From an uncultured Kiloniellaceae bacterium (GTDB lineage: Bacteria > Pseudomonadota > Alphaproteobacteria > Kiloniellales > Kiloniellaceae), in NCBI GenBank assembly GCA_947493695.1, contig CANLSF010000001.1:1116001-1180000 (forward strand): a stretch of DNA of 64,000 nucleotides, given 5' to 3'. A model generated the notes under the pieces. It had not been told where the DNA came from. It saw nothing but the letters and a program-made list of their open reading frames with translations, and did not search any database. The position numbers were made by a program, and so were the translations under genes. Positions 1 through 64,000 of the stretch are shown here, piece after piece (position 1 is the stretch's first letter; every line of letters begins with the position of its first letter).

Positions 1-1183
1 CCCCGGTGTACATGGGGCCCCGCACGATCCAGCGGCCATCGGTGACTTTGAAGACCTTGCCGGTCAGGCGCAAAGGCTGCCCTTCCAGCTCGAGCGACGG
101 CATCGCGATCTTGCCGCCGAGATCGATGGTGATTTCGGTACCTTCGCCTGCTGCGTGCATCTTCGCAGCTGCTTCCGGATCAAAGACGGTGGCGACCGCA
201 ACACCCTGCAGTCCAGTGTCGATGACGGACTTGATGACGGTCATGACGTCTGAGGTTCCGCCGGAGCCCACATTGTCTGCATGATCGAGCAGCACGATGG
301 GTGCGACGTTGCGTTCCTTTGCGTCCTTGAGTGCAGTAAGGATCGGACGATGCTCATAAACAAGGCCTTCATGCACGGACCAGATGTGATCGAGCAAACG
401 GTCGCGACAGGCCTCGGCTGCGGCCAGGTCGCCGTCAGCGACCGTTACGACCGATGCGCCCGCATGTTCCACATCCACCATGGGGAAGCCACCAAACACG
501 GTCGCCGCCAGGATTGGCGACTGCGCTTCTTCACTGCGGGTTGCCGCTTGGAGCGACTTCATCGGTTCGTCGTCGCTTCCCATGCATAGCGTCTGAGCAA
601 GCACCGGTGCCGGGCCCCAGGTCATAACCGGATTGGCGCGGCCTTCGATCTTGTCCCAAAGGACCTCGGCGATCTGTTTTCCGACCTCGTACATATCGGT
701 GTGAGGATAGGATTTGTAACCGATCATGACATCGCAATTGGCAACCATTGCCTCGGTCAGATTGGTGTGCATATCCAGCGTTACGGCAATCGGCATATCA
801 GGTGCGATTTCCCGGATGCGTTGCAGCAGATGACCTTCGCCATCGGGCAGGTGCTCGGCGGTCATTGCACCGTGCAGATCCAGAAAGACGGCATCGATAT
901 CGCCGGCTTCAATCGGTGCCAGAATCCATCCCACGAGGGTCTCGTAAGCTTCGCGTTCGACCAGTCCGCTGGGCATGGCCTCCGCCGCAACCGGAGTCAC
1001 CAATTCGGCGCCGTGCTGCTCGGCAAGCTCGATGTAGGCGGCTATTGGCATGTTGGTGCCTCGATAAGCATCAAGAACTGCTTCATTTCGATGCAATCCC
1101 CAGGCTTCGAAGCGCGCGAGATTCGTTTTAACCGGAGAGAAGGAATTTGTTTCGTGCTTCATCATGGCGGTCAGGATTCGCAT
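1..1183 (-). CDS. M81-family (MlrC-type) metallopeptidase, 3' end beyond window
   Basis: The frame is open at base 1, so 394 codons are visible and roughly the last 100 residues of a typical family member are missing. The protein begins MRILTAMMKHETNSFSPV. Likely metal-ligand motifs of the M81/MlrC family are visible: KHETNSF near residue 10, then LDLHGAM and LDMHTN. MlrC was first described for the last step of microcystin breakdown; most relatives act on unknown small peptides or amides. The ATG at 1183 has GAGGGC just upstream as ribosome-binding site. It is divergent from a complete peptide-type ABC importer, which suggests that the transporter feeds this hydrolase; that link is inference. 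Confidence 0.88.
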   Translation of the reverse strand, partial: MRILTAMMKHETNSFSPVKTNLARFEAWGLHRNEAVLDAYRGTNMPIAAYIELAEQHGAELVTPVAAEAMPSGLVEREAYETLVGWILAPIEAGDIDAVFLDLHGAMTAEHLPDGEGHLLQRIREIAPDMPIAVTLDMHTNLTEAMVANCDVMIGYKSYPHTDMYEVGKQIAEVLWDKIEGRANPVMTWGPAPVLAQTLCMGSDDEPMKSLQAATRSEEAQSPILAATVFGGFPMVDVEHAGASVVTVADGDLAAAEACRDRLLDHIWSVHEGLVYEHRPILTALKDAKERNVAPIVLLDHADNVGSGGTSDVMTVIKSVIDTGLQGVAVATVFDPEAAAKMHAAGEGTEITIDLGGKIAMPSLELEGQPLRLTGKVFKVTDGRWIVRGPMYTG

Positions 1184-1266
1184 TAACGCCCTCGTTTTCG
1201 GTGGTTTTCTCTGGCTGAAATTAGGGTGTTGGCGAAGAGACTTTCGGTCAAGCGCAAAAAACGGCA

Positions 1267-1297
1267 TTGACTCTGCATTAGCTTAGCTCCGTACAAT
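1267..1297 (+). promoter_or_regulatory. Candidate sigma-70 promoter of the peptide ABC operon
   Basis: TTGACT (1267-1272) and TACAAT (1292-1297) are separated by 19 bp, slightly longer than the ideal 17. They lie about 90 bp before the binding-protein gene, inside the region shared with the divergent peptidase gene. The match rests on sequence only. Confidence 0.35.
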
Positions 1298-1384
1298 TGG
1301 GGCAATCACGATGTCTTTTTCTGAAATTAAAAAATCAAAATAGCTGGGCAATTTTGAACCCGGCTGAAACAGGAGACCAGGAAG

Positions 1385-2977
1385 ATGTTACGTTGGACAA
1401 AACGACAATTCTTAACGGCTGCCGCCCTTGTGCTGCCCCTCTCGATGGGCGCTGCACAGGCTGTGACTCCGGCTGCGGCTGAGACGGTTTTGCGTGTAAT
1501 TCCGCATGCAGACCTCAAAAACTTGGACCCCATCTGGACCACGGCCTACATCTCGCGCAACCATGGCTATCTTATCTACGATACGCTGTTCGCGATGGAC
1601 GAATCTTTCACGCCGCAGCCACAGATGGTCGACACCTGGAATGTGTCAGATGACAAGCTGACCTGGACCTTCAAGCTGCGCGACGGTTTGAAGTGGCATG
1701 ATGGGGCAGACGTCACCGCTACCGATGTTGTTGCTTCTCTGGATCGCTGGGGCAAACGGGACGGCATGGGCCAGCAGCTTTTTGAGGCAATGGAGAGTCT
1801 GACCGCTTCAGATGCCAAGACCTTCGTCATGAAGTTCAACGAGCCCTATGGCCTTGTGCTCGAATCCATCGGCAAGATTTCGTCGAACGTTCCTTTCATG
1901 ATGCCTGAGCGGATCGCGAAGACGGATCCCTTCAAGCAGATTGAAGAATACATCGGCTCCGGCCCCTTCATGTTCAAAAAGGACGAGTGGGTTCCGGGCT
2001 CAAAAGTTGTTTACGTAAAGTTCGACGACTATGTGCCGCGCTCTGAACCGCCTTCGGCTGCCGCAGGCGGTAAGGTCGCCAAGGTCGATCGGGTCGAGTG
2101 GACTTACTTCCCGGATCAGACCACGGCGATGAACGCGCTGATCAACGGCGAGGTCGATTTCTTCGAACAGCCTGCCAACGATCTGGCACCGCTGCTTGAG
2201 ATCCAGGAAGAGATCACCGTCGAGGTCAATGACCCGCTCGGTAACATCGGCTTCGCGCGCTTCAACCACCTCCTGCCGCCATTCGACAATGCGGATGTTC
2301 GTCGTGCCGCTATCATGGCGATGAAGCAGGAAGACTACATGGCTGGTGCAGTTGGCGATCAGAAGTTCTGGAAGACCTGCTACAGCGTGTATCCTTGTGC
2401 GACGCCGCTTGAAAACTCCGCCGGTAGCGAGGTCATGCAGACTGCGGATCTTGAGAAGGCGGCTGCTGCGCTCAAGACTGCAGGCTATGACGGCACTCCC
2501 GTTGTGATCATGCAGCCGACCGATATTCCGCTGCTGTCCGCCTTTTCGCTGATCACCGCCGAGAAGCTGCGGAAGATCGGCATGACGGTTGATGTGCAGG
2601 CCATGGACTGGTCGACGCTGACTTCCCGCCGTGCCAAGCGTGACCCGGTTGCTGATGGTGGCTGGAATATGTTCCACACCTGGTGGATCGGCGCCGATGT
2701 GAGCAACCCGATGGCCATTGCCTTCTCCGGCAATCCCGACAAGGGATGGTTCGGCTGGCCGACGGATGCGGAGCTTGAAACCCAGCGTGCGGCATTTGCG
2801 AGAGCGGCTGATGTCGAGGAGCAAAAAGTGATCGCCGCGAAGGTTCAGGATCGACTCTGGTCGATTGGTGCTTCCGGTCAGTTGGGACAGTTCTTCGTTC
2901 CGGTTGCTTATCGTTCGAATGTAAAGGGTCTGATCAAATCTCCGGTTCAGTTCTTCTGGAACATCTCCGTAGACTAA
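1385..2977 (+). CDS. ABC transporter substrate-binding protein, family 5 (peptide/opine/nickel type)
   Basis: 530-residue periplasmic binding protein. It starts with a signal peptide (basic MLRWTKRQF, hydrophobic stretch, Ala-rich cleavage region near residue 35). The early segment HADLKNLDPIWTTAYISRNH is typical of SBP_bac_5 proteins of DppA/OppA type, and the length fits the family. An AGGAAG ribosome-binding site precedes the ATG. It is the first gene of an importer operon with two permeases and a double ATPase downstream. The substrate cannot be read from the sequence; a peptide-like compound is the family default and is supported only by the divergent M81 peptidase. Confidence 0.9.
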   Translation: MLRWTKRQFLTAAALVLPLSMGAAQAVTPAAAETVLRVIPHADLKNLDPIWTTAYISRNHGYLIYDTLFAMDESFTPQPQMVDTWNVSDDKLTWTFKLRDGLKWHDGADVTATDVVASLDRWGKRDGMGQQLFEAMESLTASDAKTFVMKFNEPYGLVLESIGKISSNVPFMMPERIAKTDPFKQIEEYIGSGPFMFKKDEWVPGSKVVYVKFDDYVPRSEPPSAAAGGKVAKVDRVEWTYFPDQTTAMNALINGEVDFFEQPANDLAPLLEIQEEITVEVNDPLGNIGFARFNHLLPPFDNADVRRAAIMAMKQEDYMAGAVGDQKFWKTCYSVYPCATPLENSAGSEVMQTADLEKAAAALKTAGYDGTPVVIMQPTDIPLLSAFSLITAEKLRKIGMTVDVQAMDWSTLTSRRAKRDPVADGGWNMFHTWWIGADVSNPMAIAFSGNPDKGWFGWPTDAELETQRAAFARAADVEEQKVIAAKVQDRLWSIGASGQLGQFFVPVAYRSNVKGLIKSPVQFFWNISVD

Positions 2978-3098
2978 GTCAGATCTCTTAATGAGATCGA
3001 TTGGCCACTAACAGAACTGGATGTGTTTTCCTGTTGCCCGGCGCCACCAAGTCATGCCGATGCGGTGGTTGCCGGGACAGGGAAATGCCTGAGTCATT

Positions 3099-4040
3099 AT
3101 GATCGGCTATATCTTTAAACGCATTCTTGCGACCGTTCCCGTGATGGGCGTGGTCGCTCTCTTCGTTTTTCTCATGTTGCGCCTTTCGCCCGGCGATCCC
3201 GCTGCGGTTATTGCCGGCGACTACGCAACTGCCGAAGACATCATTCGGATCCGCGAACAGCTCGGTCTCAATGAACCGATTTTCGTCCAGTTCGTGACCT
3301 GGATCGGCAGCCTTGCACAAGGCGATCTGGGGATCTCGATTTTCACCAACCTGCCGGTCACGACTTTGATCGCGCAGCGTCTCGAACCGACCATCTCGCT
3401 GACCATCACGACGCTGCTCTTTACGATCGTGGTCGCGGTTCCTCTGGGCACCCTGGCCGCCTGGAAATCAGGGAGTCTGATTGACCGTTTTGTCATGCTC
3501 TTCTCGGTCGGTGGATTTTCCATTCCGGTCTTCGTGCTCGGTTACATCCTGATCTACTTCCTTTCGATGGAACTGCGGTGGCTGCCGGTACAGGGATACA
3601 AAAGTATCTTCGACGGAGTCGGCCCTTTCCTGCGGCACATGATCTTACCGACCATGACGCTTTCCGTAATTTTCATCGCACTGGTTTCGCGTATGACCCG
3701 CGCCTCGGTGATGGAGGTCCTGCAGGAGGATTATATCCGCACGGCGCGCGCAAAAGGCCAGAGCGAATTCAAGGTGTTGCTGCGCCATGCGCTGCGTAAC
3801 GCGGCTGTTCCCATCGTGACCGTCATCGGGCTGGGGATCGCGCTGCTGATCGGCGGTGTGGTGGTGACCGAGAGTGTCTACAACATCCCGGGGCTTGGCC
3901 GACTGGTATTGGATGCCGTCCTGAAGCGGGACTACCCGATCATCCAGGGCCTGATCCTGATGTTCAGCTTCGTCTACATCCTGATCAATCTCTTGATCGA
4001 TTTGAGTTACTGCTTCTTTGACCCGAGGATCAGATATTGA
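3099..4040 (+). CDS. ABC transporter permease, DppB/OppB type
   Basis: 313-residue inner-membrane permease with about six membrane segments. The N-terminus (MIGYIFKRILATVPVMG) and the LRLSPGDPA motif are standard for DppB-type subunits. The cytoplasmic coupling (EAA) loop reads ARAKGQSEFKVLLRHALRN, and the C-terminus ends in the usual DPRIRY. It lies 121 bp after the binding protein. Its stop overlaps the start of the next permease as TTGA, so the two permeases are probably translated in a coupled way and form a heterodimer. Confidence 0.93.
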   Translation: MIGYIFKRILATVPVMGVVALFVFLMLRLSPGDPAAVIAGDYATAEDIIRIREQLGLNEPIFVQFVTWIGSLAQGDLGISIFTNLPVTTLIAQRLEPTISLTITTLLFTIVVAVPLGTLAAWKSGSLIDRFVMLFSVGGFSIPVFVLGYILIYFLSMELRWLPVQGYKSIFDGVGPFLRHMILPTMTLSVIFIALVSRMTRASVMEVLQEDYIRTARAKGQSEFKVLLRHALRNAAVPIVTVIGLGIALLIGGVVVTESVYNIPGLGRLVLDAVLKRDYPIIQGLILMFSFVYILINLLIDLSYCFFDPRIRY

Positions 4041-4930
4041 CGGATACACCCACAAGTTCCGACAAGGCAGCGAAACTCATCTCCGCGCCGTCGGCAAGCG
4101 ACCCGCATCTTCTGGTTTTAATCTTGCGGCATCGTTCGATTTTCTGGGGCGGTATTCTGCTTTGCGTGATGGTGGTTATCGCGATTTTCGGGCCCTTCTT
4201 CACTGTCGACCCCATTGCTCTCAATCCGATCAACCGTCTGAAGGTTCCCTCCGGCGCGAACTGGTTTGGCACTGACTACCTGGGGCGCGATACCTTTGCG
4301 CGTGTGATCTACGGCGCCCGCGTTTCTCTTGTGGTCGGTTTGGCGGTCTCGCTCTTTGCCGTTTCTCTCGGCCTGGTCATCGGCATGGTCTCGGGCTACA
4401 TCCGGGTGCTCGATGCCGTCGTCATGCGGGTTATGGATGGCCTTATGTCGATCCCCGGAATCCTGCTGGCCATTGCATTGATTTCGCTTTCCGGTGCGAC
4501 ACTTATGACCGTGGTTATAGCGATTGCCATTCCAGAGCTTCCGCGTGTCGTGCGTCTGGTGCGTTCCGTCGTGCTCTCCGTGCGTGAGGAGCCTTATGTG
4601 GAGGCGGCGATTGCATCTGGCACCAAGCTCCCGCTCATCCTCTTCCGTCATATTCTGCCCAACACCATCGCGCCCCTGATTGTGCTCGCGACCTATATCT
4701 GCGGCTCGGCCATGCTGACGGAATCGATCCTCGGTTTCATTGGCGCTGGCATACCGCCGGAGATCCCGAGCTGGGGCAACATCATGTCCGAAGGCCGGAC
4801 CTATTTTCAGCTTTCGCCCTGGATCATCTTCTATCCCGGTATTGCCCTCGCCGTGACGGTCCTGGCCGTCAACGTCGTTGGTGACGGCCTGCGGGACACA
4901 CTGGATCCACGTATCGCGAGGAAAATGTAA
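4037..4930 (+). CDS. ABC transporter permease, DppC/OppC type
   Basis: 297-residue partner permease. A cytoplasmic N-terminal stretch is followed by a first membrane segment, the GTDYLGRDTFARVIYGAR motif typical of DppC/OppC, and an EAA loop with ASGTKLPLILFRHILPN. It ends DPRIARKM. The chosen start is TTG at 4037, inside the TTGA overlap with the upstream stop; no ATG lies near it in frame. Its own stop overlaps the next ATG (TAATG). The four-gene order is that of a complete peptide importer. Confidence 0.93.
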   Translation: MTDTPTSSDKAAKLISAPSASDPHLLVLILRHRSIFWGGILLCVMVVIAIFGPFFTVDPIALNPINRLKVPSGANWFGTDYLGRDTFARVIYGARVSLVVGLAVSLFAVSLGLVIGMVSGYIRVLDAVVMRVMDGLMSIPGILLAIALISLSGATLMTVVIAIAIPELPRVVRLVRSVVLSVREEPYVEAAIASGTKLPLILFRHILPNTIAPLIVLATYICGSAMLTESILGFIGAGIPPEIPSWGNIMSEGRTYFQLSPWIIFYPGIALAVTVLAVNVVGDGLRDTLDPRIARKM

Positions 4931-6582
4931 TGAGTCGCGAAAACATGAATGCCAGCGATCATCCTGTCCTGACAGTTCGCGGCCTGACGGTCCGGCTGCC
5001 GGAAGACGCCGACCGGGATTTCGCGGTCGAGGATGTATCCTTCGAAGTCGGGCCCGGCGAAATCGTCTGCGTTGTGGGCGAGTCCGGCTCAGGCAAGTCG
5101 GTGACGGCGCATACGGTCATGGGCCTGATCCCGCGCAAGGACCTGACGCCGGTGGCCGGCGAAGTCATGCTGCAGGGGGAAGAGCTTCTCACCAAGAGCG
5201 AGACGGAGCTGCGCAGTCTGCGCGGTGAGCGCATGGCGATGATCTTCCAGGAGCCGATGACGGCATTGAACCCGGTGATGAAGGTCGGGGATCAGATTGC
5301 TGAGATGCTCGAGATTCACAGCTCGATGAGCGCGCAGGCCCGAAACGATCGGGTTCTGGAAGTGATGCGCGATGTCAGCCTGCCCGAGCCCGAGCAGCTT
5401 TTTCATTCCTTCCCCCATCAGCTTTCCGGCGGTCAGCGGCAACGAATCATGATCGCCATGGCGCTGGCCCTGGAGCCAGGACTTCTGATCGCCGATGAGC
5501 CGACCACGGCCCTAGATGTGACGACCCAGGCCCAGATCCTGGAGTTGGTGAAGGATATCCAGCGCCGGCACGGGACTGGTGTGATGTTCATCACTCATGA
5601 CTTCGGCGTGGTTGCCGAGATTGCCGACCGGGTGATTGTGATGCAGCACGGCAAGGTGGTCGAGCAGGGTACGGCGGATGACGTGATCGGCAAGCCGCAA
5701 CACCCCTACACCAAGATGCTGATGGCGTCGGTGCCGAGCCTGACACCACCTGTCAGAGAAGCGGTCGACCGTGAGAGGCCTGCGCTCTCGGCGCGCAATC
5801 TCAACAAGACCTACGGATCCGGCGGCTGGTTCAAGCGCGGTCGTGAGGTACATGCTGCGCAGAACGTCGAACTGGTAGTTCATCGGGGTGAAACCCTGGG
5901 GGTCGTCGGCGAATCAGGCTCAGGCAAGTCGACCGTGGCGCGCTGCATCGTCCGTCTGATTGATCCGACCGCCGGAGAGATCATGATTGCGGGCAACAAC
6001 ATTGCCGGGCTCGGAGAGAAGGCTTTGCGTCCTTACCGCCGGGATGTGCAGATCGTGTTCCAGGACCCTTATCGCTCGCTCAATCCCAGGCGCACGGTCG
6101 GCCAATCGATTGTCGAAGGTCCGATGAACTTCGGCCTGTCCAAGGAAGACGCCCTTGTGCGTGCGCGGGATCTTATGAACGTGGTCGGCTTGTCGTCCGA
6201 TGCGCTCGAACGTTTTCCGCACCAGTTCTCCGGTGGTCAGCGTCAGCGCATTTGTATCGCTCGCGCACTTGCCATGGAGCCCAAGGTTCTGATCGCTGAC
6301 GAGGCGGTTTCCGCCCTCGATGTGTCCGTGCAGGCGCAGGTTCTGGAGTTGCTGGACGATGTCCGCAAACGCTTCGACCTCGCGATGCTCTTCATCACCC
6401 ACGATTTACGCGTAGCCGCACAGGTCTGCGACCGGATCATGGTGATGCAGCGAGGGTTGGTGGTTGAACAGGGCCCGACTGCCCAGGTCTACGCATCGCC
6501 AAGCCACGACTATACCAGATCGTTGCTTGCTGCCGCGCCCGGCCGCCACACGACTTTCGGCGCAGCGCCGGCAGCGGGCTGA
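4930..6582 (+). CDS. ABC transporter ATP-binding protein, fused DppD-DppF type
   Basis: 550 residues with two complete nucleotide-binding domains in one chain. First domain: Walker A GESGSGKS, signature [15 protein letters not shown], Walker [13 protein letters not shown]. Second domain from about residue 280: [38 protein letters not shown]. The oligopeptide-type C-terminal segment ([15 protein letters not shown]) follows domain one and a matching [13 protein letters not shown] follows domain two. Such fusions replace separate DppD and DppF subunits in many proteobacterial importers. It is the last gene of the operon; no clear terminator hairpin follows. Confidence 0.95.
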
Positions 6583-6713
6583 TACCTGAAGGCAACGGGA
6601 CGGGCCCAGCCATTCTTGCCGGAGCTCCAGCGAATTTCTGAGAACTTGACGGAGCCCCACGAACGGAGTGCGGAGCAAACGACCCGAGGCGAAGACAAAT
6701 TTTTATGAGAAGT

Positions 6714-6789
<76 letters not shown>

Positions 6790-7049
6790 ATCTGCCGCGC
6801 GCAAATTTCGGATGCCATTTGGGTAATGGCCAGCGCGGACGGCGGGAAGATATGTGCCTCACCGGATCAAGGCAAGGGAAAAATCGCAGAAGCAAATTGA
6901 ACGGGACAGCTGACTTTTTGGCTGCTTCGCGTCAGGCTTGCCCTGCTGATCAAGGACGAGGCTAACGACGATGCTCGCCCTTGAGAATGATCGACCCCGT
7001 TAGCGATGTATTCCAACGCGAGAGGTTAACGCAGATTCACCGCAGACCG

Positions 7050-7068
7050 GGGTCGCCAGGGGCGACCC
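7050..7068 (-). terminator. GC-rich hairpin after the FYDLN gene, possible terminator
   Basis: GGGTCGCC and GGCGACCC form a perfect 8-bp stem with a 3-nt loop, 10 bp past the stop codon of the minus-strand gene. No T-run follows, so it may only protect the 3' end or assist another form of termination. Confidence 0.35.
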
Positions 7069-7077
7069 GTGCCTGTT

Positions 7078-7437
7078 CTAGGTGTCTTCTTTATCGCTTT
7101 CGATGACGACATCAGCCAGATCGGAATCATCGCCGAGATCATCTGTGTTTGCGAGCACTGCGTCGTCGCCGTCGTCTTCAGTCGTTTCGACGTCGTCATC
7201 ACTGTCACTATCAAGGAGGGCGTCATCATCAACGCTCTCAACCGGCTTCTTCGCGGCTTCTTTCGGCGTTGCTTTAGCTGCTGCAGGCCGCGCACGCCTT
7301 GACTTCAGCAAGGCATCCGGATCAAAGGTCGCGCCGCAACTCGGGCAGATGATCGGACTGCGCTGCAAATCGTAAAACTTCGCGCTGCAACTCTGACAGA
7401 CGCGTTTAAGACCCCACTCCGGCTTGGCCACGGCCAA
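7078..7437 (-). CDS. FYDLN-type acidic zinc-ribbon protein (TIGR02300 family)
   Basis: 119 residues. The N-terminal part reads PEWGLKRVCQSCSAKFYDL and then CPSCG, giving two CxxC pairs of a small zinc ribbon with the family-naming KFYDL motif. The C-terminal half is strongly acidic, with DSDSDDD and GDDSDLAD runs. This family occurs in alphaproteobacteria and its function is not established; a nucleic-acid or protein-binding role is only a guess from the fold. The acidic tail is a family trait rather than an oddity. It lies between tRNA-Ala and aroA, on the opposite strand from aroA. Confidence 0.9.
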   Translation of the reverse strand: MAVAKPEWGLKRVCQSCSAKFYDLQRSPIICPSCGATFDPDALLKSRRARPAAAKATPKEAAKKPVESVDDDALLDSDSDDDVETTEDDGDDAVLANTDDLGDDSDLADVVIESDKEDT

Positions 7438-7782
7438 TCCTCCAATAGACTACATCACGAGTATGAGCGCGGCGTTTGCCATGTTCGACTGCGCCTGTCA
7501 AAAGGTAATTCGAGGAATCGACGCATCGTGGTGCGCGAGAGACACACGCCAAGCTCATTTTCTATCGCAGAATTCCATTCTCTTTTTCCTGAAATTATCA
7601 ATGATACGGGCAGGGTTCCGCCCCATTGTGGCATCTGGGCAGCAAAAACCCGACTGCTTGAAAGGCTTGTCATCCGGCTTCTGTATGCTAGAGCAATGCG
7701 GCTTCAAACCGAGCGTCTCCGCTCGGACACGCACCATGAGACTAGAGACTGAGGAGCCCGGTCTGAAACCGGACTGAAAAAC
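7438..7782 (+). promoter_or_regulatory. aroA upstream region with two hairpins near the start
   Basis: This 345-bp region between the divergent FYDLN gene and aroA shows no believable gene. Close to aroA are two possible RNA hairpins: CCGAGCG (7709-7715) TCTC CGCTCGG (7720-7726), a perfect 7-bp stem; and 7755-7775, where AG.CCGGT pairs with ACCGG.CT around CTGAA. The second ends 7 nt before the ATG and would cover the usual ribosome-binding position, where no clear GGAG is seen. Leader regulation is possible but untested. Confidence 0.4.
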
Positions 7783-9165
7783 ATGACCGTCAAACCCCAA
7801 ACCGCTACAGCCTCAGGGCCTTTGAATGGCGATATTCGTGTTCCAGGCGACAAATCGATCTCGCATCGGGCATTAATGCTCTCGGCCATTGCCGTGGGCG
7901 AAAGCAAGGTCGAGGGTTTGCTGGAGGGCGAGGATGTCCTCTGCACCGCAGAGGCAATGCGGGCTCTCGGGGCTGAGATTAAGCGGGATGAGGATGGAGT
8001 CTGGCGTATCTGGGGGCGGGGTGTCGGCGGATTGGTCGAACCTGACAACGTTCTTGATATGGGCAACTCGGGTACCGCGGCGCGCTTGCTGCTTGGATTG
8101 CTGGCGACCCATCCGTTAACCGCCACGATGACAGGCGACGAGTCTCTGCGCGGTCGGCCTATGGGTCGGGTGACCAAGCCTCTTGGGGAGATGGGCGCGG
8201 CCTTTACTGGGCGCTCGGATGCCTCCGGACAGGGCCGGGATCTCCTGCCCCTGACCGTAACGGGAACCGACAGTCCGCTGCCGATCACCTACCGTCTGCC
8301 GGTTGCTTCCGCACAGGTTAAGTCTGCGGTGTTGCTGGCGGGGCTGAATACACCCGGCGATACCACGGTGATCGAACCGGCCCATACCCGGGATCATAGT
8401 GAACTGATGCTGCGTCACTTCGGCGCTCAAGTGCGCGTTGAAGAAACGCCGGAAGGGCGCGCCAGCACCCTTACCGGACAACCCGAACTGACTGCCAGGG
8501 ATATCAAGGTTCCCGCGGATCCTTCTTCCGCGGCGTTCCCGCTCGTGGCGGCTCTGCTCATCCCGGGGTCCGAAGTCACGTTACGATCGGTCGGCATGAA
8601 TCCGCACCGTACGGGCCTTTTCACCACGCTTCGCGAAATGGGCGCAAATATCGAATTTGCGAATGCGCGCGAAGAAGGCGGCGAACCGGTGGCTGATCTG
8701 GTGGTTCGGGGCGGCCCGCTGAAGGGGGTCGAAGTGCCTGCTGAACGCGCGCCTTCCATGATCGATGAATACCCGGTCCTGGCGATGGCGGCGGCCTGCG
8801 CCGAAGGCACGACGGTGATGCACGGCCTTGAGGAACTCAGGGTGAAGGAATGCGATCGTCTGGCGGCTACGGCGCGCGGGCTTGAAGCCTGCGGTGTCAC
8901 GGTTGAGGAAGGCACAGACAGTCTGACCGTGGTAGGAGCCGGTGCGGCTGCGGATTACCGGCCGAAAGGCGGCGGAATCGTGGCCACTCATTTCGATCAT
9001 CGCATTGCGATGAGTTTTCTTGTGCTTGGTCTGATCTCCAGAGAGCCGGTTACGGTGGATGATGCCACGGCCATTGATACATCTTTTCCCGGATTCCAAC
9101 GGCTGATGGCCGGTCTTGGTGCACAGATCGTTGCGCGAAACGCACCGGTAAGCGCGGGAGCCTAG
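7783..9165 (+). CDS. aroA: 3-phosphoshikimate 1-carboxyvinyltransferase (EPSP synthase), class II type
   Basis: 460 residues. It joins shikimate-3-phosphate and phosphoenolpyruvate in the shikimate pathway to chorismate. Visible motifs are [13 protein letters not shown] at the N-terminus, [10 protein letters not shown] near residue 95, [53 protein letters not shown] and [11 protein letters not shown]. The overall pattern matches the class II enzymes typified by the Agrobacterium CP4 protein. The residue equivalent to the CP4 alanine in its GNAATG motif is glycine here. The stop lies 4 bp before cmk, so the two genes are co-transcribed. Confidence 0.97.
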
Positions 9166-9169
9166 GTGC

Positions 9170-9817
9170 ATGATCATTGCGGTTGATGGGCCTGTGGCGG
9201 CGGGAAAGGGGACTTTGGCGAGAAGTTTGGCCGCGGAACTCAATCTTGCATATCTAGATACCGGCTCTATTTATCGCGCTGTTGGCGCTAAGATCCTGGA
9301 TAAAGGCGAGGATCCGGGCGATCCGGTTGCGGCTTTGGCCGCCGCGGAGTCCTTGGGGCCTGCCGACCTTGAACGCCGGGATTTGCGCCGGGAGAAGGTG
9401 GGCCTTGCGGCCTCGACGGTGGCGGTGAACACGCAGGTTCGCGCCGCGCTGCTGGAGTTTCAGCGGAATTTTGCCCAAAATCCTCCCGATTTGCCTGGTG
9501 GCGCGGCTGCGGGCGCGGTTCTGGACGGCCGGGATATCGGAACCGTGGTCTGCCCGGAGGCCGAATTGAAGTTTTTTGTGACCGCAACGCCCGAGGCTCG
9601 AGCCGAAAGGCGTCATAAAGAGTTGATTGAACGCGGCGATGAGTCTATATACGCGCGCGTTCTTCAGGATCTTCAAGATCGGGATGCCCGTGACTCACAA
9701 CGTGTGACGGCTCCTTTGAAACCGGCGGATGATGCTGTGTATCTCGATACCAGCACTCTGGAAGCCGGGAAAGTCCTGGAAACGGCACTGGATATTGTTC
9801 GCGCTAAGGGCTTATAA
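9170..9817 (+). CDS. cmk: Cytidylate kinase
   Basis: 215 residues. It phosphorylates CMP and dCMP to the diphosphates. The P-loop GPVAAGKGTLAR is at residues 7-18, followed by LAYLDTGSIYRAVG, DGRDIGTVVCPEAELKFFVTA and the ARAERRHKEL lid region. Length is normal for the family. It starts 4 bp after aroA; the aroA-cmk-rpsA order is common in proteobacteria. Confidence 0.97.
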   Translation: MIIAVDGPVAAGKGTLARSLAAELNLAYLDTGSIYRAVGAKILDKGEDPGDPVAALAAAESLGPADLERRDLRREKVGLAASTVAVNTQVRAALLEFQRNFAQNPPDLPGGAAAGAVLDGRDIGTVVCPEAELKFFVTATPEARAERRHKELIERGDESIYARVLQDLQDRDARDSQRVTAPLKPADDAVYLDTSTLEAGKVLETALDIVRAKGL

Positions 9818-10002
9818 CTCTGGCGTTTTTTTCCAGGCCGTTGTGCCATTGAGAGGCCTGTGGCCTTTCGGGTGGTTTTAGAAAGCATAGAGAGCTGTAC
9901 CGGTGGCATTGGCGCACGCCTTGCCGCCTCATCGTCGTTTCGCCTGGTGCGTGGTCTTCCGTGGGCCGGAAGTTGCCGCGGGGCAGGACGACATAATGTT
10001 AG

Positions 10003-10019
10003 CCCGGGATGGTCCCGGG
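10003..10019 (+). promoter_or_regulatory. Hairpin in the rpsA leader
   Basis: CCCGGGA TGG TCCCGGG is a perfect 7-bp inverted repeat 59 bp before the rpsA start. S1 represses its own translation through leader RNA structure in E. coli; whether this hairpin acts in that way is unknown. Confidence 0.3.
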
Positions 10020-10077
10020 AAGACCGCCGGAGTCAACCGGCTGGCCCGTATAGTGCGTTTTGAAAGGACTTTAACAC

Positions 10078-11901
10078 ATGGCTGAAGCAGCCGTAGAACC
10101 CCAGACCCCCGCGAAGGAAAGCTTCGCCGCACTTCTCGAAGAATCTCTTGGCACGATCCCAAGCCTTGAGGGCACCGTTCTTAAAGGTACCATCGTCTCG
10201 ATGGACAGCGATTCCGTCATGGTCGACGTCGGCCTGAAGTCGGAAGGCCGCGTAGCCCTGAAAGAATTCTCGGAAGCCGGCAAGATCCCTGAGATGAAGG
10301 TCGGGGACGACGTCGAGGTTTACCTCGAGCGTATGGAAAACAAAAACGGCGAGGCAATGATCTCCCGTGAAAAAGCCAAGCGCGAAGAAGCCTGGACCCA
10401 GCTTGAGAAAGCCTTCAACGACAATGAGCGTGTGAACGGCGTTATCTTTGGCCGCGTCAAGGGTGGTTTCACTGTTGATCTTTCCGGCGCTGTGGCCTTC
10501 CTGCCCGGCAGCCAGGTCGACATTCGCCCGGTTCGCGACGTATCGCCCCTGATGGGCACCCCGCAGCCTTTCCAGATCCTGAAAATGGACCGTGCCCGTG
10601 GCAACATCGTTGTTTCACGTCGTGCCGTTCTCGAGGAGACTCGTGCCGAGCAGCGCTCGGAACTGGTCGCAAACCTCAAAGAAGGTCAGGTCCTGCAGGG
10701 TGTGGTCAAAAACATCACCGATTACGGCGCCTTCGTCGATCTCGGCGGTGTCGACGGCCTGCTGCACGTCACCGACATCTCCTGGAAGCGTATCAATCAC
10801 CCAACGGAAGCTCTGGCCATCGGTCAGCAGGTCGACGTTCAGGTTATCCGTTTCAACGCCGAAACCCAGCGCATCAGCCTGGGCATGAAGCAGCTTGAAG
10901 CTGATCCCTGGGAAGGTGTTTCGGCGAAGTACCCAATGGGTGCCAAGTTCGTTGGCCGCGTGACCAACATCACCGACTACGGCGCGTTCGTCGAGCTGGA
11001 GCCTGGTATCGAGGGTCTGGTCCACGTTTCCGAGATGAGCTGGACCAAGAAGAACATCCACCCTGGCAAGATCGTCTCGACCAGCCAGGAAGTCGAGGTC
11101 ATGGTTCTCGACGTGGACGAGCAGAAGCGCCGCATCAGTCTTGGTCTGAAGCAGTGCGGTTCCAACCCTTGGGACGCTTTCGTCGACAACTACCCGACGG
11201 GCAGCGAAATCGAAGGCGAGATCAAGAACATCACCGAGTTCGGTCTCTTCGTTGGCCTGCCTGGCGAAATCGACGGCATGGTTCACCTGTCCGATCTGGA
11301 CTGGAACCTGTCCGGTGAAGAAGCCGTCAAGGAGTACGAGAAGGGTGCGATGGTCAAGGTCAAGGTTCTCGATGTCGATGTCGACAAAGAGCGCATCAGC
11401 CTTGGTATCAAGCAGCTGTCCGATGATCCTTTCGCCGGTTCGACCCAGAACATCAAGAAGGGCGATGTGGTAACGGTTTCCGTTCACCAGATCACCGATG
11501 GCGGTATCGAAGTACAGCTCGCCGACGGCGCTCTGGGCTTTATCCGCAAGGCCGAACTTTCCCGCGATCGCAGCGAGCAGCGTCCGGACCGTTTTGCGGT
11601 TGGCGAAAAGGTCGACGCCAAGATCACCACGATCGACGGCAAGACCCGCAAGATCTCGCTGTCGATCAAGCAGCGTGAAGCCGAGGAAGAGAAGCAGGCA
11701 ATGGCGGATTACGGTTCGACCGAATCCGGCGCCAGCCTAGGTGATATCCTTGGTGCGGCTCTTTCGAAGGCGGCTGAGGGTCAGAAAGAAGACGAGCCTA
11801 AGCCGGCTAAAAAGGCTGCTGCCAAGTCAAAAGCTGCTGACGCTGATGCTGAAGAAGCACCCGCTGAAGCTGCAGAGGCGGAAGACGGCGACAAGGCCTG
11901 A
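10078..11901 (+). CDS. rpsA: 30S ribosomal protein S1
   Basis: 607 residues. It binds mRNA and helps bring it to the 30S subunit. Six S1 (OB-fold) repeats run from about residue 35 to 535; the best conserved start VVKNITDYGAFVDL, VTNITDYGAFVEL and IKNITEFGLFVGL, each ending with a VLDVD or ISLG block. The C-terminal tail (from about 545) is charged and rich in Lys, Ala and Glu. The start has an AAAGGAC ribosome-binding site. A strong terminator follows 40 bp after the stop. The length is slightly above that of E. coli S1 because of the tail. Confidence 0.98.
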   Translation: MAEAAVEPQTPAKESFAALLEESLGTIPSLEGTVLKGTIVSMDSDSVMVDVGLKSEGRVALKEFSEAGKIPEMKVGDDVEVYLERMENKNGEAMISREKAKREEAWTQLEKAFNDNERVNGVIFGRVKGGFTVDLSGAVAFLPGSQVDIRPVRDVSPLMGTPQPFQILKMDRARGNIVVSRRAVLEETRAEQRSELVANLKEGQVLQGVVKNITDYGAFVDLGGVDGLLHVTDISWKRINHPTEALAIGQQVDVQVIRFNAETQRISLGMKQLEADPWEGVSAKYPMGAKFVGRVTNITDYGAFVELEPGIEGLVHVSEMSWTKKNIHPGKIVSTSQEVEVMVLDVDEQKRRISLGLKQCGSNPWDAFVDNYPTGSEIEGEIKNITEFGLFVGLPGEIDGMVHLSDLDWNLSGEEAVKEYEKGAMVKVKVLDVDVDKERISLGIKQLSDDPFAGSTQNIKKGDVVTVSVHQITDGGIEVQLADGALGFIRKAELSRDRSEQRPDRFAVGEKVDAKITTIDGKTRKISLSIKQREAEEEKQAMADYGSTESGASLGDILGAALSKAAEGQKEDEPKPAKKAAAKSKAADADAEEAPAEAAEAEDGDKA

Positions 11902-11941
11902 TTACCTTGATCCGGCGCATCTGCGCCAAGATCTGACAAAG

Positions 11942-11975
11942 CGGCCCGGCAAGTTTGCCGGGCCGTTTCTGTTTA
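11942..11975 (+). terminator. Rho-independent terminator of the aroA-cmk-rpsA unit
   Basis: CGGCCCGGCAA and TTGCCGGGCCG form a near-perfect 10-11 bp stem around a very short loop, followed by TTTCTGTTTA. It starts 41 bp past the rpsA stop. Confidence 0.9.
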
Positions 11976-12233
11976 AAGTGAATGCATAGTTAACCGCGTT
12001 GTTAAAAAAACCTTTGATCTTAGTGGGTTACACTTGACGCCTTAGCATCGCTCTGGCACCCTTTGGGGTAATGATAATACGCCAAGGCGGTTTCCCTGCG
12101 TTTGTTGCTTCTCTGTAATTGGAAACAGCAAACGAAAAACAAGACTTTGGCGAATGAACAGATAAATGGGGCGTTGAGACTTTGACCAACTCAAGGTCTT
12201 TGTACGCATGGCTTGCCAGGGGGAAGGGGCATT

Positions 12234-12518
12234 ATGACAAAGTCGGAGCTCATTCAGCATATAGCGGAACTGAATCCACATCTTTATCATCGCGATGTGG
12301 AACGGATCGTTACGACTATTTTTGACGAAATTTCTGAAGCCCTGGCGCGTGGCGACCGGGTCGAACTGCGCGGTTTCGGGGCCTTTTCGGTTAAACACAG
12401 AGAAGCCAGAGTCGGTCGCAATCCTCGTACCGGCGATGCTGTCAGTGTTTCTGAAAAGCACATCCCGTTCTTTAAGACCGGTAAGCAGCTGCGCGAACGT
12501 CTGAACGGCGACTCCTGA
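12234..12518 (+). CDS. ihfB: Integration host factor subunit beta
   Basis: 94 residues from ATG 12234, chosen because GGGGGAAGGGG lies just upstream and [15 protein letters not shown] matches the family N-terminus. An in-frame upstream start at 12213 would add an atypical extension. It is a DNA-bending HU/IHF fold; the arm motif [20 protein letters not shown] is typical and KAH-like [15 protein letters not shown] closes the protein. It would pair with an IHF alpha encoded elsewhere. The LapA-domain and pyrF genes follow, an order seen in other alphaproteobacteria. Confidence 0.95.
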
Positions 12519-12534
12519 GTCTTCGCAGACTACT

Positions 12535-12670
12535 GGATCGGGTCATGTTCTGACGGAGCCGCTTCGTGGCGTCGCCAGAGTGCTGTATCCGATCCATCTA
12601 AACAGTTAGAGCAGAGTCACCGGTGCGACAGATCGCTTTTGGCGATTCTTTCCAAGCCTGATCTGCTTTG
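12535..12670. repeat. Dispersed palindromic intergenic repeat, copy A
   Basis: The core 12608-12670 begins AGAGCAGA and ends with TCTGCTTT. It contains a central hairpin made from CAGATCGC and GGCGATTCT halves. A second inverted repeat, GGATCGG (12535-12541) with CCGATCC (12589-12595), sits directly before it. Related copies are at 24138-24201 and 51728-51852. It lies between ihfB and the LapA gene. Confidence 0.75.
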
Positions 12671-12934
12671 GGGGTTCCTGGATTTTTTTGTATTTGCCGA
12701 GTTTTCTGTTCGGCGAAGGCTAGTGCTTGTGCTGCTTCCATCGCCGGCCTCTGCTGTGTTAGAATGTGGGGGTGGCCGATATGATTGAATGGCTTTGTTC
12801 GTGTCGGCCTGCGAGCAGACTTGGATTTGACGAGATCACCTCAGGTGATCTGGCACTCAGGTAAATCTGTTCAGACCATAGGACATGGAGTGATTGCTGC
12901 ATTCACTCCTCTCGGAAACATCAGTGAGCCGAAT

Positions 12935-13372
12935 GTGAAGTATATCTCCTGGATCATTACACTGCCCATCACAGTGATCGTGGTGATTTTCGCGATCAGC
13001 AACCTCAATGCCATTTCCGTCGCATTTTGGCCGTTTGAGGGAACCTTCTCCCTGCCGCTCTATATTGCGGTGCTCACAACATTTGTCATTGGATTCGTTT
13101 GTGGCGGGATGGTGCTTTGGTTCTCCGCCGGAAAGATTCGCCGCCGGGCTCGTAAATTTGAATACGAAGCCGTTGGTCTCAAGCGTGAAATTTCCAGCCT
13201 CAAACAGCAGGTATCGCAACAGGCAGCGAAAGATGCGCATAGGGCCAGCGCAGGATCTTCAAGCGGGCAGCTGCAGATTGGATCGCCGACGCAAAACGCC
13301 TCGTCGCAGGCCAATCAGGTGCAGCTTGGGGGGACACCAGGCGGAGCGCCCACCCGCTTGACAGGCACCTGA
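12935..13372 (+). CDS. LapA-domain (DUF1049) membrane protein
   Basis: 145 residues from GTG 12935. This start is chosen because GTGAG lies just upstream and the product begins KYISWIITLPITVIVVIFAISN, the expected first membrane helix; a longer reading from 12785 would add an unconvincing prefix. Two membrane helices (residues about 4-22 and 40-62) surround the LapA motif FAISNLNAISVAFWPFEG. A coiled coil (VGLKREISSLKQQVSQQ) and a Ser/Gln/Gly-rich tail follow. LapA proteins in E. coli help regulate lipopolysaccharide synthesis; the role here is inferred from family only. Confidence 0.85.
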   Translation: MKYISWIITLPITVIVVIFAISNLNAISVAFWPFEGTFSLPLYIAVLTTFVIGFVCGGMVLWFSAGKIRRRARKFEYEAVGLKREISSLKQQVSQQAAKDAHRASAGSSSGQLQIGSPTQNASSQANQVQLGGTPGGAPTRLTGT

Positions 13373-13629
13373 GCGTTACACTGAGAGACCTGGACTTCGA
13401 ACCAGGCTGTCGGTCCGAAATTCCATATTCCCAGTTCCGGCATTGCAGTCACGAACAAAAGTGTCTGCGCGGCATTGTCCGTCTTTACCCGGCCAATTGC
13501 CACGGGCCTTCACGGTCGGGAGTTGCGTTGTATGCGCAGTTGTGCGTGCAGGAAAAATTCGTCAGAACCTTTGTCAGCCGACGCGGTAACTGCCTGCGCC
13601 GATCAACCGAGCCGAGAGGAAAGCCGAAC

Positions 13630-14343
13630 ATGGATCCAAAAGACCGTATTCTTGTAGGTATCGACACACCTGATTTACAGCGCGCCGAGAAAATCGTGCG
13701 CAGTGTTGCCGGCAGGGTCGGCGGTGTCAAAATCGGCAAGGAGTTCTTTACGGCGCAGGGACCGGATAAGGTTCGTCAAATTGTCGGCGATCAGAAGCTG
13801 TTTCTGGATCTGAAATTCCATGACATCCCCAATACAGTAGCCGGTGCACTTCGATCATCCCTTGGCATGAAGCCCGCGATCGTGAATGTGCATGCTTCAG
13901 GGGGGCGGGCGATGATGAAAGCCGCCGCGCAGGCGGCGCAGGAAGAAGCCGACAAGCTTGGCGTTGCAAAGCCGCTGGTGATCGGCGTGACGGTCCTGAC
14001 CAGTCTCGATGACGAGGATCTGGCGTCTGTCAGTCAACAGGGGCCTGCTGCAGCCCAGGTCGAACGACTTGCCGCTCTCGCACAATCATGCGGTTTGGAT
14101 GGCGTGGTCTGTTCCCCGCACGAGATCGCTGCGCTGCGCAGGCTGTGCGGACCTGATTTTAAACTTGTCGTGCCGGGTATTCGTCCGACCTGGGCTCCTG
14201 TCGGTGATCAGAAACGAATCATGACACCGGCAGAAGCTGTTGCAGAAGGGGCTGATTACATCGTGATCGGACGCCCCATTAATGCGGCTTCCGATCCCGC
14301 CGAGGCAGCGGATAGAATCGCGGAAGAACTTTCTGCGCGCTGA
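13630..14343 (+). CDS. pyrF: Orotidine-5'-phosphate decarboxylase
   Basis: 237 residues from ATG 13630, which has GAGAGGAA upstream; an earlier in-frame start at 13528 adds residues not typical of the family. It makes UMP in pyrimidine synthesis. Visible motifs are ILVGIDTPDLQRAEKIV, GGVKIGKEFF, the catalytic LFLDLKFHDIPNTV (the D-x-K-x-x-D pattern) and VVPGIRPTWAPVGDQKRIMT, then GADYIVIGRPI for phosphate binding. Length is standard. Confidence 0.97.
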   Translation: MDPKDRILVGIDTPDLQRAEKIVRSVAGRVGGVKIGKEFFTAQGPDKVRQIVGDQKLFLDLKFHDIPNTVAGALRSSLGMKPAIVNVHASGGRAMMKAAAQAAQEEADKLGVAKPLVIGVTVLTSLDDEDLASVSQQGPAAAQVERLAALAQSCGLDGVVCSPHEIAALRRLCGPDFKLVVPGIRPTWAPVGDQKRIMTPAEAVAEGADYIVIGRPINAASDPAEAADRIAEELSAR

Positions 14344-14410
14344 CCCTTTCGGGCAGATGGGTTATTCTTCTCAAACTCTGTGGGAGTGAGCTTGCCGGAG
14401 ATGACGTGTA

Positions 14411-15280
14411 GTGACGGGTGACGAACAAACTGCTGGGAGTGAACGGAGATTTCCGCTCCTGGCTCTTGTTCGCGCGTCATACAATTTTGTATTCGAATAC
14501 AAGACGCTCCTGCCCTTCGTGCTGCTTCAGCCCGCCCTGATTTACCTTGGGTTTTCGCTGCTTCTGGATATAGGCGGCTTTGAAACCTCCGGCGAGGAGA
14601 GTTTCGGTCGCGATCTGCAGGGACATGTAAGCTTTTCGGTTAACGGTGTAGCCTTGATGCTGGTTCTGTTCGCGCCGGCATCGCTGCTTTTTGTTGCCTG
14701 GCATCGGGTCATCCTGCTTGCGGGCGCAGGTGGCCCGCCGCGATGGTTTTACGCACCGCGTAAAAGACACTGGAAGTATTTCGGTTACATGTCGGCTGGT
14801 TTGTTCGCCGGTATGTTCTCGCTTGTTTTCAGCGCAATTGCCGCGACGGTGATTATGGCGTTTCTAGCGAGCCTGGCCGGATTTCTGGCGTTGATTTTGT
14901 ACTATCTCTTCATGGCGACGCTTCCTGCCGCTTATGTAATTCTTTTCGTGAGATTCTCATTCATTTTCCCGGCCATTGCGGTTGACGAAGCGCTTGGTCT
15001 TTCCGATGCATGGTACCAGACCACGTCCATCACCTGGCCCCTATCCGTCGGTTTCCTGCTGTGTTTTCTGCCGGGTATTCTTCTGCTCCTTGCAATGAAT
15101 GTGACTTTCTTCGATGTGATAAAAGGATCGGGTGGCGTGCCGATATGGCTTGAAGCAGCTAATCTCTTCGTGTTGTCCTACAGTAGTCTTGTCGCCGCGA
15201 CCTTTATCAGCTTCAGTTTTCAGTCGGCGACAGGCTGGCTTGCTCCGCATCAACGTAACTCCGCACAGGACCAGAATTGA
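14411..15280 (+). CDS. Polytopic membrane protein of unknown function, paralogue 1 of 3
   Basis: 289 residues starting at GTG 14411. About six hydrophobic segments are visible. It shares four conserved blocks with the next two genes: LFVAWHRVILL, PPRWFYAPRKRHWKYF, RFSFIFPAIAVDEALGLSDAW, and a C-terminal ATGWL. The charged Asp-Glu after the fourth or fifth helix and the Trp-His-Arg block look like functional residues. I do not recognise the family; an export, lipid-related or scaffold role would be a guess. It ends in a TTGA overlap with the next gene, so the three genes form one transcription unit. Confidence 0.8.
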   Translation: MTGDEQTAGSERRFPLLALVRASYNFVFEYKTLLPFVLLQPALIYLGFSLLLDIGGFETSGEESFGRDLQGHVSFSVNGVALMLVLFAPASLLFVAWHRVILLAGAGGPPRWFYAPRKRHWKYFGYMSAGLFAGMFSLVFSAIAATVIMAFLASLAGFLALILYYLFMATLPAAYVILFVRFSFIFPAIAVDEALGLSDAWYQTTSITWPLSVGFLLCFLPGILLLLAMNVTFFDVIKGSGGVPIWLEAANLFVLSYSSLVAATFISFSFQSATGWLAPHQRNSAQDQN

Positions 15281-16158
15281 CTTCAACAACTCTCCCGCCC
15301 GCGCCGACACCCGGATCCTTAGATCTCATGGACACGGTCGGGAACGCCTTTACGTTCATATTCAAAAATATCCGCTTCGTTCCTGCGGCGATGTGCCTAC
15401 CCTTTGTGATCGATTTGCTTTTGCGTCTCGCGATCGATTTCGGCCCGGCTGTTGACGTTTCGCTTGATGAAGAAACCCTGAAGCAGTGGCCGCCGGATAG
15501 CGCGACGGTAAAGCTTGTTCTCTACGGATTGTTGATTACAGCGGCTCAGATTTTCTCAATATGTCTCTTGTTCATTGCATGGTACCGATTGGTTCTGCTC
15601 GGGCCGGAGCACGCGGCGCCAAGGTATTTGTATCCGATCGAATCCCGGCACTGGCGCGTTTTTGCCTGCAGTTGCGGTATTGGCATTCTTATTACTCTTG
15701 TTTCCGCCGTCTTGGTGCTTCCCGTTTTTGTTCTCATGAGTTTTGCAAGCCAGTTCGCTCTGATGCACATTCTTCTGCTGCCGGTGTTGTTTTTTCTTTG
15801 GTTTATCCTTCCGCTCCGATTCTCTTTCGTTTTCCCTGCGCTGGCGGTTGACGAGCGATATGGCCTGGCAGAGTCCTGGCGGCATACGAAGAAGCGGACG
15901 CTGGTTCTGCTGGGAGGAAGCATTCTCTGCATTCTGCCTGCTTCCATACTGGGCGGGATCCTCGGGGCTGATACCGCGATAAGCATTGGGGTCACCACAA
16001 CCGAGATTGCTGCTGACGGCGGCAGTCTTCTGCCGCCGATCGCCAGTGAGATTGTTTCCTATCTCGCCGGAACCTTTAATACGTTGGTTCTGGCCGGTTT
16101 TATCGCCATGGTCTTCAGGGTGTCGACTGGATGGGTTGCCGAGGCGCCCGTCCCATGA
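15277..16158 (+). CDS. Polytopic membrane protein of unknown function, paralogue 2 of 3
   Basis: 293 residues if read from TTG 15277 in the TTGA overlap; ATG 15330 (MDTVGNAF) is an alternative that removes 18 residues. Blocks shared with its neighbours are LFIAWYRLVLLGPEHAAPRY, ESRHWRVF, RFSFVFPALAVDERYGLAES and VSTGWVAEAP. About six membrane segments are visible. The loop between segments one and two is longer (PAVDVSLDEETLKQWPPDS). Its stop overlaps the next start as ATGA. The function is unknown. Confidence 0.8.
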   Translation: MTSTTLPPAPTPGSLDLMDTVGNAFTFIFKNIRFVPAAMCLPFVIDLLLRLAIDFGPAVDVSLDEETLKQWPPDSATVKLVLYGLLITAAQIFSICLLFIAWYRLVLLGPEHAAPRYLYPIESRHWRVFACSCGIGILITLVSAVLVLPVFVLMSFASQFALMHILLLPVLFFLWFILPLRFSFVFPALAVDERYGLAESWRHTKKRTLVLLGGSILCILPASILGGILGADTAISIGVTTTEIAADGGSLLPPIASEIVSYLAGTFNTLVLAGFIAMVFRVSTGWVAEAPVP

Positions 16159-16991
16159 GCAGCCCCTCCTCTCCACCGGTGAGTTCTGTTCCCGCGCTGC
16201 CCCTGATCGCGAGCGTGAGGCGGTCTTATCAACTCGTTTTTGCAAACCTCTGGGCCGTACCCGCGGCGGTATTTCTGCCGGTCACCCTCTATCTGATCTG
16301 GTATCTTCTTCTGAAATACACCAGCTTCGGCAGTCAATTTGTGGGCGTCGGCCAACGGATTTCTGCCGCTCAAGTCCTCTTGTCATTCTTTATTTTATTT
16401 GTGCAGATGTTTGCAGCGACCCTGCTTTATGTCGCGTGGCATCGACTGGTGCTCTTGGGGCCTGTGGTCGGGCGTCCGAGATTCCTTTACCCCATCAGGC
16501 GTCGGCACATCCGATTTTTCAGCTATTTTCTGCTCGTAACTTTGCTGGCTGGGATTACGCTCGGGCTTTTGATGCTCATTCTAGGACGAGCGCTTCCGTC
16601 GTGGGCGACGGCGCTTTTTCTCCCGGGCGCGTACATCACGCTCATGTTGAAGTTTTACTTTGTTTTTCCCGCGATATCTGTCGATGAAGACTACGGTTTA
16701 AGAAATGCCTGGAGGCAGTCTTTCGGATGGGAGCCCCGTCTCATCACCGGATTCCTCCTATGCATCCTTCCCTCGCTTTTGCTTGCGCTGGCCGTCAATT
16801 GGGAAACCTATACGCAACTCTTCACAACCGGTCGGGCTGTGATATCGCCGAATCCTTTTGTGGTTGAGGCGCTGGTTTCCATCTTCAGCATTCTGAACAC
16901 GCTGGTCGCAGTTACGTTTTTATCCTTTGCCTTCAGAACCTGCACCGGATGGTATCCTGCCGAGCCTCCCGGACAGACGGGGCAAAGCTAG
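16155..16991 (+). CDS. Polytopic membrane protein of unknown function, paralogue 3 of 3
   Basis: 278 residues from ATG 16155, chosen because it overlaps the previous stop (ATGA); an upstream in-frame start at 16131 lies inside the previous gene. Blocks shared with the other two are LYVAWHRLVLLGPVVGRPRF, RRRHIRFF, KFYFVFPAISVDEDYGLRNA and RTCTGWYPAEP. The product is hydrophobic with about six membrane segments. It ends 13 bp before the convergent VanZ-like gene. It is about as far from paralogues 1 and 2 as they are from each other, so the triplication is old. Confidence 0.8.
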   Translation: MSSPSSPPVSSVPALPLIASVRRSYQLVFANLWAVPAAVFLPVTLYLIWYLLLKYTSFGSQFVGVGQRISAAQVLLSFFILFVQMFAATLLYVAWHRLVLLGPVVGRPRFLYPIRRRHIRFFSYFLLVTLLAGITLGLLMLILGRALPSWATALFLPGAYITLMLKFYFVFPAISVDEDYGLRNAWRQSFGWEPRLITGFLLCILPSLLLALAVNWETYTQLFTTGRAVISPNPFVVEALVSIFSILNTLVAVTFLSFAFRTCTGWYPAEPPGQTGQS

Positions 16992-17004
16992 AAAACGCCC
17001 GGGT

Positions 17005-18600
17005 TCACGAGTTGGCTTCGTATTCCAGGTCCGAGAAAAAGCGGTCGATAATTCTGCGCACCAGACGAGATACAGTGCTGCCGGTTTCCGATGAGAGTTC
17101 CTTCAGAGTGTCGTATTGCGTCGGGTGCAGTTCGATATCCCATGCCAGCCAGCTGCTGGACTCGTTTTCGCGCGTGGTCAGCCCGGACGCACCGCCTTTC
17201 AGGATCAGCTCACCAAGTCTGTGCCTGACGTGGGCCGGGGTCGGGGCATCCTGACCGGCTTCGGCGATTGTATCGCCGACGATCTTGCGGCTGGCTTCCG
17301 AGACCGAGACGTTCATTTCCTTCGCGAGCAGCTCTAAGAGCTCCGCCTGACTGGTATTAAGATTCACCCGGCTCGTTACCCAGCGCGGTGATCTATCTCG
17401 ATCTCCTGATCGATCGTTATGCTGCAGACTTCTGCGCTGCGGACTGCTATGGCCTTGCGTCTGAGTTTGGGACCCATTGCGGCTCATACTCTCAACCGCG
17501 AAGATGGCAACAGCAGCGAAGATCACCAGAAGAGGGCCGGTGATCTCGGGCGTGTGGTTGACCACATAGGTTTGCGCGAACTCGATGCCTGCAACCCAGG
17601 CTGTGGCGGCCAAAAGGCTGATCCAGCCGCCCGCGCCCATACGCAGCAGCAGATATACGATGCTGCCGTATGCGAAGACCTTTTCGGCCGCGGATTGCGC
17701 ATTGACGAACATGGACCCGCCCAGGAAGCCCTGAAACGGCAGCCAATTGAAGGCGATGGGCTCGACCCGAAGAATAAAGGGCGCCAGATCGCTCCAGGCG
17801 AGCGAGACGAGAAGGCAAAGAAGAAGAGGTAGTTCCACCTTGCGCAGGCGGCTGAAAACGGCCCAGTGAAGGATGATGGCAATGATCCCACCGGCGACGT
17901 TCGAGGGCGTAAGCACATTGAATACAATCAGGATTTCCAGACCGAAGGTCCCAAACACCAGCAGCGGCAGGAGGCGCCCCAGGCGTTTCCCGCGCAGTCC
18001 CAGGTCCATCAGGTAGCCCACCACCAGCCAGGCGACGGCGGTATAGGCAACACTGGGCAGGCTCAGGTTTCCAATTTCGAGCAACGGCTTGACGGAATCT
18101 TTGATCGACTGGAAATCGATGGAGGGGACAAAGGGGATCAGCCGGTACGCCATCCAGCTGCCGATCAGGATCCAGGGCACCAGTTGCAAGCCTGATGCCT
18201 GGTCAGCGGCCCGACGGATGAAATGCCGCGATGGAATGCCCAGGACAGCTCCGACGATGATCCCCAGCAGGTTCCAGATCACATCCTGAAGATTCTCGTC
18301 GCGCGTGGGCAGATAAAGCTGTGCGACCTGCAGCAAAAAGGCGAAAATTACACCGACAACGCACACGAAGATAAACTGCCGAATCACACCTCTTTGAGGG
18401 CCTGCCGCCAGGATCCCAAGGTATCCGAAGGGCAGAAAGAGCACGACATTGCCCAGGATGTCGCCACGGCTGGTTTCCCGGCAACAGGTATCGACAAAGG
18501 CCTGCCATGCTGCGGGATCAAGCGTTTGAAACTGAAAGTCGAAGGGGTAGATCGACCCATAGGCAGCAATCGCTGCAAACCCTAACCAAAGCTTATTCAT
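17005..18600 (-). CDS. VanZ-like membrane protein with C-terminal tandem ribbon-helix-helix-like motifs
   Basis: 531 residues from ATG 18600 (MNKLWLGFAAIAAYGSIYPF); an in-frame start at 18672 is possible but its extension looks non-coding. The N-terminal 150 residues match the VanZ pattern: DILGNVVLFLPFGYLG, then LYLPTRDENLQDVIWNLLG. Several more membrane helices follow, with a second weaker VanZ-like half (WVAGIEFAQTYVVNHTPEIT). After a low-complexity linker near residue 390-405, residues 411-447 and 488-524 carry two similar 37-residue motifs with the spacing of ribbon-helix-helix domains (RVNLNTSQAELLELLAKE; DIELHPTQYDTLKELSSE, each ending in a V-S-x-x-x-R-x-I pattern). The VanZ family has a role in glycopeptide tolerance in a few bacteria; the function here is unknown. 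Confidence 0.78.
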   Translation of the reverse strand: MNKLWLGFAAIAAYGSIYPFDFQFQTLDPAAWQAFVDTCCRETSRGDILGNVVLFLPFGYLGILAAGPQRGVIRQFIFVCVVGVIFAFLLQVAQLYLPTRDENLQDVIWNLLGIIVGAVLGIPSRHFIRRAADQASGLQLVPWILIGSWMAYRLIPFVPSIDFQSIKDSVKPLLEIGNLSLPSVAYTAVAWLVVGYLMDLGLRGKRLGRLLPLLVFGTFGLEILIVFNVLTPSNVAGGIIAIILHWAVFSRLRKVELPLLLCLLVSLAWSDLAPFILRVEPIAFNWLPFQGFLGGSMFVNAQSAAEKVFAYGSIVYLLLRMGAGGWISLLAATAWVAGIEFAQTYVVNHTPEITGPLLVIFAAVAIFAVESMSRNGSQTQTQGHSSPQRRSLQHNDRSGDRDRSPRWVTSRVNLNTSQAELLELLAKEMNVSVSEASRKIVGDTIAEAGQDAPTPAHVRHRLGELILKGGASGLTTRENESSSWLAWDIELHPTQYDTLKELSSETGSTVSRLVRRIIDRFFSDLEYEANS

Positions 18601-18834
18601 ATGCGGATATGCGACAAATCTATTCAAATGGAGCGAGGGTTTCCGTTGGACCGCGTGGCAGTGCGTTCCCAAAATCGCCTCTGTTTGTAATCCAATAATG
18701 CTAGCGCATTCTTACGGTGCCGCATTCGAATTTTTTAAAGGGCTGGAATTTATTCAGTTTCGCAGCCGTGGTAAGGCAGGCACCAGCGCAAAAAACCAGG
18801 TGCATAGCATGTCGTGACCCTCTAAAACCGAGCA

Positions 18835-19482
18835 ATGAGCGTAGAAGTAAAAATCTGTGGCCTCTCGACACCTGAGACGATGGCTGCGGCGGTCGAGGCC
18901 GGTGCCGATTTCGTCGGCGCGGTCTTTTTTCCTGCGAGCCCACGTTCGGTAACGCCTGAGCAAGCCGGGGAGTTGCTGGCGCCCGTTGGCGCGCGGGCGA
19001 TTAAAGTCGGCCTGCTTGTTGACGCTGATGATGCCCTGATCGAGGAGGTGCTGAATGCGGCGCCGCTTGATCTTCTGCAACTGCACGGAAATGAATCCGT
19101 CGAGCGAGTTGCTGCCATCCGGGCTGGTTTCGGGATTCCCGTCATGAAAGTGATCAAGATTCGTGGCGCGGAAGATGTCGCCCGGGTCGAGGATTTTATC
19201 GAGGTCTCGGACCGGATTCTCTTTGATGCGGCCCCGCCCGCGGACATGGAAAACCCCTTGCCCGGGGGCAATGCGGTCTCCTTTGACTGGACCTACCTCA
19301 AAGGTAAAACCTTCCCCAAACCCTGGATGCTGGCAGGTGGTCTGACGGTGGAAAACCTGCAGCGCGCGGTTGAGCTCTCGGGCGCCTCCATCCTCGATGT
19401 TTCCTCAGGGGTGGAGGATCGGCCGGGAGTGAAGAACCCGGATAAGATTCGGGCTTTCCTGCACCAGGCTAAAAGCCTCTAG
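18835..19482 (+). CDS. trpF: Phosphoribosylanthranilate isomerase
   Basis: 215 residues. It converts N-(5-phosphoribosyl)anthranilate to the carboxyphenylamino-deoxyribulose phosphate, the third step of the tryptophan branch. It is a TIM barrel; the start VEVKICGLSTPETMAAAVEAG carries the catalytic Cys, LLQLHGNESV follows, and LAGGLTVENL with LDVSSGVEDRPGVK forms the phosphate site and the catalytic Asp loop. Length is normal. It is separated from trpB by 195 bp in which I see neither a Trp-rich leader peptide nor an attenuator. Confidence 0.96.
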   Translation: MSVEVKICGLSTPETMAAAVEAGADFVGAVFFPASPRSVTPEQAGELLAPVGARAIKVGLLVDADDALIEEVLNAAPLDLLQLHGNESVERVAAIRAGFGIPVMKVIKIRGAEDVARVEDFIEVSDRILFDAAPPADMENPLPGGNAVSFDWTYLKGKTFPKPWMLAGGLTVENLQRAVELSGASILDVSSGVEDRPGVKNPDKIRAFLHQAKSL

Positions 19483-19677
19483 CTTATCTTGCGGTAGCGG
19501 TGATTTTGCGGCAAAGTCCGCCGTCCTTTCGGTGTGACGCGCCCGCCTTCCGCACTCTTATTTGAGCTGGGGTTGGGTCGCTGGGATTGCACCGAATTCA
19601 AATGATTTCCGCCTTGCGCCTTGAGTTCCGGGGAAAGAATTCAGGCTGCGGGGCGTTCACGAGGCTGAAGTAAGAAA

Positions 19678-20889
19678 ATGACAACGCCCAATTCCTATAC
19701 CGAAGGGCCCGACGAGCGCGGCCATTTCGGCAATTTCGGTGGCCGATTTGTTGCCGAAACGCTGATGCCGCTGATCCTGGAGGTCGAAGAGGCCTACGAC
19801 GCCGCTCAGAAAGACCCGAGCTATCAGGCTGATATCGATTATTACGCCAAGCACTATACCGGTCGTCCGAGCCCGCTGTACTTCGCGGAACGTCTGACCA
19901 AGGAATTCGGTGGCGCGAAGGTCTATTTTAAACGTGACGAGCTGAATCATACCGGTTCGCACAAGATCAACAATTGCCTGGGGCAGGTACTGCTGGCCAA
20001 GCGCATGGGCAAAACCCGGATAATTGCTGAAACCGGCGCCGGTCAGCACGGTGTGGCGGCAGCGACGGTTTGCGCGCTCTTTAATCTGCCCTGCATCGTT
20101 TACATGGGGGCAACCGACATCGCCCGGCAGGCTCCCAATGTCTTTCGCATGAAGCTTCTGGGCGCAGAGGTGGTTCCGGTAACCAGCGGCACCGGGACCC
20201 TCAAGGACGCCATGAACGACGCCTTGCGCGACTGGGTCGCCAATGTGGAATCCACCTTTTACATCATCGGCACCGCGGCGGGGCCACATCCCTACCCGGC
20301 CATGGTGCGTGATTTCCAGTCGGTTATTGGCCGTGAGGTACGCGAGCAGATGATGGAGGCCGAAGGCCGCCTTCCGGACAGCCTGGTTGCCTGTATCGGC
20401 GGCGGCTCCAACGCACTGGGACTCTTCCATCCTTTCCTGAATGATACGGATGTCCAGATCACCGGCGTCGAGGCGGCGGGGCACGGAATCCCAAGCGGGG
20501 AGCATGCGGCATCTCTGACCGGTGGCCGCCCGGGCGTGCTGCACGGCAACCGGACCTATCTGCTGCAGACCGACGACGGGCAGATCAAGGATGCGCATTC
20601 GATCTCCGCGGGTCTCGATTATCCCGGGATCGGGCCGGAGCATTCCTGGCTCAACGATATCGGGCGCGTACAGTACGTGTCGGCCACCGATACGGAAGCC
20701 CTGGAGTGTTTCCAGCTTTGCTCCCGTCTTGAAGGCATTATTCCGGCGCTTGAGCCATCCCATGCGCTTGCGCACGTGCGCAAGGTTGCACCCGACCTGC
20801 CGCGCGATCATCTTCTGGTCATGAACATGTGTGGGCGTGGCGACAAAGACGTCTTTACTGTCGCCGAAGCGCTCGGAGTAGAGATATGA
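19678..20889 (+). CDS. trpB: Tryptophan synthase beta chain
   Basis: 403 residues. This pyridoxal-phosphate enzyme condenses indole with serine. The N-terminus [17 protein letters not shown] is typical. [13 protein letters not shown] holds the cofactor lysine, [14 protein letters not shown] follows, and [16 protein letters not shown] is the phosphate-binding glycine loop. The C-terminal [17 protein letters not shown] is conserved. The stop overlaps the trpA start as ATGA, so both subunits are made together. Confidence 0.98.
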
Positions 20890-21719
20890 GCGAGAGCCGT
20901 TTGGAGCGCCGTTTCGCGGTCTTGAAAGCAGAAGGCCGCGGCGGTCTGATCACCTTCACCACGGCCGGTGATCCCGATTATGATACGGCCTTCGAGATCC
21001 TGAAGCGCTTGCCAGAGGCCGGTGCCGACGTCATCGAGCTGGGCATGCCCTTCTCGGATCCCATGGCCGATGGCCCGGCGATCCAGGCTGCAGGTCTGCG
21101 GGCGCTGGATTCCGGGATGACCCTGCGTAAAACCCTAGAGATGGTGCGCAGCTTCAGGACGGACGACGATGTGACGCCGATCATCCTGATGGGCTATTAC
21201 AATCCGATCTACTCTTACGGTGTCGACGCTTTCATCAAGGATGCGCTTGACGCTGGCGTGGATGGTCTGATCATCGTCGATCTTCCGCCTGAGGAAGACG
21301 ATGAACTCTGTGAGCCTGCGGTTGCGGCCGGATTACACTTCATTCGCCTCGCGACGCCGACGACGGATGACTCCCGCATGCCCAAGGTTCTGACCAACAC
21401 CAGCGGCTTTATCTACTACGTATCGATCATGGGCATCACGGGCACCAAGGCGGCCTCCGCCGATGCGGTCCGCGCCGCTGTGACGCGCCTGAAAAGCCAC
21501 ACCGATATTCCGGTTGCGGTCGGCTTTGGCATTCGCACGCCAGAGCAGGCCGCCGAGGTTGCCGCGGTCGCCGATGCGGCTGTTGTCGGAACTGCGATTG
21601 TGGATCGCGTAAAGGCCGGTCTCAACCCGGATGGACTCGCAGGGCCTGACCTGATCGACGGTGTCATCGATTATGTTGCTTCGCTTGCCCAAGGGGTTCG
21701 GAACGCTCGAAAGGGATAG
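20886..21719 (+). CDS. trpA: Tryptophan synthase alpha chain
   Basis: 277 residues from ATG 20886, chosen for the ATGA overlap with trpB; an upstream in-frame start at 20829 would lie inside trpB. It splits indole-3-glycerol phosphate to indole, which passes to TrpB. Motifs seen are [11 protein letters not shown], the catalytic Glu in [19 protein letters not shown], the catalytic Asp in [11 protein letters not shown], and the phosphate site [14 protein letters not shown]. Length is standard. Confidence 0.97.
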
Positions 21720-21835
21720 CGGTTTGCGCTCCACGAGGGCAGGCCGTAAAAATTGCTTATATTCGCGAGAAACTGTTCGCCACGCTGGGCGAAATAGCCT
21801 AAGCACAGTCACTTGAGTATAGAAAACGAAACGCT

Positions 21836-22816
21836 ATGAACTGGATTGCCAACTTCGTTCGCCCAAAGATCCGGGCTCTGGTCAACAAGCCGGACGTCCC
21901 TGATAACCTTTGGGAAAAATGCCCAAGCTGCGAGCAGATGGTTTTCCATCGCGAGTTGGAAGCAAATCAGCGCGTCTGCCCGCATTGCGGCCATCACCTT
22001 CGCATCAGTGCCAGAAAGCGTCTTGAAGGCTTGTTCGACGACAGCGTCTTCAAGGTCATCGAGCTGCCTGAGACACAAATCGATCCGCTCAAATTCCGCG
22101 ACCGCAAGCGTTACACAGAGCGTCTGAAGGAAGCCCAGGCAAAGAACGAGGACAAGGAAGCGATCGTCGTCGCCCATGGCGAGATCGGCGGTTCCCGGGT
22201 TGTTGTTGCAGCTTTCAACTTCAGTTTCATGGGTGGCTCCATGGGAATGGCCGTCGGTGAAGGCCTTCTGGCTGCTGCCCGACTGGCGGTTTTGCAGAAT
22301 GCCGCGCTTATCGTAGTTCCCGCATCGGGCGGCGCCCGCATGCAGGAGGGCATTCTCTCGCTGATGCAGATGCCCCGTTCCGTGATCGCGGTCGAGTTGG
22401 TCAAGGAGGCCGGGCTTCCCTACATCGTGCTGCTCAGCGACCCGACGACCGGCGGCGTTTCGGCTTCTTTCGCCATGCTCGGGGATATTGCCATTGCGGA
22501 GCCGGGCGCGACTATTGGTTTTGCCGGGAAACGCGTGATTGAGGAGACAATCCGCGAGACCCTGCCCGAGGGTTTCCAGCGCGCCGAGTACCTGCTCGAC
22601 CATGGCATGGTCGACATGGTCGTGCCGCGGCAGGAACTGAAGGTGACGCTTGGCCGGATTTTGAATCTGCTCAGCGTAAAGACGCCTTCGGCTGAGATTG
22701 TGGCTTTGCCTGTTAACGAAGACAGCGCAGCAGACACAGACTCGTCCGACGCGGAAGCAACCCAGGATACAGCCGAGACCGGCAAGGAAGAGCCCGCCGA
22801 TGGCAAGACGGAGTGA
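21836..22816 (+). CDS. accD: Acetyl-CoA carboxylase carboxyltransferase subunit beta
   Basis: 326 residues. It is half of the carboxyltransferase that makes malonyl-CoA for fatty acid synthesis. An N-terminal zinc ribbon (CPSC at about 30, CPHCG at about 50) is followed by the crotonase-like domain with FMGGSMGMAVGE, ASGGARMQEGILSLMQM and TGGVSASFAMLGD. The last 40 residues are an acidic, Thr/Ala-rich tail of low complexity. The following folC gene starts 17 bp inside it; the trpBA-accD-folC order is common in alphaproteobacteria. Confidence 0.97.
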   Translation: MNWIANFVRPKIRALVNKPDVPDNLWEKCPSCEQMVFHRELEANQRVCPHCGHHLRISARKRLEGLFDDSVFKVIELPETQIDPLKFRDRKRYTERLKEAQAKNEDKEAIVVAHGEIGGSRVVVAAFNFSFMGGSMGMAVGEGLLAAARLAVLQNAALIVVPASGGARMQEGILSLMQMPRSVIAVELVKEAGLPYIVLLSDPTTGGVSASFAMLGDIAIAEPGATIGFAGKRVIEETIRETLPEGFQRAEYLLDHGMVDMVVPRQELKVTLGRILNLLSVKTPSAEIVALPVNEDSAADTDSSDAEATQDTAETGKEEPADGKTE

Positions 22817-24122
22817 CGCGGCCCTAGAGCGCCTGACCCGTCTTCATCCCAAGATCATCGACCTCTCCCTCGGACGGGTCGAAACACTGCTGGAGCGACT
22901 GGACCACCCGGAACAGAAGCTGCCGCCGGCAATTCACGTCGCGGGGACGAACGGCAAGGGCTCACTGATTTCCTATCTTCGCGCGATGCTGTCGCTGGGG
23001 GGAGATCCCGCTGGCGTCCCCAATCGTGTTCATGCCTACACCTCACCGCATCTGGTTCGTTTTCACGAGCGGATTGAGCTGGCGGGTAAGCTGATTGACG
23101 AAGATATGCTCGTCGCACTGCTTGAGGAGTGCGAGGAAGCCAATCTCGGCGAGTCCATCACCTACTTCGAGATCACGACGGTTGCCGCCTTCCTGGCGTT
23201 CGCACGGACACCGGCGGATGTCCTGTTGCTCGAAACCGGCCTTGGCGGACGCCTGGATGCGACCAATGTTCTGGAGCGCCCGCGGCTGACGGCCATCACG
23301 CCGATCTCGATCGACCATGTTCAGTTTCTGGGCAATGAGAAAGAGACGATCGCGGCAGAGAAGGCGGGCATTCTGAAGGCGGGTGTGCCCTGTGTGATTG
23401 CGCCGCAGGAACCCTCTGTCATGGCCGTCTTCGAAGCCCGGGCGGCAGAACTCGGCGTCCCCCTCTATCGTGGAGGCATCGACTGGCAGGTTGACGCCCT
23501 GGACGAAGGCTTCCGCTTCACCGGGCGCAACGGCAGCGTTCTCTATCCGAAGCCGGCTCTGCCCGGCGCGCATCAGATCGTCAACGCGGCGCTGGCAGTG
23601 GCCTGTGCCGAGCTCCTGGACGAATTCCAACCGAAGATTGCCCGGGGCATTGCGACGGCCGTCTGGCCTGCGCGTTTGCAGCGTCTGACCAAGGGACCAC
23701 TTCTCGATCTGCTGGGTATCGAGCCTGATGGTGGCGACGGCGCTGACCGGCGGTGGGAACTTTGGATCGATGGCGGTCACAATGCTGCCGCAGGCGAAGC
23801 TCTCGCGGAGGTTATCGCCGAGTGGGACGACCGCCCCGTTCATCTGATCTACGGTATGTTGAACACCAAAGTGGCCGAAGACTTCGTGCGGCCGATTGCC
23901 GAGAAGGCCGCCAGCCTCCATGCGGTCGCCATTCCGGACTCTGCGGCGTCGCTCAGCGCGGACGAAGCCCAATCACATGCTGAATCACAGGGCTTCGCCG
24001 CGACTTCAAGCCCTTCTGTCGAGGCGGCAATTTCCGACATCAACGCGCGTTTCCCCGGCGGCCGGATCCTGGTGTGCGGCTCGCTGTACCTTGCCGGGCA
24101 TATCCTGACGGACAACGCTTAG
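22800..24122 (+). CDS. folC: Folylpolyglutamate synthase / dihydrofolate synthase
   Basis: 440 residues from ATG 22800, chosen because MARRSDAALERLTRLHPKII matches family starts; the longer frame from 22698 lies inside accD. It adds glutamate to dihydropteroate and to folates. It has the Mur-ligase fold with the ATP loop HVAGTNGKGSLISYL at about residue 45, the YTSPHLVRFHERI motif, LLLETGLGGRLDATN, and the C-terminal domain start LWIDGGHNAAAGEAL. It overlaps accD by 17 bp, so the two are translated in different frames from one mRNA. Confidence 0.96.
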   Translation: MARRSDAALERLTRLHPKIIDLSLGRVETLLERLDHPEQKLPPAIHVAGTNGKGSLISYLRAMLSLGGDPAGVPNRVHAYTSPHLVRFHERIELAGKLIDEDMLVALLEECEEANLGESITYFEITTVAAFLAFARTPADVLLLETGLGGRLDATNVLERPRLTAITPISIDHVQFLGNEKETIAAEKAGILKAGVPCVIAPQEPSVMAVFEARAAELGVPLYRGGIDWQVDALDEGFRFTGRNGSVLYPKPALPGAHQIVNAALAVACAELLDEFQPKIARGIATAVWPARLQRLTKGPLLDLLGIEPDGGDGADRRWELWIDGGHNAAAGEALAEVIAEWDDRPVHLIYGMLNTKVAEDFVRPIAEKAASLHAVAIPDSAASLSADEAQSHAESQGFAATSSPSVEAAISDINARFPGGRILVCGSLYLAGHILTDNA

Positions 24123-24137
24123 ACCGGATCATATTGG

Positions 24138-24201
24138 TAGAGCAGATTCACAGGGACGACAGATCGCCTGTGGCGATTCTATCTAATCCTGCTCTGCTCT
24201 A
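24138..24201. repeat. Dispersed palindromic intergenic repeat, copy B
   Basis: It begins TAGAGCAGA and ends TCTGCTCTA, a perfect 9-bp outer inverted repeat. The inner hairpin is AGATCGCC TGT GGCGATTCT. Compared with copy A (12608-12670), most inner positions agree, including the unpaired CGACAG and TCTATCTAATCC-like arms. It sits in the gap between folC and the convergent trxA. Confidence 0.8.
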
Positions 24202-24261
24202 GCGCGTTCTGATCCGATGATGCTTCGATCCAGGGGTCGGTGTAGTCGGCTGATCGCACGC

Positions 24262-24303
24262 AAAAAAACACCTCCGTTGTGCTCAGCGGAGGTGTTTCTA
24301 TTT
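24262..24303. terminator. Bidirectional rho-independent terminator between folC and trxA
   Basis: ACACCTCCG (24268-24276) pairs perfectly with CGGAGGTGT (24287-24295). An A-run lies on the left and TTTCTATTT on the right, so it can end transcription from both convergent genes. Confidence 0.9.
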
Positions 24304-24325
24304 GGAAGGATAGGTAGGCGCTAGG

Positions 24326-24646
24326 TCAGATGACCTCTTCAACCCATTCCATGAGCTGATTCTTCGCGACCATGCCGATCTTTGTCGCGGAGACCTGTCC
24401 GTCTTTGAACAGCATGAGTGTCGGGATACCGCGTACGCCGTATTTTTGCGGGGTCATCGGATTGTCGTCGATGTTCATCTTTGCGACAGTCAGACGACCG
24501 CCCATTTCCTGAGCGATTTCTTCAAGCGCAGGCGCGATCATCTTGCACGGACCGCACCATTCGGCCCAGAAATCCACCAGAACGGGTCCATCCGCCTTGA
24601 TAACATCGAGTTCGAAGGAAGAATCACTGACGGGACTGGTACTCAT
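24326..24646 (-). CDS. trxA: Thioredoxin
   Basis: 106 residues from ATG 24646, chosen for its GAGG ribosome-binding site and family length; the frame is open up to 24736, but that prefix is not typical. It is a cytoplasmic disulfide reductant. The active site is [15 protein letters not shown] with Cys31 and Cys34, and the cis-proline loop is [10 protein letters not shown]. It follows addA on the same strand with an 86-bp gap and ends at a clear terminator. Confidence 0.97.
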
Positions 24647-24732
24647 TGTAACCTCTATGACCTGTTGTGAGCGGCAGACCAAGGTCCACTGCGCTAGCAT
24701 ATTGCAAATGTAGGGAGCGGGGGGGCACGCCG

Positions 24733-27700
24733 TCAAGGTGCGTGATCCGCAAGCAGAGCATCGCTGAGATGCATGAGACGCGGGCCGTCGGTCCAGAGCA
24801 ACAGGCTTTCAATCTCCTTGTTCGGATAGATCTGCCTGAGGACAGTTTGGTAAGATGCCATTTGCTTCAGATAGATAGCCGGGACTGCCTTCGGGTCGAG
24901 AGGTGGTGGTCGATTGGTTTTATAGTCGATAATCCATACTTTTTCATCTGTAACGAGTAGACGGTCGACTTGCCCCGAAATAACTTCCGCAGACCGGTAT
25001 GCGCCTGATTTCCGGCTTTCCGGAATCACACCGACCACGGGGACTTCAGCTTGACTGCCCGGCCCGAAGAGGGCGCTAAAACGGGAATCTTCAATCACAT
25101 CAAGTGTTTCAGTGAGGATTTCCGCCTGTTGTTCATCGGTGAGACCATGGAGCGTACGCGCCAGAAAACGCCGTCCTGCATCGTTCCGTTGATCGAACGG
25201 CAGCTCGGGCAGGGTTTGCAGCAAGCGATGAATCAGGCGGCCCCGGCGGAATTGTTTACCCCGGTCGCCACCCAGAGGCGAGCGCACGGCGGGTTCCGGC
25301 TCGGATGGGCGGGAGGGCGCCAGAGGTCGTGGCGGTGAGGGTTCGGCGGGTGGCTGCGCCTGTGCCCAGGTCGGCAATCTTGCTGGGCCGCGACGCACTC
25401 CGGCAAGGCTTCTTCCGCTCTCTGTCGCCGCCGCCTGGGGACTGTCCAGGCGCCAGCCGGTGCCGGACCAGCCCTCGGCAATGTTGGTCGAGAAATCGTA
25501 CTCAATTTCCTCTGCCAGGGGTGCGATTCCCGACTGCACCAGATTGTACCAGCAGTCGTCAGGCGGCGTGCGTCTCTTGTCGTTCCAGCCGCACAGCAAC
25601 AGCCGGTCCTCGGCCCGGGTCATCGCCACATAGAGCAGGCGTTTGTACTCGCGGGCGTTGGCTTGAGCGATAGCGCGTCTGGCCGAAGACTCTGCAAGGC
25701 CGGCGAAGTCCTGGCCCATGGACCAGATCGGCAGATCCCCCTCCGTCTTGAGCCAGATGAGACCGCGGTGCGGCAATGGACCCTGCAAAGTATCCGGCAG
25801 AAACACGACAGGTGCCTGCAGGCCTTTCGAACCATGCACCGTCATTACACGGACCGCGCCGCCGCCATGCTCCATATCGCGTTTGATTTCCTGCTCACCC
25901 CGTTCGAGCCAATGCAGAAATCCCTCCAGCGTCGGCGTCTGTTCCCGTTCGAAATTGAGCGCAAGGTTCAGGAATTCATCGATCGGGTCGTTGGCGTCGG
26001 GTCCCAGCCGGGCCACCAGTGCCTTTCGGCCTCCTCTGGGACCCAGGATTTCCGCAAAGAGCTCAAAGGGGCGGACGGTTTCGGCGCGTGTCAGCAGTGT
26101 TTTAAGACTGTCATGGGCGGTCTGGAACGCGGATTTGTCTGCGGCGCGCAAAGCGAGTGTCGACCAGAGCGAGCCCGACCGGCCGTGGGCGAGCTCAAAG
26201 AGCTGATCCTCGTCTAGATCGATCAACGGTCCCTTAAGGACCGTTGCCAGGGTCAGATCATCATCCGGTAACAGCAAGACCCGGCCCAGCGCAATCAGAT
26301 CCATCACTGCAAGCTGATCTGTCAGAACCATACGGTCGACACCGGCGACCGGCACCTGAAGGGTTTTAAGCTCGCGCACCAATTCTTCGACAAAGTCGTT
26401 CCGGCGGCGCACCAGCACCAGCAGATCGCCCGGATCCATGCGACGGTTCTTCGAAGCCAGCCAGGATTCCGGATCGTCGGCTCCTGCTTTGGAGAGTGTC
26501 CAGTGGTGGATCTTGTGGGCGACCAGACGCGCAAGTCTGCTGCGGGGCGAATCAACGCGCTGTCCGGCGACCGGAAGCTCCCACGGCTCGGGCTGAGCTT
26601 CTTCCTGGGGATCGACGGGGGGCCAGATGTCAACACGTCCACCCTGCCCCACGCGTGCCGGCAGATGCTCGATCAGTTCCTCGCCGAAGCGCACACCATC
26701 GAAAGCTTCGGGTTGCGCAAAAACCTCGTCCACCGCGCGCAGAACGGCAGAGGTGGAGCGGAATGAAACATCCAGGCCAACCTCATCCCACCTATGCCCT
26801 GCGGCCAGGACCCGTTTTGCGAAGTAGCCGCGCATCGCTTCGAAAGCGGCCGGGTCGGCACGCTGAAAACTATAGATCGACTGCTTTGCATCCCCGACGA
26901 CGAACAGCGTCCGGTGGTCTTCGCGTGCGCTCTCACCCTGAAAAAACTCGTCGGCCAGCGTCCGGATGACCGACCATTGGTCGGGGTTTGTGTCCTGTGC
27001 CTCATCGACCAGGATATGATCGAGACCGCCATCCAGTTTGAAGAGCACCCAGGGGGCGACTTCAGGCCGCTGCAGCAGATCGCGTGTCCGGAAGATCAGG
27101 TCGTCGTAATCGAGTAATGCCCGGTTCGATTTCAGATCTTCGTAGAGCTTCAACATCTCCGCCCCGAGCCGCAGCAACGCCACCGATTTGTGGGCAACCG
27201 CCAGGGCATCGAGCTTTATCTGAATCTGGAGAACCCGTAACGCCTCGACTTCCAGAACAGGCAATGCGCTGGGGACCGCCGCCGCCGCGCCCTTGGTCAG
27301 CAGGCGTTTCGCAACCTCCCGCTTTTTGGTGGTGAAGATTGATGCGTAGGCGTCAAAGCCGATGATTCGGTCTTCGAGGTCTCCCGCAAGCCAGGCCGCG
27401 AGGGTTTCCCCTTTTGCAATGTCGGTCTTCGAGCCAGCGGAGAAGGCGTCGCAGGCAAGGCGCAGGCCAATAAGATCCAGCGCGCTGTCCTCCAGCGCCC
27501 GGGAGAGCAGGTCTTGCGCCGTTTCGGTTTCGTCGACACCGAGGCAATTGTAAATCGCCGAAATCAGGCCCTCGAGCCCGCCATGTTGCTGCAGGCTTTG
27601 CCGGAGCCGTCCACGCGCCATGATCAGTTCCGCGATCAGGTCGCCGAAACCCTGTTCCTGTGCGTGGGTTGCGATTTCCGTCAGGGCGAGGCCGAGCGAA

Positions 27701-28272
27701 TCTTGAGGATTCTGCCCGGCTTTGGTGAGGATAACCTCGCGTGCCTGGAGCAGGAGCTCCTCTGCAGAGCGGTCGTCCAGCACCTGAAAGTGGGGTGCGA
27801 CACCTGCTTCCAGCGGAAAGCGCCCGAGAAGCGACTGGCAGAAGGAGTGAATGGTCAGAATCTTCATGCCGCCCGGCGCATCAAGGACGCGGGCGAAGAG
27901 CTGCCTTGCGGTGTCGATCAGGCTGTCGTCCGGCGCCTGACCTGTCAGAGATTGCAGTTCTCCGGCTAAAGCCGTTTCCTCCAGTGTCGCCCAGCGCGCC
28001 AGACGCAGGGCCAGACGGTTGGACATCTCGGCGGCTGCAGCCTTTGTGAAGGTCAGACAAAGAATGCGCGGTGGCAGTGTGCCTTCAAGCAGCAGGCTGA
28101 GAACCCGGTCGGTCAGCACTTTGGTCTTGCCGGTGCCGGCAGACGCAGCGACCCAGACCGAGGACGTAGGGGACGCCGCACGGCGCTGCGCGAGTGACGC
28201 AGTCTGCTTGATGGCATCGCTCTGTTGCGAGATGCCGACGTTAAAGAGGTCTCTCGTGTCCGAAGAGGCCAT
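24733..28272 (-). CDS. addA: Double-strand break repair helicase-nuclease AddA
   Basis: 1179 residues. It is the UvrD-type helicase and nuclease subunit of AddAB, which resects double-strand ends for RecA. The Walker A motif is in [18 protein letters not shown] near residue 42; other helicase motifs are [48 protein letters not shown] and [16 protein letters not shown]. The C-terminal RecB-type nuclease carries the catalytic [12 protein letters not shown]. The start overlaps the addB stop as TGATG. Length fits alphaproteobacterial AddA. Confidence 0.97.
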
Positions 28273-31200
28273 CAGTCCGCGCCCCCTTCACCGGTTGTCC
28301 ATTCCTTGATGCGCGCGAGATGGGCGTAGTCGTTGAAGCGCAGTCGCCGGTCATGGCGCGGTTGGGCAGGATAGGAGGTTTCGGGATTGTCGAAGCGCGC
28401 AATCAGGCTTGTCAGACCCGTTATTGCTGCTTCCGCTGACACCGCCGCCGCCTGTTTCAACGGTTTTTTCTCGCCTGCAATGGTGCCGCCGGTCAGGCGC
28501 CAGTAACTCAAGTGGCTGACGTCACCGCGCAGATCACCAAAAGCGCCTGCATTGAACATGGCGGCTTCCAGGGGTAGTTGCGGTGCGTATCCCATTTCGA
28601 CTTCGGGATCCGTTGGCATCCGGCCGGTCTTGTAGTCCAGAATCGCGAAGCTGCCGTCCCGCAGGGCGTCGATGCGATCGGCCTTTGCTGTCAATTCAAA
28701 GGGCCCGCCCGGTGCGCTCAGGACGAGCCGGCCCGTCTGTTCCGCAAGGGATTTCAGAGTCTCTTCCCGCCAGGCGGTTTCGGCGGTGGCGAACCATTCC
28801 GCGATCCTCAGGAACCGGGGCCACCAGAACGCCCGCAGACCGGGCCGCACGGCGGCGCGTTCAAAGACCTCGGTCCCGATTTCCAGTAACTTTGCTTCCG
28901 GGTCGGCGGGCAGGCGGTCTGGATAATCCTTGAGGAAGAGTTCCAGGATTTCGTGGATAATGGTGCCCTTCTCCGCGCCGCCGGGATCGGCATCGATCGG
29001 GTCCAGGGGACGCAGGCGCAGGATCTCCCGCGCATAGAGCGCGTAGGGATCGCGCCGCCAGGTCTCGATCCGCGTAACCGAAAGCCGTCGGGGTCGCGCT
29101 GCCAGGGGCGGCTGAGGTGACGGTGGTTTGCCTCGAGACGTGCGCTCCGGCTTGTCCAGCATCTCGGCCCAGGAGAGCCAGTCGGGTGCTTCGCTGGCCA
29201 AGGCTTCCGAAATGCCCAAGCCCTGTAACAGGGCATCCAGCCGTAACAGCCACCGCGATGGTACGGTCGGCGTTCCGTCAACGCGTGTGGCGCGGGTAAT
29301 GTAGACACGCGGGGCCGACGCCGCCTGAGCGAAGTCGTGGGCAGAGAGACCGATCCGGCGTTCCGGGGACGGCAGATTGAAGTCCGCGCGCATCGGGCGG
29401 CTGAGCCAGGGTCCTGAATCGACCTCGATGGGCCAGGTCCCTTCGTTCAAGCCCCCGAGGATCATGACGTCCGGATGCAGCAGACGGGCTTCCAGCGGTC
29501 CCAGGATCGAAAGCCGGGGGTGGCTGTTAAAGGACTGACGTACGACCCGGCCTTCCAGCAGGCTGCTCAACAGGGCCGGATAGCGCCAGCGGGAGATCGT
29601 TGGGAGGCTGCCGGCGGCGTCGCGCAATTCATCGACAAAATTCGCCAATGCCGTGCCCGCATCGCCGAGCCATATCCGTTCCGCACCGCTTTGATCGTCG
29701 CTGGCGGCAAGGGCTTCCATAAAGGCGACGTGGGCATCAATCACGCTCTCGAAGCTGGCCGCCGTCTCCAGGCTTTCTTCAAAGTCAGCCGCTGTCGCGG
29801 CGAGCCATTCGACGAGGCTCCGGCACGCCGCTTTTTCCTGGTCCCGGTCCGCATTGCCGCTTTCCTCGTTCAGGCTGGCCAGAAGTCCGTCAAAACCGGG
29901 TGCGGGCCGCACGCCGCGCCAAACAAGCTTTTCCATCTGACGCAGAGAGCCTAGATAGCTCTCCCGGCTCTGACCTCCCGACGCCATGGGATGTTTTAGC
30001 GCTGCCAGGGACGCCAGGGGCTCCAGGGCACCGGCAATCATTTCGGCGGTCAGCCGGAAGAAACTCCCGACGAGTGAGGTGGCGAGCGGCTGACCCGCGG
30101 AATCGTCAACGGCGAGACCCCAACGGCCAAGCTCGGTTGCCACCCGTCTCGCCAGCGCCCGGTCCGGCGTTACCAGGGCCGCGCGCCGACCGTCTTCTTC
30201 CAGGGTCTCGCGCATCAGCAGGGCGATGACCATCGCTTCTTCTGACGCGCCGGGACAGTCGATGCGCTGCAGCGGTTCCAGCGCGCTGCGGACTTCCTCG
30301 GGGGGCATGGCTTCGATCGCATCCAGCCATTGCGGTGTGACGGCCGCCGGCAAAAGGGCCGTGGAGAGCAGTTTCGCGCGTTGCCGGGTGGCTATATCGT
30401 CCTCAACCTCGCTCCATGCCTCGACATCGGCGCGTTCGACCTCCAGCCGTGCGAGCAGATGATGCAGGCCGAACTGCGGGTGGCTCGGATCTTCGCCGAT
30501 GGCTTGCCAGGCGCTGTCCGTTGCCAGCAGATCTGCGCCCGGCAGAACCACGTAGCCTTGCGGCAGGGTTGAGATCACCTTGATGAGTTTTGCCGTGGCC
30601 GGGATCGAACCGGTCGAACCGGCGACCACGATGGGATCTTCAGGTGGAGACTCCTGCCAGGCTTTCGACTGTGCTTCCAGCAGCAGACGCCGCCGCTCGG
30701 CTATTCCGACACAGCCTGCCTCGGCCTGTATTGCGGGCCACTGGGCCGAGAGGATCTCCAGGAAGTCGAGGGTGATCTGCCAGTGGCTGGCATATTCCTG
30801 AGGGACCAGGTTTTTCAGATCCTGCAGGTCGAGCCCCTCGGTTTCGACCTGATCCAGCAGGCTGGCCAGCTCGGCGGCCAGACGCACGGCCTGATCCTCG
30901 CTCGGCGCGTCGACCCCGTCTCCCGCCGCGGCAACTTCCCCCCACTTCATGATGAGGCGGGCCAAAAGCAACTGCCTGCGCAGGGGCGGGATTGCCGGGG
31001 GGATCTCTGTTTCTGCGTTGGCCTCGACCAGTACGTCGCCGCTGGTCAGTTCCAGTTCGTCCGCATCCAGATCGCCCAGCGGCAGCAGTCGCGGCAGGAG
31101 AAGTGCGCGGGCCTGAGAAACCCGCAGAAAAGCTTCCTGAAGAACCCGGCAGGCACGCCTGTTGGGCAGGAGAATTTTGACCCTGGCAAGAACCAGCGGG

Positions 31201-31295
31201 TCGTGTCCCCAACGCCGGATGACGCCGTCCGCCAGGGCATCGGCAAAGGCAACGCCCGCGGGGATGTTCAGAACCTTGGGTTCGGTCGCGCTCAT
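28272..31295 (-). CDS. addB: Double-strand break repair protein AddB
   Basis: 1007 residues. It is the AddA partner, with a helicase-like fold and a second nuclease domain. The N-terminal region shows ILLPNRRACRVLQEAFL. The segment VVAGSTGSIPATAKLIKVI lies where a helicase motif might be expected but is not a classical Walker A. The C-terminal nuclease has EKGTIIHEILELF and FAILDYKTGRMP with the metal-binding Asp and Lys. Few cysteines are present, so the iron-sulfur cluster of Bacillus-type AddB is probably absent. The gene lies 36 bp after the nucleotidyltransferase gene. Confidence 0.95.
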   Translation of the reverse strand: MSATEPKVLNIPAGVAFADALADGVIRRWGHDPLVLARVKILLPNRRACRVLQEAFLRVSQARALLLPRLLPLGDLDADELELTSGDVLVEANAETEIPPAIPPLRRQLLLARLIMKWGEVAAAGDGVDAPSEDQAVRLAAELASLLDQVETEGLDLQDLKNLVPQEYASHWQITLDFLEILSAQWPAIQAEAGCVGIAERRRLLLEAQSKAWQESPPEDPIVVAGSTGSIPATAKLIKVISTLPQGYVVLPGADLLATDSAWQAIGEDPSHPQFGLHHLLARLEVERADVEAWSEVEDDIATRQRAKLLSTALLPAAVTPQWLDAIEAMPPEEVRSALEPLQRIDCPGASEEAMVIALLMRETLEEDGRRAALVTPDRALARRVATELGRWGLAVDDSAGQPLATSLVGSFFRLTAEMIAGALEPLASLAALKHPMASGGQSRESYLGSLRQMEKLVWRGVRPAPGFDGLLASLNEESGNADRDQEKAACRSLVEWLAATAADFEESLETAASFESVIDAHVAFMEALAASDDQSGAERIWLGDAGTALANFVDELRDAAGSLPTISRWRYPALLSSLLEGRVVRQSFNSHPRLSILGPLEARLLHPDVMILGGLNEGTWPIEVDSGPWLSRPMRADFNLPSPERRIGLSAHDFAQAASAPRVYITRATRVDGTPTVPSRWLLRLDALLQGLGISEALASEAPDWLSWAEMLDKPERTSRGKPPSPQPPLAARPRRLSVTRIETWRRDPYALYAREILRLRPLDPIDADPGGAEKGTIIHEILELFLKDYPDRLPADPEAKLLEIGTEVFERAAVRPGLRAFWWPRFLRIAEWFATAETAWREETLKSLAEQTGRLVLSAPGGPFELTAKADRIDALRDGSFAILDYKTGRMPTDPEVEMGYAPQLPLEAAMFNAGAFGDLRGDVSHLSYWRLTGGTIAGEKKPLKQAAAVSAEAAITGLTSLIARFDNPETSYPAQPRHDRRLRFNDYAHLARIKEWTTGEGGAD

Positions 31296-31331
31296 CCGGC
31301 TTGCGGGATCATTGTGAGGCCGCCTTTTGCG

Positions 31332-32069
31332 TCAGGTTTGTACCGAGGTGAAGGAAAGCTCTTCCAGCGCCCATTCGGTCTCGCGCAGCTGTTCCGGCGT
31401 GCCGATGTGGAACCACTCGCCGTCATGACGGATGCCGAAAAGGCGCTCCTTCTCGATGGCGCGATCATACAGCAGATTGAGCGAAAAGGGGCCATCGGGC
31501 GCGTCTTCGAAAAATCTGGGATGCAGGATCTGAATCCCGGCGTAAATGAAGGGGGCCACGCCCCGTTCCTTGCGCCGCGAAATGCGTCCATCCGCATCCA
31601 TATGAAAATCGCCGACACCATCATATCCGAAGGCATAGACCGTTGGGTGCAGCAGCAGAAGCCCGTCCATCTCGCCTTCGTTCCAATGATCGGCCAGGCG
31701 TTCTAGCGCTGATGAATAACCGTCGAGCCAACAGACATCGCCGTTGGTCACAAAGAAGGGGTCTTTGCCCAGAAGCGGCAGCGCCTTCTTCACCCCGCCG
31801 CCGGTTTCCAGCAGTTCCTCCTCACGGGAGTAGACGACTCTGGGGGACGCCCGCCCTTCAAGATGCGTGACGATCTGCTCGCCCAGATAATGCAGATTGA
31901 TCACCACTTCCTCGATCCCTGCGGCCTCGACGCGATCCAGGATGGTATCCAGCATGGCCCGTCCGGAGACTTCGACCAGGGGTTTGGGCAGGTTCTCGGT
32001 CAGCATCTTCATGCGCGTCCCCAGGCCTGCCGCCAGCACCATGGCCCGTTTTGGGATCTCGGTCGTCAT
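31332..32069 (-). CDS. Nucleotidyltransferase, MurU-like (sugar-1-phosphate)
   Basis: 245 residues. It has the nucleotidyltransferase fold, with the glycine-rich AMVLAAGLGTRMKMLTENLP, then KPLVEVSGRAML and the metal-binding FVTNGDVCWLDG. In Pseudomonas, MurU makes UDP-MurNAc from MurNAc-1-phosphate as part of peptidoglycan recycling, acting after the kinase AmgK. Here the gene follows an AmgK-like kinase with an ATGA overlap, which supports the same pathway. Other sugar-1-phosphates cannot be excluded from sequence alone. Confidence 0.87.
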   Translation of the reverse strand: MTTEIPKRAMVLAAGLGTRMKMLTENLPKPLVEVSGRAMLDTILDRVEAAGIEEVVINLHYLGEQIVTHLEGRASPRVVYSREEELLETGGGVKKALPLLGKDPFFVTNGDVCWLDGYSSALERLADHWNEGEMDGLLLLHPTVYAFGYDGVGDFHMDADGRISRRKERGVAPFIYAGIQILHPRFFEDAPDGPFSLNLLYDRAIEKERLFGIRHDGEWFHIGTPEQLRETEWALEELSFTSVQT

Positions 32070-33106
32070 TCATGTCCTCCATTGCCCTGGGCATCGCTGT
32101 CGCCGGGCACGATACGCCGCTCCGCCGGAATGGTTTCGTCGAACCAGGCGCGCAGCTCCTGCAACGCGGGATGTTCGAGGGCCTCTTCGATGAGGCGCCA
32201 TGTCCGGGGAATGTATTTAAGATAGGTGGGTTTTCCGTCACGGATCAGCAGTCGGGTGAAGTTTCCGAGGATCTTCACATTGCGCTGTGCCGACATGACG
32301 GCAAATGATTTGGTGAAAGCCTCTTCCGGGAGTTCCGGAAAGGCGGCGAGGTAACGGGCAAGCGCGTCCTGTGCGACGGCGGGCGTTACATCGCGCCGCA
32401 CATCGCAGACCAGCGACATAAGATCATAGGTCAGAGGGCCGGTAACCGCGTCCTGGAAATCGAGCAGCCCGCAAGCGGCAATATCCTCGCGTTCCGCCAG
32501 TACCATCAGATTGTCGACGTGATAGTCGCGCAGCACCAGACTGTCCGGAACTGCGCGGGCCCCGGGCAGAACCGCCTGCCAGAGCGCGCGGAACTCCGCA
32601 TCAAGCGCCTTGGCCTGCTCCGGGCCGACGATCTCCGGAAGGTACCACTCTGAAAAGCGTCCGACCTCTTCGAGCAAGATTTCGTCGGAATAGGAAGGGA
32701 TCGCGATTTCGGAACCAGGTGCCGCTTGGCCGTCCCAGCGTTTATGAAGCGCGATCAGGGTGTCGATTGCCAGCCGGTAAAGTCCGGTTTCATCCTGACC
32801 ATCGGCCAGTTCGTTGGTAAAGGTCCGGTCCCCGAAATCCTCCAGAAGCAGGAAACCCCGTTCCAGATCCACTGCCAGAAACGCCGGTGTGCTGAAGCCA
32901 AGACCGCTCAGGAGCCTGCCGATATCGTGAAAGGGTGCGACCTTTTCCCGCGGTGGCGGCGCGTCCATTAACATGGCAGCGTCCCCGTCTCGGTTCAGGC
33001 GGATGTAGCGGCGGCTGGAGGCATCGCCTTTTAAAGCTTGCCGTCGGGCACGCTGCCATCCCGCCTGTTCGAGGAAATTATCAATCTGATGGTCCCGCTC
33101 GCTCAT
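32066..33106 (-). CDS. Aminoglycoside-phosphotransferase-fold kinase, AmgK-like
   Basis: 346 residues. The catalytic loop LVLRDYHVDNLMVLA and the metal-binding GLLDFQDAVTGPLTYDLMSL show a complete APH-fold small-molecule kinase. In Pseudomonas, AmgK is the anomeric kinase for MurNAc and GlcNAc, paired with MurU as here. It overlaps tsaE upstream and the nucleotidyltransferase downstream by 4 bp each (ATGA). The order tsaE - kinase - nucleotidyltransferase - addB - addA - trxA is common in alphaproteobacteria. The substrate is inferred from the pair. Confidence 0.87.
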   Translation of the reverse strand: MSERDHQIDNFLEQAGWQRARRQALKGDASSRRYIRLNRDGDAAMLMDAPPPREKVAPFHDIGRLLSGLGFSTPAFLAVDLERGFLLLEDFGDRTFTNELADGQDETGLYRLAIDTLIALHKRWDGQAAPGSEIAIPSYSDEILLEEVGRFSEWYLPEIVGPEQAKALDAEFRALWQAVLPGARAVPDSLVLRDYHVDNLMVLAEREDIAACGLLDFQDAVTGPLTYDLMSLVCDVRRDVTPAVAQDALARYLAAFPELPEEAFTKSFAVMSAQRNVKILGNFTRLLIRDGKPTYLKYIPRTWRLIEEALEHPALQELRAWFDETIPAERRIVPGDSDAQGNGGHE

Positions 33107-33633
33107 CCGCTTTGATCTCCCTGCAGCGCTGCGAGGCCGTCGGATCGGCTGGTCCAGGATCCATAAGCTGTCAAAGCTGCAGTGCGGGCTTCCGGCGTCG
33201 ATCCGAACCCGAGGTTTATCTCAAGCCGGTCGGCGGGCAGCAGGTTCCCCAAACGGCCTGGCCACTCGATCAGCGAGATGCCGTCCGAAAAGGCCTCTTC
33301 AATTCCAAGCTCGTAGGCTTCTTCTGCCTGTTCAAGACGATAGAGGTCGAAGTGCCAAACGGTCGCCGGTACGCGCTCATAGAGTTGGACCAGGGTGAAG
33401 GTCGGGCTGGGCACTTCCTCGGGTCCGGTTTCAGCAGTATCGGCGACCTCCCGCGGGAGGGCATTGATAAAGGCCCGGGCAAAACTCGTCTTGCCGGCGC
33501 CAAGGTCGCCAAAGAGGGCGAGGACGTCGCCAGACTGTACCAGTGTGCTCAGCGCGCGTGCCAGCGACGCAGTCGCTTTTTCATTGGCGAGCGCTACGGT
33601 TACTGAGGCTTGGTTGGTGTCGAGAGGTCTCAT
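33103..33633 (-). CDS. tsaE: tRNA threonylcarbamoyladenosine biosynthesis ATPase TsaE
   Basis: 176 residues from ATG 33633, chosen because MRPLDTNQASVTV gives the usual short lead before the P-loop; ATG 33687 and TTG 33699 are longer options and none has a strong ribosome-binding site. It is the ATPase that works with TsaD and TsaB in making t6A of tRNA. The Walker A is LFGDLGAGKTSFARAFI; VPSPTFTLVQLYE and VWHFDLYRL are family signatures, and SLIEWPGRL follows. It lies just after the PAS kinase gene. Confidence 0.93.
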   Translation of the reverse strand: MRPLDTNQASVTVALANEKATASLARALSTLVQSGDVLALFGDLGAGKTSFARAFINALPREVADTAETGPEEVPSPTFTLVQLYERVPATVWHFDLYRLEQAEEAYELGIEEAFSDGISLIEWPGRLGNLLPADRLEINLGFGSTPEARTAALTAYGSWTSRSDGLAALQGDQSG

Positions 33634-33728
33634 GATAGGAGAGGTTTTAACCGCCGGACCCCCGACCGGCAACAAGGGAGTGGCCATGTGCGAAGCCAAT
33701 CTTACATCCGCCCTGACCTCACCCGGCG

Positions 33729-36128
33729 TTAACCGGGCTCGGGCAGATCGTCTGTCTTTGGCGGCAGGGTTTCCAGGGTGGCTGTCGCGGTGCTCGGATC
33801 GATTGGAATGTGACAGGTGACCGAGGTTCCCTGACCTTCCACGGACTCGAGTTCGACCCAGCCGCCATGCATTTCGACCAGGCTTTTCACTAGTGAAAGT
33901 CCCAGACCCGCGCCGGACTGGCGGGCCTGTGTGCTGCCGGTCTCGAACTTCCCGAACACACGCGCCTGATCGTCGCCGGGGATACCTGCGCCGGTATCCG
34001 TCACCTTCAGACAGATCATGTTGTCGGCACGCTCTGCGCCCAGGGTGACCGACCCGCCCTGCGGGGTAAATTTGATGGCGTTGGAAAGCAGGTTGAAAAG
34101 AGCCTGCTTGAGGCGCCGTTCATCGACCAGGGCGGTGCCGGTATCCTCCGGGCATTCCAGCTTAAGACGGATGTCCCGGTTGAGGGCGCGTTCATGACCC
34201 AGGGTCTCAATAGTTTCAAGCAGTCCCAGGATGGAGGTTTCCGTGCGCTCCAGGTGCAGATAGCCGGCTTCAATTGAGGCCAGATCCAGAATATCGTTGA
34301 TCAGCGTCATCAGGCGCTGGGATGATTCGACAATCGCATGACTATATTCGAGCTGCCGCTCGTTCAGGCTGCCGAAGAACTGATTTTCCAGGATCTCGGC
34401 AAAGCCGACGATAGCGTTCAGAGGCGTCCGCAGTTCGTAGGAGATATTGGCGATGAACTCGGACTTCAGTCGATCCGCTGTCTCCAGTGCCTCGTTGCGT
34501 TCAAGCAGGGCGCGCTCGACGTTGATCGAGTCAGTGACATCCAGGAAAGTATAGAGCGACGCGCCGTCCGGCAGCGGCACCTGAGCCCAATCGACGATAG
34601 ATCCGTCGGCACGTTCGAAGCGTCCGCTCATGGATTCGGCTTCGGTTGCCTGTGCCACCATCGTTTCGAGAATTTCCGGCCATTCTTCTACGGAAACATC
34701 GAAGAAATCGCGCATGCGGTCGATCACCTGCCGGGCGTGCGGCTCGCTGGAGAGCAGATCGAGGGGCAGGTTCCAAATCCGTGCAAAGGCCGGGTTGGAG
34801 AGTTTCAGGCGGCCATCCGCGCCGTAGACCGCAACACCTTCGTAGAGATTGTCCAGGGTCTCGCGCTGAACCTCGATCAGGGTGTTGTACGAGCGTTCCA
34901 GCGTCAGCCGGTCGGTGACATCTTCGTAGGTCATGAGCACGCCACCGAAAGGATGCGGTGTTGCGACCATCCGAAGGGTGTTCCCGTCGGGCAGGTGTTG
35001 CAGTTCCTCCAGGGGTTCGATCATGGTGCGGAATTCGCGCAGACGCTGTTGCTTGAACTCAGGGTAGTTGGCGTACTCCGGCTGCCGGCGCGCGTCCCTG
35101 GCGGCGTCCAGGATATCGCTCATATCGGGCCCGCTGTTCAGGAAGCTCTCGTCGATCTGCCAAAGCGCTGCATAGGCGGAGTTGAAGAACTTTAGGCGCA
35201 TATCGGGACCCAGGATCGCGATCGCTGTTCCAAGATTCTCGAGCACGGTCGCCTGTGCCTCGATGTGCCGGGTCAGTTCGATCTGCAGATCTTCGCGGGT
35301 GGTGTCGTCGAAGGCATATCCGATCAGGCGGCCGTCCCTCAGCGGTCGTTCGTTGACCTGGTAGAGGCGCCGCGCGCCGCCGACAACAATATGATGTGCC
35401 TCCGTTTCCTGCTTGCCGCTCTCCTTGGCGCGCTGGGCGATTGTCTGACCGATGCGCCCCTGCGACTGGCCCAGAAGTTCGAGGCTTTCCGCGACGGCGT
35501 TTTCGGCTTTTGTATCCAGGGCGGCGGCGTAGGCCGCGTTGCAGTAGGTGAGATTAAGCTCGCTGTCACGCCGCCAGATCGGTATCTGAAGCGCGTCGAG
35601 AATCGTACTGAGATCTTCCGTTTCCCGCATGGCGCTGTTCAGAACGCTTTGTTGCGCGGAAACATCCCGGAACCAGATGCTGTCTGCGACGGCATGACCA
35701 TCGTTCGCTTTCGAGCGAATGCCCAGCGCTTCGTATACCCGTCCGCCTTCCCGGTGCCGCAGACTGAGGATGAAGCTCTCGCCTGATGTTCTCATGGCCT
35801 TTTCAGCTTCGATAAGCTGTAAGGCGTCCTGATCCACGAAGATCTCACAGACTTCTTCAAGGCTTGTGGCGTTCTCGACCCCGGCCCCGAGCACCGCGGC
35901 GAGGTTGCCGCTGCGGTTGAGGCGTGCGGTTTCGTGATGATAGGCCAGACAGGCAAACGGCGCGGATGAGAGCACGCTGCCCAGTACCCGGGCCTGCTTC
36001 GTCCCCTCCACGATCGCCGTTTCGGCGTCGAGCCAGCGCTTGCGATAGACAAAAGCCATCAGGGCAGCGCCTGCGATACCGAGCGCCGCAAACAAGAGTC
36101 CCGGTAGATACACCGGCAGTCCGGCCAA
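33729..36128 (-). CDS. PAS-domain histidine-kinase-like protein, phospho-acceptor His replaced by Tyr
   Basis: 799 residues from TTG 36128, supported by GGGGGGAAG five bases upstream. An N-terminal membrane helix (about 6-27) is followed by several PAS-like regions between about 45 and 540. The dimerisation box reads FIANISYELRTPLNAIVGF, with Tyr564 (codon TAC) where histidine kinases have the phosphorylated His. The ATPase domain looks intact: LKQALFNLLSNAIKF (N box), VTDTGAGIPGD (G1) and GAGLGLSLVKSLVEMHGG (G2). It could be a pseudokinase or signal through another protein. A kinase of this layout next to tsaE is, as I recall, common in alphaproteobacteria. Confidence 0.88.
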   Translation of the reverse strand: MAGLPVYLPGLLFAALGIAGAALMAFVYRKRWLDAETAIVEGTKQARVLGSVLSSAPFACLAYHHETARLNRSGNLAAVLGAGVENATSLEEVCEIFVDQDALQLIEAEKAMRTSGESFILSLRHREGGRVYEALGIRSKANDGHAVADSIWFRDVSAQQSVLNSAMRETEDLSTILDALQIPIWRRDSELNLTYCNAAYAAALDTKAENAVAESLELLGQSQGRIGQTIAQRAKESGKQETEAHHIVVGGARRLYQVNERPLRDGRLIGYAFDDTTREDLQIELTRHIEAQATVLENLGTAIAILGPDMRLKFFNSAYAALWQIDESFLNSGPDMSDILDAARDARRQPEYANYPEFKQQRLREFRTMIEPLEELQHLPDGNTLRMVATPHPFGGVLMTYEDVTDRLTLERSYNTLIEVQRETLDNLYEGVAVYGADGRLKLSNPAFARIWNLPLDLLSSEPHARQVIDRMRDFFDVSVEEWPEILETMVAQATEAESMSGRFERADGSIVDWAQVPLPDGASLYTFLDVTDSINVERALLERNEALETADRLKSEFIANISYELRTPLNAIVGFAEILENQFFGSLNERQLEYSHAIVESSQRLMTLINDILDLASIEAGYLHLERTETSILGLLETIETLGHERALNRDIRLKLECPEDTGTALVDERRLKQALFNLLSNAIKFTPQGGSVTLGAERADNMICLKVTDTGAGIPGDDQARVFGKFETGSTQARQSGAGLGLSLVKSLVEMHGGWVELESVEGQGTSVTCHIPIDPSTATATLETLPPKTDDLPEPG

Positions 36129-36439
36129 GTTGTCTTCCCCCCAACCAACCGGATCGAATCCATTGCCTCACGGACCCGATCAGATAACACTCCAGAGCAC
36201 TCTTGCGCTCTTACCGATTGAACATAATCCATTCAGTAGAGGTTGCCGACGGTGCCGGTAAACCACCTCTATTCGGATTCATGCTATGAGTCTAAGGGTT
36301 TACACGCTCCGCGACAAGCGGTCGAGCGTTCCAGTGCACCGCAAATGAAACGGGGAGGCCTAAAAAGACCTCCCCGTGGATCGCTTTGGCTGTCTTCACG
36401 CGGTTTGTACGACCGCGCTCAGCCCTATCAGTGACGTAT
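36129..36439. other. Gene-free region between the PAS kinase and ahcY
   Basis: 311 bp. It holds the ahcY terminator near its left-centre and, close to 36128, the kinase ribosome-binding site. I see no convincing ORF, RNA gene or repeat in the rest. Confidence 0.6.
36341..36377 (-). terminator. Rho-independent terminator of ahcY
   Basis: On the minus strand ACGGGGAGGTCT and AGGCCTCCCCGT form a 12-bp stem with one mismatch around TTTT, followed by TTCATTT. It begins 63 bp past the ahcY stop. Confidence 0.8.
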
Positions 36440-37868
<1,429 letters not shown>

Positions 37869-37972
37869 GTTCTAATTTGAATGCCTTAAGAATTCATGTC
37901 CATGCGCGCGAACGACATTTTGCTTGTCTCTGCGCGCCTTTTGCCACTTCAATCAGATGGTGATTAGCAGAG

Positions 37973-39775
37973 TTAATGGCTCTCGTTGAAGTCGTCGAGA
38001 AGCGCGGCAATGCGCCCGGAATCATGCTGATCCATGATCGCCATCGCCCGGTGACTGGCGGCACGCATATCAATCTTGAGAAGCCGTTTTTTGACCCGGG
38101 GCAAGCCTGTCGCGGACATGGAGAGATCACGCACTCCGAGTCCGAGAAGCAACGCGGTGTATCTTGGGTCGCCGGCCATTTCGCCGCAAACGGATATCGG
38201 GATTCGCGCCCGGAGGGCGGCACCAACGGAAAACTGAATCAGTCGCAAAACGGCGGGATGCAACGGGTTATAGAGATGGGCGACCTGCTCTTCGCTGCGG
38301 TCGATGGCCAGGGTGTACATGGTCAGGTCATTGGTGCCGATGGCAAAGAAGTCAGCGACCTGCGCCAATGCATCGGCGGCAAGTGCTGCGCCGGGTATTT
38401 CGATCATAGCGCCAACCGGCGGGACCGGGTCGGCGATCTTGATGTTCTGATCGCTGAGCTTTCTGACCACCGATCCCAGGACTTTCTTGACCTCTTTGAC
38501 TTCGTTGACGCTCGAGATCATGGGCAGGAGAATACGGACCGGCCCATGGGCCCCGGCCCGAAGGATGGCTGAGAGCTGGGTTTCCAGGAGAGAAATTTCT
38601 TTGAGAGACAAGCGGATGGCCCGCAGGCCCAGGGCAGGATTAAGGCCATTGCCCGCATAATTACCCAGGGAGGGCGCCAGTTTTTCGCCGCCCACGTCCA
38701 GAGTGCGGATCGTGACCGTATGCCCGTCCATGCCCTCGACGATGGTGCGCAGGCTTTCGTACTGCTCTTCTTCGCTGGGCAGGTCGTCGCGGTTCATGAA
38801 CATGAATTCCGTGCGCAGCAGACCCACACCCTGCGCTCCCACGGCAACGGCCTGCACCAGATCGCGCGGTAGCTCGAGGTTTGCCTGCAGGCTAATCGCC
38901 TCACCGTCTCTGGTGGCGGCATCCACGTCCCGCAAAAGCGCGAGAGACCGGCTTTCCCGCTCGAGTGCCCTGCGCCGGAGCTTGTAATCCGAGAGTCGCT
39001 TCGCTGTTGGATTGACGATGACCCGGCCGTTGCTGCCGTCAACAAGGACAGTGTCTCCTGTTGTGATACCGGCAAAGAGGCCGGTCACGCCCAGCACAGC
39101 AGGAATGCCGAGCGAGCGGGCCATGATTGCCGTATGGCCCTCAGCTCCACCCAGGTCCGTCGCAAATCCGCCAATCAGTTTCGGGTCCATCAGGGCCGTG
39201 TCGGCCGGTGTGATCTCTTCGGCGATAACGATGCTGCCGGGCGTAAGGTGGTCAAATCCGCCGTATTCGGTCTTGGTCAGGTTTCGCACGATCCGCAGTC
39301 CGACTTCGCGGACTTCCTGCGCCCGGGCGCGCAGATAGGAATCGTCCATTTCCGCGAAGTTCTTCGAAATCTCGCCGATCTCGGCCATCACCGAAGCTTC
39401 GGCGTTCAGCATTTCGCGCCGTATTCGCTGCTCGACTGCGCCGAGCAGGCTGTTGCTCCTGAGCATTTGCAGATGAGCGTCCAGCAGATATCCGAGTTCT
39501 TCCGCGGCGGCACCATGATAGCTCTCGGCCTTGGACTTCAGGTTGTCGACCTGCCTGCGGGCTTTTTCGACCGCTTCCTGGAATCGCTCAATCTCTGCGT
39601 CCAGCTTGGCTTGTGGCAACCGGTATTCCAGAACTTGAATTTCGCCGCCATCGCGCAAATGCGCCGGCCCGACGATGATGCCGGGTGAAACCCCCAGTCC
39701 CTCAAAAACGCGCTCGCCCTGGTCCTCTTCGGAACCTGGCCTGGCATCTTCAGGAGCGCTGGTTTCAGTCTTCAT
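37973..39775 (-). CDS. ptsP: Phosphoenolpyruvate-protein phosphotransferase (PTS enzyme I type)
   Basis: 600 residues. It transfers phosphate from phosphoenolpyruvate to HPr. The phospho-His is in GGAEGHTAIMARSLGIPAV, the PEP-binding region shows LLRTEFMFMNRDDLPSEEEQ, and the C-terminal catalytic Cys is in ISVCGEMAGD. A short N-terminal extension precedes the usual EI start (FEGLGVSPGIIVGPA). The GAF domain of EI-Ntr proteins is absent. It overlaps the end of the HPr gene by 11 bp. No sugar-specific EIIB/EIIC is nearby, so the chain is probably regulatory. Confidence 0.94.
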   Translation of the reverse strand: MKTETSAPEDARPGSEEDQGERVFEGLGVSPGIIVGPAHLRDGGEIQVLEYRLPQAKLDAEIERFQEAVEKARRQVDNLKSKAESYHGAAAEELGYLLDAHLQMLRSNSLLGAVEQRIRREMLNAEASVMAEIGEISKNFAEMDDSYLRARAQEVREVGLRIVRNLTKTEYGGFDHLTPGSIVIAEEITPADTALMDPKLIGGFATDLGGAEGHTAIMARSLGIPAVLGVTGLFAGITTGDTVLVDGSNGRVIVNPTAKRLSDYKLRRRALERESRSLALLRDVDAATRDGEAISLQANLELPRDLVQAVAVGAQGVGLLRTEFMFMNRDDLPSEEEQYESLRTIVEGMDGHTVTIRTLDVGGEKLAPSLGNYAGNGLNPALGLRAIRLSLKEISLLETQLSAILRAGAHGPVRILLPMISSVNEVKEVKKVLGSVVRKLSDQNIKIADPVPPVGAMIEIPGAALAADALAQVADFFAIGTNDLTMYTLAIDRSEEQVAHLYNPLHPAVLRLIQFSVGAALRARIPISVCGEMAGDPRYTALLLGLGVRDLSMSATGLPRVKKRLLKIDMRAASHRAMAIMDQHDSGRIAALLDDFNESH

Positions 39776-40031
39776 CGAACTTACTGACTACAAGCGCCGT
39801 CAAGGCGTTGACCACCTCTTCGGCGGCGGGACCCGTGGCCCTCAGCTCGATCTGGCTGCCCGGCGAGGCGGCAAGCATCATCAGGCCCATGATCGAACAG
39901 CCGGAAACTTCGGTTTCGTTTTTGCGAACCATCACTTCGGCATCATAGGCGCCTGCGACCTTTACGAACTTGGCCGATGCCCGGGCATGAAGGCCCCGCT
40001 GGTTCTGAATTGTTACGACCCTGCTGACCAT
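39765..40031 (-). CDS. HPr-family phosphocarrier protein
   Basis: 88 residues from ATG 40031. This start puts the phospho-His at residue 15 (NQRGLHARASAKF) and the regulatory Ser at 46 (SGCSIMGLMMLAAS), exactly as in classical HPr. GTG 40043, overlapping the EIIA stop as GTGA, is the alternative. It accepts phosphate from enzyme I at His15; Ser46 is the likely target of the HprK encoded three genes upstream. The gene sits between EIIA and enzyme I. Confidence 0.94.
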   Translation of the reverse strand: MVSRVVTIQNQRGLHARASAKFVKVAGAYDAEVMVRKNETEVSGCSIMGLMMLAASPGSQIELRATGPAAEEVVNALTALVVSKFDED

Positions 40032-40039
40032 GGCGAGAC

Positions 40040-40447
40040 TCACGACTGCTCGTTGGTCAGTAGCTGGGACGCAACATTGATGTATTTGCGACCCGCATCC
40101 TGTGCTTCCTTCACGGCGGAACGCATGTCATGGGATTCACGCAGGCTCGCCAACTTGATCAGCATCGGCAGATTGATACCTGCAATCACCTCGACTTCCC
40201 CGTAGTCCAGGACAGAGATTGCCAGATTTGACGGTGTGCCGCCGAACATATCGGTCAGAAGAACGACGCCTTTGCCCTGATCGACTTTTTTAACGCTTTC
40301 GATGATGTCCTGACGCCGGACTTCCATGTCATCTTCGGCACCGATGCAGATACAGGCAATGTTTGCCTGGGGTCCGACCACATGCTCAAGCGCGTCGGCA
40401 AACTCTTCTGCGAGCCGCCCATGCGTGACCAAAACCATTCCGATCAT
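40040..40447 (-). CDS. PTS EIIA component, mannose family
   Basis: 135 residues, a single EIIA-Man (fructose/mannose) domain. The phospho-His is His9 in GMVLVTHGRLAEEF, and VVLLTDMFGGTPSNLAIS is the conserved core loop. No EIIB, EIIC or EIID is fused or adjacent. In alphaproteobacteria such lone EIIA proteins, next to HPr and ChvG/ChvI, are regulatory outputs rather than transport parts. It lies 16 bp after rapZ. Confidence 0.93.
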   Translation of the reverse strand: MIGMVLVTHGRLAEEFADALEHVVGPQANIACICIGAEDDMEVRRQDIIESVKKVDQGKGVVLLTDMFGGTPSNLAISVLDYGEVEVIAGINLPMLIKLASLRESHDMRSAVKEAQDAGRKYINVASQLLTNEQS

Positions 40448-40463
40448 TGTTCGTCCTTCAGTC

Positions 40464-41390
40464 TCATGCGGGCGCTGTTTTTATCTCTGGTTTCGCAGGA
40501 TTTGCAGCCCGTTCTCTCTGTGACTCTCTGTTGATATCCCGATGCACCAGGCTGACCTCGCCCCATTGCTCCGTCAGCCAGGCCGCCAGCTGCTCTGCGA
40601 GTGCGACCGAGCGATGTCGTCCGCCGGTGCAGCCGAACGCGATCGTCAGGTAGCTTTTGCCCTCGCTTTCATAGCGCGGCAGGAGAGGCTTAAGCATCGC
40701 TGTAAGTTCTGTAAAGAAGGGTTCGAATGCAGAATCCGTCGCAATGTATTCCACCACGGCGGCGTCACGGCCCGACAGGGGTCTAAGATCCGGCACGTAG
40801 TGGGGGTTGGTCAGAAACCGGACGTCAAAGACCAGATCCGCCTCTCGGGGCAGGCCCATGCGATAGGAGAAAGAGGTGACGAAGATCGCCATACCCGAAT
40901 CCTCCGACAGGCCCAGCTGGCCGATCATCTGCTGACGTAGAGCGCCCAGGGTCAGGCTGGAGGTATCGATGACGTAGTCCGCGCGTTTACGTAGGGGAAA
41001 GACCAGCCTGCGCTCGGCCATGATTCCATCGTGCAATGGCCGGTCTTGCGATAGAGGATGTCTGCGCCGGGTCTCGGTAAAACGGCGGCTCAGGACTTCG
41101 GCGTCGCAATCCAGAAACAACAGCTTCAGATCCAGATCATCGCGGCTCTCAAGCGCGTCAAGCTGCTGCAGAAAGGGCGCCACCGCAAAGTTGCGGGTAC
41201 GGATATCGACGCCAACGGCAACCCTCCGCCCGGCTCCGTCCTCGTCAATCATCATCTCAAGGAGATTCAAGGGCAGATTGTCGATAGCCTCGTAGCCGAC
41301 GTCCTCCAGAATGCTCAAAGCGGATGAGCGTCCCGCGCCGGACAGGCCGGTGACTAAAACTACGCGCATTCGAGGCGTCTCTTGGGGCAT
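40464..41390 (-). CDS. rapZ: RapZ-type nucleotide-binding protein (RNase adapter family)
   Basis: 308 residues from ATG 41390; ATG 41369 (MRVVLVTGLSGAGRSS) and ATG 41405 are alternatives. The P-loop GLSGAGRSSALSILEDVGYE has Arg where many relatives have Lys. IDTSSLTLGALRQQM, FGFK-like SFSYRMGLPREADLVFDVRF and the C-terminal IAFGCTGGRHRSVALAEQL are family hallmarks. In E. coli RapZ guides RNase E to the small RNA GlmZ; in alphaproteobacteria the target is not established. It lies within the HprK-PTS cluster. Confidence 0.92.
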   Translation of the reverse strand: MPQETPRMRVVLVTGLSGAGRSSALSILEDVGYEAIDNLPLNLLEMMIDEDGAGRRVAVGVDIRTRNFAVAPFLQQLDALESRDDLDLKLLFLDCDAEVLSRRFTETRRRHPLSQDRPLHDGIMAERRLVFPLRKRADYVIDTSSLTLGALRQQMIGQLGLSEDSGMAIFVTSFSYRMGLPREADLVFDVRFLTNPHYVPDLRPLSGRDAAVVEYIATDSAFEPFFTELTAMLKPLLPRYESEGKSYLTIAFGCTGGRHRSVALAEQLAAWLTEQWGEVSLVHRDINRESQRERAANPAKPEIKTAPA

Positions 41391-41448
41391 CCGGTTCCGC
41401 CACATACGTTAGAAAAAGAACGAGCCCGGTCTCCCTGTACCGAGTCTC

Positions 41449-41904
41449 TCAATCCTGATCCATAATAAACCCGCTCATCTCCCGCACGGCAAGCCGCAGC
41501 TTTACCTTTGCAGAGGCCTCGAAGGGGAACAAATCAAGACTTGGTAGTGAAATGCCAAGGAATGCGCGGGTTTTGGGCTCTGGCAGACGTTCGATCTTTG
41601 TTGCCTCCACAAGATCGAAACACGCGGTCACCCGGACTTTCTTGCTGTAGGGCATCCGGACGATCCCCAGGCCCCTGACTTCCAAGAGACCGGCGAGGCT
41701 CTCGGGCGCTTCGGCCCAGAGTTCGGATTCCCGCTGCGAGAGGGACGTCTGGTCGTCGGCAACGAGCTGGGCGCCTTCATCAATCAACCGCAACGCCAGA
41801 TCGGATTTGCCTGCACCAGAGGGGCCAAGCAGCAGAACGCCTGCGACGCCGTTCTGCTCGTCAGGCACTGCCACACAGGTTGCATGCACCAGTAGCGGTT
41901 CCAC
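41449..41904 (-). CDS. hprK: HPr kinase/phosphorylase, short alphaproteobacterial form
   Basis: 151 residues, about half of the Bacillus enzyme because the N-terminal domain is absent, as is usual in alphaproteobacteria. The Walker A is LLLGPSGAGKSDLALRL (residues about 24-40), followed by GAQLVADDQTSL and the signature LEVRGLGIVRMPY. It phosphorylates and dephosphorylates Ser46 of HPr. It starts 3 bp after the chvG stop, in one unit with the envelope two-component system, linking it to PTS signalling. Confidence 0.93.
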   Translation of the reverse strand: MEPLLVHATCVAVPDEQNGVAGVLLLGPSGAGKSDLALRLIDEGAQLVADDQTSLSQRESELWAEAPESLAGLLEVRGLGIVRMPYSKKVRVTACFDLVEATKIERLPEPKTRAFLGISLPSLDLFPFEASAKVKLRLAVREMSGFIMDQD

Positions 41905-41906
41905 GC

Positions 41907-43739
41907 CTAGGCATCCTCGGCCGGTAAGGTGATGTTGAAGCGGGTTCCCGTTACCTCGCCGGAACCGCTGTAGCGGTTCTGAGCAGAAATGACCCCGCCG
42001 TGCGCCTCAATGATCTGCTTCGAAATGCTGAGCCCCAGACCGGAGTGGGTACCGAACTTCTCGGATTTCGGGCGTTCGGTATAGAAACGGTCGAAAATAG
42101 CTTCCAGCTTGCCTTCGGGAACGCCCGGACCTTCATCGGACACGGAAAGGACGATATCGCCGTCCTGACGTTCGGCGCGCAGGCTGATCAGGCCGCCGGG
42201 AGGGCTGAAGGTGATGGCGTTGCTGATCAGGTTGCGCAGAACCTGTCCGAGCCGCCCTTCGATCCCCTGAACCATCAGGGGGCGATTGTCTGAGACCTCA
42301 ACCTGAAAGCGGGGTCCGTCTTTCGAGGCAGTGGCTTTATGAACATCGACCAGGGCATCGAGCAGGCGCCCGACGTCTACCGATTCCGTATGTGCGCGGG
42401 AGAGCTCGGCATCCAGCCGCGACGCATCGGAAATGTCCGAGATCAGGCGGTCCAGGCGCTGAACGTCATCCAGAATAATCGCCATGAGCCGCTTTTGCTG
42501 CGAGGGGTCCTCAATGCGCGCGACTGTCTCGACCGCGCTGCGCAAGGACGTCAGCGGGTTCTTGATTTCGTGCGCGACGTCGGCGGCGAAACCCTCGATG
42601 GCGTCGAGCCGGTTCCACAAAGCTTCTGTCATATCGCGCAGAGCCCCAGAGAGTTCCCCGATTTCATCCCTGCGAGAGGTGAAATCCGGAATTTCATGCT
42701 GGCGGCCTTTGCCGGCGCGGACATGATCGGCGGCCTCTGCCAGGCGCACCAGGGGGCGGGCAATGTTACCGGCCAGGAAAAGCGAGATCAGGATCGTCAT
42801 GCCGAGCGCGACACCGCAGACCATCAGAATATCGATGCGCCGGTCCCGCACGGCTGCCTCGATACTCTTGCCGCTGGTCGAGAGCATGAGGGCGCCCAGG
42901 ACCAGGCGATAACGCTGCACGGGGACGGCGACCGAGAGCACCAGATGTGCGGAACGGTCGTGGCGCACCATTCCGGGGCTTTCGCCCTGCAACGCGCGCA
43001 GCACCTCGCTGTAATCGCTCGCGGTTTGAACGGAGGCTTCGGAGTAGAGTTCGAGCGTGTCCTGCCCGGGCAGCCAGTTCGCCAGCCGGTCCAGATGGCG
43101 TCCCAGCCATCCCATGGGAATGCCGTCCTCCGGCGGCGGAAGCTCAATCATCTGCACCTGGCCGCCGGGGCCGCTCAAAACGTAACTGTCCGCCAGTATG
43201 TCCTTATTCTCGGTAAAAAGGCGTGCTCTGACTCCGGTTTCCGCCAGGAGGACCCGCATCAGGCTGCGGGCCTGCTCCGGCACGATCTGTTCGTCGCCGA
43301 CCTGGGTGGTGACGACGGCGCCGTTGGCCAGACTGAGAGAGAAGGCGCGCGCCTGAATACGCAGAGAGTCGAGCTCCGAGCGGATCAGCGAGCTTTGATA
43401 CTGCGTGAGGTGCAGTAGACCAAAGACCGGGATCAGCAGGACCAGGGAGTTCAGCGCCAGGATGCGGCGGGTCAGGGGGGAGCGCCAGGACCGGCGCCAG
43501 CGCCTTTTCGTGACAGGGGCAGATGCGGAGGCTGCGTCGGACGAAAAGGGTGAGGGTGCGGCAGTCTTCTTAGACAGTGCCTTGCTGCGGCGGGGCGAGG
43601 TCGTGTCGGATGCAGGGCTTTTCGATTCCTGCGTTTCGCGTGCCTGGGCTGGCACCACCAGTGGCTTCGGCGGAAGACGACCGTCGCTGTCGATGGTGAT
43701 GCGGCGGCTTCCCGCGCTGCCAGCCCGTCGTTCAGTCAC
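41907..43739 (-). CDS. chvG: ChvG-type sensor histidine kinase
   Basis: 610 residues. An unusually long Ser/Pro/Lys-rich cytoplasmic N-terminus (about 90 residues) precedes membrane helix one ([19 protein letters not shown]). A periplasmic sensing domain, a second helix (about 310-330), a HAMP segment, the phospho-His in [17 protein letters not shown] and the ATPase domain with [13 protein letters not shown] and [17 protein letters not shown] follow. ChvG/ExoS senses acid or envelope stress in Rhizobiales. It overlaps chvI by 4 bp. Assignment comes from this layout and from the hprK neighbour. Confidence 0.92.
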
Positions 43740-44440
43740 TGTTCGCGGTACCGGTACCCCACGCCATAGAGCGTCTCGATCTGCGCGAAGTCGTCGTCGG
43801 CATCCTTGAATTTTTTGCGTAACCGCTTGATGTGACTGTCGATGGTTCTGTCGTCAACGTAGATGGAGTCGCCATAGGCGGAATCCATCAGCTGATCGCG
43901 GTTTTTGACGTGACCCGGTCGTTGGGCCAGGGCCTTCAGGATCAGGAACTCCGTCACCGTCAGATTGATCGGCTCGCTTTTCCAGGTGCAGAGATGGCGT
44001 GCCGGATCGAGCATGAGATCGCCCCGCACCAGCGGCGGTTCGACGCCTTCCTGCTCCGTCCCGTCCTGGGTGGCACGCTCGCGCCGTAGAAGGGCCCGGA
44101 TCCGTTCGATCAGCAGACGCTGCGAGAAAGGCTTGGTGATGTAGTCATCCGCGCCCATCCGAAGCCCGAGGACTTCGTCGATCTCGTCATCCTTGGAGGT
44201 CAGGAAGATTACGGGCACGTTGGAATTCTGGCGCAGACGGCCAAGCAGTTCCATTCCGTCCATCCGCGGCATCTTGATATCCAGGACGGCCAGATCCACC
44301 GGATTGGCGGACAGACCGCGCATGGCTTCCGTGCCGTCGTTGTAGGTACGCACCTTGAAACCTTCGGCCTCGAGAGCGATCGAGACCGAGGTGAGAATGT
44401 TGCGGTCATCATCGACCAGGGCAATTGTCGGCTGCATCAT
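43736..44440 (-). CDS. chvI: ChvI-type response regulator (OmpR family)
   Basis: 234 residues. The receiver domain has phospho-acceptor Asp54 in [15 protein letters not shown] and the conserved [11 protein letters not shown]. The C-terminal winged helix shows [20 protein letters not shown] and [15 protein letters not shown]. It is partner to the kinase that overlaps it. In related bacteria ChvI controls envelope and exopolysaccharide genes and pckA; pckA here lies 4 kb away on the opposite strand. Confidence 0.94.
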
Positions 44441-44525
44441 CGTCTCTCTTTATAGTGTTTTTCGCCCCTGGGGAACAACTTGAGCGTTGCCGGGGCATTT
44501 CTGTGTCTTTTCATCTCTCAGTAAT

Positions 44526-44540
44526 CGCCACAGTGTGGCG
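44526..44540. promoter_or_regulatory. 15-bp palindrome in the chvI / reductase divergent region
   Basis: CGCCACA G TGTGGCG is a perfect inverted repeat, 86 bp before chvI and 158 bp before the reductase gene. It has no T-run, so an operator is more likely than a terminator. Confidence 0.3.
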
Positions 44541-44697
44541 GTTTTGGGGCAAGTGTTGGGCACAATGGGGATCATTGGTGAAGATGGCTTAATCTGCATG
44601 GCTTGGTGTTTGAGCTGCCTGCGGAAGAGCGAAATTTCTCTCCACGAGGGTTTTTCCCCTATGGCCAATGCCGTGTCGCAGCGCTAAAGATGGCGCT

Positions 44698-45717
44698 ATG
44701 ACCAAGGACATTCAAACCACCGATGTTGCGATTATCGGCGCTGGGCCTGTTGGGCTTTTCGCCGTGTTCGAGTGCGGCATGCTCAAGATGCGTTGCCACG
44801 TCATTGATTCCCTTGAGGGAATCGGCGGTCAATGTACGGCGCTCTATCCGGAAAAACCGATCTACGATATTCCTGGCTATCCCTGTGTTCATGCCGCCGA
44901 GCTGATCGATCAACTGGAGATTCAGGCGGCCCCCTTCGATCCGGTTTTTCACCTGGATCAACAGGTCGACAGCCTGACCCGGAGCGAAGACGGGCAGTGG
45001 CTTCTACAGACCAGCAAAGGCACGCGGATTTCCGCCAAGGCAGTTGTGATTGCGGCGGGCGCAGGCGCTTTCGGGCCCAATCGACCTCCATTGGAGGGAC
45101 TGGAAGACTACGAGGGTAAATCCGTCTTCTACATGGTCAGACGCCGCGAAGATCTCCGGGATCGGCGGATTGTCATTGCCGGTGGCGGTGATTCGGCTGT
45201 GGACTGGGCGCTCTCTCTCGCTGAGGTGGCCCAGAAAGTCTATGTCGTGCATCGCCGGGACCGCTTCCGTGCAGCGCCCGAGAGCGTGGAACGTCTACAT
45301 GCTCTGGCAGAAACCCCCAAGCTTGATCTGATTGTGCCCTACCAGCTCAGCGGGCTTGAAGGTCATGACGGCCAACTTTCCGGGGTCAGGGTTTCGACAT
45401 TGGATGGCGAGGAACGCTTGCTGGAGGCGGATGTTCTCCTGCCTTTTTATGGTTTGGCGACCTCTCTGGGCCCGATCGCGGACTGGGGACTGAATGCGGA
45501 ACGGAACCACGTTCTGGTCAATCCTGCATCAAGCGAAACCAATCAGTCCGGGATTTTCGCGATCGGTGATATCTCGACCTATAAAGGGAAGCTCAAGCTG
45601 ATCCTGACCGGGTTTTCCGAGGCCGCCATGGCCGCACATGCCATTCATCCGCTGGTCTACCCCGAACGTGAGCTGCATTTCGAGTACTCGACCTCCAAAG
45701 GCGTGCCGGTCGGTTAG
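44698..45717 (+). CDS. Ferredoxin/flavodoxin-NADP reductase, thioredoxin-reductase-like type
   Basis: 339 residues from ATG 44698. The FAD site is VAIIGAGPVGLFAVFECG, then GIGGQCTALYPEKPIYD, and the NADP site is IVIAGGGDSAVDWALSLA. The redox CxxC of true thioredoxin reductases is absent. C-terminal GIFAIGDISTYKGKLKLILT closes the FAD domain. Proteins of this type pass electrons between NADPH and ferredoxin or flavodoxin. A HugZ-type gene follows after 48 bp, so a link to haem or flavin chemistry is possible but unproven. Confidence 0.93.
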   Translation: MTKDIQTTDVAIIGAGPVGLFAVFECGMLKMRCHVIDSLEGIGGQCTALYPEKPIYDIPGYPCVHAAELIDQLEIQAAPFDPVFHLDQQVDSLTRSEDGQWLLQTSKGTRISAKAVVIAAGAGAFGPNRPPLEGLEDYEGKSVFYMVRRREDLRDRRIVIAGGGDSAVDWALSLAEVAQKVYVVHRRDRFRAAPESVERLHALAETPKLDLIVPYQLSGLEGHDGQLSGVRVSTLDGEERLLEADVLLPFYGLATSLGPIADWGLNAERNHVLVNPASSETNQSGIFAIGDISTYKGKLKLILTGFSEAAMAAHAIHPLVYPERELHFEYSTSKGVPVG

Positions 45718-45765
45718 ATCAGAACCACCGCGCTAGATGCCGCAGACCAGGAGCCAGATACGGAT

Positions 45766-46518
45766 ATGACGGAACAGGAAACCCCGCCCGGAACTGTCAT
45801 CCGCGGGCTTATGCGCGCCTCCTCTCAGGTCAGTCTCTCGACCGCTTTGGCCCGTGATGGCTCCGGGCGGCCCTATGCTTCCTTGGCCTTGGCTGCATTG
45901 GCTCATGACGCCAGCCCCTTGCTGCTGCTTTCGGATTTGGCGGATCATACCGCCAACCTCAAGGCGAAGCCCGAGCTGGCGCTGCTGTTCGATGGCACCG
46001 CGGGTTATCGCGACCCTCTTGCGGGACCGCGGGCTTCGGTTCTGGGGCATGTCGAGGTGCTTGACGACAAGCGCCTACTTGCGCGTTTTGTCCGTCGTCA
46101 TCCCGGCGCCGAAATCTACGCCGGGTTCAAGGATTTCAATCTTTACCGCCTTCAGGTCGAGTCCGCCCATCTGGTTGCGGGCTTTGGACAAATCCATTGG
46201 GTGGAAGCATCCGATATTCTGTTCGACGCCGCCCCCGCTGCAGCGCTTGCGGAGGCTGAGGAAGACATCGTCACCCACATGAACCAGGATCACGCCGACG
46301 CTGTCGCCTTGATTGCGACCCGGATTGCCGGACATCCGGAAGCAAGCGAGGACACGCCCTGGACTCTGGCGGGCGTTGATCCTGAAGGCTGTGACCTGCG
46401 CTGCGGCGGTGTTCTCGCACGTGCCCAATTCGACAAAAGCGTCACCGATGCCCAGACCGCGAGAGTCGAACTTGTCCGCTTGACCAAGCGCGCGCGACAG
46501 GCGGACCTGACGTCATAA
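45766..46518 (+). CDS. HugZ-family pyridoxamine-phosphate-oxidase-fold protein
   Basis: 250 residues. The N-terminal split-barrel flavin/haem-binding fold is seen in GTVIRGLMRASSQVSLST and GRPYASLALAALAHDASPLL. The C-terminal DUF2470 part contains EEDIVTHMNQDHADAVALIA. HugZ proteins of Helicobacter and Campylobacter open haem and release iron; many alphaproteobacterial relatives have not been tested. It follows the reductase gene. Its stop overlaps the end of the convergent small gene by 6 bp. Confidence 0.88.
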   Translation: MTEQETPPGTVIRGLMRASSQVSLSTALARDGSGRPYASLALAALAHDASPLLLLSDLADHTANLKAKPELALLFDGTAGYRDPLAGPRASVLGHVEVLDDKRLLARFVRRHPGAEIYAGFKDFNLYRLQVESAHLVAGFGQIHWVEASDILFDAAPAAALAEAEEDIVTHMNQDHADAVALIATRIAGHPEASEDTPWTLAGVDPEGCDLRCGGVLARAQFDKSVTDAQTARVELVRLTKRARQADLTS

Positions 46519-46713
46519 AGCTTCTGTCACCCGCCGGTGTCTGGATTTGAGGTTATCGAAGCGCCTCTGTGCGAAGGCTAAAGCCTGTTGAAGCATGCTG
46601 TAGCGCAGCGTGCGCCACAGGACGGTGCGGCCAAAGCCGGGATAACGACCGGAGTCTCCATCCTCGGGCTTTGCCGGCGGCGGCACTTCAGTCGAGAATG
46701 ATGACGTCGCCAT
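46513..46713 (-). CDS. Small protein of unknown function, 66 residues
   Basis: It starts at ATG 46713, preceded by AGGAAGAAG, and overlaps the end of the upstream secreted-protein gene by 26 bp. The start is Ser/Pro-rich, then comes a basic aromatic segment (FGRTVLWRTLRYSMLQQALA) and a charged end. Codon third positions are mostly G or C, as in its neighbours, which supports real coding. I do not recognise it. The overlap suggests it is made together with the gene before it. Confidence 0.5.
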   Translation of the reverse strand: MATSSFSTEVPPPAKPEDGDSGRYPGFGRTVLWRTLRYSMLQQALAFAQRRFDNLKSRHRRVTEAL

Positions 46714-47086
46714 GGTCTTCTTCCTCCAGGATGATGACGCTGTGATCATCCTCACCCCATTTCTCCAGTACGATGATGTCCTCTTCGAAAGGCTCCGCCT
46801 CCGGGATGGGAAGCGGGACAATTACAGTCCTGGCCAGGTTGGTGGAGCCTTCGGGCTGGATTTTCCAGGCACCGTCGGGGCCGCGGCAGACGGTGCCATC
46901 CGCGCTCTCCTCTTTGCCGGCGACCGTTACCTTGGTCTGGAATTCCCGGCAGTAACTTTCTGCGGCGTTTGCATTCGAGATCATCACCGCGAGAGACAGC
47001 AGGGTGAAGCCGAAACCGATGGCGAAAACCGAGAGCAGAAGGCTGCCTCTGAGGCGTGTAAGGAAGTTCGGAAGCTTGGGTTTCAT
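46688..47086 (-). CDS. Secreted protein with surface-antigen-like motif and acidic repeat tail
   Basis: 132 residues from ATG 47086 with GAGGAAAAG upstream. A basic start and a hydrophobic helix ending SNANAAES look like a cleavable signal peptide. The core YCREFQTKVTVAGKEESADG with CRGPDGAWKI resembles the C-terminal motif of 17-kDa surface-antigen relatives, with two cysteines that may form a disulfide. The last 30 residues repeat a short pattern, DIIVLE, SVIILE, DVIILD, between acidic and His residues. The function is unknown. It lies in a row with an XRE regulator and a DUF2975 protein. Confidence 0.8.
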   Translation of the reverse strand: MKPKLPNFLTRLRGSLLLSVFAIGFGFTLLSLAVMISNANAAESYCREFQTKVTVAGKEESADGTVCRGPDGAWKIQPEGSTNLARTVIVPLPIPEAEPFEEDIIVLEKWGEDDHSVIILEEEDHGDVIILD

Positions 47087-47127
47087 GTTGTCTTTTCCTC
47101 GTTAAATTCTGTGGTTTGAAGAGGCGC

Positions 47128-47361
47128 TCACTTTTCTCCATCAGCCGAGCCGCCATCTTTGTCCGGCTCGAAAGCAAGCAGGTCGCCGGGCTGGCAATCC
47201 AGCGCCCTGCAGATCGCATCCAATGTGGAGAAGCGGATCGCTCTGGCCCGGCCCGACTTCAGGATTGAAAGGTTAGGCAAGGTGATGCCGATTTCTTCGG
47301 CGAGCTGGCTTAACTGCATCTTGCGCTGGGCCAGAACGACGTCGAGATTCACGATAATCAT
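47128..47361 (-). CDS. XRE-family helix-turn-helix regulator, YozG-like
   Basis: 77 residues. A single HTH domain, LSQLAEEIGITLPNLSILKSG followed by LDAICRALDCQPGDLL, fills the protein, and a short acidic tail follows. GGAAG lies before the ATG. This small-regulator type is often paired with a DUF2975 membrane protein, which is directly upstream here (23-bp gap). It probably represses its own operon; AT-rich inverted repeats before the operon are candidate sites. Confidence 0.92.
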   Translation of the reverse strand: MIIVNLDVVLAQRKMQLSQLAEEIGITLPNLSILKSGRARAIRFSTLDAICRALDCQPGDLLAFEPDKDGGSADGEK

Positions 47362-47384
47362 GTCTGCTTCCTTTTGGCCGCGTG

Positions 47385-48017
47385 CTAGATCAGATGATCC
47401 ATTTCGTCTTGCAGTTGGGCGCCCTTTTCCATCACGCGGGCGATGAGCACGATGGCCAGGCCGCCCAGGAGGATGGGGACAGGCACCCGGATTTCCTGAA
47501 CCAGTTCCCAGCTATCCTCTACGTTGTCGTCCAGAGAAGCGGCGACAAACTCCTGCATCACGTAGAGCTCGGTCAGACTTTCGATAAGCGCGATCGCCGC
47601 CGCTGCAAAGAACAGCAAGCCTACATTTCGGATCCGCCGCGCATTGGCCTGGGAGAAGAGTTCTCCGCGCTGGTAGGCGGCAAACAGGCGCTCCAGTTGG
47701 AATATCAGGAGACCATAAAAAGATGCGGTGATCAGGAGTAGGGTCAGTCCAACCCATTCCAGATGATCTCCCCACTCTTCATGCTCGCCCCTGTCCTCTT
47801 CCCATTCCGCCGTGTCATCTGATGCTGCGCGCTCGTTGAAATTTTCCTCTTCACCGGATGTCACACCGAGGTTGATGCCGTCGACCCCCAGCCAGACCGT
47901 GCCTTTCTCAAGTGTCAGTGCAAACACAGTGGCGACCGCGATGACTGCGAGCAGGGCGAAGAGGCATATCCTAATGCGATGACTGAAGCGGCTGATGTCC
48001 TGGTCCAGGCCGTTCAT
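47385..48017 (-). CDS. DUF2975-type membrane protein
   Basis: 210 residues from ATG 48017, chosen because GAGGATC lies 8 bases upstream; ATG 48029 has a weaker site. Four membrane helices are visible: about 15-35, 85-105, 130-155 and 180-200. A long acidic extracytoplasmic loop (residues 45-85, with EEENFNERAAS and EWEEDRGEHEEW) lies between the first two. DUF2975 proteins usually accompany a small XRE regulator as here. The role is not established; sensing or a membrane partner of the regulator is a guess. Confidence 0.85.
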   Translation of the reverse strand: MNGLDQDISRFSHRIRICLFALLAVIAVATVFALTLEKGTVWLGVDGINLGVTSGEEENFNERAASDDTAEWEEDRGEHEEWGDHLEWVGLTLLLITASFYGLLIFQLERLFAAYQRGELFSQANARRIRNVGLLFFAAAAIALIESLTELYVMQEFVAASLDDNVEDSWELVQEIRVPVPILLGGLAIVLIARVMEKGAQLQDEMDHLI

Positions 48018-48070
48018 CTTGATCCTCATGCGTTGTTTGTCTGGAGGCTAGATAGCAATAGGGGTTTCGA

Positions 48071-48101
48071 TAATCAATATAAAATTATTGATAAACAATA
48101 A
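48071..48101 (-). promoter_or_regulatory. AT-rich candidate operator before the DUF2975/XRE operon
   Basis: TTATTG ATAAA CAATAA (48085-48101) is a perfect inverted repeat, and TAATCAATA (48071-48079) forms another imperfect pair with TTATTGATA. The stretch is much richer in A and T than the surrounding DNA and lies 54-84 bp before the first gene, where a small XRE repressor would act. Confidence 0.45.
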
Positions 48102-48612
48102 AAATTATTCGACTAACGGAAAAATTTTGTTGAATTTCGAGCACGCAAACTGGAGCTTTTGAACGACAATCTGCTGCGAATGCCTTCCCAAAATGCTGAC
48201 GACGGGGCCTGTCCGGGGGACGGTTCCAATGATTGGACGTGCAGGCTCCGGTTTCTTTATCCAGGTTGCGAGCGCCTGACGGACCAACCCGGAATGTTAT
48301 AAGTAGACCTGTTATAAGCGGGCGGGTTTTCGATGAAAAAGAAGGTGTTATTCTTCGCGGAATTGCAGAATTTATTCTTATTTTTCGCACTAAAAAGTAT
48401 TACTTATCGGTCGAATGAAAGAGGTCGGATTTTTTATTCGAATTAAATTCAAAAAAGCGCCGCATTAACTACGATCCGGACTCGCTTCTATTTTCGATCT
48501 GCGTTACCCCTTGATTCATAAGTTCAAGGCGCTCCGTTCGCAGGCCCGAAGTTACGGCTGTCTGCAGAAATGAAGAGTGCCGATAACATGGCCACGCAAA
48601 GGGAGACGCAAC
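48102..48612. other. Long gene-free, partly AT-rich region before pckA
   Basis: About 510 bp with no ORF I believe. The right part (48330-48460) is clearly AT-rich, with several ATTCTTATT-like runs and TTCGAATTAAATTC. GTTATAAG occurs twice 19 bp apart near 48295-48320. It must hold the pckA promoter, but no clean -35/-10 pair stands out. Confidence 0.55.
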
Positions 48613-50220
48613 GTGACCAACTTAGGCCCAGCCGTCAGCAGTCACGGCTTGGACAGACATGCTGTCCACAACTTCGATACCGCGTATTGGAACCTCGATG
48701 CGCCAGCACTCTATGAAATGTCGGTGCGGCGGGGGGATGGTGTCATTGCCCCTGGTGGCGCGTTGGTCGTGCAGACAGGCCATCATACCGGGCGCTCACC
48801 AAAGGATAAATTCATCGTCGATGAGCCCTCGACAAGTGGCAATATCGCCTGGGGTGACGTCAACGTTCCTATGAGCGCCGAGAACTACAGGCGTCTTTAC
48901 AGCAAGGTTCAGGCCCATTTCCAGCGGCGGAATCTTTTTGTCCAGGATGTCTATGCCGGCGCGGATCCTGAGTATCAACTGCGGGCCCGCGTGGTCAGCG
49001 AGAGCGCCTGGCACAGCCTCTTCGCCCGCAACATGTTTATTCAGCCACCGCTTGGTGCACTTACAGATTTTGTGCCCGACTTTACGGTTCTGCATGCGCC
49101 CTATCTGCATGCGGACCCGGCGACCGACGGCACAAACTCCGAGTGCTTTGTGGTGGTCAATTTCGCTGAACGCGTCGTGATTATCGGTGGCACTATTTAC
49201 GCCGGTGAAATCAAGAAATCGATCTTCTCGATCCTCAACTATCTCCTGCCTGAACGGGATGTTCTGCCCATGCACTGCTCTGCCAATATCGGTTCGGGTG
49301 GCGACGCAGCGATCTTTTTCGGGCTTTCCGGTACCGGCAAGACAACGATTTCCGCCGACGGCAACCGAACCCTGATTGGAGACGACGAACACGGCTGGTC
49401 GAGCAAAGGCGTCTTCAACTTCGAAGGCGGTTGCTATGCCAAGGTGATCAACCTCTCCGCCGAGGCTGAGCCGGAAATCTATGCCACGACCCATCGTTTC
49501 GGAACGGTGCTGGAAAACGTCGTGATGGATCCCCAGACTCGGCAACTGGACTTCAATGACGGCAGTCTGACAGAGAATACCCGCGCCAGCTATCCCATTG
49601 ACTTCATTCCAAATGTCTCCGGGGATGGCCGGGGTGGTCAACCTCAGAACATCGTGATGCTGACAGCGGATGCCTTCGGTGTGTTGCCACCGATCAGCGA
49701 ATTGTCGGCTGAACAGGCCATGTATCACTTCCTCTCGGGCTATACGGCGCGCGTCGCAGGGACCGAAAAAGGCGTGACCGAACCCAAGGCGACCTTCTCA
49801 ACATGTTTTGGCGCGCCCTTCATGCCCCGGCACCCTTCGGTCTATGCGCAGATGCTCGGGGACAAGATTACAAAGAGCGGAGCCAAGTGCTGGCTGGTCA
49901 ACACCGGCTGGACCGGCGGCGCCTATGGTACTGGCCAGCGGATGAGCATTGCGCACACCCGTGCGATGGTGCGGGCGGCCCTGGATGGAAAGCTGACCGG
50001 GGTGAACACGGTCCGGCATCCCGACTTCGGATTACTGATCCCGCAGAACTGTCCCGATGTGCCATCGGATGTCCTGGATCCCCGCCTGACCTGGGCCGAC
50101 AAGTCCTCCTATGATCAGACAGCACGGGATCTGACCAGGCGGTTTGCCACGAATTTCAAGCAGTTTGAGGCCTATGTTGACGACGCTGTGACCGCGGCTG
50201 GAATTCACGAGGCTGCTTGA
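48613..50220 (+). CDS. pckA: Phosphoenolpyruvate carboxykinase (ATP)
   Basis: 535 residues from GTG 48613, chosen for GGGAG just upstream; the frame extends to 48577 without a better start. It converts oxaloacetate and ATP to phosphoenolpyruvate, the entry step of gluconeogenesis. Motifs are TGRSPKDKFIVDEP, the kinase loop FFGLSGTGKTTISADGN, LIGDDEHGWS, FEGGCYAKVINLS, and WLVNTGWTGGAYGTGQR with the nucleotide site. In Rhizobiales pckA lies next to chvI/chvG; here four other genes and a 4-kb stretch separate them. A terminator follows the stop. Confidence 0.97.
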   Translation: MTNLGPAVSSHGLDRHAVHNFDTAYWNLDAPALYEMSVRRGDGVIAPGGALVVQTGHHTGRSPKDKFIVDEPSTSGNIAWGDVNVPMSAENYRRLYSKVQAHFQRRNLFVQDVYAGADPEYQLRARVVSESAWHSLFARNMFIQPPLGALTDFVPDFTVLHAPYLHADPATDGTNSECFVVVNFAERVVIIGGTIYAGEIKKSIFSILNYLLPERDVLPMHCSANIGSGGDAAIFFGLSGTGKTTISADGNRTLIGDDEHGWSSKGVFNFEGGCYAKVINLSAEAEPEIYATTHRFGTVLENVVMDPQTRQLDFNDGSLTENTRASYPIDFIPNVSGDGRGGQPQNIVMLTADAFGVLPPISELSAEQAMYHFLSGYTARVAGTEKGVTEPKATFSTCFGAPFMPRHPSVYAQMLGDKITKSGAKCWLVNTGWTGGAYGTGQRMSIAHTRAMVRAALDGKLTGVNTVRHPDFGLLIPQNCPDVPSDVLDPRLTWADKSSYDQTARDLTRRFATNFKQFEAYVDDAVTAAGIHEAA

Positions 50221-50259
50221 GTTTCGACGGGCTCAACCTAAAGCAATAAAACAAAGTTG

Positions 50260-50288
50260 ACGGCCTCCGCATTGCGGGGGCCGTTTTC
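50260..50288 (+). terminator. Rho-independent terminator of pckA
   Basis: ACGGCCTCCGC and GCGGGGGCCGT form an 11-bp stem with one mismatch around ATT, followed by TTTC. It starts 39 bp past the stop codon. Confidence 0.8.
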
Positions 50289-50561
50289 TTGTGTCGCACG
50301 TTTGTGAGCGGGTGAATCTTAAGGTTTTCATAGGGCAACGAACAAGCCATGAACGATGCCCGGCGATATCCGGGGCGCTGATTGCATAAGCAGCTAATTT
50401 ATATGCAATTTTAGCGGTATTGTGATCTATCCGTGACATTGATGTGATATGCAGAGCACCTGTACTTTTTGGGCCGGTTTGTTAAGCTCGCATTAATTTA
50501 TGAGGCGTTTATTGGTGGACGTCGGCAGCGACAATTAACCCGTACCGAGGATCTACCAAGA
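50289..50561. other. Gene-free stretch before the small unknown ORF
   Basis: No ORF or RNA gene is evident. Around 50421-50455 are several TGTGAT/TGACAT-like words (TGTGATCTATC, TGATGTGATATG) that may belong to a promoter or operator for the following small gene. No regulator can be assigned. Confidence 0.45.
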
Positions 50562-50789
50562 ATGCAGCTCTCAACCATCAAAACTTCTTCTTCCTTCCTT
50601 GCCTGGACCGGACGTTTGATCGAAGGAACCGACCGACTGATCGAAGGTCTGCGTGAAGAGTTTCACGCAATCCATTTCCAGGAGCAGGACCGCGCCTTTC
50701 TTGCGACCAGCAAGGGAATGACTTACGCGCCACTGGAAGAAACCTACTACGCTCAAAACAGCAGTTTCGACAGCGTCACCACTCACTAA
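50562..50789 (+). CDS. Small protein of unknown function, 75 residues
   Basis: It begins at ATG 50562 with GAGG about 10 bases upstream; the frame is open back to 50469 but without a convincing start. Third codon positions are mostly G or C, as in real genes here. It contains an amphipathic, repeated segment GRLIEGTDRLIEGLREEF and a C-terminal Tyr/Ser/Thr-rich end. No membrane segment or known domain is seen. It stands alone between pckA and a Cache-domain gene, and a terminator-like hairpin lies 150 bp downstream. Confidence 0.6.
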   Translation: MQLSTIKTSSSFLAWTGRLIEGTDRLIEGLREEFHAIHFQEQDRAFLATSKGMTYAPLEETYYAQNSSFDSVTTH

Positions 50790-51258
50790 GTCTGCGCACG
50801 GCGGCTTATTGGCTGCCAGATGCGATGCATTTGTTTGAGATATTTGGCTGTTCAATCAGGCTCGAATTTGTACCTAGGCCGCACAGCCCTCACAAGCGCC
50901 AAGACAATGATCGGCATTACCTCCGCCAGCACAGCCGAACGGCTTAATCCCAGAGCTTCTTACCCGGCTCCGGGATTAAGCTTTTTGAAAACGAGTTCAG
51001 TTTAGGCACAGGGATAATCTGCGCCATCAGCACAGCTGACGGTTTCAAGTCTGTCCCGTCATAGATTTTCCCACTCATGTCCAAAGTGCACGCGGTGCCA
51101 ACTGCGGCTCACGCGCAGATGTCATGAGGTTGGTATGGGGGGGATGAACACTCGAAGCTCCTGCCTATGACTTGAGATATGCGATTCCTTAAAGCATGCC
51201 GATTTATCTCTTGGGGATTAGTCAGAGGATTTTTTTCACATCTCTTGGGAGGATCAGA
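50790..51258. other. 469-bp region without a recognised gene
   Basis: It contains a strong terminator-like hairpin (50942-50986) and otherwise nothing I can assign. A small plus-strand RNA ending at that hairpin is possible. A 44-codon minus-strand ORF (51078-50944) overlaps the hairpin and is not called. Confidence 0.5.
50942..50986 (+). terminator. Strong rho-independent terminator-like hairpin
   Basis: GCTTAATCCC (50942-50951) pairs perfectly with GGGATTAAGC (50972-50981), extended inward by GAGC and GCTC across one mismatch, and TTTTT follows. It lies 153 bp after the small ORF at 50562-50789 and may end that transcript or a separate small RNA. Confidence 0.7.
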
Positions 51259-51708
51259 ATGAAGATCAAATTTTTTGCTGCCGTTATGGCATTGCTGTTG
51301 GGTTTTACCGGCTCTGCTTTTGCATCAACGAATGCGAGCCCCGATGAAGCCAAGGATCTGGCGTTGAAAGCGGCAAGCTTTCTGAAGCAGCAGGGTGAAG
51401 AGGCCGCGTTCGAAGCCTTCATGACACCGGGTGGTGAATGGCACGACCGGGATCTCTACGTTTTTGTCATCAAGGACGATGGCACAATGCTGGCACATGG
51501 CGCCAAAAAGACACTGGTGGGCCGCAATCTGATCGGCCTGAAGGATGTCGACGGTAAGGCTTTCGTGGTCGAGGAAGTCAGCGTGCAAGATGAAGCCTGG
51601 GTAGACTACAAGTGGCAGAACCCGAAATCCAACGCGATTGAAAAGAAAACCAGCTACATTATTCGTGTTGGTGGCATGATTGTCGGCGTTGGTGCTTACG
51701 CGTCTTAG
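51259..51708 (+). CDS. Secreted single-Cache-domain protein
   Basis: 149 residues from ATG 51259 with GGGAGGATC upstream. The N-terminus (MKIKFFAAVMALLLGFTGSA) is a typical signal peptide. The rest is one small Cache-type sensor domain: EAKDLALKAASFLKQQGEE, DLYVFVIKDDGTMLAHGAK, VGRNLIGLKDVDGKAFV and the end YIIRVGGMIVGVGAY. There is no transmembrane anchor or signalling domain, so it is probably a free periplasmic ligand-binding protein. It stands alone; the partner is unknown. Confidence 0.88.
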   Translation: MKIKFFAAVMALLLGFTGSAFASTNASPDEAKDLALKAASFLKQQGEEAAFEAFMTPGGEWHDRDLYVFVIKDDGTMLAHGAKKTLVGRNLIGLKDVDGKAFVVEEVSVQDEAWVDYKWQNPKSNAIEKKTSYIIRVGGMIVGVGAYAS

Positions 51709-51727
51709 TTTGCGTATTTGAGAGTGC

Positions 51728-51852
51728 GATCGTTTTTGGCCTGGCGCGGATCACGTTTTGCCGGCCAAGAACGATCCATCTCGCCTGGTTTGCGCAAATT
51801 TACCGGAACGACAGAGCGCCCGCAGCGATTCTATCTGATCCGGATTGTTTCT
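51728..51852. repeat. Dispersed palindromic intergenic repeat, copy C
   Basis: GATCGTTTTTGGCC (51728-51741) and GGCCAAGAACGATC (51763-51776) form one inverted repeat with a single mismatch. Directly after it is a degenerate core with ACCGGAACGACAGAGCGCC and GCGATTCTATCTGATCC, clearly related to copies A and B. As in copy A, GATCCATCT joins the two parts. It lies between the Cache gene and polA; the following TTCTGTTTTTT may help to end transcription. Confidence 0.7.
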
Positions 51853-51872
51853 GTTTTTTATGAACCCATAGC

Positions 51873-54671
51873 CTAATGTGCCTCGGCCCAGTTGTCTCCT
51901 ACGCCCGCGTCGGCCACAAGTGGCACGGAGAGCTTGAGCACGGGTGAGCAGGCGTTTTCCATGACTTCACGGACCACGGCAGTGGTTTCCTCAATCTGAG
52001 CTTCAGGCACTTCGAACAGCAGTTCATCGTGAACCTGAAGCAGCATCTTTGAATCGAGACCTGCAGAGGTCAGGGCGTGTGGCACCCGAATCATCGCCCG
52101 TTTGATCACATCCGCTGCCGTGCCCTGAATGGGCGCGTTGATGGCGGCCCGCTCGCCGAAGTTCTTTCGCGCGGGATTCTTTTCACCGATGGCCGGAATG
52201 TGAATCTTGCGGCCGAAGAGGGTCGTGACGAAGCCGTGTTTTTTACAATCCTCCTTGGCGCGTTCCATGTAGGCGCGGATGCCGGGATAGCGCTCAAAGT
52301 AGGCCGCGATGTAATTTTTGGCGTCGTTCTGGGGGATGCGCAGGTTGTTGGCGAGGCCAAAGGCTGAGATCCCATAGATAATTCCGAAATTGATCGCTTT
52401 GGCCTGACGCCGGATCATCGGGTCCATGCCCTCGACCGGCACCCCGAAGACCTGGCTGGCGGTAATGGCGTGGATATCCTGGCCCTCCAGGAAGGCCTGG
52501 CGCAGGGAATCGATGTCGGCGATCTCAGCGGCGAGGCGCAGTTCGATCTGACTGTAATCGACTGAAAGCAGCTTGCAGCCCTCTTCCGCCACGAAAGCCT
52601 CACGAATTTTGCGGCCTTCCTCCGTACGGATCGGAATATTCTGAAGGTTGGGGTCGTTTGATGACAGCCGCCCCGTCGAGGCGATGGCCTGTGCATAGGA
52701 GGTATGGATTCGGCCTGTCTCCGGATTGATCTGCTCCTGCAGAGAGTCCGTGTAGGTGCTTTTCAGCTTTGCCAGCTGCCGCCAATCCAGAACACGGGCG
52801 GGGAGATCGTGTCCCTGGGCGGCCAGGCTTTCCAGGATGTCGGCACCGGTAGCGTAGGCGCCGCTTTTGCCTTTCTTTCCCCCCGGGAGGCTCATTTCAT
52901 CGAACAGGATCTCACCCAGTTGTTTGGGGGAACCAATGGTGAAACTGCGCCCCGCCATTTCATGGATTTGCGTTTCCAGCTCCGACAGCCGTTGAGCAAA
53001 ATCGTTGGACATGCGCCGTAGGACGTCCCGGTCCACCTTGATCCCTGTGCGTTCCATATTTGCCAGTACCGGCACGAGCGGTCGTTCGATGGTTTCGTAA
53101 ACCGTTGTCATCTGATCGGTGACCAGGCGCGGTTTCAGCAGAGCGTGCAGCCGACCGGTGATGTCAGCGTCTTCCGCTGCATAGTCGAGCGCCTTGTCCA
53201 GCGGCACCTTGTCGAACGTCACCTGGGACTTCCCGCTGCCGGCAACGTCTTTGAACTTGATGGTATCATAGTCCAGATGAAGCTGGGCCAGGTCGTCCAT
53301 GCCGTGACCGTGCAGGCCCCCTTCGACCACGTAGGACAGCAGCATGGTGTCGTCGATCGGCGCCATCTCGATGCCGTAGCGCGCCAGAATGATCATATCG
53401 TATTTGATGTTCTGGCCGATCTTCAGCACACCGGGATCTTCCAGCAGCGGCTTGAGCAATGCGATGGCTTCGTCGAGGGGGATCTGTTCGGGCGCTTCTT
53501 CGGCTTTGTCCTGTGGGGCCAAGAGATCCAGTCCACCCTGGTCGGTATTTGTCGCTGCTGAATCGGCAGAACGGTGACCGAGGGGGATATAACAGGCCTT
53601 TCCGGCTTCGCAAGAAAGGCTGACACCCACAAGTTCAGCGCGGTGGGCATTCAGGCCGGTGGTTTCCGTATCGACAGTGACGCTGCCGAGCTTGTTGGCC
53701 GCGGCGATCCAACGCTTTAAAGCATCCGCCGTCTGAACCAATTCGTATTGAGCCTCGGTCGGTCCCGCGTCCTGTTCGGCAACAGCTGCGGTGTCGTCGC
53801 CCAGCATCTCGCCGAGGCGCGCGATGATCGAGCGGAAACCGTTTTCCTCCAGAAAGGCCCGTAGGACAGGACCATCCGGGTCGATGCGGTCAAAGCCGGA
53901 TAGGTCATCATCGACCGGAACGTCGCGCTTCAGTTCCACCAGCCGCCGGCTGACGCGGGCCAGTTCAGCGTGCTCAATCAGGTTCTGGCGCCGTTTCGGC
54001 TGCTTGATCTCTTCGGCCCGGCTCAGCAGGGACTCCAGATCGCCATATTCGTTGATCAACTGGGCGGCGGTCTTGATGCCGATACCCGGCACTCCCGGCA
54101 CGTTATCCACCGAGTCTCCGGCCAGAGCCTGAACATCGATTACACGGTCCGGCGCAACGCCGAACTTCTCGAGCACCTGTTCTTCGCCGATCGGAATGTT
54201 TTTCATGGGATCGAACAGGGCGATCCCCGGCTCGACCAGCTGCATGAGATCCTTGTCGGAAGAAACGATCGTCACCTGAACCCCGGCGGCCTTTGCCTGC
54301 TGGGCATAGGTCGCAATCAGGTCGTCAGCCTCGTAACCCTTCATCTCGATTGAAGGCAGGTTAAAGGCACGGGTTGCTTCCCGGATCAGAGCAAATTGAG
54401 GAATAAGTTCTTCGGGCGCGTCCGGCCGTTGAGCTTTGTATTCCGGATAGAATTCGTTCCGGAAAGATTCCCGACCGGCATCGAAGATGACCGCAAAACC
54501 ATCCGAATCGTGGTCGTTCAACAGCTTGATCAGCATGTTGGTGTAGCCAAAGACCGCATTCACCGGCGTACCGTCGGGACGTGTCATGGGGCGAATACCG
54601 AAGAAGGCTCGGAAAATATAACCGGAGCCGTCGATCAGATAGATGTGCTTGAAGGGAATTGAATTGCTCAT
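51873..54671 (-). CDS. polA: DNA polymerase I
   Basis: 932 residues with all three domains. The 5'-3' exonuclease (about 1-300) starts IYLIDGSGYIFRAFFGIRP and holds VSSDKDLMQLV and VPGVPGIGIKTAAQLI. The 3'-5' exonuclease begins at about 310; its VDTETTGLNAHRAELVGVS near residue 330 keeps the catalytic Asp and Glu. The polymerase (about 560-932) shows LLSVDYSQIELRLAAEIA at about 704, KAINFGIIYGISAFGLA and LLQVHDELLFEVPE. Proofreading looks intact. A possible CtrA-type site lies about 45 bp before the start. Confidence 0.98.
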   Translation of the reverse strand: MSNSIPFKHIYLIDGSGYIFRAFFGIRPMTRPDGTPVNAVFGYTNMLIKLLNDHDSDGFAVIFDAGRESFRNEFYPEYKAQRPDAPEELIPQFALIREATRAFNLPSIEMKGYEADDLIATYAQQAKAAGVQVTIVSSDKDLMQLVEPGIALFDPMKNIPIGEEQVLEKFGVAPDRVIDVQALAGDSVDNVPGVPGIGIKTAAQLINEYGDLESLLSRAEEIKQPKRRQNLIEHAELARVSRRLVELKRDVPVDDDLSGFDRIDPDGPVLRAFLEENGFRSIIARLGEMLGDDTAAVAEQDAGPTEAQYELVQTADALKRWIAAANKLGSVTVDTETTGLNAHRAELVGVSLSCEAGKACYIPLGHRSADSAATNTDQGGLDLLAPQDKAEEAPEQIPLDEAIALLKPLLEDPGVLKIGQNIKYDMIILARYGIEMAPIDDTMLLSYVVEGGLHGHGMDDLAQLHLDYDTIKFKDVAGSGKSQVTFDKVPLDKALDYAAEDADITGRLHALLKPRLVTDQMTTVYETIERPLVPVLANMERTGIKVDRDVLRRMSNDFAQRLSELETQIHEMAGRSFTIGSPKQLGEILFDEMSLPGGKKGKSGAYATGADILESLAAQGHDLPARVLDWRQLAKLKSTYTDSLQEQINPETGRIHTSYAQAIASTGRLSSNDPNLQNIPIRTEEGRKIREAFVAEEGCKLLSVDYSQIELRLAAEIADIDSLRQAFLEGQDIHAITASQVFGVPVEGMDPMIRRQAKAINFGIIYGISAFGLANNLRIPQNDAKNYIAAYFERYPGIRAYMERAKEDCKKHGFVTTLFGRKIHIPAIGEKNPARKNFGERAAINAPIQGTAADVIKRAMIRVPHALTSAGLDSKMLLQVHDELLFEVPEAQIEETTAVVREVMENACSPVLKLSVPLVADAGVGDNWAEAH

Positions 54672-55011
54672 GGCCGGGAGAATGCCGGAGAAGACCGGGG
54701 CCGTCCAGTGCGGTTAAGAAGGGGTTAAGAATACGGAAATTGAGGTGATCTCAATGCTGTTTCGATGGGGTTTTCGAACAGGCGCGTACCCCCGAACTGG
54801 CCGACTTTACGTTGCTTGGTGGTTAACCCCTTGCCACAGATCGTAAATTTGGCACGATAACGGTCGCAATTCATGGGGCCTCACCTTAAATCCGTAGAAA
54901 GCTTAAGCGAATAAAAACCTTGTTGGTGCGACCCTAAGGCCTGTCGCCGCGTACCCCAAGCTATTGGTTCTACGGGCAATTTGAGCAATATCGCAGCAGC
55001 GGATTTTCTTT
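54672..55011. other. Divergent intergenic region between polA and the acyltransferase gene
   Basis: 340 bp with no gene. It has a higher A and T content than the flanks, several TTAA words and TTAA-N7-TTAA at 54714-54728. No clear sigma-70 promoter is visible for the acyltransferase gene. Confidence 0.5.
54714..54728. promoter_or_regulatory. CtrA-box-like site upstream of polA
   Basis: TTAA GAAGGGG TTAA matches the TTAA-N7-TTAA core of the alphaproteobacterial cell-cycle regulator CtrA. It lies 43 bp from the polA start. The pattern is short, so chance is a real possibility. Confidence 0.3.
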
Positions 55012-56169
55012 ATGAAGATTTTGGCGTCATTGGATCGATCTGCGAGCGCAGCCTTTGAGCTTCAGGGGCACTCGAAAGGCTGGTTACAGTCGATTGAAGG
55101 TTTGCGGGGCGTCGCGGCCTTCATGGTGTTCTTGGTGCACTACGCGACCCTAGTTCAACCCTGGGTCCCGGACGAGTCGCTGACACATGTCGTCGGTGAG
55201 GCTGTGTTTATCATCGGGCATGTCGGCGTGGATGTCTTTTTCGCGATCAGTGGCTTTTTAATCTACGCCATGCTTATCCGGAAAGAACGTGCAATCCTAC
55301 CCTACACACGGCGGCGTGTCGGTCGGATTTATCCGACCTTCCTGGCGGTTATGCTGATCTATACGGTCTTATCCTTTGTCTTCCCTGAAGAGAGCAAGAT
55401 CCCGGCAGGTGAAGGCGAGGCAGCTTGGTATCTCTTCGCCAACTACCTACTGCTGCCGGGCGTTCTGGATATTGAACCCATGATCGCTGTTGCATGGTCG
55501 CTCAGCTATGAAATGTTCTTTTACCTGATTATGCCGCTGCTTTTTCTGGTGTTCCCTTTGCGCAAGTGCTCGGCCTGGGTGAGAATCTCTTTCTGGTGCC
55601 TGTTCTGGGTCGGTGGATTTATCCTCGCGCCCGGACACTTTCGTGCGTCGATGTTTATTGTGGGGTTCATGGTTTACGAGACCTCGCAGATGATTGACCG
55701 TGAGCGCGGCTCGGCTGCTCTGACTCTCTCTGCGCTGACGGCTTTTGCCGCGGTTCTAGCATTCAAGGTCTCTATCTACTTCGACTTGGTGACCTTTAAG
55801 AATGCAGGCATCATGAGCAGAGTCATGCTGTTCGGGGCGTGCTACTTGTTGTGCATTGCGGCTTTTTGCAAAGACGGTTGGCTTTCACGATTTTTTTCGC
55901 AGCGCTATATGCGTTACTTCGGCAATATCAGTTACTCGTTTTATCTGATCCACGGCCTGACGCTGAAGGCAATTTTCCTGGTTCTGGGCGTGATTCTGCC
56001 ATCCGTGGACTATGCCGGGTTTTTATGGTTCTGGCTCTTGTTCCTACCGGCTTTTCTCGCGGCAACTGCCGTTTCGACGCTACTGTTTTTACTGGTCGAA
56101 CGTCCGTTTTCGCTGGATGGGGTAAGCTTGTTCAAACTTGCGCGCGCGCGTTCTGCTGCGGCGTCCTAG
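55012..56169 (+). CDS. Membrane acyltransferase, acyltransferase-3 family
   Basis: 385 residues with about ten membrane helices. The N-terminal LQSIEGLRGVAAFMVFLVHY carries the usual R-G-x-A-A and the active-site His region; GHVGVDVFFAISGFLIYAML, the TRRRVGRIYPTF block and NISYSFYLIHGLTLKAIF are standard for OafA/YrhL-type enzymes. These transfer acetyl or other acyl groups to sugars of polysaccharides or lipopolysaccharide; the acceptor is not known here. It starts at ATG 55012 and ends 50 bp before a convergent gene. No polysaccharide cluster lies nearby. Confidence 0.93.
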   Translation: MKILASLDRSASAAFELQGHSKGWLQSIEGLRGVAAFMVFLVHYATLVQPWVPDESLTHVVGEAVFIIGHVGVDVFFAISGFLIYAMLIRKERAILPYTRRRVGRIYPTFLAVMLIYTVLSFVFPEESKIPAGEGEAAWYLFANYLLLPGVLDIEPMIAVAWSLSYEMFFYLIMPLLFLVFPLRKCSAWVRISFWCLFWVGGFILAPGHFRASMFIVGFMVYETSQMIDRERGSAALTLSALTAFAAVLAFKVSIYFDLVTFKNAGIMSRVMLFGACYLLCIAAFCKDGWLSRFFSQRYMRYFGNISYSFYLIHGLTLKAIFLVLGVILPSVDYAGFLWFWLLFLPAFLAATAVSTLLFLLVERPFSLDGVSLFKLARARSAAAS

Positions 56170-56219
56170 TATGAGACTCATCGACCGCGCTTCAATGTCG
56201 CGTTTCGACATCGAACTCT

Positions 56220-57608
56220 TCAAGCGGCTGTCGTGTCTCTTGAGACGGTGTCGTTCGTAAGATCTCCGGGCGCTGTCATCGCCTCAATGAGTTTTGCCGC
56301 CGGGCCCGCTCCCTTGGAAACGGATGTGACGGCTGCTTTCAGTTCGTCGATCCTGTGTGTTGACAGCGTGCAGGCTGCATAGCGATGAAACTTCTCCAGG
56401 ATTTCGGCATCACTCAACGGGTTTTCGACATTGCCGCGCCCGACGGAAGCTTCAGATGTAAGCTGGCGTCCGTCTTTTAAATGCAGGGTTACGTGGGTCA
56501 GGCGTTCGGCGGGAAAACGCCTGTTGTAGTCGTCGGTCTCGCGCAGGATCATGGAGCGGCTGAGGCGAAGAGTTTCAGGGTCCTGCAAAGCGGCGCCATC
56601 GATCTGGGCGGTTTCAAGTTGACCATGCACAAGTGCGGCGGCCAGAGGGAAAGGCAGGCTGTACTGTGCGGCTTCCGTGTCCGCGGGTTCCCGCGTTGCT
56701 AATCTGGTAGCCTCGTGAAAGGCGAAGACTTCGACATGACCGATGTCCTTGGCACTCAAACCATGGGCCTTGCGGAGATCCAATGCAGCCTCGGTGGCGG
56801 GCTGCGCCCAGCGGCAAACCGGATAGGGTTTGAAATACTGATCCAACATCAGCCAGCGGCTTCCAAGGTCCTTCCAGTATTCAGCCGCCTCATCTGATTC
56901 GATCGTCAGTGCTGGTGCGCCGGTGAAGCCGTCTGCGGCGAGAAAGGCAGCCGAAACACCAGCCATGGCGCCCCAGCCTGCACCGTCTTTCAGCATGGTC
57001 GGATGATCGATACAGCGCATCATCTGGCTGCGCGGGCCGTGATACTCGGCAATCCCGAGCGCATGGCGGCTGTGCTCTGAATCAAGGCCGAGGCGCCTGG
57101 AACCCAGCGCGGCGCAGGCTACGGCAACCCAGGCACCGGAGGTGTGATAATCCGGCACGGTTGCATGAAGTGAGACGCCGGCCCGGATTGCGAGCTCATA
57201 ACCGATCACCAGACTTGTCATGAAGTCCGCGGCTGTCATTTCCTCCCGACCCATCTGATGCCCTGCCAAGGCAATAAGGGCAGGTAGAACTGCTGCGCCC
57301 GCGTGACCCTTGGCGTCCGGATAACCGTCATGGGCATCGACGCTGTCGATAGTCATGCCGCCGGCGAGTGCCGCCCCTGCCGGACTAACTGCGCGCCCGT
57401 CAAAGATCAGATCCGCCGCGGAACCGGCGCTAGCGCCGAACTGCGAGGCTGCATGATCGCGGATGATCCGGGACAGTGCTGTCCCGCTGCCTGCAGCGGC
57501 CACACCGCATAGGTCGAGCAGACAGCGCCAGGCCTGATGTTTTACTTCGCGCGGGAGGTCGTCGAAGGTCAGACCGTGCAGGAAATCCAGTGTCTTCGTG
57601 CTTGTCAA
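56220..57608 (-). CDS. MmgE/PrpD-family protein
   Basis: 462 residues. The family includes 2-methylcitrate dehydratase, cis-aconitate decarboxylase and many untested relatives. Hallmarks are the N-terminal LLDLCGVAAAGSGTALSR, GMTIDSVDAHDGYPDAKGHAG (conserved Asp/His region), VIGYELAIRAGVSLH and KPYPVCRWAQPATEAAL. A precise substrate cannot be given. It lies 125 bp after the mandelate-racemase-type gene on the same strand, so they may be co-expressed in an acid-catabolism pathway. Confidence 0.9.
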   Translation of the reverse strand: MTSTKTLDFLHGLTFDDLPREVKHQAWRCLLDLCGVAAAGSGTALSRIIRDHAASQFGASAGSAADLIFDGRAVSPAGAALAGGMTIDSVDAHDGYPDAKGHAGAAVLPALIALAGHQMGREEMTAADFMTSLVIGYELAIRAGVSLHATVPDYHTSGAWVAVACAALGSRRLGLDSEHSRHALGIAEYHGPRSQMMRCIDHPTMLKDGAGWGAMAGVSAAFLAADGFTGAPALTIESDEAAEYWKDLGSRWLMLDQYFKPYPVCRWAQPATEAALDLRKAHGLSAKDIGHVEVFAFHEATRLATREPADTEAAQYSLPFPLAAALVHGQLETAQIDGAALQDPETLRLSRSMILRETDDYNRRFPAERLTHVTLHLKDGRQLTSEASVGRGNVENPLSDAEILEKFHRYAACTLSTHRIDELKAAVTSVSKGAGPAAKLIEAMTAPGDLTNDTVSRDTTAA

Positions 57609-57733
57609 AGTCAGCCCCTGAAGGAATTAGTGCGAGTACCATGTCACTCCAGGAGTCAGCTTACCGGCATAGCAGAGATCAAATGGTTCTCACTCCGACC
57701 CTGAATTATCTGCAATCGTCCGCTTGAGCTTTG

Positions 57734-58813
57734 TTAAATCGCAAAACGCGCCACCGCGTCCTCGTCCCATGCCGTACCCAGCCCTGGGCCACGCGCGGTG
57801 ACCTTTCCGTCTTTCACCGGCATCGGCTCCTGAAGAATAGCACCGGCAATATCCAGGAACTCCAGATAGTGCGCGGTTGGTGTGACCGGCAGGACATGAG
57901 CGCTGGCCTCGACAAAGAGATGGCTGGAAACCGGGATGGCGTTGACTTCTGCAATTCCGGCGGCGCGGATCCAGGCGGTGATGCCGCCGATTTTCATCAG
58001 ATCCGGCATAGCGCAGTCGCAGGCACCTGCGCCAATAGCCTTGGCCATATCCTGCGGGAACCACCAGTTCTCTCCGGTCTGGATGGGAGGCGTTACGGCC
58101 GCGCGAACTTCCGCGTGACCAACGAAGTCTTCCGCGGGAACGGGTTCCTCCACCCAGGCCAGATCGAATTCGCTGAGCGCATCGATCCTGCGAATCGCGT
58201 CGGGAACACTGCGGGATTGATTAAAGTCGACCATCAACTCGACGTCCGGCCCGATGATTTCACGCACAGCGGATACCATCGCGATATCGCGCGCAAGATC
58301 GCCGTCGCCGATTTTGATTTTGATCGCGCGGAAGCCGCGTTCCAGGGAACGCTCCAGATCCCCACGGTCCTCCTGCGGATCGACAACACCGTAGCTGTCA
58401 TAGGCCGGAATTGGCTGTGCTTGCCCCCCAAGCAGACTAACCACCGGCAAATCAGCCGCTTTACCCAAGGCATCCCAAAGGGCCATATCGAGGCAGGAGA
58501 GTACCATGCCGACCAACCCCTGACGGCCCAGAAGCCGGAGGCGGTTCTCATAAAACCTGGCCTGCTCCGCAGGCGCGACCACCTGACCGATCAGGCTCTC
58601 CTCAAGTTCCGTGAGCAGGGCAACGATAGCTTTCAGGGTCACGGGCGTGTAGCCGAACACATAAGCCTGCCCCGAGATACCCTGATCCGTTTCCACATCG
58701 ATCAGCACCAGGGGCGCACTGGGCAAGGTGCCAACTGCCGTTCGGACAGGCCGTGCGAGCGGTGCGATTACGGCACGGCTTTTGAGACCGGTTACGGTCA
58801 GTTTTTGGGTCAT
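57734..58813 (-). CDS. Enolase-superfamily enzyme, mandelate racemase/muconate lactonizing type
   Basis: 359 residues. The catalytic Lys pair is in FRAIKIKIGDGDL (K-x-K); metal ligands are in VELMVDFNQSRS, LAWVEEPVPAED and IQTGENWW; a His is in VSSHLFVEASAH, paired with Asp in MPDLMKIGG, which points to the mandelate racemase subgroup. It abstracts a proton next to a carboxylate; racemase and acid-sugar dehydratase activities are both possible. It is divergent from the ammonia-lyase homologue across a 148-bp region. Confidence 0.92.
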   Translation of the reverse strand: MTQKLTVTGLKSRAVIAPLARPVRTAVGTLPSAPLVLIDVETDQGISGQAYVFGYTPVTLKAIVALLTELEESLIGQVVAPAEQARFYENRLRLLGRQGLVGMVLSCLDMALWDALGKAADLPVVSLLGGQAQPIPAYDSYGVVDPQEDRGDLERSLERGFRAIKIKIGDGDLARDIAMVSAVREIIGPDVELMVDFNQSRSVPDAIRRIDALSEFDLAWVEEPVPAEDFVGHAEVRAAVTPPIQTGENWWFPQDMAKAIGAGACDCAMPDLMKIGGITAWIRAAGIAEVNAIPVSSHLFVEASAHVLPVTPTAHYLEFLDIAGAILQEPMPVKDGKVTARGPGLGTAWDEDAVARFAI

Positions 58814-58876
58814 CGTTGAGTCACTCCCGACGCGGTTTGCAAGAGGGTTGCAGATTACTTAGCTCTGCCGGTTGTT

Positions 58877-58898
58877 GTACAGTCACGGCTTCGTACAG
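58877..58898. promoter_or_regulatory. GTACAG direct repeat in the divergent promoter region
   Basis: GTACAG occurs at 58877-58882 and 58893-58898, 16 bp apart, between two divergent metabolic genes. Two similarly oriented words on one DNA side might bind a regulator; none is encoded in the window nearby. Confidence 0.22.
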
Positions 58899-58961
58899 CC
58901 TTGCGCCGGTCCTGTGTTAGGACGCAAGCTGTCGATCAATCCATCAAAGGGAAACGTATAA

Positions 58962-60476
58962 TTGGATCCGGATAAACTTGTCACACTCACAGGAAAAGAT
59001 CTTGCGCCCCGGCAACTTCATAGGATTGCGAAGGGTGAAGCAAAGGTGGCACTTGCACCCGAGGTGAAAGCCGTTTTGCTTCGGGACCGTGCCGTGGTTG
59101 ACAGGCATGTGGAAGCCGGAGAGCCGGTCTACGGTCTGACCACGGGCCTAGGCTCCAAATCTACGGAGGCCCTGCCGCGTGAAGAGCTCGCGGCCTTTTC
59201 CCTGCAGACCCTGCGTGGTCGCGCCCAGGCTCTTGGTGATCCCCTAACGGTATCTATGGCCCGGGCGGTACTGGTGGCGCGTCTGAACGGGCTCTGTGTG
59301 GGAGGGAGCGGCGCAAGCCTTGCGGTGGCGGAGAGTCTGCTTGCCTGTTTGAACAAAGCTATAACACCTGTGATTCCCCAAACCGGGTCCGTTGGAGCCA
59401 GCGATCTCTGTGTGCAGGCCGTCATGGGGTTGGCGCTGACCGGCGAGGGGGAAATGTTTTTTGAGGGAGATCGGCTTCCTGCCATGGAGGCGCTGGAACG
59501 GGCGGGCATCGAACCCCTAAAACTGGGACCCAAGGATGGGCTCGCGCTGTGCAGTTCTTCCGCCTTTTCCGCAGGTTTAGCGGCGATGGGCCAGGTCTCG
59601 GCATTGCGTGCGCTGCGAAGCACTCAGGTCGCCGCAGCCATGACGATGGAAGGTTTTCGCGCCAATGCGTCGCCCCTGCGGGTTGAGGCGCTCGAGGCCC
59701 GTCCCCAACCCGGGCAGATTGCGGCCGGTGAAGAACTCCGGACGCTTTTGAACGGAAGTCTCTTGCTGGAGCCCGGCAATGCCCGGCGGCTTCAGGATCC
59801 GCTCTCCATCCGGTGCGTCGCGCAGACACACGGTGCGGTCTATGCCACGCTCGATTTCCTTGCCGCTACATTGGATGCGGAGTTAAACGGAGCCAGCGAT
59901 AATCCCTTACTGACCGAGGCTGGTGAAATGGTCTCCAACGGTAACTTTCAAACCCCGCTTCTTGGGATCGCATTGGATAGCGTGGCCCGCGCGCTGGCGG
60001 GATTGGCGACGGCAAGCCTTGCACGGATTGCACGGCTTCTGTCTCCTGAGCTCAGCGGTCTGCCCCGCTTTCTCTCTCTGGGGAGCAGCGGATCCGCGGG
60101 ATTTGCGCCGGTCATAAAACCAGCCGAAGCACTGCTCAGCGAAATCCTGCACCTGGCAAATCCTGCGCCCTTGGTGAACAGCGCTTCCGCCGAAGGTGTC
60201 GAGGATATCCTGACACATACGCCGCTTTCGGCGCTCAAGTTGATGCAGCTTCTGGATAAGCTCGATCACTTGATTGCGATTGAATTACTGGTGTCGGTTC
60301 AGGCGGTCGAGCTGGCAAAACCGCAGCGTATTGCGACGGGACTCGTAGACGTGATGTTTCAGATCAGAGGCTTTTCGCCTCCGTTGGAGACGGACCGGCC
60401 TTTGGGCAGAGAGATTGAAACGATTGTTAGAGAAATGATTGCGCCGGGACATTTACTTGAGGTCGCAGCCTCCTAA
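58962..60476 (+). CDS. Histidine/phenylalanine ammonia-lyase-family protein lacking the MIO glycine
   Basis: 504 residues from TTG 58962 (AAGGGAAA about 12 bases upstream). The fold match is clear: Tyr57 in VYGLTTGLGS, TGSVGASDL, GLALCSSSAFS, LQDPLSIRCVAQ, ELNGASDNPL and SNGNFQ. In active family members the triad Ala-Ser-Gly forms the MIO cofactor; here residues 146-148 are Ala-Ser-Asp, with exactly one residue missing compared with HutH. The Asn of the usual LNGT motif and the Tyr of QDPYS are also replaced (Cys/Ser and Leu). It is therefore probably not an ordinary histidine ammonia-lyase. Confidence 0.85.
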   Translation: MDPDKLVTLTGKDLAPRQLHRIAKGEAKVALAPEVKAVLLRDRAVVDRHVEAGEPVYGLTTGLGSKSTEALPREELAAFSLQTLRGRAQALGDPLTVSMARAVLVARLNGLCVGGSGASLAVAESLLACLNKAITPVIPQTGSVGASDLCVQAVMGLALTGEGEMFFEGDRLPAMEALERAGIEPLKLGPKDGLALCSSSAFSAGLAAMGQVSALRALRSTQVAAAMTMEGFRANASPLRVEALEARPQPGQIAAGEELRTLLNGSLLLEPGNARRLQDPLSIRCVAQTHGAVYATLDFLAATLDAELNGASDNPLLTEAGEMVSNGNFQTPLLGIALDSVARALAGLATASLARIARLLSPELSGLPRFLSLGSSGSAGFAPVIKPAEALLSEILHLANPAPLVNSASAEGVEDILTHTPLSALKLMQLLDKLDHLIAIELLVSVQAVELAKPQRIATGLVDVMFQIRGFSPPLETDRPLGREIETIVREMIAPGHLLEVAAS

Positions 60477-60518
60477 TATAGCGGTCAGCGACGCCCCATC
60501 ACACGAAGGAATAAATCC

Positions 60519-61349
60519 ATGCACAGAGTCTCGGCAAACGGCGCCAACATCCCGGCCATCGGTCTGGGGACCTGGACCCTGAAGGATGAGGTCGCGACGG
60601 AGCTCGTCGCTGGCGCACTCAAATCGGGTTATCGTCATGTCGATACCGCGGCGATGTATGAGAATGAAGAGGCGGTCGGGGCCGGGCTTCGCGCTTCCGG
60701 CGTGCCACGTGACGAGGTCTTTCTAACCAGCAAGGTCTGGCCCACGGATATTGCCGAGGGGGATTTGCAGCGCTCGGTGGAGGCGAGCCTGAAGCGGCTG
60801 GGAACCGATTATCTGGATCTTGCGCTGATCCATTGGCCGTCCAAGTCCATCCCTCTGGCCGAGTCGATCAACGCGCTGAACGATGTGCGGGACCGCGGCC
60901 TGGCACGCAACATCGGCGTATCCAATTTCACGTCGGTGCTGATCGAAGAGGCCACGGCGCTTTCGAAACACCCACTGGCTTGCAATCAGGTCGAACATCA
61001 TCCCTTCCTCAATCAGGACCGGGTAAAGGCCGCCTGCGCAAAACAGGCTATGGCCCTGGTTTCCTATTGCCCGCTAGCGCGTGGCTCAGAGCTGTTCGAA
61101 GCGCCGGAAGTTGCGGGACCGGCCCAAAGCTACGGCAAGACCCCGGCGCAGATTGTGTTGCGCTGGCATGTGCAGCAGGAGGGTGTCGTGGCGATTCCCC
61201 GGTCCAGCAATGCCGACCGCATTCGTCAGAATTTCGAGGTTTTTGATTTCGCCTTGACCAGCGAAGAGATGTCGTCGATTTCCGCGCTGCGGTCGCGCAA
61301 TTACCGCATTTGCGATTTCGAGTTCTCTCCGGAATGGGACCGGGATTGA
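60519..61349 (+). CDS. Aldo/keto reductase
   Basis: 276 residues. NADPH-dependent carbonyl reductase fold with the complete catalytic tetrad Asp42, Tyr47 (HVDTAAMYENE), Lys72 (LTSKVW) and His105 (ALIHWP). VSNFTSVLIEEAT, CNQVEHHPFLNQ and the cofactor loop VVAIPRSSNADRIRQNFEV are typical, as in 2,5-diketogluconate reductase relatives. It starts 42 bp after the ammonia-lyase homologue, so they may share a transcript. Its 3' end overlaps the convergent DUF1194 gene by 49 bp. Confidence 0.94.
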   Translation: MHRVSANGANIPAIGLGTWTLKDEVATELVAGALKSGYRHVDTAAMYENEEAVGAGLRASGVPRDEVFLTSKVWPTDIAEGDLQRSVEASLKRLGTDYLDLALIHWPSKSIPLAESINALNDVRDRGLARNIGVSNFTSVLIEEATALSKHPLACNQVEHHPFLNQDRVKAACAKQAMALVSYCPLARGSELFEAPEVAGPAQSYGKTPAQIVLRWHVQQEGVVAIPRSSNADRIRQNFEVFDFALTSEEMSSISALRSRNYRICDFEFSPEWDRD

Positions 61350-62131
61350 TGATGCGCATGATTGACTAGATCGGGCGCAAGCTGGGCTGATGGAACCGTC
61401 CCCCGGATCTCCCGGATCAGCTTTTTCAGCACAATCGGCGCGAAGTTTTCGAACTCGGCGACATTCAGTAAAAAAGCGCCGGGGCCACCGATGACATAAC
61501 GCCGGTAATGTCGTTCGACGCCGGTTGCCGGCGCGCCTGCGACAGGATCAGGGCGGCTGCTCAGGACTGGTAGGCCGTTGATCGTTATCCCTGCGGAGAT
61601 TGCCTCGTCGCGCGCTAAGGCTGCTGAACGGCCTGCGGAATTCGGACCATCTCCGGAGATATCGACGACCTGCCGCAAGCCTTTGTAGCCGTTGATTTCG
61701 AAGGCATTGCGGGCGAAATCGATCAACCCGCTGATCGAGGTCGAAGGGGCTGAGCTTATGGGTGAGTCTTCCAGAGTTTTTGCGAAGGCTTCGGCGGATT
61801 GCGCGCTATCGATTACGGTCCAGCCGACGATTGTGCGTTGATAGTTCTCGCCTGCCCATTCCACATAACTCAGCACGATGCGTCCGTAAGGGCCATCCTG
61901 AATGGCCTGCAGCAATGCGGGTTCCCTGAAAGCAGCGACGTACCCGTTGCGTTGCTGGCGGGCTTCCACGGAATCGACGCTGGTGGAGACATCCACGGCG
62001 AGCAGAAGCTCCAGGTCGACGTCATCAGCCTGAGCGGTTCGAGGCGCATTCAAAGCAATCAGAATGAAGGAAGCTATAGAGGCAATACGTTTTAGAGACT
62101 TGCGTTGACCTGGACGCCAATCGCTAATCAT
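61301..62131 (-). CDS. Secreted DUF1194 (von Willebrand A-like) protein
   Basis: 276 residues. A signal-peptide-like N-terminus is followed by VDLELLLAVDVSTSVDSVEA, a variant of the metal-binding D-x-S-x-S motif of VWA domains. VLSYVEWAGENYQRTIVGWT and VVDISGDGPNSAGRSAALAR match the DUF1194 family. The role is unknown; adhesion-type metal binding is possible. It overlaps the preceding gene by 4 bp (ATGA) and the convergent reductase gene by 49 bp at the 3' ends. Confidence 0.9.
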   Translation of the reverse strand: MISDWRPGQRKSLKRIASIASFILIALNAPRTAQADDVDLELLLAVDVSTSVDSVEARQQRNGYVAAFREPALLQAIQDGPYGRIVLSYVEWAGENYQRTIVGWTVIDSAQSAEAFAKTLEDSPISSAPSTSISGLIDFARNAFEINGYKGLRQVVDISGDGPNSAGRSAALARDEAISAGITINGLPVLSSRPDPVAGAPATGVERHYRRYVIGGPGAFLLNVAEFENFAPIVLKKLIREIRGTVPSAQLAPDLVNHAHHQSRSHSGENSKSQMR

Positions 62132-62619
62132 TGCTCGAAAAGCTCGCTGACTTTGATGCCAATGGAAACGCCCGATGCCGTAACAACGTGAAGCTCCAAA
62201 ATCAATGACTCTGCGGACCCCGGCTGCAGAGGTTTTTCGACAGCGATTGTCATGTTCTCAATTACCAGGGGCTGACTGGGTCGCAGTTTTGCGAGGTAGG
62301 GGGTTGGTGGACCAGTTATGGGTTCATGTTCCAGCGTCTCACCGCTTTCCTTGTCGGTAAAATAGTAGGCCAGTCTGAACCCGGAGATGTCGAAGTTCTG
62401 TGGATGGGCGCGATTGGGCTCAACCGAGATCCGCTCCACTTCGAGAACAAAGTCATGCTCGGTCTCTTTTAAAACACTGTGCCCTCGCAGCCAGACGCCC
62501 CAACCACTGCCATAATTGTTGAGGTAAAGAGTCCCCATCTCCGCGCGCGCTGAAACCGTGGCGCCCAGAAACAGGCTTGCTGTCAGCAAAAAAGAAGCGA
62601 AACGAAGACCTGGCCGCAT
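62128..62619 (-). CDS. Secreted protein of unknown function
   Basis: 163 residues. A signal peptide (hydrophobic LLTASLFLGATVSARA) is followed by a beta-rich sequence without cysteines (MGTLYLNNYGSGWGVWLRGH, VLEVERISVEPNRAH, LVIENMTIAVEKPL). I do not recognise a domain. It is translationally coupled to the DUF1194 gene (ATGA overlap), suggesting that both exported proteins act together. A 66-bp gap separates it from the flavoprotein gene on the same strand. Confidence 0.8.
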   Translation of the reverse strand: MRPGLRFASFLLTASLFLGATVSARAEMGTLYLNNYGSGWGVWLRGHSVLKETEHDFVLEVERISVEPNRAHPQNFDISGFRLAYYFTDKESGETLEHEPITGPPTPYLAKLRPSQPLVIENMTIAVEKPLQPGSAESLILELHVVTASGVSIGIKVSELFEQ

Positions 62620-62685
62620 CTACTGCTCCCGATCTGGAGACTGTCGAGACTCCGACGTTAGCGAACTTCTGAGCTTGCCTTAGTT

Positions 62686-64000
62686 TTATCCAGCCGTCGA
62701 GCGGCGGGTGCCGCCCATTACAAGTTTGAGGTTATGTCCAGACACAAGCTCAGCGGAGCGTTGACCTGCAATACGCCCTAGCGTGACGGCTGTCAGAAGC
62801 CCGTTTCCTGACAGATAACCGTCGATCCTGGGACCTGAAACGCCACAGGCTGCGCCGCCGCCCGCAAAGAGGTTCGGCAGCTGCGATGCATCTTCCCGAA
62901 GAACGCGTGCATCCGTGTCGATGCGCAAACCACCCTGTGTGTGAAACAGTGTTCCGGTCACCTTGACGGCGCGATAGGGTGGGACGAGAGGTTTGGTCTG
63001 GACGAAATTCCGGCCGAAGCGGTCTGTTGAGTTACTCGCTGTTTCGCCAATAGACTTGCTCAGTGCATCAAGGGGTAATCCCGTGACCTCAGCGAGCTCT
63101 TCGAGAGAATGCCCTTGGCGCAGCGCGCCTTGCCGTTCCGCATTTCTGTAGTCGTCAAAAGCCAGACCCAGATCATGCAGACGTTCATCAAAGATGTTCC
63201 AGGCAACGCCTTCAGGCTGTTGCAGAACATCAACCGCCTGTTCAGAGTATCCCCGGTGTTCGTTTGAAAAGCGCTCACCTGCGAGGTTGACCTGGATACC
63301 GCCTTCCATCATCAGCGCCCAGGTGATGAGGATTCCATGAGGGGTGGCGACAGACCCATGCCCCTGACAGGCGCTGAGATGCTGCGTCGCTGCGCCCAGC
63401 TCTATGCCCCAGATCAGCGCATCGCCCTGATTGCCTGCGTGGCCGAAATAGTCTGCGTCGGCCATCTCCGGGATGTATTTGCGGATCATTTCCGCATTCC
63501 CGCCATACCCGTTACACGCCAGAATCAGCGCTTCGCAGCCAATCTTTTCGACCGTCTCGTCCGGGCGTTTGATCTGCACGCCCGAGATGCGGCCGCTTTT
63601 GCTATCTGCATAAAGAGCGATGACCTGTGCATTGGTCATAACATCGATCCCGGCGGCTTGTGCCGCCGCCCCCAGATGATCGATCAGCGCCGCGCCGGTC
63701 TTTTCCCGGACCGAGTGCATGCGGTGGCGGCTGTGGCCGGGATAAAGAAAATCGTCGAGCACCACCCATTCCAGTCCGTGGCGGTCCGCGAGCCATTCGA
63801 GACAGGGGCCAGCATTCTGAGCAACAGACTCGACTATGGCGGGTTCGGCGTCTCCCCCTGCTTTTGCCTGAATGTCTCTGGCAAAGAGCTCGGGCGTATC
63901 CTTGACCTTAACGCAAGTCTGAAAGCGTGTGCCCGCCGCGGGGATCAATCCTGAAGACAGAGCGGTTGAACCGGACGGAACAGGGTCGCGTTCCAGCACC
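62686..64000 (-). CDS. FAD-dependent oxidoreductase, fumarate reductase flavoprotein type, 5' end beyond window
   Basis: 437 codons are visible; the N-terminal FAD-binding GxGxxG lies beyond base 64000. The sequence starts inside the family pattern (SGSTALSSGLIPAAGTRFQ). EALILACNGYGGNAEMIRKY, GHAGNQGDALIWGIELGA, VTGTLFHTQGGLRIDTDARV and LFAGGGAACGVSG are typical of succinate dehydrogenase/fumarate reductase-like flavoproteins, including tricarballylate and 3-ketosteroid dehydrogenase relatives. The exact substrate is not readable. Confidence 0.9.
   Translation of the reverse strand, partial: VLERDPVPSGSTALSSGLIPAAGTRFQTCVKVKDTPELFARDIQAKAGGDAEPAIVESVAQNAGPCLEWLADRHGLEWVVLDDFLYPGHSRHRMHSVREKTGAALIDHLGAAAQAAGIDVMTNAQVIALYADSKSGRISGVQIKRPDETVEKIGCEALILACNGYGGNAEMIRKYIPEMADADYFGHAGNQGDALIWGIELGAATQHLSACQGHGSVATPHGILITWALMMEGGIQVNLAGERFSNEHRGYSEQAVDVLQQPEGVAWNIFDERLHDLGLAFDDYRNAERQGALRQGHSLEELAEVTGLPLDALSKSIGETASNSTDRFGRNFVQTKPLVPPYRAVKVTGTLFHTQGGLRIDTDARVLREDASQLPNLFAGGGAACGVSGPRIDGYLSGNGLLTAVTLGRIAGQRSAELVSGHNLKLVMGGTRRSTAG

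Follow-up and report, generated by a model that had tools for sequence, protein, structure and literature searches.

A Short-Loop Relative of Histidine Ammonia-Lyase in an Uncultured Kiloniellaceae Bacterium, a Candidate MIO-Independent Lyase

The window, a stretch of 64,000 nucleotides from the genome of an uncultured Kiloniellaceae bacterium, encodes on its forward strand (58962..60476) a member of the aromatic-amino-acid-lyase family whose MIO loop is one residue shorter than that of HutH. We put at about one half the probability that this protein is catalytically active as an ergothionase-like elimination lyase that works without MIO and would set trimethylamine free from hercynine or another trimethylated histidine. 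MIO-free members of the HAL fold are already known through ergothionase, and the clade of the window lyase is separate from it. A wider proposal, which we hold more tentatively, is that this clade is a second type of lyase without MIO, one that stands in for HutH in some bacteria and channels hercynine into the breakdown of urocanate, together with a partner of the ornithine-cyclodeaminase (OCD) family with which it closely co-occurs, the members of the clade being labelled histidine ammonia-lyase.

Results and Discussion

The Lyase Gene and Its Family

The gene begins with TTG and encodes 504 amino acids. In a profile search the product scored 425.4 bits against PF00221 (gathering cut-off, 27.3), placing it firmly in that family, but only 363.8 bits against the hutH equivalog TIGR01225, whose cut-off is 539.15. 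Eight NCBIfam families match it, none of which fits by cut-off, and no NCBIfam family named ergothionase was found, even with the ergothionase of Treponema denticola as query; that enzyme likewise obtains a sub-threshold hutH score. A canonical HutH is encoded elsewhere in the window genome (G000). A second paralogue in this genome (region G000:C1:179082-180539; L050) has Ala-Ser-Gly intact and lies about 6 kb from a trimethylamine-methyltransferase-family (MTTB) gene at C1:186309. A same-genus orthologue, L034, shares 76% identity with the window lyase and has the identical string GSVGASDL.

The Shortened MIO Loop

The string GSVGASDL (residues 142-149; 59385..59408, + strand), which the first-pass annotation had located within 59384-59423, corresponds to GSVGASGDL in HutH, and alignment of the two proteins leaves one residue missing between Ser147 and Asp148. 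All 19 HutH-type sequences have Gly at this site; it is empty in all 98 aligned family sequences, the window lyase and ergothionase included. Eighty of these 98 came from a search with the patterns ARR[LV]QDP[LI]S and [PA][VA]YG[LI]T[TR]GLG (the best 80 of 112), neither of which selects for the loop or for Lys386, discussed below. The two residues before the Asp vary within the family (AA, AS, AG, EA, ES, EG, and rarer pairs), so that what characterises the family is the shorter loop alone. The first-pass claim that one residue, the Gly, is missing thus stands as to length, and the identity of the lost residue can be stated for the window protein alone. Since identical letters recur in the orthologue and the loop is short across the family, a sequencing error that had removed the Gly, a possibility raised at the outset, is excluded.

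The place of the MIO-forming Ser is taken by Ala, Gly, or Asp in 72 of the 98 sequences (Ala or Gly in 71), and in those 72 no dehydroalanine, hence no MIO, can form. Ser is found in the remaining 26, including the window protein (Ser147).

Other Active-Site Residues

Several residues of the HutH active site are kept, all coordinates here being on the + strand. Tyr57 (59130..59132), the counterpart of the catalytic Tyr of HutH, is Tyr in 19/19 of the HutH type and in 96/98 of the family, the two exceptions being a gap and a His. Arg284 (59811..59813), the counterpart of the carboxylate-binding Arg of HutH, and Glu414 (60201..60203), the equivalent of HutH Glu414, are both present in 98/98. The SDNP motif is also retained, and on this motif and Tyr57 our reading agrees with the first-pass annotation.

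That annotation was also right that the Asn of LNGT (Asn195 in HutH) and the Tyr of QDPYS (Tyr280) are replaced, by Ser198 (59553..59555) and Leu281 (59802..59804), respectively. The Asn is invariant in the 19 HutH-type sequences, yet it also occurs in 33 of the 98 family members. The Tyr is likewise found in 19/19 of the HutH type, and the family has Leu or Ile there in 98/98, a figure from which the commonness of Leu281 cannot be read because QDP[LI]S lies within a search pattern that supplied 80 of the sequences. Two further changes had been overlooked. Arg87 (59220..59222) occupies the position of HutH His83, which is Arg in 76 and His in 22 of the 98 family sequences and His in 17 and Asn in two of the 19 HutH-type ones. 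Lys386 (60117..60119), common to the window lyase and ergothionase, is present in 89/98 of the family (nine lack it) versus 0/19 of the HutH type.

Taken against HutH (TIGR01225), then, the window lyase has in common the Pfam family, the fold, Tyr57, Arg284, Phe329, and Glu414, and differs in the loss of the Ala-Ser-Gly triad, in the replacements at the Asn195, Tyr280, and His83 positions, and in its score below the hutH cut-off.

Relatives by Sequence, Fold, and Phylogeny

In a phmmer search of solved structures, two HALs ranked first (238 bits each) and the T. denticola ergothionase third (221 bits), with an alignment to the latter that is gap-free at the loop. An AlphaFold2 model (pLDDT 94.4; 40 window-and-locus sequences as input) shows the predicted structure of the window lyase to have the HAL fold. 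The best Foldseek match of the model is ergothionase 6s7j (E 3.3e-35, TM 0.93, 29% identity), with HAL 6v6h close behind (E 3.0e-34), a small margin that amounts to tenfold in E-value only. PAL/TAL and the aminomutases, which carry MIO, belong to the same superfamily but have lower model scores and are lower-ranked structural matches.

A tree was built from 108 sequences, with ten of the HutH type as the root. It unites the six ergothionase-type sequences in a single clade (support 1.0; 100 with wider outgroups) and places the window lyase outside it, among other MIO-less sequences that are sister to that clade. When 12 divergent lyases were added as wider outgroups, the 38 sampled MIO-less sequences and a further protein, L176, grouped on a single, moderately supported branch (UFBoot 73), and five other short-loop proteins with a different motif were placed far away. 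L176 (G019:C16:57452-59010), which has a short loop and QDPLS, sits on a long branch within the MIO-less group. The five others (L177, L178, L183, L184, and L185, from G049, G044, G047, G040, and G056, respectively) constitute a second, very divergent group of the HAL superfamily (27-29% identity), with the short loop GNG[CG][PA]GE[IL] or GQGGAGEIL, with QAPVS and QND in place of the customary motifs, and they too lack Ala-Ser-Gly; L183 and L178 in NCBIfam, and L183 in the PDB, give only sub-threshold or weak HutH-type matches.

By its short loop, QDP[LI]S, Lys386, and position on the same tree branch (UFBoot 73 with the wider outgroups), the window lyase belongs to a broad, ergothionase-like MIO-less group. 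The T. denticola enzyme (PDB 6s7j/6s7q) shares with it the HAL fold, the loop short by one residue, QDPLS, Lys386, and the Tyr, Arg, and Glu. The window lyase is not an ergothionase proper, however: the two lie in separate sister clades, the ergothionase clade has G[WL]NK (GWNK in T. denticola) and a His where the window lyase has GSKS and Arg87, and the loop pair is EG in ergothionase and AS in the window lyase. Ergothionase is described in PMC13405746 as resembling HAL, PAL, and TAL, as being without MIO, and as releasing trimethylamine and thiourocanic acid. A short-loop member of the family is thus a solved enzyme reported to be MIO-less, which supports the first-pass suggestion that the window protein has no standard MIO and carries out different chemistry.

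Genes Flanking the Lyase

The first-pass annotation had noted enolase-superfamily, MmgE/PrpD, and aldo/keto reductase genes nearby. As a clue to the pathway, these fail. The block of MmgE/PrpD, racemase, aldo/keto reductase, orf163, and FAD protein genes occurs in the same order in two same-genus genomes, G002 and G003, that have no lyase, the starts of the racemase and reductase genes being about 240 bp apart there versus 1705 bp in the window; the lyase is found at this place in G000 and G001. Because the block persists in its absence, the window neighbours say nothing about what the lyase does. The enolase-superfamily neighbour (57734-58813) is mandelate-racemase-like (446 bits to 3toy, 338 bits to mandelate racemase 1mdr), and is much closer to these two than to sugar-acid dehydratases. 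No hut, MTTB, OpuAC, or OCD gene lies within 9.0 kb before or 3.5 kb after the window lyase, and none was found in the stretch examined around the orthologue L034.

Partner Genes at Related Loci

Gene context was compared at 97 loci, which include that of the window and six from the ergothionase side or the plasmid set, most with flanks reaching up to 10 kb and many with shorter ones. Counts are based on tblastn, an earlier codon-scored survey of open reading frames having overlooked the lyase itself in four of the 97, and an OCD-family gene was counted when it matched either of two references at 55% identity or more. Such a gene was the commonest partner among those looked for, lying within 10 kb in 50 loci and within 200 bp in 29. 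At least one hut gene was found in 14 loci and two or more in nine, an MTTB-family gene in nine, an OpuAC-family binding protein gene in 15, and a HutC-like gene in nine. None of OCD, hut, MTTB, or OpuAC was found in 38 of the 97, including all 13 titled Mesorhizobium. At L132, L140, and other loci, a PhnD/SsuA-type binding protein is encoded next to the paired OCD and lyase genes.

Six of the nine multi-hut loci (L035, L036, L037, L042, L044, and L067) have no second HAL-family gene in the stretch fetched, and there the lyase stands in the place of HutH; the other three (L080, L129, and Psal2) do have one. MTTB accompanies four of the six (L036, L037, L042, and L044). The L036 stretch carries genes for MTTB, the lyase, a methyltransferase, OCD, HutF, HutI, HutG, and a urocanase, the last of the ordinary kind, scoring above the hutU cut-off and below that for thiourocanate hydratase. 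In the hut/lyase cluster of L035, an 811-amino-acid open reading frame (L035:12252-14684) has no Pfam or NCBIfam match; it overlaps the tblastn place of HutF and so may be spurious, on another strand or frame.

The subclade of the window lyase includes L052 (with OCD and MTTB), L053 (OCD), and L054 (OCD, HutF, and HutH). At the Rhizobium locus L083, the adjoining GntR regulator exceeds the cut-off of the HutC model TIGR02018 (279 bits against 220) but not that of NF011575 (237 bits against 424). The OpuAC protein there resembles nicotine/acetylcholine sensors, ProX, and, lower down, the ergothioneine binder EgtUC, a mixture that does not decide between betaines.

Co-occurrence with an OCD-Family Gene

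The OCD orthologue of the window genome (G000:C2:654173-655159; 67% identity) is unlinked to the lyase, and its own neighbours (LysR, aldo/keto reductase, LysE, and amidotransferase genes) give no further clue to the substrate. This genome also encodes one urocanase and six MTTB-family proteins. Across 58 genomes, the window's own included, 15 have both lyase and OCD, two the lyase only, four OCD only, and 37 neither (Fisher 1.5e-8, shared ancestry ignored). Presence of the lyase in this set was assigned by hand, from matches of about 290 bits upward, to which a fragment in G057 with 46% identity was added; L176, more distant and from a genome (G019) without OCD, was left uncounted. The two lyase-only genomes, G007 and G037, are draft assemblies whose contamination values are 8 and 10.

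Two screens of 289 class-level genomes, in which no more than 5 and 7 candidates, respectively, were scored in each genome, found the lyase at E 1e-78 in eight and OCD in 21, with OCD present in all eight lyase genomes (1.9e-10, kinship ignored) and 13 of the 21 OCD-bearing genomes having no lyase at the threshold used. In six of the eight, the two genes are separated by 1.6 Mb or sit on separate contigs. Within the genus of the window bacterium, G000 and G001 carry both genes, and G002 and G003 neither. We regard the OCD-family gene as a likely partner of the lyase.

Proposed Chemistry and Alternatives

PAL in which the MIO Ser had been exchanged for Ala lost practically all activity on Phe, according to PMC3903478, which suggests that expulsion of ammonia needs MIO; against this may be set ergothionase, reported to lack MIO, which expels a tertiary amine. 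In the mechanism that we propose for the window lyase, Tyr57 or another base would take the beta-proton, Arg284 would hold the substrate carboxylate, and Lys386 and Glu414 would polarise the substrate ring, allowing a good leaving group, a tertiary amine derived from a quaternary ammonium, to depart without an electrophilic MIO. With less confidence, the substrate may be hercynine, or another N-trimethylated histidine closely derived from it, and would be split into a urocanate and trimethylamine, given that the hut setting of some loci indicates a urocanate-type product and the MTTB and OpuAC genes indicate quaternary amines, which together suggest hercynine or a relative. The OCD-family enzyme would act in the same pathway.

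Several observations weigh against this reading. The loci of the window lyase and its orthologue, like 38 of the 97, have none of the informative neighbours; in the tree the protein falls beside rather than within the ergothionase clade, whose G[WL]NK and His it does not have; two HALs outscore ergothionase by sequence, and the lead of ergothionase by fold is small. Lys386 is absent from 9/98 sequences, 13/21 OCD genomes have no lyase at the threshold used, and release of trimethylamine gives the OCD enzyme no obvious job.

Such a job would exist if the lyase, also MIO-less, acted on a beta-substituted imidazolyl amino acid with a leaving group other than trimethylamine, and the OCD partner reduced the resulting enamine or imine. 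Analogues of this scheme are a dehydratase with BhcD and EutB with EutC. The OCD partners do score against the BhcD and EutC models, though well below the cut-offs, and the frequency of OCD at the loci, with its co-occurrence even when non-adjacent, would be accounted for. We consider this the main alternative, though a rather unlikely one, since the MTTB genes near 9/97 loci and OpuAC genes near 15/97 point to quaternary amines and the best structural relative is reported to release trimethylamine.

An ergothionase proper, with ergothioneine or its sulfonate as substrate, is the best fold match and has an equally short loop, but we think it improbable that the window lyase is such an enzyme: it is excluded from that clade with support of 1.0 and 100, it has neither G[WL]NK nor the His, and the L036 hut cluster carries an ordinary urocanase rather than one reaching the thiourocanate-hydratase cut-off. 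A catalytically dead or regulatory HAL paralogue, the latter a role entertained in the first-pass annotation, would explain the loss of the triad and of two HutH active-site residues, and appears more improbable still; to judge from the alignment, the conserved Tyr57, Arg284, and Glu414, the new Lys, and the pairing and co-occurrence with an enzyme-type gene argue for catalysis, and the solved homologue is reported to be active. That Ala-Ser-Asp forms an unusual MIO-like group in the window protein, for which the Ser kept in 26/98 sequences might speak, is very improbable, as the relatives with Ala or Gly there (71/98) share the rest of the active site and the loop is one residue shorter.

Annotation and Significance

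At the level of titles and the beginnings of abstracts, we found among the open-licence PMC papers listed no description of this clade, of a hercynine/urocanate lyase, or of a cluster of OCD, HAL, MTTB, and betaine genes. Forty plasmid records were listed for the window protein, 26 named histidine ammonia-lyase or hutH, two aromatic amino acid lyase, and 12 unnamed; the loops read in two of them (L136 and L140) are both short, L140 being named histidine ammonia-lyase/hutH. Members of a whole branch labelled histidine ammonia-lyase cannot carry the cofactor that the name implies. If they do split trimethylamine from histidine betaines, a natural metabolite that is already known would acquire a bacterial route, trimethylamine would have a source in these enzymes, and the branch would serve as a natural experiment on where the MIO group is required and where it can be dispensed with.
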